In this document: one piece after another, positions 1 through 33,061 of the stretch
Layout: the number at the start of each line of letters is the position of its first letter
Position numbering within the stretch: position 1 is the first letter of the stretch
NCBI RefSeq assembly: GCF_000167355.1
Contig: NZ_AAEW02000025.1
Coordinates: 1-33,061 of the forward strand
Source of the DNA: Desulfuromonas acetoxidans DSM 684
Lineage (GTDB): Bacteria > Desulfobacterota > Desulfuromonadia > Desulfuromonadales > Desulfuromonadaceae
Reading direction: 5' to 3'
Length of the DNA stretch: 33,061 bases
Notes under the pieces: model-generated
Told to the model about the DNA's origin: nothing
Database searches by the model: none
Seen by the model: only the letters and a program-made list of their open reading frames with translations
Position numbers and translations under genes: made by a program

Positions 1-263
1 TAGGTAGCAAACGGGACTTTACCATTTTCGGCAATCAATTTACTGGTGAATCCAACCTGGTAAATCTCCAGATCGTCCCACTCCAACTCTGAAAGCACAT
101 TTGGCGAGCCATCAGAATCGGCGATATTCCAATCGAGGCTATCTTCACGAATCCCGGATTCCAGCGAAAAGGAGAGTTCCGTAAAACTATCAGCCCAACT
201 CAACCCAACAGAGAACAACACAACAGCAAGAGCACACAGAGTAACAAAAATGCGTGATTTCAT
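1..263 (-). CDS. Exported protein, 5' part only (possible outer-membrane beta-barrel)
   Basis: Only the first 87 or so codons lie in the window; the gene runs off the left edge. The ATG at 263 is preceded by an AAGGGAG ribosome binding site about seven bases upstream. The product begins MKSRIFVTLCALAVVLF and has a typical Sec signal peptide ending near SWA-DS at residues 23-26. The mature start contains alternating polar and hydrophobic residues and a short run, SPNVLSELEWDD, that I associate with outer-membrane barrel proteins of the omptin-like fold. That family link is from memory of similar motifs and is weak. No function can be assigned from the fragment. Confidence 0.55.
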   Translation of the reverse strand, partial: MKSRIFVTLCALAVVLFSVGLSWADSFTELSFSLESGIREDSLDWNIADSDGSPNVLSELEWDDLEIYQVGFTSKLIAENGKVPFAT

Positions 264-401
264 AGGACTCCCTTTTATTTATTAGAGACTATAAACAACA
301 TGTGAAGATTAAAGGGTTGAACGCGTTTAGACAATAAAAAAACATCACAAAAGAATGAATATACTCCGCTGGGCGGCACAAGAATCTACCAATAAGGCCT
401 T

Positions 402-1526
402 TCAGCGCTCCGAGATGAGTCTTTCGAATTCTTCATCATAGCGCTCAACCATTTCCCCCCAATCATATCCGGCAACTTTTGACCGTAATAGGCCGGCAGA
501 TCGTGACAAAAAATCCCGGCATAAAACAGCTAACTTTTCGGCCAAGTGATCACAATTCTGATAATAGACCTCAGCGAATTCTTGCGGTGAAACATGCTCG
601 GGATAGGCGAGCCGTTCCGGTAATAACGGCGTGCAACCACAATACAATGCCTCAACAACACTGATACCAAAAAAATCGTGGATCGAAGTGACCGGCAGAA
701 TGTCCGCATGCCATAACCAAGAAACATAGTCGGCATAACTGTGGACATATCCCCAGTGGACAATGTGTGAGGCCAAACGACTTTGCGCCTCACTAAAAAT
801 TGTCGGCTGCTTACGGTAGGACTCGCCAAGAACCGCTAACTGAAACGCCACACCTCGCTCTTGCAGAACAAACAACGCCTGAAAGAACTCTTCCGGGTTT
901 TTGTCGTATTCCCAGCGATGATTCCACAGAATCAAAGGCACGGCACCCGTTGTTCGTCGTAGATCAGTGTCAGGTTTCAACGAGTCAAGCTTTTTAAGGT
1001 CCAAGCCCAATGGCAACGTACGGCTTTTTTCAGCGATCATCGGCACGGTATCCAATTCGCGACAATCGGGAAATGTCTTCAAAAACGTTGGTAACTCGGA
1101 GAGAAAGTCCCGACGATGGTAGTCAGAATTGAAATAGACGCGATCAGCACTCAGGGCGGAGGTGTAATTGATGAAACAGTAGTGTGCATCCCGTTGCAAA
1201 GCGGGATCGCTATCATCAGGCGACCAAGGATAACTCAGTTGGTTTTCATGGCAGTACAGAGCACAGGGCACGGATGAGGTAACTGCACGGGTCAGTGAGA
1301 GAAACGTTGTAAGATCAAGCATATCTGTGGCCAATAGCAGATCGGGATTGGATCTTTGCTTCAAAAACTGCCGTGCTAGGCTCACAGCTCCGCCATGCAT
1401 GCGCCACTTCCAGTATTTTCCGTCCAGTCCGAAAATCTCGACATGATGACGACTATGCGCAACATACTGTCTGGCCCAGGCAGAGTGGGAACCGGTCATG
1501 AAGGGTTCTAGCAAAGCAATCTGCAT
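402..1526 (-). CDS. DUF3524 glycosyltransferase, tRNA-queuosine alpha-mannosyltransferase-like
   Basis: A 374-residue protein. The N-terminus (MQIALLEPFMTGSHSAWA, then KYWKWRMHGGA near residues 38-48) is the signature of the DUF3524 family. The C-terminal half has a GT-B/GT4-type nucleotide-sugar domain with FFGISVVEALYCGCTPLLP. The human member, GTDC1/QTMAN, attaches mannose from GDP-mannose to queuosine in the anticodon loop of tRNA-Asp. I infer a similar cytosolic tRNA glycosylation here, but another acceptor is possible. The frame also opens with TTG at 1532, but ATG at 1526 has a GAGAGA site about eight bases upstream and starts exactly at the family's usual first residues. It lies downstream of acnB but behind a strong terminator, so it is probably a separate transcript. 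Confidence 0.8.
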   Translation of the reverse strand: MQIALLEPFMTGSHSAWARQYVAHSRHHVEIFGLDGKYWKWRMHGGAVSLARQFLKQRSNPDLLLATDMLDLTTFLSLTRAVTSSVPCALYCHENQLSYPWSPDDSDPALQRDAHYCFINYTSALSADRVYFNSDYHRRDFLSELPTFLKTFPDCRELDTVPMIAEKSRTLPLGLDLKKLDSLKPDTDLRRTTGAVPLILWNHRWEYDKNPEEFFQALFVLQERGVAFQLAVLGESYRKQPTIFSEAQSRLASHIVHWGYVHSYADYVSWLWHADILPVTSIHDFFGISVVEALYCGCTPLLPERLAYPEHVSPQEFAEVYYQNCDHLAEKLAVLCRDFLSRSAGLLRSKVAGYDWGEMVERYDEEFERLISER

Positions 1527-1567
1527 CAGCAATCTCTCTATAATGCGTAATGATGTCGAGACTATAG

Positions 1568-1610
1568 CACAAAAAAAAGGCCGCTTCCGAAGAAGCGGCC
1601 TCTCTTTTTC
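1568..1610 (-). terminator. Rho-independent terminator after acnB
   Basis: A perfect GGCCGCTTC / GAAGCGGCC stem (1579-1587 with 1592-1600) closes a CGAA tetraloop. Eight A on the plus strand at 1571-1578 give a U tract for minus-strand transcripts, and the plus-strand side is also T-rich. It lies 15 bases past the acnB stop, so it ends acnB and isolates the glycosyltransferase gene. It could work in both directions. Confidence 0.92.
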
Positions 1611-1624
1611 TTATGACAAAGAGA

Positions 1625-4183
1625 TTAGATGTCGCAACGCTTGTAAACAGCGTCGAACTCACCCAGCTCGTCAAATTGGAGGTAATCGTAAACCTCTTCT
1701 TTGCTCGGAGCAACTTTCTCCTTGTAAACAGCCAAGTACTCAGCAGGTGTGGGCAGCTCGCCTTTAAGAGCGGTGACTGCGCCGAGCTCAGCACTACCCA
1801 GGTAAACCTGAGCACCGTTACCGATACGGTCATCGAAGTTACGGGTTGAAGTGGAGAACATGTTCACACCATCGGGTACACGGGCTTGGTTACCCATGCA
1901 CAGGGAGCAACCCGGAGTTTCGATACGGGCACCAACCTGGTTGAAGATAGCGAAGTACGCTTCATCCTTCAGTTTAGCTTGGTCCATACGGGTCGGCGGG
2001 CAGATCCAGATGCGATCTTCAGGATTAAACTTGTTGCCTTCCCAGATTTTGGCCGCAGCACGGAAGTGACCGATGTTGGTCATACAGGAGCCAAGGAAGA
2101 TATCCTGAATCTTGGTGCCTTGAACTTCGGAGAGCAGCTTGACATCATCGGGATCGTTCGGGCAAGCCAGGATCGGCTCAGTAACCTCTGCGAGGTCGAT
2201 CTCGATAACCGCGGCGTACTCGGCGTTGCTGTCAGCTTTGAGCAGTTTGGGATCTTTCAGCCACTCGTTAACAGCGTCGATACGCTTCTGCAGAGTTGCA
2301 GCGTGCTCGTAGCCGTCTTTGATCATGCTTTCCATCAGTGCAACGTTGGAACGCAGGTAGGTGCAGACAGACTCTTCAGAGAGTTGGATGCAGCCGGCAG
2401 CAGCAGAACGTTCGGCAGCCGCGTCAGTCAGCTCAAAGGCTTGCTCAACCGACAGGTTGGGCAGACCTTCCATCTCCAGAATACGACCGTTGAAGATGTT
2501 GACTTTGTTCTTTTTGGGAACCGTCAGCAGACCTTGCTTGATGGCGTAGTAAGGAATCGCATTAACAGCGTCACGCAGGGTGATGCCTTCGTTCAATTCA
2601 CCTTTAAAGCGCACCAGAACGGACTCAGGCATATCCAGAGCCATGAAGCCCAGAGCACCGGCGAAAGCGATCAAACCGGAACCAGCCGGGAAGCTGATGC
2701 CGATGGGGAAACGGGTGTGAGAGTCACCACCGGTACCAACGGTGTCAGGCAGCAACAGACGGTTCAACCAACTGTGAATAACACCATCACCAGGGCGCAG
2801 AGCCACACCTTCACGCTCAGAAATAAACGCAGGCAGTGTGTTGTGCATCTTAACGTCAGCCGGCTTAGGATAAGCAGCAGTGTGACAGAAAGACTGCATG
2901 AACATCGGAGATTGGAACTTCAGGCAAGCCAGCTCTTTGATCTCGTCAGCAGTCATCGGGCCGGTGGTATCCTGGGAACCAACAGTCGTCATCTTCGGCT
3001 CACACGCAGTGCCAGGCAGGATGCCGTCAACCCCACATGCCTTACCAACCATTTTTTGAGCCAGGGAATAACCTTGGTCCGCTTTGGGCACAGGGTTGTT
3101 GGGCTGGATGAACATATCCGGTGCAGGCATGCCCAGCGCTGCGCAAGCACGTTCAGTCAACTTGCGACCGATGATCAACGGTGTGCGACCACCGGCACGG
3201 AATTCATCACGAACCGTGCTCGGAGCGATGTCAAAAGAAGTCAACTCAGCACCGTCAGCGCCAGTCACTTTACCTTCAGCGGTGTTGATGGTGATCACAT
3301 CGCCGTGGTTGATGCTGGAAACGTCCATGCGCAGGGGCAGAGCACCGGAGTCTTGAGCTGTGTTGAAGAAGATCGGCGCAATAACACCACCAATGATCAC
3401 ACCGGCACGACGCTTGTTGGGAACAGCGGGAATGTCTTCACCGATGTGCCACAGCACCGAGTTACAGGCCGACTTACGGGAAGAACCGGTACCAACAACG
3501 TCACCAACGAATGCTACCTGGTTGCCTTCGGCACGCCATGCAGCGATCTCTTCGTTCCCACCGGGGAAACGGGTTTTACCCATGGCCAGAGAGTGCAGCG
3601 GAATGTCCGGGCGGCTCCAGGCGTCACCTGCCGGGGAGAAGTCATCAGTATTGATCTCGCCGTCAACCTTGAAAACTTTTACAGTAATGGTCTCTGCCAA
3701 CTCAGGCTTGGTGGTGAACCATTCAGCAGCAGCCCAGGATTTGACAACTTTTTCAGCGGCAGCATTGCCGGCTTTACGCAGTGCGTCAACATCGTCAAAA
3801 GCATCGTAGATCAGAACCATGCCGCTCAGAGCACAGGCCGCTTCGTCAGCCAGCTCAGCAACTTCAAGAGCTTCGATCAGGTACTTGATGTTGTAACCAC
3901 CCATCATGGTGCCGAGAATCTGAACAGCGTCGACTTTGCTGACCAGAGGAGAGGAAACCTCACCTTTGATGATCTGGCCGAGAAAATCGGCTTTCACTTC
4001 AGCAGCAGGGTCGACACCCGGGGAGATCCGCTCTTTAAGCAGATTGAGCAGAAATTCTTCCTTGCCTGCCGGGGGATTTACCAGCAGTTCACAAAGACCC
4101 TTGGCTTGTTCAGGATTGAGAGGCAGTGCAGGGATACCCTGAGCTTGTCTCTCTGCCTCATGTTGCAGATATGCTTCGATCAT
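1625..4183 (-). CDS. acnB: Aconitate hydratase B
   Basis: 852 residues, close to the usual length of bacterial aconitase B. It interconverts citrate and isocitrate in the citrate cycle and may also handle 2-methyl-cis-aconitate. Domain order is that of AcnB: an N-terminal HEAT-like domain (MIEAYLQHEAER...), the swivel domain, then the catalytic core. The [4Fe-4S] ligands are visible as Cys700 in GSCMTN and Cys759/Cys762 in CSLCMGN; the spacings of 59 and 3 match the E. coli enzyme. The start is preceded by a strong AGGAGG site. The gene is preceded by the uup terminator and followed by its own, so it is likely monocistronic. A 767-residue open frame on the opposite strand is a shadow. Confidence 0.98.
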   Translation of the reverse strand: MIEAYLQHEAERQAQGIPALPLNPEQAKGLCELLVNPPAGKEEFLLNLLKERISPGVDPAAEVKADFLGQIIKGEVSSPLVSKVDAVQILGTMMGGYNIKYLIEALEVAELADEAACALSGMVLIYDAFDDVDALRKAGNAAAEKVVKSWAAAEWFTTKPELAETITVKVFKVDGEINTDDFSPAGDAWSRPDIPLHSLAMGKTRFPGGNEEIAAWRAEGNQVAFVGDVVGTGSSRKSACNSVLWHIGEDIPAVPNKRRAGVIIGGVIAPIFFNTAQDSGALPLRMDVSSINHGDVITINTAEGKVTGADGAELTSFDIAPSTVRDEFRAGGRTPLIIGRKLTERACAALGMPAPDMFIQPNNPVPKADQGYSLAQKMVGKACGVDGILPGTACEPKMTTVGSQDTTGPMTADEIKELACLKFQSPMFMQSFCHTAAYPKPADVKMHNTLPAFISEREGVALRPGDGVIHSWLNRLLLPDTVGTGGDSHTRFPIGISFPAGSGLIAFAGALGFMALDMPESVLVRFKGELNEGITLRDAVNAIPYYAIKQGLLTVPKKNKVNIFNGRILEMEGLPNLSVEQAFELTDAAAERSAAAGCIQLSEESVCTYLRSNVALMESMIKDGYEHAATLQKRIDAVNEWLKDPKLLKADSNAEYAAVIEIDLAEVTEPILACPNDPDDVKLLSEVQGTKIQDIFLGSCMTNIGHFRAAAKIWEGNKFNPEDRIWICPPTRMDQAKLKDEAYFAIFNQVGARIETPGCSLCMGNQARVPDGVNMFSTSTRNFDDRIGNGAQVYLGSAELGAVTALKGELPTPAEYLAVYKEKVAPSKEEVYDYLQFDELGEFDAVYKRCDI

Positions 4184-4295
4184 TCTTGATCCTCCTCGAA
4201 AAATTACGATTCCCGCTCAGGGAACCGACGTAAATACAAACAACTCTCTCCATCCAGCAACCAGTGTTCAAAGACAACCGGCCCATTAAAATGAA

Positions 4296-4316
4296 TCTGT
4301 GTACTGTATACGATTT
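4296..4316 (-). promoter_or_regulatory. Possible acnB promoter/operator area
   Basis: About 115 bases upstream of acnB, on the minus strand, the sequence reads ATCGTATACAGTACAC. It contains a GTATAC palindrome of the kind bound by GntR-type regulators, and an AT-rich TTTTAATG lies slightly downstream. This is a weak motif call with no second copy seen. Confidence 0.2.
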
Positions 4317-4352
4317 AAAATAAAAATGTCAACCCGGAAACCCGGATTGACA
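4316..4352 (-). terminator. Rho-independent terminator after uup
   Basis: TGTCAA pairs with TTGACA and CCGG with CCGG around an AAAC loop (4327-4352), with one mismatch between the two stem parts. On the minus strand the stem is followed by TTTTTATTTTAAA. It sits about 50 bases past the uup stop and so ends the uup transcript ahead of acnB. Confidence 0.8.
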
Positions 4353-4404
4353 TTCGCATCACAGTAGCTGAAAAAAGCGGTGTTTTATCATGAGTTGCCG
4401 CGTA

Positions 4405-6303
4405 TCAGGCTCCCTCTTTTTTCAGTTCAAGAACCTCCCAGCGCTCATAATGGCCGGTGAGCTGTTCTGAAACTTCGCCAAAGCGGCGCCCCAACTCTTC
4501 CAGCTCCTCAACAGATCGATTGACCGTGTCAGAAAGAGCCTGTTCGAGTTCACCCTGCTCTTGTTCAAGATCGGCAATGGTTGCTTCAAGTTCTTCGAGT
4601 TCGATCTTTTCTTTATAGCTGAGACCTTTGCGTTGTTTTTTTACTTTTGCGGCAGGCTTTGCCGCATCAGTCACGGTTGTCTTCTTTGGCGCGACCGGTT
4701 CGGCTGGCTGCTGTTGCAGCAACATATCCGAGTAGTTTCCTTCATAGCGCACCACCCCACCCTGCCCGTCAAACACCAGGGTCGCCGTGGCAATGCGATC
4801 GAGCAGATAGCGGTCATGGGTAACAATAACCACACAGCCGGTAAAATCGATCAGAGCCTGCTCGAGAACCTGTAAGGTCTGAATATCGAGATCATTGGTT
4901 GGCTCATCAAGCACCAGCAGGTTCGCACCTTGCAACATTAACGAGGCCAGCAACAGCCGAGCACGCTCACCACCGGACAATGTTGTCACTGGCTTGCGCT
5001 GTTCGGCATAGTCAAAGAGAAACTCTTCCAGATAGCCGGTTTTATGACGCTTATGACCTGCAACCGTCACCCAGTCTCCTTCACCTAAACATTCAGCCAC
5101 GGTTTTCTCAGGATCTAGGCCGGTACGATTCTGATCGATGTAGCCGACCTGGGTCTTGCGCCCGAGAATAACCTCACCGGCAACCAGAGGAATTTCACCG
5201 AGAATGGTTTTCAGCAGGGTTGACTTACCACAGCCATTGGGACCGAGGATGCCCAGGCGTTCACCGGGACGCAAAATCAGAGACACATCTTTGGCCAAGG
5301 TGAGATCACCCGCCTGCAGTTGGACATGTTCCAGCTCAAGGATCGTGCCACCCAATTTCTGTTCAGCACTGAACTGAAGACTGACATCGCCGCGGCGTGG
5401 CCCCTGCTTTTGTTCACGAAGCTTATCCACCCGACCAATGCGGGCTTTCTGTTTCGTGGTTCGCGCTTTGGCACCGCGATGCAGCCAGGCTTCCTCACGT
5501 CGCAAAAGATTAAGCAGACGGCCTTGTTGAGTCTGCTCCATCGCATATTGTTCTTGTTTCTGTTGCAGATAGAGGCTGTAGTTGCCGGTGAACATCTGAA
5601 ACTGACCGTCATCAAGTTCAAACATGCGGGTCACGACCCGATCAAGAAAATAGCGATCATGGGTCACCAGCATCACAGCACCGGGATAACGCAGCAGTTC
5701 CTCTTCGAGCCATTGAATACTGACCGCATCAAGATGGTTGGTCGGTTCATCGAGCATCAGCAAGTCAGGCTGCTGTAACAGGACACCGGCTAATGCCACC
5801 CGTTTCTGCTGGCCTCCGGACATTTGGGTCACGGGTTGATCGAGACGGGTCACGCCAAGGCGGTTACACACATCACCAATACGATGATCAACATTCCAGC
5901 ACTGATGATGATCAAACCATTCCTGTAATTCCTGCTGTTCCGCCAGCAGGGAATCCATCTCGTGAGTAGAGGCCTGTTCCAGTTGCGACAAAATGTGATC
6001 ATAGCGTTGTCGCCGTTCATAGACAGCGCTCAAACAACGGGACAGAACTTCATGTGCCGTCAGATCGCCATCAAAGGTTGGCTGTTGAGGAAGATAAACG
6101 ACCGCAGCTCCTTTTTTGCGGCTGATAGTCCCGCCATCCGAGTCATCGAGACCACCGAGAATACGCAACAATGTGGACTTGCCACAACCATTGCGACCAA
6201 TTAAACCAACCTTCTCTGTTTCATCCACGGCAAAGGTCACCTGAGCAAAAATGGTCCGTGCGCCGTAATGCTTTTCCAGTTCGGTGACATCAATAACATT
6301 CAT
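4405..6303 (-). CDS. uup: ABC-F family ATPase, Uup type
   Basis: 632 residues with two ABC ATPase cassettes and no membrane segments, the ABC-F layout. Cassette 1 shows Walker A GRNGCGKST, signature MSGGQQKR and DEPTNHLD; cassette 2 shows GPNGCGKST, LSGGERAR and DEPTNDLD. After the second cassette comes a Lys-rich linker and a Glu-rich coiled coil of about 80 residues, typical of Uup rather than EttA. ABC-F proteins act on the ribosome; Uup is also linked to transposon excision and branched DNA. The frame opens at ATG 6345, but the family begins at MNVIDVTELEKHYG, so I chose ATG 6303. Neither start has a good ribosome binding site: the nearest AAAAGG is 13 bases from ATG 6303. The leader is unusually rich in hairpins. 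Confidence 0.92.
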   Translation of the reverse strand: MNVIDVTELEKHYGARTIFAQVTFAVDETEKVGLIGRNGCGKSTLLRILGGLDDSDGGTISRKKGAAVVYLPQQPTFDGDLTAHEVLSRCLSAVYERRQRYDHILSQLEQASTHEMDSLLAEQQELQEWFDHHQCWNVDHRIGDVCNRLGVTRLDQPVTQMSGGQQKRVALAGVLLQQPDLLMLDEPTNHLDAVSIQWLEEELLRYPGAVMLVTHDRYFLDRVVTRMFELDDGQFQMFTGNYSLYLQQKQEQYAMEQTQQGRLLNLLRREEAWLHRGAKARTTKQKARIGRVDKLREQKQGPRRGDVSLQFSAEQKLGGTILELEHVQLQAGDLTLAKDVSLILRPGERLGILGPNGCGKSTLLKTILGEIPLVAGEVILGRKTQVGYIDQNRTGLDPEKTVAECLGEGDWVTVAGHKRHKTGYLEEFLFDYAEQRKPVTTLSGGERARLLLASLMLQGANLLVLDEPTNDLDIQTLQVLEQALIDFTGCVVIVTHDRYLLDRIATATLVFDGQGGVVRYEGNYSDMLLQQQPAEPVAPKKTTVTDAAKPAAKVKKQRKGLSYKEKIELEELEATIADLEQEQGELEQALSDTVNRSVEELEELGRRFGEVSEQLTGHYERWEVLELKKEGA

Positions 6304-6460
6304 AAAAAATAAACAGCCTTTTGCAAAAAGGGTCGTAGAACCCATGGATGAACAGCAAAACAGTCGGATTCGTTTACAATCCGGCTATTTTATGCGCTTT
6401 TGAAAATAACACTGTTCAAAAGCATTCTGGGAAAAAGCCCGCAACAGGCGTTTGCCAGAA
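6304..6460 (-). promoter_or_regulatory. Hairpin-rich leader upstream of uup
   Basis: Reading the minus strand toward uup there are four inverted repeats in 145 bases. First, a GCCTG-TTG-CGGGC stem followed by TTTTT (6432-6449), enclosed by TTCTGG/CCAGAA arms (6425-6460), looks like a small terminator. Second, a perfect 8-bp GCTTTTGA/TCAAAAGC hairpin (6396-6423). Third, AGCCGGATT/AATCCGACT (6362-6386), one G-U pair, followed by GTTTT. Fourth, CCTTTT/AAAAGG (6317-6331), next to the only purine-rich stretch before ATG 6303. An in-frame 14-codon extension from ATG 6345 overlaps the last one. Attenuation or start-site masking is possible; it is inferred from structure only. Confidence 0.4.
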
Positions 6461-6526
6461 CTCGAGATAGGATCAACAACCTCATTGTTTTATGAAGCAA
6501 ATAATAAAGGTAAACGTGTTTTGCTA

Positions 6527-6555
6527 TTGACGTTAACCCGTGGGAATCCTACTAT
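6527..6555 (+). promoter_or_regulatory. Sigma-70-like promoter for the hybrid kinase gene
   Basis: TTGACG at 6527-6532, a 17-base spacer, then TACTAT at 6550-6555, with an AT-rich region downstream. It would start transcription near 6562, about 120 bases ahead of the preferred ATG at 6683. Spacing is ideal; no other plus-strand promoter of this quality is seen between 6304 and 6682. Confidence 0.5.
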
Positions 6556-6682
6556 TAAGAACTGATTAATCCTAGTTAAATTGTTGCTTTTGTGGCAAAC
6601 TTTGTCATTTAAACAGGTCTTTTTCGGCCACAAGTACAACGGCAACCGCATCCGTCAGCCCCTGTTGAGCCCAAGGCACTTC

Positions 6683-9079
6683 ATGCCCCACACCGCGACA
6701 TCAAATATCGGCCAGAAAATCACCACAATCGTCATGCTCACCAGCACCATTGTCCTGCTGATGTCATTGGCAGCCTCGGTTTACATCCAGGGCACCACCT
6801 TTCAGGACAGCATGGTGGATAAAATGTCAACCATGGCGCGTATCATCGGTGACAACAGCAAGGAAGCTCTGGCTCTGCGCAAAAGCTATCTGGCTGAACG
6901 GGTCATCAACAGTCTTGAGCTGGAACCTTCGATCCAGTTGGCTTATCTGTTTGACCGTGAAAACAAGGTGACGGCGCAATACCGCAACAAAAGTGAAAGC
7001 AGTCTGGCACAGGAACTGAAAAACAGTCCCTTTAAAATCGAACGGATCAGTGAAGCTCGCGACAGCGAAAAGATGAAGCATTTTCTTGACCTGCGCCATC
7101 TGACTATCTATTCGCCGGTATTCCACGAAGGGGATTACATCGGTTGCGTCTATTTGCAGATGAGCCAAAACCTGATCATTCGCAATCTATTGCTGTTTGC
7201 CGTTGCCGCACTGGCCATGCTGGCTGTCACCCTTGGTGTCGCCTATTTGCTCACCACCCGTCTCAAGCGATTGATCACCCATCCGCTGCATCAGCTTGTC
7301 GACCGGATGAACGAAGTCTCCTCAGAGCAAAATTATTGCTGCCAGAAGATGCCGATCATAAACAGCGACATCGTCGAAATCAAGACACTCCTCGGCGGAT
7401 TTTGCCACATGCTCAAACAAATTGAAAAACGGGAAAAATCGCTGCAGCAGTACAGTCAAGGTCTGGAAACGCAGGTGCGTGAACGCACTAAAGACCTGCA
7501 GCAAACCAACGATGAACTGCATGTCACCATCCAGGAGCTTGATGACGCTAAAAAAGCCGCGCAAGAGGCCAGTGCCGCAAAGTCACGCTTCCTCGCTAAC
7601 ATGAGCCATGAAATCCGTACCCCAATGATCGGCGTGCTCGGCATGGCTGAGCAACTGATGAGCCGCGATCTCGATGATCAGGACGCCGAGCTGGTCAAAA
7701 CCATCTACAGCTCCGGCGAATCACTCCAAGCCATCCTCAACGATCTGCTCGACATCTCAAAGATTGAAGCGGGAAAACTGGAGTTAGACCTACATCAGTT
7801 CACCCCCATTGAGACCCTTGATCAGGCAGTTGAACTCCTTGCCGACAATGCCTTTAAAAAAGGGCTGGAACTCACGACCGTCACTCATACCGCCGTCCCG
7901 TCAACATTAACAGGCGATGCCGGACGTTTGCGCCAGATTATCCTCAATTTACTGTCCAACGCCATTAAATTCACTGGCGATGGCCACATCGTTGTCGATA
8001 TGAATTGGTTACCCACGAATACAACCTCGGGCAACCTGATTGTATCGGTCAAGGACAGCGGCATTGGCCTTGATGACGCAGCTAAAAACAACATTTTTAC
8101 CGCATTTACCCAGGCAGACAGCTCAACCAGTCGTAAATACGGCGGTACCGGACTGGGATTGACCATCGTTAAGCAACTGGTTGGCCTGATGGATGGCGAT
8201 ATTTCCGTGCGCGACAACGAAGACCACGGCTCAATTTTCACCGTTACAATCCCATTCAAATCCATTGCAATCAGTCCCGTAGAACCCCATGCAACGACGG
8301 TGACAACACGTTGTGCCATCGTTGCGAGCGAGAACCAACAACTCCAGCACATGCTGCGAGAACATTTAGAGGCCAGCGGCATCAGCGTTGCACTGTGCGA
8401 CAACGCCAAGTTGGCTCAGAATAAAATGGATAAAAAGAGTCTCCCTCTCGATCTGTTACTACTCGACAGCACATTGCCGGGAGGTGCTATCTCACTGTTG
8501 AAGTCACTCCCTCAAGACCTGCGGCCCAAGGTCATCTTCCTTGGTCCGCGAAGTCAAATGTTCAGCCATGAGGAGATGTCGCAGCTCGGTATTGACACGT
8601 TCTTACCCAAGCCTGTGCAAACAACAGCCCTGTACCAGGCGATTGCACCGAACACCCAGACAGCACACATTAAACCAGAGACTAAAACACCAGCACCTCA
8701 GCGAAGCAATAACCATCGCATCCTTTTGGCAGAAGACAATGATGTCAACCAGCGACTGGTCCAACTGATTCTTCGCCCCCTTGATTACCAACTGACCGTC
8801 GTCTCCAATGGTCAGCAAGCCGTTGAAGCCTGCGAAAAAGAAGAGTTCTCGTTGATTTTGATGGATTGCCAAATGCCGCTGATGGATGGCTACGAAGCGG
8901 CGCAACACATTCGGCAACAAGTGAACACCCCGATTATTGCATTAACAGCTCATGCTGGCGAAGAAGATGTTCAACGCTGTCGTGACGCTGGAATGATCGA
9001 CTATCTGTGCAAGCCTTATCGTCAAATCCAACTTCTTGACATGCTTGAAAAGCATCTCAAAAAACAGGTACACAGATGA
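6683..9079 (+). CDS. Hybrid sensor histidine kinase (CHASE8-like, HAMP, HisKA, HATPase, two receiver domains)
   Basis: 798 residues from ATG 6683, which has AAGG six bases upstream; the frame could open at TTG 6581, which has no ribosome site. Order: membrane helix about 14-36; periplasmic domain about 37-163 resembling CHASE8; helix about 165-190; HAMP; coiled coil 245-300; HisKA with phosphorylatable His309 (SHEIRTP); HATPase with N box LLSNAIKF, DSGIGL and GGTGLGL; receiver 1 at about 543-655; receiver 2 at about 679-795 with Asp728 and Lys777. Receiver 1 keeps Asp595 and Lys643 but has lost the acidic pair (IVASEN), so it is probably a poor or inactive receiver. The N of the usual PMNGVLGM is Ile here. 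No HPt domain is fused. The stop overlaps the start of the next gene by ATGA, so the two are translated together. Confidence 0.93.
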   Translation: MPHTATSNIGQKITTIVMLTSTIVLLMSLAASVYIQGTTFQDSMVDKMSTMARIIGDNSKEALALRKSYLAERVINSLELEPSIQLAYLFDRENKVTAQYRNKSESSLAQELKNSPFKIERISEARDSEKMKHFLDLRHLTIYSPVFHEGDYIGCVYLQMSQNLIIRNLLLFAVAALAMLAVTLGVAYLLTTRLKRLITHPLHQLVDRMNEVSSEQNYCCQKMPIINSDIVEIKTLLGGFCHMLKQIEKREKSLQQYSQGLETQVRERTKDLQQTNDELHVTIQELDDAKKAAQEASAAKSRFLANMSHEIRTPMIGVLGMAEQLMSRDLDDQDAELVKTIYSSGESLQAILNDLLDISKIEAGKLELDLHQFTPIETLDQAVELLADNAFKKGLELTTVTHTAVPSTLTGDAGRLRQIILNLLSNAIKFTGDGHIVVDMNWLPTNTTSGNLIVSVKDSGIGLDDAAKNNIFTAFTQADSSTSRKYGGTGLGLTIVKQLVGLMDGDISVRDNEDHGSIFTVTIPFKSIAISPVEPHATTVTTRCAIVASENQQLQHMLREHLEASGISVALCDNAKLAQNKMDKKSLPLDLLLLDSTLPGGAISLLKSLPQDLRPKVIFLGPRSQMFSHEEMSQLGIDTFLPKPVQTTALYQAIAPNTQTAHIKPETKTPAPQRSNNHRILLAEDNDVNQRLVQLILRPLDYQLTVVSNGQQAVEACEKEEFSLILMDCQMPLMDGYEAAQHIRQQVNTPIIALTAHAGEEDVQRCRDAGMIDYLCKPYRQIQLLDMLEKHLKKQVHR

Positions 9080-11295
9080 AACAAAAAAGCCAAAAAAGAA
9101 TAATTTTTGGCATTTTCTTGGGATGTTATTGCCTGCTATGTGGAGCTTTACTGGCGTGGATTGTTGAGCTGACCCCCCAACAACCACCACAGATTGAAGA
9201 GATTGTCTTATCCCCCTCCGGTAAAAGCCTTGAAATCACAGGGGAAAACCTCCACCAATCTCTTGATGCCATCATTACTCCTAAAAATTTCAACGAAACC
9301 TCTTTGGTGGCCAAACGATTCACCTGGGGAGATGTTTTTGACATACAGATTCATAAAGGAATTGCTTGGGCTGCTAACCATAAAAAAGGGATCATCGCAT
9401 ACAATATCGACACCCCGTCCAAACCATATGCCATAAGTTCACTGGAGCTGCCAAGAAATGCTCGGGTCTGGCGAATCACAATCACAGACCATTACCTGAT
9501 CACAAGCTCCACCAGAAGTGGTTTATATATTATCGACATTGCCAACCCTGAAGCTCCTGAATTAATTTCCAGCCTGCAAATTCCCGGAATAACAAATCAA
9601 ATCCTTGTTAAAGACAATCTAGCCTTTGTTGCAGCAGGGAACTCTGGCCTGCAAGTAATTGATATAAAAGATAAAAAAAACCCACGAATCATCTCTTCAC
9701 TCCCTTTGGATGCATATGTTTTTACCGTTTGCGGCAACGGAAATTTAATTTTTCTTAGCGGTGGAAGAATTTCCAACTCAAAAGATATCGGCATTACCCA
9801 TTGCATTGACATCGCCAATCCGGAAAATCCGGTAGAAATAAAGAAATTCTGTCATCACGGCAGGGTTTGGGACTCTTTAATTTTCAACAAAACTCTTTAT
9901 TGCGGAACAGCGAGTGGAGTCACAAAGATAATTCTGGAAAACCTTGATCAAAAACCAGAAAAAGTGACACAGGACATTTATATTTCACGTTTACATGCAC
10001 ACAAAAACAAGCTCTTTGTTGTGAGTCGCGACCAAAAAATCTATCAATATATCATTGGCGATCAACTTATCTATCAAAATACATTTCACAGTCCTCGCAG
10101 GACATGTCGCGCTATCGCCATATTAAAAAATTATGCACTTATAGCGAGCAACTCCCAAGGCATTTCTGTTATTGACATTAACAAACCAAGCGATGAAAAA
10201 AAACCGATTTTATCAACCAATAGTAGTTTGACTCAGAAAAAATTCTTTTTTAGGTACAAAAACTATATTGGCATAATTGGAAACAAGAGAATTACAATTG
10301 CCTACAGACAAGAAAAAAATAACAGTTACTCCATAATAGAGAAGATAAAATTCGATCAGACAATAAGTTCAACAGCACAAAATGAAAATATTATTTATAT
10401 ATCAGTCAACAATAAAGGTATATACGCTATAAATCTTGATAAAGACAATAACTTTATAGATGAAAATTTCCTTTCATGTAAAAGAAGCATTAAATCGATG
10501 ACGGTTTATGACAATAAACTTTATATTTGCCTCCATAAAGGCAACGCAATCGTTGCCGACATCTCAAACACACAACCAGTGTTAATAAATGACAATAAGC
10601 TTACTCTCGCAGCAGACTTCATTACATTTGGTAACAACAAAGCTTTTGTCAAATTACGAGGGTCAAACCTGAAAAAATTCGCGGGAATTTATGTTTACGA
10701 TTTATCCAACAACAAATTGAGTCTCGCCAGCCAAATCAACTCGGATCAGGCTTTGAACCAAACGAACGCTAGCAATGGAATATTTTTGAAGGGCAACACA
10801 TTATTGATGTGTGGATCTAGAGGAGTTGTAACAATAGATATATCAGACCTAGAACACCCTGAATTTCTTGATTCTGTCGAGTTCACAGAATCATGTGAAT
10901 CGGCACAGGTCGTTGAGGATATTGTTTATATCAATCACACGCAAGGCGGATTGTCTTTTGTGGATATCAAACACCCTAGAAGAATCAAAAAATTGGGACA
11001 CCTTGACTCTCCCGACAGGGCATGGGTTCTAGATGACCAGCTTTTTATGTTTGATAAAGCAGGAGATATGACGGTAACCTCTGTGCCCTTCAAACTTATC
11101 AAAAGCAACACACAGCAAACCCGATGCACTTTTGAACTACCTAAAAACTTCACAACAGGCCAATATGACGTGTTTTTTTCTGATAAAAAAGGATATATCA
11201 GAGTGGACGATGCGTTGTCATTCTCTGTGGAAAAAGGCTGGAAAATAAATTCCATAGACGTGAAGAAAGCCTACGAATTTCCAAACTCCATTTAG
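9076..11295 (+). CDS. Membrane-anchored LVIVD-repeat beta-propeller protein
   Basis: 739 residues. Residues about 9-30 form one hydrophobic segment after KKSQKR, a signal anchor with no convincing lipobox, so the rest is likely periplasmic. Residues 36-70 (LEITGENL) resemble an IPT/TIG-type start. From about 85 to 680 there are repeats of the form (Y/V)I(I/V)DI..P..P..ISS, the LVIVD repeat that folds as a beta-propeller. The C-terminal 60 residues look like a small beta domain (CTFELPKNFTTGQYDVFF). The start overlaps the hybrid kinase stop by four bases, which suggests a shared signalling role such as ligand or partner binding. Base composition is clearly AT-richer than its neighbours: 19 G/C in 60 at 10321-10380 against 35 in 60 at 7621-7680. 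No enzymatic motif is seen. Confidence 0.85.
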   Translation: MKQKSQKRIIFGIFLGCYCLLCGALLAWIVELTPQQPPQIEEIVLSPSGKSLEITGENLHQSLDAIITPKNFNETSLVAKRFTWGDVFDIQIHKGIAWAANHKKGIIAYNIDTPSKPYAISSLELPRNARVWRITITDHYLITSSTRSGLYIIDIANPEAPELISSLQIPGITNQILVKDNLAFVAAGNSGLQVIDIKDKKNPRIISSLPLDAYVFTVCGNGNLIFLSGGRISNSKDIGITHCIDIANPENPVEIKKFCHHGRVWDSLIFNKTLYCGTASGVTKIILENLDQKPEKVTQDIYISRLHAHKNKLFVVSRDQKIYQYIIGDQLIYQNTFHSPRRTCRAIAILKNYALIASNSQGISVIDINKPSDEKKPILSTNSSLTQKKFFFRYKNYIGIIGNKRITIAYRQEKNNSYSIIEKIKFDQTISSTAQNENIIYISVNNKGIYAINLDKDNNFIDENFLSCKRSIKSMTVYDNKLYICLHKGNAIVADISNTQPVLINDNKLTLAADFITFGNNKAFVKLRGSNLKKFAGIYVYDLSNNKLSLASQINSDQALNQTNASNGIFLKGNTLLMCGSRGVVTIDISDLEHPEFLDSVEFTESCESAQVVEDIVYINHTQGGLSFVDIKHPRRIKKLGHLDSPDRAWVLDDQLFMFDKAGDMTVTSVPFKLIKSNTQQTRCTFELPKNFTTGQYDVFFSDKKGYIRVDDALSFSVEKGWKINSIDVKKAYEFPNSI

Positions 11296-13708
11296 AACTC
11301 GTAAGTCAGCCCCACCCACAACTGGCGTCCCAGCTCATACTCGCCGGAATTCCCAGTATAAACTTTTCGATTAAAGACATTGTAGACATCGAATGTTGCG
11401 GTCAACAACTGCGTGTCGGAGAAACTATAGGTCCATTCGAGTTTCCAGTCGAAAATCGTTGAGCTTGAGAAGTCACGCATCTCGTAACTATCAACACGGG
11501 TTCCATCCTCAAGTTCATGATTTTCGCCACTATCGACAATCCCTTCATAACCACTGCGATAACGTGTCACATTGGTAAAGGTAAACCATGGTCCAGCTCG
11601 ATCTGATAAATCAGATTGGCGCTCCATTCCCGGTTGTAATCAGCCCGAGGCAGATCAAGGCGATAGACAAGATGATCTTCATACCAGACCATATCTTCGA
11701 AATCTTCGATTTCGAGCCAATCATCATAATCTTCATTGCTGTTTTCACTGTCCTGCCAGGTGCCATCAATGAGCAATGATTGATGTTCCCACTCACGCGA
11801 CCAGCTCATGGTCACTTCTTTATGACGGCTTTCCCCAAGATTTGTCCACTCAGTGTAGGTATAGCCATATTCGTCTTTGGCCAAAACCTGTTTTGTCAGC
11901 TGATCCTCACCATTGCGATCGATATAACTCAAGGTCAAACGGCCCCCAAAGAGATCCTGCTCAAGACCAATACTCCACTCATCAACATAAGGCGTATTGA
12001 GATTTGTCAAACGAGTCGTGGAAAAAGATGTACGCGTTATCTGCTCCCACTCCGTCAACGTGCCGTCATCATCAATGGTGCGCGTCTCTCGTTGCAACTG
12101 AGCTTTCTCTTCATTGAGGGCATAGGCCAGAAAGGTTTTCCCATAATAACGACTGGCACCAATACTGAAGATGGTTGCCCCATCAGCAAAAACATCGTAA
12201 AACACCGCGCCACGACCAGCGTAGTCCGTATTTTTCATCAGGTCGTTGTAGCTGACATGAAGTCCCGGACGAAATGCCAAACGCCACCAGCTCAAAGTAT
12301 CTTCAAGGTAAAGATCAACGGAGCTGATTTCAGCATCAGCACTGTCTTCCGGATAAACAACCTTACTGTAGGCGTACTGTTCACCTTCAATACAAAACGA
12401 ATCATCCCCATCACACATGACAAGATCACTGGTTTTCCATGCACTGTTGGTTGCATAACCTCGTTGATAATCCGCTTTAACCCGTTCAAACGTTATGCCG
12501 CTGATCCATTCATGTTTCAGCCCCCATAAGGTGAATGGCGTCCAGGTTGCATGGCTTGCAAGATGCAAGTTGTCTTCTTCGATTTCAATATCACCAAAAC
12601 CGCCTTCACGGCTAAATCGCCCCCCCCAATCTGCAGAAGGTGTTACCTGATAGTTAAAATAATCATCCGGGGCACTACGATTGTTATCACTGGTCGCATA
12701 TCCGGCCAACCACTCGACTTTGGCCAAGGAAAAATTTTGTTCAAAACTGGACGTTAACGACCAACCGCCACCGTCGATGCTGTAATCACTGTTTTTAACA
12801 TCATCATGAAAATAACGCCCCTCATAGGGCGTGGACATGAACGTAATACGTAACGTAGTATCGTCATGAGGTTTATACACGTATTTGGCAAAGTAATTTT
12901 CCAAGGCACGATACTGATTGTGTTTATCATCGAACGTTTTTAAAGGAATTTGCGAATAGCTTTTAGAATAGGCGAGCAGAACTCCCATGGTCTCCGTAAG
13001 AGGCACATCGACACTGGTATTGCCATAATACTTTCTAAATTCCGGTTGCATGTCAGCTTCTTTTGAGGAGTAAAAATCCTCGCGATACTCCCGATCAACG
13101 TGAAAACTAGTCCATTCAGAACGTGTTGAGCGTAAAGAGATTTCGCCACCAAAGGTCTCCTCGGGATCACGGGTTTCAACATCAACCACACCACCGGTAA
13201 ACCCACTGTAACGTGCGGAAATATTACTGCGGTATACAGTAATAGTGTCAACAAGTGACGAATCAAGAAAGAGCTGTTGAGAATGGCCCGGAACATCTGT
13301 AGAACTGGCCGGATTGTCTGAGGTGGGATCAATCAGGCTATTGTTGCCAAAGCCGTCAATCAAAAAGCTGTTATCGTAAACACGCCCACCGGAAATAGAA
13401 ATTTCAGCAGGGAGGATTTCGCCACCGGTCAAAGAGGAATTATCGGTTTCACTGAATTGAATGCCGGGAAGGACTTTGAGCAAGTCCGTTATGGCACCAT
13501 CGCCTTGCGGCAGCGACTGAAGTGTTTGCTTTGAAAGAACGGACTGGCCCGGAGTGGTCACAGCAGAGGTATCAATAACGGTGATATCCGGTAAGGTTTC
13601 CGGGTCAGATTCGGTTTGCGCTCCGGCAGCGGTTACCGACACCAGCAAGAACAGGACACACAGCCCCCAAAATACAGAATGGCGCACAGCGAACTTCCCC
13701 TCTCCCAT
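11292..13708 (-). CDS. TonB-dependent outer-membrane receptor, frame broken near 11594
   Basis: The upstream frame gives a signal peptide (VFWGLCVLFLLVSVTAAGAQ), a TonB-box-like start (LPDITVID), a plug domain (SISGGRVYDNSFLIDGFGNN) and most of a barrel, then stops at 11567. The last 100 or so residues continue in another frame down to 11292 and end in VGLTYEF, with the terminal Phe expected of a barrel. The two parts join at IYQIEL / GPWFTFTN. Restoring one G in the GG at 11593-11594 (minus strand) gives IYQIELGPWFTF and one frame. I chose ATG 13708 because the signal peptide begins there and GGGGAAG lies upstream; the frame is open to 13813. The substrate is unknown. The stop overlaps that of the propeller gene, which runs toward it. 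Confidence 0.85.
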
Positions 13709-14085
13709 AAAAACGTCTTCCCCAAGCTGCAGAAAAAAAACAACTTGTTCGTGAAGTTTGACCCGGCTAAAACACGATGACAGCAGTGCGGTGGCAGGCG
13801 CACAATTGAGCATGTCATAGTGAACAATAGAAAAATCATCCCTAAGGAGTCGGTTTCACCGAGAACCACGGGTTCAAATGTGAAACACTTTGTTACATTA
13901 GCATGTTGCGTCTTCATTTAAAACAGGTCAAATCGTCAATAAACGACGATATTCCAAACAATTAGACAATTCACAGACACAAAAACTGCTTGCAAATTTG
14001 CTTTTTTCAGGGCATTGTTGAGCAGCTATTTTCCGATTTAGTCAATAATTTCATCAACAAGCAGAAATCCCTTGGAAAGGTAGAT
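13709..14085 (-). promoter_or_regulatory. Divergent intergenic region with an inverted repeat in the receptor leader
   Basis: 377 bases between the TonB receptor and the carbonic anhydrase, which must hold promoters for both. On the receptor side there is a GTTTCAC/GTGAAAC repeat (13853-13886) that competes with a perfect TCGGT-GAA-ACCGA hairpin (13850-13862). Part of it is loosely like a cobalamin-aptamer core (CGGTGAAACCG), but the other conserved boxes are absent, so I do not call a riboswitch. On the plus strand the region before 14086 is AT-rich, with no clear promoter. Confidence 0.3.
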
Positions 14086-14736
14086 ATGAAGGATCTGACG
14101 TCTCTGGTCAGCGGATTTCGCCGCTTCCAGGAAAATTTCTTCAGTGAAGATACCCGATTATTTGATCAGCTTAAAAAAGCCCAGCATCCGAAAATTCTCG
14201 CCATTGCCTGTTGTGACTCGCGAGTCGACCCTTCCCTGCTGACCGATTGCGACCCCGGTGATCTGTTTGTGATCCGCAATGTTGCCAACCTGGTGCCGCC
14301 TTACCAACCTGATGCTCACTACCATGGTGTCTCGGCGGCCGTTGAATATGCGGTGTGCTTTCTCAATGTCGAATACATTCTGGTCATGGGGCATTCTCAA
14401 TGCGGCGGCATCCAGAGTCTGATGGAGAAAACCGGCGGCTGCGAAGATGGCAACAACGAATTTATCGACAAATGGGTCAGCCTTGCCCAACCGGCAAAAG
14501 AGACAGTTCTCAAAGAACTGGGAGACAAACCCAAAGAGATTCAGACACGTGCCTGTGAACAGGCTTCGATCCTGTTGTCGCTGGAAAACCTTCTGACCTT
14601 CCCGCAAATTCTCAAACGCGTTGAAGCAGGAACCCTTTCGTTGCAGGCATGGTATGTCGATATCCAGACCGGTGCGCTGCTCAGCTATAATCCGAAAAGT
14701 GGTGAATTTGAGGTTCTGGTGAACCATCCAGAATAA
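14086..14736 (+). CDS. Beta-class carbonic anhydrase
   Basis: 216 residues; converts CO2 and water to bicarbonate in the cytosol, probably supplying bicarbonate for carboxylation and pH balance. Zinc ligands of the beta class are visible: Cys42 and the Asp44-Arg46 dyad in CCDSR, then His103 and Cys106 in GHSQCGG. The length fits the family (about 200-220). The frame is open from 13990, but ATG 14086 has GGAAAGG five bases upstream and gives the usual N-terminus (MKDLTSLVSGFRRF). It stands alone, with a terminator directly after it. Confidence 0.95.
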   Translation: MKDLTSLVSGFRRFQENFFSEDTRLFDQLKKAQHPKILAIACCDSRVDPSLLTDCDPGDLFVIRNVANLVPPYQPDAHYHGVSAAVEYAVCFLNVEYILVMGHSQCGGIQSLMEKTGGCEDGNNEFIDKWVSLAQPAKETVLKELGDKPKEIQTRACEQASILLSLENLLTFPQILKRVEAGTLSLQAWYVDIQTGALLSYNPKSGEFEVLVNHPE

Positions 14737-14756
14737 AAAGACGCAAAAATTCGCAT

Positions 14757-14796
14757 AAAAAAAAGCCGCCTCGTCACGAAGCGGCTTTTTTTATTT
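14757..14796. terminator. Bidirectional terminator between carbonic anhydrase and btuB-like gene
   Basis: AAAAGCCGC (14761-14769) pairs with GCGGCTTTT (14781-14789), extended by TCG/CGA inside after one mismatch. T runs follow on the plus strand and A runs precede it, so it can end both convergent transcripts. Confidence 0.9.
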
Positions 14797-14815
14797 CTAT
14801 TGCGCTGCAAAATTC

Positions 14816-16771
14816 TTAAAATCGAACCTTGCCTCCAAGATAAAAGGATTGACCTGCAGTCGCGTAACTCCAGGCTTCTTCGTAGTGTTCATCAAACAAA
14901 TTATCGATTCGCGCATACAAGGTCAGGTTGTCATTGACATCGTAATCTGCGGCGAGATTGACCAATACATACGCATCAAGTGTTTCAACCGCGTTGCCAT
15001 TTTCATCAAGAGCACTGCTAATCGCTTCACGCTCATCAACCCAATAACCATCCACGTTGCAACTGAAATCTCCAATTGCATACCGTATCCCGGCATGAAC
15101 CTTATGCAGGGGACGACGTGACATGCGGGCGCCATCCGGATCTTCGGTATCGTTGTACGTGTAATCGAGACGACAACTCAACGGTTTGTCAGCAAACAAA
15201 TGGAAAGCAACTTCCACACCTTCGGTTTCACTTTCACCATCTAGCTGAGCATATCCGCCAGGCCAAGCCATTCCAGGAATAACACGCGAAGAATCCCAAT
15301 CAATTCGGTCTTCAAAGATCGTGCGAAACCAAGTCACACTGGCGACAACCTGATCTCCGAACAGGTTTTGATCCACGCCAAGTTCCCAAGAACGGCTTTT
15401 TTCCGGATCAAGATCTTCATCACCATAGGCAGAGTAGAGTTCATACAAAGAAGGCGTTCTGAAACCGGTGGCATAGCTGCCGCGCACCGTGGTACCGGTT
15501 GCTTCAATCTGATAGGCAGGAGCAATACGCCAGGTGCTTTTGCCGCCAAAGCGATCGTGGTCATCATAACGAAGCCCGGCAATGAGATCGAGACCACCCA
15601 TGGTAAATTGATCCTGAAGCCAGACACTGAGGGTTTCGGCATCTTCTTCGTCAGCAGAAGAACTTTCAGAGCTTTCGCTTAAATAGCCGATGCCGGCCGT
15701 AAGGCGATTGGACGGAACCACCTGCCAGGTTGCCTGCCAACTCCACTCATCGGTCTTGCCGAGATAGTCGTAGGAATCGTTATCGTCATTATCATAGGCA
15801 TCACGCTCCTGACGACTGAACTTGTAATCGACATCCGAGATCACCTGACCATCAAACAACAGGGCATGAAGGTTGAGGCGGGTAAACAGACGTCGGGTTT
15901 CCAGAGAATTCTCTTTTTTTCCATCAGGAGCGGCGACATACGACCAAAGCATAGGGTCATAATCAAAGCGGTCACCAGCATAGCCGCTACCCCAGTCATC
16001 CAGATCCATTTCAGCATCGGCATAGCGAATCACACCGGTAAGAGTGGCTGCAGCACACAACGGTGCATCAAACTTGCCACTGAAGGTCGTATTCTCCCAT
16101 TCATCGTCTTCCGAGGTGTTTCCGGCATGGGGGATGTCGTTATTGTCGGCGTTGGCTATGGAATAACCTTGGCTGGTCAAACGTGAAACCGCCAAAGAGA
16201 AATCACTGTTGCCGAGTGAGCCATTCAGACCACCGGAAAACTTTTTGGTGTTGTACGTTCCCGCCTCGACACCGGCATAACCGTGGACACCTTGTGAACC
16301 GGATCGGGTGATGATGTTAATCACGCCTGCCGTGGCATTACTGCCGTAAAGAACACTCATCGGCCCTTTAACAATCTCAATGCGCTCGACATTATCTAAC
16401 AGGATATTGGAAAAATCAGCGCCGCGGTTCACATCTGTCGGGTCATTAGCGGCAATGCCATCAATCAACAGCAGGGTGTTTTTGGAATCAGCCCCACGGA
16501 TAAACACCTTGCTCGGCGCACCCATGCCGCCGTTGTTGGATAATTGCAAACCGGGAACGGTCTGCAAAACTTCGGTGACCGTTGTCAGATGACGCGCTTC
16601 AATATCCTTAGCAGTAATCACTTCAACCGAAGTGCCGCCCACCATCTGCAAATTGCCGGTGGTGCGGGTTGCAGTGACAACAACATCATTCAACGACTGC
16701 GTCGTCGGCTCCGCCCAGCCCAGTTGTGCCCACAGAGCGAGCATTACGCCCAGCACAAGCCTCTTCTTCAT
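14816..16771 (-). CDS. btuB: BtuB-type TonB-dependent receptor (vitamin B12 uptake)
   Basis: 651 residues. Signal peptide MKKRLVLGVMLALWAQLGWA, TonB box DVVVTATR at about 29-36, plug domain about 40-160 (KVFIRGADSKNTLLLIDGI, RIEIVKGPMSVLYGSNATAGVINI), then a 22-strand-type barrel ending in GGKVRF with the terminal Phe. The plug wording is close to BtuB. Function is supported independently by the cobalamin riboswitch directly upstream. A GGAGG site lies seven bases before ATG 16771. Transport genes for the inner membrane (btuCDF) are not adjacent within the window. It probably takes up cobalamin or another corrinoid. Confidence 0.93.
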   Translation of the reverse strand: MKKRLVLGVMLALWAQLGWAEPTTQSLNDVVVTATRTTGNLQMVGGTSVEVITAKDIEARHLTTVTEVLQTVPGLQLSNNGGMGAPSKVFIRGADSKNTLLLIDGIAANDPTDVNRGADFSNILLDNVERIEIVKGPMSVLYGSNATAGVINIITRSGSQGVHGYAGVEAGTYNTKKFSGGLNGSLGNSDFSLAVSRLTSQGYSIANADNNDIPHAGNTSEDDEWENTTFSGKFDAPLCAAATLTGVIRYADAEMDLDDWGSGYAGDRFDYDPMLWSYVAAPDGKKENSLETRRLFTRLNLHALLFDGQVISDVDYKFSRQERDAYDNDDNDSYDYLGKTDEWSWQATWQVVPSNRLTAGIGYLSESSESSSADEEDAETLSVWLQDQFTMGGLDLIAGLRYDDHDRFGGKSTWRIAPAYQIEATGTTVRGSYATGFRTPSLYELYSAYGDEDLDPEKSRSWELGVDQNLFGDQVVASVTWFRTIFEDRIDWDSSRVIPGMAWPGGYAQLDGESETEGVEVAFHLFADKPLSCRLDYTYNDTEDPDGARMSRRPLHKVHAGIRYAIGDFSCNVDGYWVDEREAISSALDENGNAVETLDAYVLVNLAADYDVNDNLTLYARIDNLFDEHYEEAWSYATAGQSFYLGGKVRF

Positions 16772-16803
16772 ACAAGCCTCCTACAGGTTTGTGTCCGGAG
16801 CGC

Positions 16804-16842
16804 AAAAAACCCCGAACCGATACAAAACATCGATCCGGGGTT
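16804..16842 (-). terminator. Riboswitch-controlled terminator ahead of btuB
   Basis: On the minus strand AACCCCG pairs with CGGGGTT, with a partly paired inner stem, and is followed by a run of six or more T. It lies between the cobalamin aptamer and the btuB ribosome site, so the riboswitch most likely acts by premature termination when cobalamin is bound. Confidence 0.85.
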
Positions 16843-16873
16843 ATCCCATATCTCCCGTGATACTTTATTGCTT

Positions 16874-16894
16874 CAACTTTCGCCACGAAAGTTG
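16874..16894 (-). promoter_or_regulatory. Perfect hairpin between aptamer and terminator
   Basis: CAACTTTCG and CGAAAGTTG form nine perfect pairs around a three-base loop. It sits in the expression platform of the btuB riboswitch. It may be part of the antiterminator switch or a pausing element; the sequence does not decide which. Confidence 0.45.
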
Positions 16895-16904
16895 CAACCA
16901 TTGC

Positions 16905-17063
16905 GTTTCAGGCAGGTCTTCTGGCTTCCAGATCTTCCGTCTCAACACGCCTTCCCGACTCTAAGTCAGTGGCCAAATGTGTTGATCGTCCCTGGTTACA
17001 GCGGCGGGCCCACTCCCGAATTTCACGGAATTCCCTATTGTGCTTGCAACAAGCACCTGAAAC
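16905..17063 (-). ncRNA. Cobalamin riboswitch
   Basis: On the minus strand the aptamer is closed by a perfect eight-base P1 (GTTTCAGG at 17063-17056 with CCTGAAAC at 16912-16905). Conserved blocks follow in the right order: AGGGAATTCCGTGAAATTC, GGGAGTGGGCCCGCCGCTGT, GAGTCGGGAAG and GCCAGAAGACCTGCC. These are the class-I-type B12 aptamer boxes. It precedes a terminator hairpin and the btuB-like receptor, the classical arrangement for repression by adenosyl- or other cobalamins. Confidence 0.96.
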
Positions 17064-17186
17064 TTTCAGCGCAGACACCTTAAGAACACCGCCACCCCCT
17101 GTCAAGGCCAAAGTAACGCCAATCACAAAAGGTTCTGAACAACCAAAAATATTGACAGTCTAAGATGAACAACCACCCATAAATTC

Positions 17187-17310
17187 ATTAGAAAATGTGG
17201 TTAAATTTTAAGTTGTCTTCTCCTTAGATATTCGCTAGCCTAATAAGATGTTGCTTTGGGTTCACCAAAGCTTTTACCCCGTGATGCCCCTCCTTCACGG
17301 GTTTTTTTTT
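17187..17310 (+). ncRNA. Candidate small RNA ending in a C-rich terminator loop
   Basis: No plus-strand gene lies upstream for more than 2 kb, yet a strong plus-strand terminator ends at 17310. A TTGACA box is at 17152-17157; the -10 is poor (CATAAA at 17178, spacing 20). A second hairpin, CTTTGG-GTTCA-CCAAAG (17254-17270), comes just before the terminator. The terminator loop (TGCCCCTCCT) is complementary to Shine-Dalgarno sequences, as in some known small RNAs. The 5' end is a guess. A 36-codon frame from ATG 17239 crosses the terminator and has no ribosome site, so I do not call it. Confidence 0.35.
17278..17310 (+). terminator. Strong orphan plus-strand terminator
   Basis: CCCGTGA (17278-17284) pairs with TCACGGG (17295-17301) and is followed by nine T. 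The left flank has no A run, so it cannot serve the minus-strand pyrophosphatase gene that ends at 17355. Confidence 0.8.
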
Positions 17311-17354
17311 GACGCACACAAACACCTTCACGAGTCTCTGCCTGCCCCAAACAG

Positions 17355-19010
17355 TTAAGCAGCACCTAACACACGTAACAAGTGGGGAATGAGTTGCTTC
17401 TTACGTGACAAGACACCACGCAATTCGAACAGATTATCTCCGAGTTGTGGGTAGCCGATCATAAACGCCAGTTGTCGGTCTCCTGCGACCAGCAATTCAC
17501 TGTTTCCGGCAACGATATCGGTCACCAGCAAACCAGCCATCCCCAGATCACGTTTTTCACGAAGTTTTTCCAGCTCAGCGCTCAATTCTTCCTTCAAGCC
17601 ATGAAACTCATGGAAGCTAACCACTTCCACCTGACCAATACCAAACTGGCAGCTGGACGCGCTGAATACTTTGAAGTCCGTGGTAATCACCTTCTCCAGC
17701 GAATCATAAGCGCTCATGGCACTACTTGAGGCAAAAATGCGTCGGCCATACTCTTGTGGATCAAGGCCAGAGAGCTGACCGAGCCATTCGGCAATGTCAC
17801 GATCCACCTCAGTTGTCGTCGGCGACTTCATCACCACGGTATCGGAGAGCAAACCGGACAGCATCAGCCCTGCCGTTGCCGGGTCAGGGGTAATTCCCGC
17901 GTTCTGATACAACGTTGCCACCAGGGTACAGGTGCTGCCGACAGGCTGATTGATAAAACGGATCGGCTTATCGGTCTGAAAACTGCCCAACCGGTGATGG
18001 TCCACCACTTCAAGGATCTCGACCTTGTCCGCTCCAGCCACGGCCTGCGACAGTTCATTGTGATCGACAAGAATCAGTTTGACATCCGAAGGGCGCAGCA
18101 GATGACTTTTGGTGGCCACCGCTTCGACCTGGCCGGTGTCATTGACGATAACAACACCGGGGACCACGCTATGCGTCAGACTGACACGCAGTTCATCGAC
18201 GCGGTCCTGACGACGCAACGTGATGTAATCTGTCTCGGCAAGATGTCCAACCGGCGTCGCCAGCCGCGTCAGCCAGGTACTGGTAGCACTGTCAAAGGAG
18301 GTAGACAGGATCGTTACATTGTTCTTGCGCCCCAACTCAAGAATATCCGGCGGGATATCCAGATCAGCGACAACTACCAACACCCGCACCGCACGTTCGA
18401 CGGCCAGACGCAGGATATCAATACGGTCTCCGGCAATCAGAATCATTTTGCGCATATCCTGATCGGCCATCTTTTCGGCAAAGGTCGGCTCGGCCATTGC
18501 CGCCACATAGAGGTTCAACTCTTCGAGTTCATCAAAGTCCACCTCATTGAGAGCTGTGGCTTTGAGACACTGACAAATTGATCGGGGCGAGGCAGACACT
18601 CGGCGCAACTCTTTTTCCTGACTCGGTACTAAAAAGCGCTCAGAAACCTTCTTGAGATAGAGAATCCCCTGCGGGCAACGCTTGTCATCAACCACCGGCA
18701 AAATGCGGACATTATGCAGATGAAACAGTTCCAGAGCGCGTGACAAGGGCGCTGTTGTCGGAATCGTCACCGGCTGTTGTTCGCCAATGATATCGCGAAT
18801 ACGTGGAGAGACATCAAGCAACAGTTCCGGTTGTGGCACAGCCAATTCTTCTAAAATAAATTCGGTCTGGCGATTGATATTGCCGGCGCGTGCCGGTTGA
18901 ACACCATCCAGTCCCTGAGCGGCGCGAAGACGGGCATAGGCAATGGCACTGCACACCGAATCCGTATCCGGGTTCATATGGCCAATGACGTAGACACGTT
19001 GTTGTGGCAT
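17355..19010 (-). CDS. ppaC: Manganese-dependent inorganic pyrophosphatase with CBS-DRTGG-CBS insert
   Basis: 551 residues; hydrolyses pyrophosphate in the cytosol, with nucleotide control through the insert. DHH-domain motifs: GHMNPDTDSV (His11, Asp15, Asp17), DHNE at 316-319, VVDHHR with Asp337-His339, and later SDTVVMKSPTTT. The insert between about 70 and 305 comprises a CBS repeat, a DRTGG domain (about 135-250) and a second CBS repeat. The C-terminal DHHA2 domain ends with the SRKKQ substrate motif at 535-539. CBS-type enzymes of this family are inhibited by AMP/ADP and activated by ATP or diadenosine polyphosphates; this is family knowledge. ATG 19010 has a CAGGAGA site. It appears monocistronic. 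Confidence 0.95.
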   Translation of the reverse strand: MPQQRVYVIGHMNPDTDSVCSAIAYARLRAAQGLDGVQPARAGNINRQTEFILEELAVPQPELLLDVSPRIRDIIGEQQPVTIPTTAPLSRALELFHLHNVRILPVVDDKRCPQGILYLKKVSERFLVPSQEKELRRVSASPRSICQCLKATALNEVDFDELEELNLYVAAMAEPTFAEKMADQDMRKMILIAGDRIDILRLAVERAVRVLVVVADLDIPPDILELGRKNNVTILSTSFDSATSTWLTRLATPVGHLAETDYITLRRQDRVDELRVSLTHSVVPGVVIVNDTGQVEAVATKSHLLRPSDVKLILVDHNELSQAVAGADKVEILEVVDHHRLGSFQTDKPIRFINQPVGSTCTLVATLYQNAGITPDPATAGLMLSGLLSDTVVMKSPTTTEVDRDIAEWLGQLSGLDPQEYGRRIFASSSAMSAYDSLEKVITTDFKVFSASSCQFGIGQVEVVSFHEFHGLKEELSAELEKLREKRDLGMAGLLVTDIVAGNSELLVAGDRQLAFMIGYPQLGDNLFELRGVLSRKKQLIPHLLRVLGAA

Positions 19011-19222
19011 GTAAATCTCCTGCTGATTATCGTCAATCTTGTATTTAGGTTTCTGTTTGTTAATTTATCGTGTAAACAGCTTTTTCTTTCCCAAACGGGT
19101 TTAAAAAGCCGAACGCCCCCTATATAACACGATCTTCCTGATGCGATGAGCAAAAATTACCTTTGTACAAATACGATCTACTCATCAGACTTACCTCAGA
19201 TAAAAAATCTATTATCAGGCGC

Positions 19223-20260
19223 TTACAACAGCGTCACACCAAGGGTCATCAACAGCGGAAACAAGCCGGTCAACAACAGTTCACGACGGCTTAGACGGCG
19301 GGATTGGGGATAACGGACCAACACCCAGATCAGAACGAAGGCACAAATGGGCACAAGTGCCGGGATAAATCGACCACTGAGATGAGCACAGGTCAGAGCA
19401 AGCCACAGCGACAGCGGAGCAACATGCACGTACTTGAATGGAAGCCACGCTCCAATTGAAAATTGCGCCAACTCAGGACCGGGACACAACTTCAAACGGA
19501 CCAGTGCAGCGCTGAGAAACGCGACAATGATCCAGTCAGCAACACCGAACAAAGGCACGGGAAGAGCGCTTCTCGGCACCAGTGTTTTAATCAGCAATGC
19601 ATCAGCAAGAGGAGCTGGGCCCTGCTGCCCCGAAGAGTAGTAGTCAGTGATTTTGCCAACCATGGCGTGGGTTGGGCCGGCAGTAATACTGCACAAATCA
19701 GCCCAGGCCGCAACCACACACACCGGAATCAGCTCAGTGGGATGCTTCAGCCCCCGTGCCGTAACAATCCCAAGCAAACTGGCTGAGCTCAGCATCACAG
19801 CGCCGACAACCACGGTCAATACGGGATGGACACCGTCATCGTAACGATGATAGGCAAGAAGCAGAGCCAATAACAGCAAATTGATCGTCAATGGTCGCCA
19901 TAAAAGGGAATGAGCTGCACCCGCGGACGATTTTTCCACGTTAATCCAGGCGCTGACCAATAACGACGCCAAGATAATCATGACGGTGGCTGCCAACAGC
20001 GTTGCGAATGAAGAGTTTTCCTCCGCCCACGGCAACCAGCCTAGAAATAAACCGGTCACAGGTAGCAGCACCAGTATGACCAGTGCGTTTAACATAACAG
20101 AGATCTCAACGGGGCAAGTCCACGCCCACGGCCATGTTTCAACAACGCTCTCTCCTTCAAAGTATGGTTGAAATTCAAGGGCGGTTCTCTCACACCAGTG
20201 TGCGCTATCTTTCAAAAAATAACCACCAGGGCCTTTTGCAAGAACCATCTGCTGGAGCAA
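19223..20260 (-). CDS. Nine-helix membrane protein with presenilin/SPP-like motif order
   Basis: 345 residues if TTG 20260 is used (AAGGGG ten bases upstream); ATG 20248 (341 residues) or ATG 20095 (290 residues) are alternatives. About nine hydrophobic segments start near residue 56. Numbering from TTG: Asp188 lies in a helix (AAWADLCSITAGPTHAMV), Asp242 in the next (FGVADWIIV), and PAL is at 300-302 before a later helix. This order, with 54 residues between the two Asp and 58 from the second Asp to PAL, follows the YD / GxGD / PAL signatures of presenilin and signal peptide peptidase aspartyl proteases. The segment after Asp188 also matches presenilin in having GP and then MV. YD is AD and GxGD is GVAD here, so activity is uncertain. 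The gene stands alone and is divergent from a small membrane protein. Confidence 0.75.
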   Translation of the reverse strand: MLQQMVLAKGPGGYFLKDSAHWCERTALEFQPYFEGESVVETWPWAWTCPVEISVMLNALVILVLLPVTGLFLGWLPWAEENSSFATLLAATVMIILASLLVSAWINVEKSSAGAAHSLLWRPLTINLLLLALLLAYHRYDDGVHPVLTVVVGAVMLSSASLLGIVTARGLKHPTELIPVCVVAAWADLCSITAGPTHAMVGKITDYYSSGQQGPAPLADALLIKTLVPRSALPVPLFGVADWIIVAFLSAALVRLKLCPGPELAQFSIGAWLPFKYVHVAPLSLWLALTCAHLSGRFIPALVPICAFVLIWVLVRYPQSRRLSRRELLLTGLFPLLMTLGVTLL

Positions 20261-20394
20261 TGTCTATTTACCCCTTGCCAACACCAGAAACATAAACTAG
20301 CATAAATTACTCTTCATTCATTTTTATTTTCTTGTCTATCTGTCAACCTAAAGAAGACTGGGGTCTGCTTCATCTTCAGTTAAGGGGGTTTCTC

Positions 20395-20859
20395 ATGGAA
20401 GAATTAAACGATTGGAAATTTTTCTGGCCTAAGACCGATAGTTTGCCGAAAGCCACAACAGCAGCACGACAGGGCTTTATTGCAGCAATTTTTATCGCCT
20501 GCGTGTCGCCGCCCTACATGCTACCCACTTTGCTCTCTGCAGGATTGCAGCAACATTTTTACATTATCTTCATACCAACTCTTTTTTATGGCGTGTTAGC
20601 GGTCTTTGTTTATAAAATGTCGCGCGTTGCGGCACTGGTCGGATTTCTGGTTTTTTTACCGAGATTCGTAATCCATCTTCTTGAGCCTGGATTTACGAGC
20701 ATCGTCTGGGTTGCCCTTGCACTTGCGTTTATCAATTCAATTCGTGGTACTTTCGCTTATCACAAACATGCCAGGCAACCTCAAGAGAGCATAACCACCG
20801 CAGAGAAAACATTATCAGTCGCAGTCCCACCAACCTGTGATTCAACAACAACAGAGTAA
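20395..20859 (+). CDS. Small membrane protein of unknown function
   Basis: 154 residues from ATG 20395, chosen because AAGGGGG lies six bases upstream; the frame is open from 20332 without a site. Four hydrophobic segments are visible (about 23-45, 52-73, 76-97, 100-120), followed by a polar, Thr-rich cytosolic-looking tail. No catalytic motif is recognised. It is divergent from the presenilin-like gene with about 135 bases between, so the two may share a control region. I do not recognise the family. Confidence 0.75.
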   Translation: MEELNDWKFFWPKTDSLPKATTAARQGFIAAIFIACVSPPYMLPTLLSAGLQQHFYIIFIPTLFYGVLAVFVYKMSRVAALVGFLVFLPRFVIHLLEPGFTSIVWVALALAFINSIRGTFAYHKHARQPQESITTAEKTLSVAVPPTCDSTTTE

Positions 20860-20919
20860 TCGCTGTGCTGGTTTGCAAACTGCCCGGTCAAAGAAGGACA
20901 ACTCATCCCCCATTCTTTC

Positions 20920-23091
20920 TTACTTTTGCGCATCACCGAAAACATCTCCAGGATAACGCGGCAAGCTCAAACGGAAGATACTGCCCACCACATCATCACC
21001 GTCTTCCGCCACGCGATCAAGATAAACAAGGGTTCCGTGTAACGGATTGGTTGACAGTGTTTTCGCAATGTAAAGCCCCAAACCGGTTCCCATTTTCTTT
21101 GTGGTAAAATAGGGTTCAAAAATTCGCGAGCGAATCTCAGACGAAACGCCTCCTGCCAGATCACACACATCAATGGTGATCTCGTTCTCCGTCGCCGTTA
21201 ACTGCACCTCGATACAATATTGTTTTTCCGTGGGATTGGCTAACTTTTCAATGGCCTCTTTTGCATTGGCAATCAGATTAAGCAAAAGCTGTTTAATCTC
21301 AGCAGGACAACTTTGTAGAGCAAATTCAGACGGAAGGTCGCCATCAGTTGGACAAGGCCTGAGTTCCCCGTCCAGATAACAACGATGGCGGACACTGATG
21401 CCATGGGCCTTCAACTGCGCCCAATATAATTGGGTTATTTCCTGTAAAACCGCCAACAGATTACACGCCTGGACTTTTTTCCCCTGCGTGAAAAAGTTTC
21501 TGAATTCATCAATTGTATCAGACATATAGTGCAACTGCTGCAGCATCTCCTGCTGAGATTGGCGAAAATAATCCCCATCAAGGTCATCGTGTTTATAAGC
21601 AGAAGCCAAATCCTGAATAATCAGGCCAATGGAATTGAGCGGCTGACGCCATTGATGGGCAATGGCGCCAAGCATCTCTCCCATGGCCGCCAGTTTCCCC
21701 TGTTGAATCATCATCTCCTGCTTGCGACTGCGCTCTTCAAGCTCTTTGACATTGCTCAAATCACGAATTGTGCCGATAAAGTACAATTCCTCATCAAGCC
21801 ACATCTGAGTAATCGCAATAGAAACCGGGATCTTATGCCCGTCGGCATGCAATGCCGAGATATCTCGATCAGCGTTAATAATCATGCGTCCGGTACTCTT
21901 ATAGTTTTGAACATAGCTATCGTGGCGGCTTTTGTAGGGCTCGGGCACCAGGATATTGACATTTTCGCCGCACAATTCCTCCCTGCTATAACCAAACAGC
22001 GTGAGTGCCGCATTATTGACACGCTGAATCGACGCTTGGGCATTGATGACAATAATTGCATCAAATGTATGATTAAACACAGTATCCAGATAGTCACGGC
22101 TGTTTTGAGCGAGTTTTTTCTCCTGGCGCATTTGACGCATAGTGTCGTGGATTAACCAGAATACCGGCACTAAAACAAGCACCAGAGCAAGCAACATGAT
22201 AACGGAAAACTCAAGAATCTTTTCGCGATAAAGCAGGTTTGGCGAGCGATTGAGTCGATACACGGCAAGAATCTCCTGATCAAAAAAATACAAAGGGAGA
22301 GCAACAGTGCTGTCATCAATCCATGCGTGGCCTTGGGGGGTAAGATAAAGAGAACTCAGGTCCCGGCCATAGAAATCGTCCATTTTTCGGGGCCGTTCCG
22401 TATAGCGCGACCAAGCCCAATCCTGTTCAGGATGTAGAAGAAAATAACCATCACGATCCACCAGCAGCAGTCGGCTATCGACAACAGTACCGAGATTATG
22501 CAGCCAGTCTTCCATATAGTAATTAATGATAATCAGACCACAGATTTCACCTTCACACTGGACAGGCATGCCGGCACGCAAGGTCGGGTTAAAGGGCATT
22601 TCGATTTTCTTCTGTTCAATGTTGAGATCAAAATCTGAGAATTCCCATTCGCCTTGCTTGAGACGGGAAAACGTCTGGAAGTAATCACGATGTGCTTTGT
22701 TCTGCAGGGCATTGTCATCAATAACCGTCACTTCACCGTTACGTAACCGGTCGACTCGTATTTGCTCATTGCCCTGTAAATCAAGCAGACGCAACTGCAT
22801 AATGACGGGATTGGCTTTCACCGTATGAAAGAACAAGTCGGTCACCCCGGTTTCATCATCCATCACGCGGGAGGCGAATTGTCCGACATCGGGATGCCCG
22901 GTCAGCATCGACAAAAGAGGAGCCTGAGATAACTTAAATCTTTCGATCTGTCGTTCAGTGATTTTATGCTGGAGCAAAACCATCTCCAGCGTAATCTGTT
23001 TAACATCTTTGGCGATCAGAGCGCTGCCAATAAAGAACACCACACAAGCCAGAACAGCGCCAACGCCAAGGACAATCCAATGACGTCTCAT
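20920..23091 (-). CDS. PAS sensor histidine kinase with periplasmic Cache-type domain
   Basis: 723 residues. Helices at about 6-27 and 292-316 frame a large periplasmic region with features of a double Cache sensor (RLLDLQGNEQIRVDR, LLVDRDGYFLLHPE). A PAS domain follows at about 330-445, then a dimerisation domain with His479 in AIAHQWRQPLN, then HATPase with NLIANAKEAI, DLAGGV and KKMGTGLGL. AHQWRQPL is typical of the HWE-unrelated kinases common in anaerobic deltaproteobacteria. No receiver is fused. The start overlaps the stop of the REC-PAS-GGDEF-EAL gene by ATGA and has GGAGAGGGGG upstream, so the two form one operon and probably one pathway, with the kinase phosphorylating the receiver of its neighbour. 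Confidence 0.93.
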   Translation of the reverse strand: MRRHWIVLGVGAVLACVVFFIGSALIAKDVKQITLEMVLLQHKITERQIERFKLSQAPLLSMLTGHPDVGQFASRVMDDETGVTDLFFHTVKANPVIMQLRLLDLQGNEQIRVDRLRNGEVTVIDDNALQNKAHRDYFQTFSRLKQGEWEFSDFDLNIEQKKIEMPFNPTLRAGMPVQCEGEICGLIIINYYMEDWLHNLGTVVDSRLLLVDRDGYFLLHPEQDWAWSRYTERPRKMDDFYGRDLSSLYLTPQGHAWIDDSTVALPLYFFDQEILAVYRLNRSPNLLYREKILEFSVIMLLALVLVLVPVFWLIHDTMRQMRQEKKLAQNSRDYLDTVFNHTFDAIIVINAQASIQRVNNAALTLFGYSREELCGENVNILVPEPYKSRHDSYVQNYKSTGRMIINADRDISALHADGHKIPVSIAITQMWLDEELYFIGTIRDLSNVKELEERSRKQEMMIQQGKLAAMGEMLGAIAHQWRQPLNSIGLIIQDLASAYKHDDLDGDYFRQSQQEMLQQLHYMSDTIDEFRNFFTQGKKVQACNLLAVLQEITQLYWAQLKAHGISVRHRCYLDGELRPCPTDGDLPSEFALQSCPAEIKQLLLNLIANAKEAIEKLANPTEKQYCIEVQLTATENEITIDVCDLAGGVSSEIRSRIFEPYFTTKKMGTGLGLYIAKTLSTNPLHGTLVYLDRVAEDGDDVVGSIFRLSLPRYPGDVFGDAQK

Positions 23092-25103
23092 GCCCCCTCT
23101 CCGATCAGACAGAAGCTGCCATCCAAAACAGCCTGAGGCTGGGCAATATGAAACCCCTGAGCATAATCAACCCCCAGGCTCTTAACTGCGTCCAAGACCT
23201 CTGCCGAGCAAACAAATTCGGCAACACATTTGATACCCAGTTCATGCGCAAACATGATAATGGATTGAACAATGATCCGGGCGCTATCATCGTGATCAAT
23301 GGTTCGGACCAGAGAACCATCGATTTTTAGATAGGTAATGGGTAAATCCACAAGGTATGAAAAATTCGAGTAGCCACTGCCGAAGTCATCAATAGCCAAC
23401 TGTAACCCGGCATCGGTAAGCCGCTTGAACACCTTCTGAATCATCGTGAGATTATCAATCCCTTCCGATTCGAGAACTTCAACGATTAGGCGATCCTGCA
23501 ACTGGTCGCATTCAACAGAAGCGATAAGAAAGTCGAGGGTCTCCTCATCGGCCAGATCTTCGATCGATAAATTTATGGAAAAACTTTCGCTTCGATCTTT
23601 GAAAGCCTGACAAGCTTGCGTGATCACGGTTCTTGTCAGTTCGCGGTAGTGCCGTGAGCGTTTTGCCGCCTCCAGAAACAATGCGGGAGAGACCACCGTG
23701 CCATCCGGTTCAATCAAACGCACTAAACATTCGTATTTATTGATACAATTTTGCTGAATGTCGTAAATGGGCTGAAAATAGATAATGACACGATCATCGT
23801 GGAGACCGCTTTTAATTTTTTTTGTCCATTGAAAATTCTCTTCATATTGTTTTTGCAGCATGGCTTCAGCATCATACTCAAGCAGAAAATGCCGTTTTTC
23901 CTTGGCCTCTTCAATCGTGCCCTGAAGCTGCTCTACAGGGATATATTTCTTACGGTCGCTGTAGAGTAACGCACATGTAAAATCGATATCAAAAGAGACT
24001 TTCTCGCATTGCAACGGGGACGACTCAATAAAGCTCTTAATCTCTTCAACAAGCTCACGAAACAATTCGCGTTGATCGAACTTGGCCAGCAGGCCAAACT
24101 CATCGGAGGCAATCCGGTAGCAGGAGATATTGTGCGGTGAAGCCAGACGGGTGAGAGTTTGGGCAAAGTATTGTAGGACTCTGTCCCCAAAATGGATGCC
24201 AAACAACAAATTAACCTCTTTGAAGCGATCAAGATCAATCAACAGGATGGTGAAATCGTCAAACTCCTGAATGTCCTGCTGTAACTTGATGCGGTTGGGC
24301 AATTCCGTCAACCGGTCGGTAACAATATCCTGCTCGAGCTGTTTTTTACTCATGATCAGATCGGAAATATCAACATTGATGGAGATATACTCGCTTGTGG
24401 TTCCATCCACATTGAGAACCGGCGCAATCGTGGTATCGACATAAAAGATACTGCCATCCTGCTGGCGATTTTTCATGATCCCCTGCCAGACCTTCTGTTT
24501 TGTAATGGTTTTCCACACATCCCGAAAAAAACCTTCCGGCATATCGGGATGCCACACCTTCTTATACGGCTGACCGACAAGGGCCTGCCGCTGATAGCGT
24601 GAAAGATCACAGAATCGATCATTGACGTAGGTGATCATCCCACCCCTGTTGACCATGACAATGCTGGCACTCAAGTCGACAATCTTTTTATATTGTCGTA
24701 AAAGTGAGTCTTTTTCCTCAAGAAGATGCTGGGCATGCAAACGGTCGACAATGGTCTCAATGGTCGCAATTAATTGCTCAATATCGATGGGCTTAACCAC
24801 GTAGTTTTCCACCTTGAGTCGAATGGAACTCATAAAATAGTCCGGGTCACTGAAAGCCGAAGCAACAATCACCGGAATATTCGGAAAACTCTGCCGAATA
24901 ATTTTAACCATTTCCAACCCGGTCATGCCCGGCATCTTGATATCGGTTAGAACGATATCCGGCATAACATTATTGAGATCGCTCAATGCTTCAGTGGGAC
25001 AGGGATAGCTTTCAACCCGTGCGACTTCGCGGCCCAGAATTCGTTCAAGGCGATCACGTAAAATTTGATCATCTTCAACAACCATCAATGTGGTATCAAG
25101 CAT
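23088..25103 (-). CDS. Response regulator with PAS, GGDEF and EAL domains (c-di-GMP turnover)
   Basis: 671 residues from ATG 25103 (GAGGG five bases upstream; the frame is open to 25298 but lacks a site). Receiver domain 1-120 with Asp11/Asp12, phospho-acceptor Asp54 and Lys104; PAS about 140-250; GGDEF domain about 262-420 with DRLTELPNR and the active loop ASDEF (332-336) in place of GGDEF; EAL domain about 430-665 with ECLVRL for EALLR, INLS, EVLES, IDDFGSGYSN, LKIDG and CVAEF. Most metal-binding residues of EAL are kept, so phosphodiesterase activity is likely; cyclase activity is uncertain with the ASDEF loop. It is the first gene of a two-gene operon with a PAS histidine kinase. Confidence 0.93.
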   Translation of the reverse strand: MLDTTLMVVEDDQILRDRLERILGREVARVESYPCPTEALSDLNNVMPDIVLTDIKMPGMTGLEMVKIIRQSFPNIPVIVASAFSDPDYFMSSIRLKVENYVVKPIDIEQLIATIETIVDRLHAQHLLEEKDSLLRQYKKIVDLSASIVMVNRGGMITYVNDRFCDLSRYQRQALVGQPYKKVWHPDMPEGFFRDVWKTITKQKVWQGIMKNRQQDGSIFYVDTTIAPVLNVDGTTSEYISINVDISDLIMSKKQLEQDIVTDRLTELPNRIKLQQDIQEFDDFTILLIDLDRFKEVNLLFGIHFGDRVLQYFAQTLTRLASPHNISCYRIASDEFGLLAKFDQRELFRELVEEIKSFIESSPLQCEKVSFDIDFTCALLYSDRKKYIPVEQLQGTIEEAKEKRHFLLEYDAEAMLQKQYEENFQWTKKIKSGLHDDRVIIYFQPIYDIQQNCINKYECLVRLIEPDGTVVSPALFLEAAKRSRHYRELTRTVITQACQAFKDRSESFSINLSIEDLADEETLDFLIASVECDQLQDRLIVEVLESEGIDNLTMIQKVFKRLTDAGLQLAIDDFGSGYSNFSYLVDLPITYLKIDGSLVRTIDHDDSARIIVQSIIMFAHELGIKCVAEFVCSAEVLDAVKSLGVDYAQGFHIAQPQAVLDGSFCLIGEGA

Positions 25104-25597
25104 TTTGCCCTCATCAAAAAATGTTTGGAAACGCCTTGATTTATAAGGAAATGAGAATCTTTTTGAAGCTCTTTGACAACCTGCAGAAACAGCCAGTTCA
25201 GATGGGATGACAACTGAAAGGACGACACGCGTTTTCCACCCGGCAACATCGTGCTCGCTTTTCAAAGAACATTTTAACAAATACAAACAAAGCCACAAGC
25301 TCAGGCAGGCAAAAGCGTTTCGACCTCAGACAGTCTCCCACCAATGACAATTTGCGTCACACACGATTAAGTCGACATAAACCTTTTTAAAATCTATAAA
25401 TTACACAACAAAGCAACGTGAAAACCTCACAGAAAGGAAACACTCACAAAATTGAAATACGATTTAAATCTAAAATCTTATCTATTAAATTTCGTTATTG
25501 GATGATCACAAGCCACGTCCACTCCGCCCGATCAGGTTGCAAGACGCTAGAGACCCGTTAGGCTGAAAAGAAAACCTTACCTGCCTGTGGGAGAGAG
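25104..25597. other. Intergenic region between divergent signalling and dehydrogenase genes
   Basis: 494 bases with no convincing gene. The centre (about 25380-25500) is very AT-rich and could hold promoters for both directions; TTGAAA at 25452 is a possible -35 on the plus strand, but no good -10 follows. The 80 bases before the dehydrogenase are GC-richer and could form structure, but I recognise no riboswitch. Confidence 0.3.
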
Positions 25598-27187
25598 ATG
25601 ATGCCGACACCCCAGTATGTTCACAAATTCATCCATTTTCTGCGATCAATGGCCATTGGTGTGGTTCTGGCCAGCGTTATACAGACCCAAGTCAACTTGT
25701 GGTCGTTGCAACAATTTGGTATGGAAATCGATCTGGCCACACGTCTGACAACATCAGCACAAGATCTGCTGTCTGTTACCCCATTGTTATGCGCCTTGTT
25801 CACGGCCAGTCTTCTAATCGCCTGGGCTGCTTCCTGGTGGCTACTCAAACTTTTCACCTGGATAAACACTTCCTGTCTCTACGCTTTAATATCCGCTTTG
25901 AGTGTATGGGCGTTGATCGTCCTATTGAATTACCTCGCTGCTGTTCCCAACCTGATTGCGGCAACCCGTTCGAACCTGGGCCTGTTCGGCCTGCTTGGGG
26001 CAGCGGCCTTGTCCGGTGGTCTTTGGGGAAAGCGAACGATCACACACTCAACGAACTTGCAATTGCCCTCTTCAGGGCTGAAACAGGTCTTGATGGCTCT
26101 GCTGGCCGTGAGCCTCTGTACTTCAGTCAATCTGTCAATGGCTGCCAACTCTGCCCCCTATCGCGTTGAGACAATGGCCAGTGGATTGGTTCACCCCTGG
26201 TCGCTGGCCTTTCTGCCCGAGGGGAACGCGTTGATTACCGAACGGCCGGGACGATTGCGGCTATGGTTTGCCAAAGAACAGCGCTTGTCCGCTCCAATTC
26301 CCGGACTGCCAAAAATCTTCAGCGGAGGCCAAGCCGGTTTGTTCAGCGTCATCGCGTCACCGCATTTCAACCATGACCGCACCCTCTTTTTTACCTATGC
26401 CAGTGGAACCACTAATGCCAATCGGCTGACCGTGGCCAAGGCCGTCTTTAAGGGTGACAAACTGGAACATGTCACGGAAATTTTCCGCTGCTGGCCGGAT
26501 AAACAGGGCAAGGCTCATTACGGCGGGAGGATGACCTGGTTGCCGGATAACACATTACTCATCAGCCTGGGAGAAGGTTATTCTTTCCGGGAACAGGCAC
26601 AGAACCGTGGCAACCACCTTGGCACGACCGTGCGAATTCAAGCCGACGGGTCCGTTCCGACAGACAATCCCTTTATCGGCCAGAAAGGGGCGCAACCAGA
26701 GATCTATACCTACGGTCACCGTAATGTGCAGGGATTGATTTACGATCCGGTGGATCGGCTGGTGATTGCCCATGAACATGGACCGAAAGGGGGCGACGAG
26801 ATCAATCTCATTGAACCGGGAAAGAATTATGGCTGGCCGGCCATCACCTACGGTATTGATTATTCAGGGGCGATCATTTCACCATTCACCGAACGGCCGG
26901 GTATGGAGCAACCCGTGCTGCAATGGACGCCATCCATCGCACCTTCGGGACTGACCCGCTACCGTGGCAACCTGTTTCCACAATGGCGGGGCAATCTGTT
27001 CATTGGCGCATTGGCCGGGCGCAGTGTTCACCGGGTCGTGTTGCAAGGCGATACAGCGCGTGATGTTGAGACGTTATTTTCAGAGCTGAATGAAAGGATT
27101 CGCGATGTTGTCAGTGGACCGGACGGTGCCCTGTATCTGCTGACAGACAATAAAAAAGGGCGTCTGCTTAAAGTGACGCCCCGCTGA
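25598..27187 (+). CDS. Membrane-anchored PQQ-type sugar (glucose/sorbosone) dehydrogenase
   Basis: 529 residues. Residues about 187-529 are a soluble aldose dehydrogenase-type six-bladed propeller: SGLVHPWSLAFLP, ALITERPGRLRLW, catalytic-type His307 in HYGGRM, GHRNVQGL, HEHGPKGGDEIN, NYGWP, and SGLTRYRG. Such enzymes oxidise sugars with PQQ and pass electrons to the respiratory chain. Unusually, it is preceded by about 185 residues with hydrophobic segments near 11-31, 58-80, 90-113, 126-143 and 162-182, the last resembling an internal signal sequence. The catalytic domain would sit in the periplasm. GGGAGAG lies close to ATG 25598; the adjacent ATG 25601 has better spacing. No PQQ synthesis genes are nearby. 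It ends four bases from the convergent Smr gene. Confidence 0.88.
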   Translation: MMPTPQYVHKFIHFLRSMAIGVVLASVIQTQVNLWSLQQFGMEIDLATRLTTSAQDLLSVTPLLCALFTASLLIAWAASWWLLKLFTWINTSCLYALISALSVWALIVLLNYLAAVPNLIAATRSNLGLFGLLGAAALSGGLWGKRTITHSTNLQLPSSGLKQVLMALLAVSLCTSVNLSMAANSAPYRVETMASGLVHPWSLAFLPEGNALITERPGRLRLWFAKEQRLSAPIPGLPKIFSGGQAGLFSVIASPHFNHDRTLFFTYASGTTNANRLTVAKAVFKGDKLEHVTEIFRCWPDKQGKAHYGGRMTWLPDNTLLISLGEGYSFREQAQNRGNHLGTTVRIQADGSVPTDNPFIGQKGAQPEIYTYGHRNVQGLIYDPVDRLVIAHEHGPKGGDEINLIEPGKNYGWPAITYGIDYSGAIISPFTERPGMEQPVLQWTPSIAPSGLTRYRGNLFPQWRGNLFIGALAGRSVHRVVLQGDTARDVETLFSELNERIRDVVSGPDGALYLLTDNKKGRLLKVTPR

Positions 27188-27191
27188 TAAG

Positions 27192-27875
27192 TTATCTTTT
27201 CTGGCGTAAAAACACCACTAAAGCCCCTTCACCACCATATTGGCGTGGCGCTCTGCCCCATTCGGCTACCCACGCCTGAGCCTGGGTAGTCAGGTAACGC
27301 TCCACCTCCTGACGCAGCACCGACTCGCCGCCCGGGGAACGCTTGCCGCGCCCGGTGATGATCAACACCGTCTGCAGCCCCTGCTCGAAACGATGCTTGA
27401 GAAACAGGCGCACCTTGTCTCGGGCTTCATCGCGATAACAACCGTGGAGATCCAAACGGTCCTGAGGGCGAATTTTCCCCTGGCGTAATTGCTTCATCCG
27501 CCGCGGTTCAGCTTGCGGGGCATCGTCGTCATCGGGGATATCATCGTTGAACACCTTGTCCACAGCGCCAAGGCTGGCTAAAAACAGACTCTCATCATCC
27601 ACGTCTGCGGCAGGCTGGGAACGCGCGTCCTCCTCATCGGAAAAAACATCCTCAAATGGTCTTTCAACCAACCCCTCGTGCGACTCGATATTTTCAACGC
27701 CAAGGCGTTCCATAGCCGAGGCAAAGTCAACGTCAGATTCGTCAGCAGGGGTTGGCTCTTCTTCCTGAACAACCTTTTTCGGCTTTGGTTCCGATTCGGA
27801 AACACAAAACCCCTTCACGGACTTGAAGGGGTTATTTTTGAATGCGTTTTTTTCGTTTTTGTTCTTTTTAGCCAT
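27192..27875 (-). CDS. Smr-domain protein
   Basis: 227 residues. The C-terminal 90 residues are an Smr domain, with LDLHG at 141-145, the TGRG loop at 174-177, and a final VVFLR strand. Smr domains nick or bind nucleic acids and occur at the end of MutS2. The first 130 residues are charged and mostly disordered, beginning with a Lys/Asn-rich segment, then a very acidic region (DDIPDDDDA). The ATG at 27875 follows the TPR gene's TGA after one base, so coupled translation is likely; a GTG at 27884 is also in frame. Role in DNA or RNA metabolism is inferred from the domain only. Confidence 0.88.
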   Translation of the reverse strand: MAKKNKNEKNAFKNNPFKSVKGFCVSESEPKPKKVVQEEEPTPADESDVDFASAMERLGVENIESHEGLVERPFEDVFSDEEDARSQPAADVDDESLFLASLGAVDKVFNDDIPDDDDAPQAEPRRMKQLRQGKIRPQDRLDLHGCYRDEARDKVRLFLKHRFEQGLQTVLIITGRGKRSPGGESVLRQEVERYLTTQAQAWVAEWGRAPRQYGGEGALVVFLRQKR

Positions 27876-27876
27876 A

Positions 27877-28602
27877 TCAGACACGCGGCATTTTGCGCCG
27901 TCCCTGAGCTGCCTTGGTTTGTTTTTTGATCATGGCACCGGTTTTCTCCAGATGGAACTGATACCAGACATCACCGTAATCTTCCATCTTCATCCGCTTG
28001 CCCTGTTCTATAGCTACAATGGACGCTTCGAGGCGTTCATCACCACCGGTCTTCTTGATCCCTTTTTGCAAAATAGATAGAGCTTTGTCACGCTGACCGA
28101 TCTTATCCAGACAGTAGGCATAAAGATTCCAGACAAACGGTTCTTTACGGCTTGCCGTTGTCGCTTTTTCAAACGTCTCGGCCATTTTTTCCGGCTTATT
28201 GCGCTTCATGTAGCTGACGGCCAGCATGCTCATGGCAACCCAGTGTTTGACAAAAGCTTTTTCCAGAAAAGGCATGGCCTTGGCAAAATCTTTTTTCAAA
28301 TAGAGCAGCGTACCGATCTGGGCATTAATCTGCCCTTTGACATAAAATTGCCACGGTGCGTATTTAAAACCATCCTGCAGAGAGGCAATGGCTTTTTCGA
28401 AACGGTTGGCCTGCACATCGCGCTGGGCACCTTGCATCAGCGCCATCACCTTGTTCATGGTACGACGCGCCAGCAGCAGATAAACCACGGCAAACAACAC
28501 CATAGAGATCAGCCCGCAGTAGAGCAGTTGCAGATGATATACGAGATGCAAAGGAACCACGGCAACGGTTCCGAAAACAAAGGCAATGAGGAAGTTCAGC
28601 AT
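27877..28602 (-). CDS. TPR-repeat inner-membrane protein
   Basis: 241 residues. Two hydrophobic segments at about 3-22 and 28-47 anchor the protein, followed by a coiled region and three or four TPR-like repeats between about 60 and 200 (ANRFEKAIASLQDGF, KKDFAKAMPFLEKAF, QRDKALSILQKGIKK). The tail is basic (KKQTKAAQGRRKMP). TPR domains mount protein-protein contacts; no partner can be named. ATG 28602 has AAAGGTG about nine bases upstream. Its stop lies one base from the Smr gene start, so they form an operon. Confidence 0.82.
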   Translation of the reverse strand: MLNFLIAFVFGTVAVVPLHLVYHLQLLYCGLISMVLFAVVYLLLARRTMNKVMALMQGAQRDVQANRFEKAIASLQDGFKYAPWQFYVKGQINAQIGTLLYLKKDFAKAMPFLEKAFVKHWVAMSMLAVSYMKRNKPEKMAETFEKATTASRKEPFVWNLYAYCLDKIGQRDKALSILQKGIKKTGGDERLEASIVAIEQGKRMKMEDYGDVWYQFHLEKTGAMIKKQTKAAQGRRKMPRV

Positions 28603-28746
28603 GAAATGTTACACCTTTCATTGTGACATTGGAGCCTTCGGATAAACAGGCTCACCAAGCCCATGGATGGGCGACAAACTTGCGCCAAAAAACGTGGCGA
28701 GAGTCTAGCAATCAGCATTGAAAAAGTCAAAGTATTCGGCACGCCA

Positions 28747-30360
28747 TCAGGAACGGCGATCGCCATGCACCAGCAGGGTCAGTTCATCACCCGGCTGCAG
28801 AATATGATCCTCAGTGAGATCGTTCCACTGACGGATGTCACGCGTCTGCACGGAGAACTGACGGCCGATGCCCCACAGGGTATCACCGGAACGCACCTGA
28901 TAGACCACTTTTTTCAGGGCTTTACTTCGACTGGCCACCCGCGAGGACGGTGCTGACACCACCAGTCTCTGCCCCGGTTGAATCACATTGCTCCACCCTA
29001 GGCGATTCCACACCCGCAACTGCTTTTCCGTCACATCGCACTTACGGGCAATACTCCACAGGCTGTCACCGGAGCGCACCGTGTAATTGCGGCGCTTCGA
29101 ACGCAGGTAATCATCTTGCAATTCGGCCAACGGACGGCTGGTATAGTCGCGATGCAACGGCAGAATCAAATTTTGGCCAATCCGCAACGCGCGAGGATTG
29201 CTGATTTTATTGAGGCTGATAATATCGTCGACACGGATATGGTAGGTGTGAGCCAATTTGAGCAGGGTGTCACCGGAGGTGATCTGATGACGCTTGTAGC
29301 GCGCACGTTCAGACGATGGCACTTGGGCGTATTTCTCATCAAATCCGCCGGCACAACCGGTTGGCACCCGCAAACGATAATTGGTTTCGCCGGGCGGGGT
29401 ACACCAGCGCTTCAATTCAGGGTTGAGACGTTTAAGCTCATCATAAGAGGCCCCGGTCAGTTCCGTGATCAGTTCCAGATCAGTGGCTTCGGAAAGAATT
29501 ACCGTGTCAAAAGCCAACGGTGCCTGGTAGTCCAGCTCGCAGAAACCGTATTTCACCGGTTGTTTACTGATTAACAACGCCGCCAGGAGCTTGGGAACAT
29601 AGTTTTTGGTTTCGGCGCGAAGATAGGAGCCTTTGCACAGTTCCCAGAAATCGGTGGAGTGATATTTTTTGATCGCACGGGACATCTTTCCGGGTCCCGC
29701 ATTATATGAGGCCACGGCGAGATACCAATTGCCGTCGAAACGCTGATAGAGATCCTTGAGATAACGGGCAGCAGCCAATGTGGCCTTTTCCATGTCACGG
29801 CGCTCATCACGCCACCAGGTATTTTCCAGCCCGTACATGCGTCCGGTCGATTCGATGAACTGCCAATGGCCGACGGCATTGGCCCAACTGTGGGCATTGC
29901 TGTTAAAACCAGACTCCACCATGGCCAGAGTGGCCAGATCCTGCGGCAGCCCCTCGCGTTTAAACACCTCACGCATCATCGGCAGGTAGCGACTCGAGCG
30001 CTGTAGCCACCGGGTAAAGGTTCGCCGCCCCGGTCCGGTGTAGTAGTCAACCAGATAGCGCACCTTGTCGTTCTCCACCACGGGAAAATCGAACAACGGC
30101 TCCGGTTCCACCACGGTGCCCACATCCTGCGGCGGCGTCAAATCGGCATTGAGCAGCGCTTCATCTGCCGTGGTTTCATCACCCACGCGCACCAGCTCTT
30201 CAGGTGGCAACACCACGCAACCGGCTTCCTCATCAATCGATTGAGCAACCAGCGGCAAACTTGCTTCATTGTGCAGACGAACCGTCGACACTTGGGGAGC
30301 GGGAGACGCCATACACCCCGTCAACAGCCCACAACACACTAATAGATACCAACGAATCAT
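28747..30360 (-). CDS. mltD: Membrane-bound lytic murein transglycosylase, MltD type, with three LysM domains
   Basis: 537 residues. It has a lipoprotein signal peptide with lipobox LLTGC (Cys16), so the protein is probably anchored in the outer membrane facing the periplasm. The SLT domain at about 125-260 contains catalytic Glu149 in AMVESGFNS, VGHWQFIESTGRMYGL and VASYNAGPGKM. It cleaves the glycan strand of peptidoglycan, forming 1,6-anhydro-MurNAc ends. Three LysM peptidoglycan-binding repeats follow (ITSGDTLLKLA, VRSGDSLWSIA, VRSGDTLWGIG), one more than the two of E. coli MltD. The ribosome site is weak, with GGGAG about 14 bases from ATG 30360. It lies downstream of hflX in the same direction, with a short perfect hairpin between them. 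Confidence 0.93.
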   Translation of the reverse strand: MIRWYLLVCCGLLTGCMASPAPQVSTVRLHNEASLPLVAQSIDEEAGCVVLPPEELVRVGDETTADEALLNADLTPPQDVGTVVEPEPLFDFPVVENDKVRYLVDYYTGPGRRTFTRWLQRSSRYLPMMREVFKREGLPQDLATLAMVESGFNSNAHSWANAVGHWQFIESTGRMYGLENTWWRDERRDMEKATLAAARYLKDLYQRFDGNWYLAVASYNAGPGKMSRAIKKYHSTDFWELCKGSYLRAETKNYVPKLLAALLISKQPVKYGFCELDYQAPLAFDTVILSEATDLELITELTGASYDELKRLNPELKRWCTPPGETNYRLRVPTGCAGGFDEKYAQVPSSERARYKRHQITSGDTLLKLAHTYHIRVDDIISLNKISNPRALRIGQNLILPLHRDYTSRPLAELQDDYLRSKRRNYTVRSGDSLWSIARKCDVTEKQLRVWNRLGWSNVIQPGQRLVVSAPSSRVASRSKALKKVVYQVRSGDTLWGIGRQFSVQTRDIRQWNDLTEDHILQPGDELTLLVHGDRRS

Positions 30361-30389
30361 GTCTGAATCACAGCTCCCGTTATCCTGAG

Positions 30390-30409
30390 ATCAAGGGCAA
30401 ACCCTTGAT
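30390..30409. repeat. Perfect hairpin between hflX and the transglycosylase gene
   Basis: ATCAAGGG and CCCTTGAT form eight perfect pairs around a CAAA loop. No T run follows on either strand, so it is not a standard terminator; it could stabilise a processed message end or act as a weak attenuator in the hflX-mltD interval. Confidence 0.6.
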
Positions 30410-30458
30410 TTCTCCCATAATTTCTCCAGATAAGCTCCGGCCAAGGCTATAGAAAAAC

Positions 30459-32130
30459 TCACTCAGTGTCAAGAGTCTCACCCTCTGACTCCTGCGGCCA
30501 GAAGCGCTGTTGCAACGCATCGAGCAAGGCGTCGAAGGTACTGCGGTCACGAGCACAGACGGAAACTGCACCAAAGCGTCGGCACAACTCGGCACACTCG
30601 TCTGCCTCAATCTGATCCATCTTGTTAAACACCAACTGACGCGGCGTCTGACCAAGATCGAGATCCGCCAGAATCTGCTCAACCGCCAGAATCTGTTCTT
30701 CAAAACGGGGATTGGACACATCTACCACATGCAGCAACAAATCCGCATCCGACAATTCTTCGAGGGTGGACTTGAACGCGCCCATCAGGCTGGCTGGCAA
30801 CTGGCGGATAAAACCGACCGTGTCGGTAATGATCACCTCGCGTTCCAGCGGAAAGCGCAAACGGCGCGTCGAGGTATCCAAGGTAGCGAACAACAGGTCT
30901 TCGGTGAACACTTCGCTCTGCGTCAATGCATTGAGGAGGGTTGATTTACCGGCATTGGTATATCCGACAATAGAAATAATCGGCACATCGGAACGCATCC
31001 GCTTGCTGCGCCGCTGCAAACGACTCTTGGCCATCCCTTTGAGGCGCTTTTCCAGACGACTGATCCGGTCGCGAATCCGGCGACGATCAATCTCCAGTTT
31101 GGTTTCACCGGGGCCACGGCCACCGATGCCCCCCATCAGGCGTGACAAAGCGGTTCCCTTGCCCGACAACCGGGGCAGAATGTATTTGAGCTGGGCCAGT
31201 TCAACTTGAACCTTGCCGTCCAGAGTGTGGGCACGGCGAGCAAAAATATCCAGAATCACCTGAGAGCGATCAACAACTTTCAGATCAGTCAAGGCGGCAA
31301 TAGAGCGTACCTGAGTCGGACTGAGATCTTGATCAAACACCAGCATGGTCGCCCGTTGCTGCAGAGCACGGATCACCACATCCTTGATTTTGCCCTCGCC
31401 CATCAGGTAACGGGGATTGAGCCGCTGCGGCCGTTGTACCACTTGATCCAGTACCAGCATATCTGCGGTGCGGGCCAACTCCTGCAGTTCGCACAAGGAA
31501 TCTTCAATCTCTCGCCGTGGTGACTGACTAACGGAAATGAGAATGGCCCGTTCGCGAGGATCGGACAGATCGATCTGGCCACTGTCAACCGTACGCTCCA
31601 GTTCGTCTTCCAGAGAGCGCAAAAAAGCGGACATATCGAGGTTAAGCTGATCAAAACTGCGCAACTGCTGTTGTTCAACCTGTTGATGCGTCGGATTTTC
31701 TGGTAACAGGTGGGCATAATAAACCGAGGACAGGGAAACCGCGTTGGTTGACACCAAGGGCAACCATCATATCGAGACGCAACAGATCGAGGTCAGTCAG
31801 GTCGTCCTCGGACAGGGATTCGTTTTTCAGGTGAGTATGAATGCGACGCAGGCCACGCATACCACTGCGCCCCAAGGCATAATCGGACAGATCGGGCAGC
31901 ATGATCTCGCGGTCATCGCCAACCATGACATATTTGACGACACCGGATCGATCAATCAACACACCGATCTGGCGGCGGATTTCGTGAGACAGGCCGCATA
32001 AAAAACGCGCCAGCTCAGCTGACACCACCTCTTCGGGACGCATCCGCCGCCGGTAAATGCGTTCCAGCGCATTTATCTGGGCAGCTTTAAGTCCGGAAGT
32101 TTGTCCAAGAACATCCACAGCAACGCCCAT
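30459..32130 (-). CDS. hflX: GTPase HflX with long N-terminal extension, frame broken near 31733
   Basis: Two frames together give HflX. The first (32130 to 31675) holds an N-terminal extension (GLKAAQINALERIYRRRM) found in deltaproteobacterial HflX. The second holds the HflX N-domain (PRYLMGEGKIKDV), the GGIGGRGPGE loop, and the G domain with GYTNAGKST (G1), DTVGF (G3) and NKMD (G4). HflX is a GTPase that splits stalled 70S ribosomes, chiefly under stress. The frames meet at VNQRGF / SSVYYAHLLPE; removing one C from the CCC at 31733-31735 joins them. ATG 32130 has no ribosome site and lies five bases after the fabI terminator. It is followed by the mltD-like gene. Confidence 0.9.
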
Positions 32131-32166
32131 TACGCAAAAAGGGCCCGTTGGGGCCCTTTTTGATCA
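32131..32166 (-). terminator. Terminator after fabI, abutting the hflX start
   Basis: AAAAAGGGCCC (32136-32146) pairs perfectly with GGGCCCTTTTT (32151-32161) around GTTG, an 11-bp stem with built-in T runs on both strands. It lies about 35 bases past the fabI stop and five bases before the hflX start codon. Confidence 0.92.
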
Positions 32167-32196
32167 AAATATTGGAGAATTTGTAACATCAGCAAC

Positions 32197-32968
32197 CTAA
32201 GCACTGACAACAAAGTTAAAGCCTGCATCCACCAGATGAACTTCTCCGGTCACACCACTGCTCAGATCGGACAAGAAGTACACAGCGCTCTTGCCAACCT
32301 CTTCCTGAGTGACGGTACGACGTAACGGAGCATAATCATCCATCAGCTTGATTTTGGAACGGAAATTGGCAATACCGGAAGCCGCCAGAGTGCGAATCGG
32401 GCCGGCGGAAATAGCATTAACGCGAATACCTTTTTCGCCTAATTCGGCTGCCAAATAGCGTACCGAAGCTTCCAGAGCGGCTTTGGCCACACCCATGACA
32501 TTGTAATTGGGCACGGCGCGGGTTGCCCCCAGATAGGTCATGGTCACGATGCTGCCACCCTCTTTGAGCAGCGGTTCCGCACAACGGGTAATGGCGACCA
32601 TGGAATAGGCACTGATGTCCATGGCCAGGGCAAAACCTTCGCGGCTGGTCTGGCTATAGGGCTTTTTAAGATCTTCACGGTCGGCATAAGCAACGGCATG
32701 AACAACAAAATCCAGCTCACCCCATTGTTTTTTCACCTCGTCAAAAACCGCTTCGATCTCTTGATCGTTGCTGACATTACAGGGCAGAATCATTTCAGCA
32801 TCAAGACTCTCCGCCAGCGGACGAACACGCTTTTCAAGAGCCTCGTTAAGGTAGGTAAACGCCAGCGTGGCGCCCTGCCTCCTTGAGTTGTTGGGCAATG
32901 CCCCAGGCAATGCTCATCTCATTGGCAACACCAAAAATAATTCCCCGTTTTCCTGTCATCAGTCCCAT
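32197..32968 (-). CDS. fabI: Enoyl-[acyl-carrier-protein] reductase FabI, frame broken near 32874
   Basis: NADH-dependent reductase of the last step of fatty acid elongation. From ATG 32968 (AGGAGA upstream) the frame gives [18 protein letters not shown] and reaches [12 protein letters not shown], then slips. The rest ([16 protein letters not shown]...) continues in the next frame to 32197. Removing one base from the CCC at 32873-32875 on the plus strand gives one 256-residue protein, the usual FabI length. In that numbering the catalytic residues are Tyr145, Tyr155 and Lys162, as in E. coli FabI shifted by one. The only continuous frame after the slip begins at a spurious GTG/ATG near 32910. 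The gene ends at a strong terminator. Confidence 0.93.
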
Positions 32969-33061
32969 ATGGTCCGTTTCTCCTGTTGAAAGTATATAAT
33001 GCAAAATTAGTGGTTATCTAACAGACTTAGCAGGCCTTTTTAGCAGATTGACGACCAGAAA

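Follow-up and report, generated by a model that had tools for sequence, protein, structure and literature searches.

A putative presenilin/SPP-like diaspartyl membrane protein family in the Desulfobacterota

Does a membrane protein gene of Desulfuromonas acetoxidans DSM 684 encode a bacterial counterpart of presenilin and signal peptide peptidase (SPP)? The question is raised by an open reading frame (ORF) at 19223-20260 on the reverse strand of the window, i.e., the whole stretch of 33,061 nucleotides that was analysed. A first-pass annotation, made from the sequence alone, read the product as a divergent bacterial member of the A22 aspartyl intramembrane proteases that may have lost its activity. 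Known bacterial intramembrane proteases comprise the rhomboids, the site-2 proteases and the prepilin peptidases, and a paper of 2000 with "bacterial polytopic aspartyl proteases" in its title reportedly deals with type IV prepilin peptidases. Among the titles listed from the open-licence literature, none reports a bacterial presenilin or SPP, although an earlier report is possible. The portions of PMC9282858 and PMC7366577 used here regard presenilin and SPP as enzymes of eukaryotes or archaea. Based on residue conservation and predicted structure, we propose that the gene product is probably a bacterial diaspartyl intramembrane protease, which would work like SPP and presenilin and is not filed in A22.

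Gene limits, selection and distribution

The ORF at 19223-20260 exists and reads as the first-pass annotation described it, but the gene does not include its first 55 residues, which are part of the mechanical ORF alone. The earliest start of any match to another genome in the protein search lies at residue 52 of the ORF, and the stretch matching the 55-codon extension contains six and three in-frame stops in the two nearest relatives. Since the matches begin at residue 52 or later and the relatives carry these upstream stops, the gene start is placed at 20095, which divides the ORF as follows:

19223..20095, reverse strand: presenilin/SPP-like membrane protein gene, 290 aa, stop codon included, with its start ATG at 20095
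20096..20260, reverse strand: upstream part of the mechanical ORF, 55 codons long, outside the gene, without cross-genome matches save for the last few codons

The corrected numbering of the 290-aa target protein, used hereafter, gives Asp133, Asp187 and a PAL motif at 245-247, corresponding to Asp188, Asp242 and PAL 300-302 in the numbering of the ORF. The gene is under purifying selection, with dN 0.11 and dS 0.58 against the nearest relative and dN/dS values of 0.31/1.49 for the second relative.

A protein search detects homologues in 30 of 58 genomes, that of D. acetoxidans DSM 684 included. Within the order, a profile search detects them in 72 of 136 genomes, or in 50 of 84 when only the good ones are counted; across the phylum, two of the 297 genomes sampled contain one, namely that of DSM 684 and a second from its order. 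A scan of GTDB contigs yields 58 loci, whose titles mostly name Desulfuromonadales, Desulfobacterales or "Deltaproteobacteria"; the scan consists of two short patterns, so that forms elsewhere with other motifs would escape it. The plasmid search returns no plasmid copies of the family, and none of the three pattern matches in viral contigs is confirmed. The canonical archaeal type of A22 protease is not seen elsewhere in the phylum either, with PF06550 in 0 of 148 genomes. The loci share no conserved neighbourhood that could hint at a pathway, the commonest other family occurring in 10 of 59 loci at a variable distance.

Among the congeners of the target organism, two carry nearer relatives of the protein (82% and 63%), six carry none, and one (genome G009) carries a member of a shorter subtype, L025, which is 39% identical to the target protein over the match. 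The presence of two subtypes inside one genus suggests transfer or differential loss. A role as a substitute for SppA was considered and rejected, as S49 is present in 128 of the 136 genomes of the order and in 82 of the 84 good ones. The only two good genomes without S49, G015 and G035, are 99-100% complete members of one genus, and both possess the presenilin-like gene.

Conserved residues and predicted architecture

Conservation was assessed in several sequence sets. A1 consists of 30 sequences, namely the target protein and 29 relatives from a motif-free search. A2 consists of 56 sequences and was partly selected by motifs; three of the 58 loci, L049 (partial), L088 (cut by a contig end) and L085 (with a long extension), are not in it; the search patterns held both Asp residues, so that the Asp counts in A2 are partly built in. 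A further set, A3, comprises 71 distinct cores kept from 85 excised, and A4 comprises 43 of the 56 A2 sequences. The features of the gene to which the conservation and the predicted structures draw attention are as follows, in the order of the protein:

19679..19741, reverse strand: fifth membrane helix, residues 119-139, with the first Asp (AlphaFold model)
19697..19699, reverse strand: codon of Asp133, candidate catalytic residue and first Asp (Asp188 in the ORF), in 30/30 A1 and 56/56 A2
19634..19675, reverse strand: helix following the first Asp, residues 141-154, in a position like that of TM6a, with invariant Gly140-Pro141 (model, conservation and comparison with the archaeal enzyme PSH in the part of PMC9282858 used)
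19544..19594, reverse strand: beta-hairpin, strands 168-171 and 180-184, with invariant Lys170, ending three residues before the second Asp (models and conservation)
19496..19543, reverse strand: sixth membrane helix, residues 185-200, with the second Asp (AlphaFold model)
19535..19537, reverse strand: codon of Asp187, candidate catalytic residue and second Asp (Asp242 in the ORF), in FGVAD, in 30/30 A1 and 56/56 A2
19355..19363, reverse strand: PAL motif, residues 245-247, opening the eighth helix, with Pro in 30/30 and 56/56

The two Asp residues, FGVAD and PAL are all present where the first-pass annotation had read them, with Asp133 and Asp187 54 residues apart and PAL 58 residues past the second Asp. 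Both Asp residues, whose conservation in orthologues had been named as a check on the earlier reading, occur in every sequence of the motif-free set A1; among the loci found by pattern, they occur in 58 of 58 and in 57 of 57 readable cases, counts to which the Asp-containing search patterns contribute. Constant throughout A1 are Asp133, Gly140-Pro141, Lys170, Gly184, Asp187, Pro245 and Leu247, some members of which are only 24% identical to the target protein. The residues around the two Asp differ from the familiar signatures. The position preceding the first Asp is occupied in A1 by Ala (26 of 30), Val (3) or Thr (1), and the Tyr of a YD motif is found in none of the A1 (30) or A2 (56) sequences. 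At the second Asp, the first Gly of GxxD is retained in 30 of 30 A1 sequences, the residue immediately before the Asp is Ser in 18, Ala in 7, Thr in 4 and Val in 1, and no sequence of either A1 (30) or A2 (56) has the second Gly of GxGD. The PAL motif keeps Pro and Leu throughout A1, with Ala (28) or Gly (2) between them; in the 56 sequences of A2, its three positions are Pro (56), Ala or Val (48 and 8), and Leu or Met (55 and 1).

Invariance is concentrated in one part of the protein. A1 has 19 invariant columns, of which 17 fall between Asp133 and Leu247 and the remaining two are Leu79 (helix 3) and Val128 (helix 5); A2 has 14, every one between Asp133 and Pro245. When the sequences and the predicted structure are taken together, nearly all invariant residues cluster at the Asp pair, the helix and hairpin, and PAL at the start of the next-but-one helix. 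D165, K170 and E121 are likewise invariant or nearly so. The order of the motifs, loosely defined, is found in 49 of the 56 A2 rows, in 0 of 36 flanking membrane ORFs and, after local shuffling of the target protein, in 41 of 5000 cases; it exceeds chance in the target protein.

The AlphaFold model of the target protein, built without templates, has a pLDDT of 88.3 and a pTM of 0.87, and that of L036, a distant member 31% identical to it, a pLDDT of 93.8 and a pTM of 0.92. Helices of at least 15 residues in the target model span 2-20, 28-56, 63-85, 91-115, 119-139, 185-200, 225-240, 247-261 and 270-289, which fits the earlier count of nine membrane segments, with four before the first Asp and one after PAL. 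A plain Kyte-Doolittle scan was disregarded for this count, as it returned ragged segments that in some cases spanned one or two residues. The first Asp lies in helix 5 and the second in helix 6 in both models, and PAL begins helix 8 in the target model, immediately ahead of residues 247-261. Both models have nine long membrane helices and share the succession of four helices, the helix of the first Asp, a shorter helix, a beta-hairpin, the helix of the second Asp, another helix, the PAL helix and one last helix. Relative to the two Asp residues, the helix following Asp133 in the target model spans +8 to +21, and the strand ahead of the second Asp runs from -7 to -3 in the target model and from -8 to -3 in that of L036. 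The segment beyond PAL varies from 20 to 53 residues across the family and measures 43 in the target protein; it has 30 residues or fewer in 36 of the 56 A2 and 14 of the 30 A1 sequences and at least 37 in all others. Judging from these lengths, the members with a short tail probably lack the last helix and would thus have eight.

Relationship to the A22 proteases

Searches with sequence profiles do not place the family in A22. The earlier reading led one to expect an A22 hit, and HMMER searches with PF01080, PF04258 and PF06550 give none. Neither the Pfam scans of all 30 A1 members nor the NCBIfam scans of all 56 A2 members contain an A22 match, and the family profiles find none among the PDB chain sequences. 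On the own genome, PF06550, PF04258 and PF01080 give one sub-threshold match each, none of them within the window. The same Pfam library assigns 272 bits to PF06550 in a haloarchaeal SPP that served as the positive control. The NCBIfam scans produced two strays, a lipoprotein signal peptidase (E 0.03) and an antiporter subunit (E 0.007), each in one of the 56 members.

A direct comparison of the family core with four A22 pieces taken from PDB sequences (PSEN1 TM6, PSEN1 TM7-9, PSH and SPPL2A) was carried out with hhalign and is underpowered. The scores are low, and the best local match of each of the four pieces falls in the catalytic register, with GMGD and GFGD on FGVAD, PAL on PAL, and D...GP on D...GP. 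The real score was reached by 0 of 120 shuffles for PSEN1 TM7-9, by 1 of 120 for SPPL2A (a shuffle that scored 33), by 15 of 120 for PSH and by 18 of 120 for PSEN1 TM6; among 25 control membrane fragments, the corresponding counts are 1, 1, 5 and 6, and the single fragment above PSEN1 TM7-9 scored 21.8 vs 20.2. A combined profile of the four A22 sequences gives E 0.1, or 0.056 in global mode, and a two-sequence archaeal profile gives E 0.22 and 0.16.

Fold searches lean towards presenilin. In the PDB search with the target model, ranks 1-9 of 234 are chain B of gamma-secretase at probabilities of 0.96-1.00 (best E 0.027), and in the search with the L036 model, the same chain occupies ranks 1-9 of 97 at 0.93-1.00 (best E 0.006); seven of the nine top gamma-secretase entries carry the name Presenilin-1. 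The probability falls at rank 10 to 0.21 for the target and 0.05 for L036, and the later rows, among the best 50 of the 234 and 97 matches, do not exceed 0.21 and 0.11, respectively. A viral library places a signal peptide peptidase from a Megaviridae sample first of 160 (probability 0.77, E 0.086), with the other rows among the best 50 of 160 at 0.15 or below. Neither archaeal PSH (4hyc and sister entries) nor SPPL2A (9k92) occurs among the best 50 rows of either PDB search, and these searches return no Foldseek E-value below 0.001. The structural check of presenilin likeness, which had been suggested for a predicted model, is thus divided: gamma-secretase chain B comes first with a wide gap, but the TM-scores of the nine top PDB rows are at most 0.40 (0.36-0.40, against the usual limit of 0.5 for one fold), with rmsd values of 16.5-22.2 A over the alignment. 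Because of these TM-scores, the high rmsd and the lack of an E-value below 0.001, a full-length common fold with presenilin is not established.

Compared part by part, the family resembles Presenilin-1 (gamma-secretase, A22A, PF01080) in the GP after the first Asp with a helix following it, in the strand just ahead of the second Asp, and in the PAL[P] before the last catalytic helix. The PSEN1 strand is R377-L381 in the excerpted text of PMC9282858, and it lies ahead of D385 (as numbered in the part of PMC2405781 used). The family differs from Presenilin-1 in having AD for YD and, in most members, FG[IV][SATV]D for GLGD, in lacking a long hydrophilic loop between the Asp helices, in placing four rather than five helices before the first Asp, and in an opposite predicted orientation. 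With SPP and SPPL (A22B, PF04258), it shares a predicted Asp-Asp loop on the outside, and the GFGD...CRRFD of SPPL2A aligns with the FGVAD...LVRLKL of the family at equal spacing; in contrast, there is no profile match, AD and GxSD/GxAD stand for YD and GxGD, and one helix fewer precedes the first Asp. Archaeal PSH (Methanoculleus marisnigri MCMJR1, PF06550) is, like the family, a single-chain prokaryotic protein, in which the Asp residues are 58 apart (D162-D220) against 54 in the target protein. The PSH models described in the consulted part of PMC9282858 contain a strand (beta2, A213-G217) before D220 and helix 6a (H171-E177) after D162, and strand mutants of PSH show decreased activity in the same text. 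The modelled strand of the family stands at the same offset ahead of the second Asp as in PSH; unlike the family, PSH retains YD and GxGD and has PPL in place of PAL, and no profile match connects the two.

The family thus displays the Asp pair in adjacent membrane helices and PAL before the last catalytic helix. It is not filed in A22, since YD, GxGD, an above-cut-off Pfam match and the arrangement of nine helices with Asp in helices 6 and 7 are absent. Of the claim that this is a divergent bacterial A22 member, the conserved Asp residues and the leaning of the fold search are retained, but the A22 profile match is not found.

The lack of profile-level sequence similarity to A22 and TM-scores of at most 0.40 are also what an unrelated membrane protein would show, such as a proton-coupled carrier or a lipid-modifying enzyme in which the Asp pair and the Pro-rich loop converge with presenilin, and the (near-)invariant D165, K170 and E121 could be those of a carrier. 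However, the order of Asp, GP, helix, hairpin, GxxD and PAL matches presenilin and PSH part by part, an A22 protease ranks first with a gap in two PDB searches and one viral-library fold search, and no other PDB match rises above a probability of 0.21 among the best 50 of 234 and 97; convergence in an unrelated protein appears unlikely to us on this evidence.

Activity, orientation and proposed mechanism

A protein that keeps the presenilin/SPP fold may nonetheless have ceased to cut and may instead bind single helices in the role of a membrane chaperone or adaptor. The replacement of the Tyr of YD and of the second Gly of GxGD in all A1 and A2 sequences fits such a pseudoprotease, as does the considerably slower proteolysis of the PSH mutant G219A in the part of PMC2947513 used. 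However, the latter substitution slows proteolysis and does not abolish it, and the same excerpt says that the matching Gly change in presenilin and SPPL2b is also slowing; the quoted portion of PMC2405781 describes G384A in presenilin as a clinical mutant with raised Abeta42. Since PSH G219A is slowed and not abolished, an Ala before the second Asp is compatible with activity. This evidence covers Ala; the commonest residue at this position in the family is Ser. Furthermore, no variation occurs at the Asp pair, at the Pro and Leu within PAL or at the loop residues across the 30 A1 sequences, some of which are only 24% identical to the target protein, and an inactive family would be expected to drop a catalytic Asp somewhere. 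The suggestion that Tyr-to-Ala and Gly-to-Ala changes may have cost the protein its activity is therefore weakened, because they occur in every sequence counted alongside unvarying Asp residues, and we consider a non-cutting protein distinctly unlikely.

An A24 enzyme of the type IV prepilin peptidase or FlaK kind, i.e., the other GxGD group, is very improbable: A24 enzymes have GxGD and two Asp, but no A24 family (PF01478-type) appears in the Pfam (30) and NCBIfam (56) member scans, neither FlaK nor prepilin peptidase is among the best 50 rows of either PDB search, and, to our knowledge, PAL and a hairpin ahead of the second Asp are not A24 features.

The orientation of the protein was considered from net charges averaged over 43 sequences. 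These amount to +2.56 for the N-terminal segment and to +0.88, +1.05, +1.95 and +3.07 for loops 2-3, 4-5, 6-7 and 8-9, respectively, the values for loops 1-2, 3-4, Asp-Asp and 7-8 are -0.35, +0.19, -0.47 and -0.05, and the short C-terminus averages +0.14. By the positive-inside rule, the N-terminus would be cytoplasmic and the Asp-Asp loop periplasmic. The first 14 residues of the target protein contain no Lys or Arg, so that its own orientation has to be judged from the other loops. According to the part of PMC7366577 used, SPP is oriented oppositely to presenilin and acts on N-in (type II) substrates; given a periplasmic Asp-Asp loop, the family would resemble SPP in orientation.

For a diaspartyl protease of the SPP/presenilin kind, a mechanism may be outlined. 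A substrate helix would enter between the two Asp-bearing helices and unwind, and its end would add to the hairpin strand ahead of Asp187. Asp133 and Asp187 would activate a water molecule, the peptide bond being cut inside the membrane, and PAL would shape the site. Given the predicted orientation, with a cytoplasmic N-terminus and a periplasmic Asp-Asp loop as in SPP, N-in membrane segments are the likely substrates, either what signal peptidase leaves of signal peptides or single-pass anchors already cut in the periplasm; we infer the former as candidates. The fuller proposal of an active third, bacterial branch of the presenilin/SPP type in the Desulfobacterota, defined by AD, Gx[SA]D, one helix fewer before the first Asp, forms with eight or nine helices, and cleavage of N-in segments on the periplasmic side, is put forward tentatively, as a possibility that we would lean slightly against in its entirety. 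If it holds, a bacterial branch with both signatures altered would show what a diaspartyl site really needs, would provide small single-chain models for the presenilin mechanism and for inhibitors, would bear on where the presenilin/SPP family arose, and would add one more intramembrane protease to the known bacterial set.

Several further features lie elsewhere in the window. A small hydrophobic ORF at 20332-20859 on the forward strand, perhaps starting at an ATG near 20392 (155 aa), is divergent to the target gene and has no match in Pfam, NCBIfam or PHROGs. A Cobalamin riboswitch (113 bits) at 16894-17075 on the reverse strand lies just upstream of the ORF at 14816-16771, which by eye reads like a TonB-dependent receptor. 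The ORF at 9076-11295 on the forward strand (739 aa) looks repetitive by eye, with repeats that are presumably beta-propeller-like, and extends into 10001-12000, where GC drops to 0.395, the minimum among the 2-kb steps of the window.
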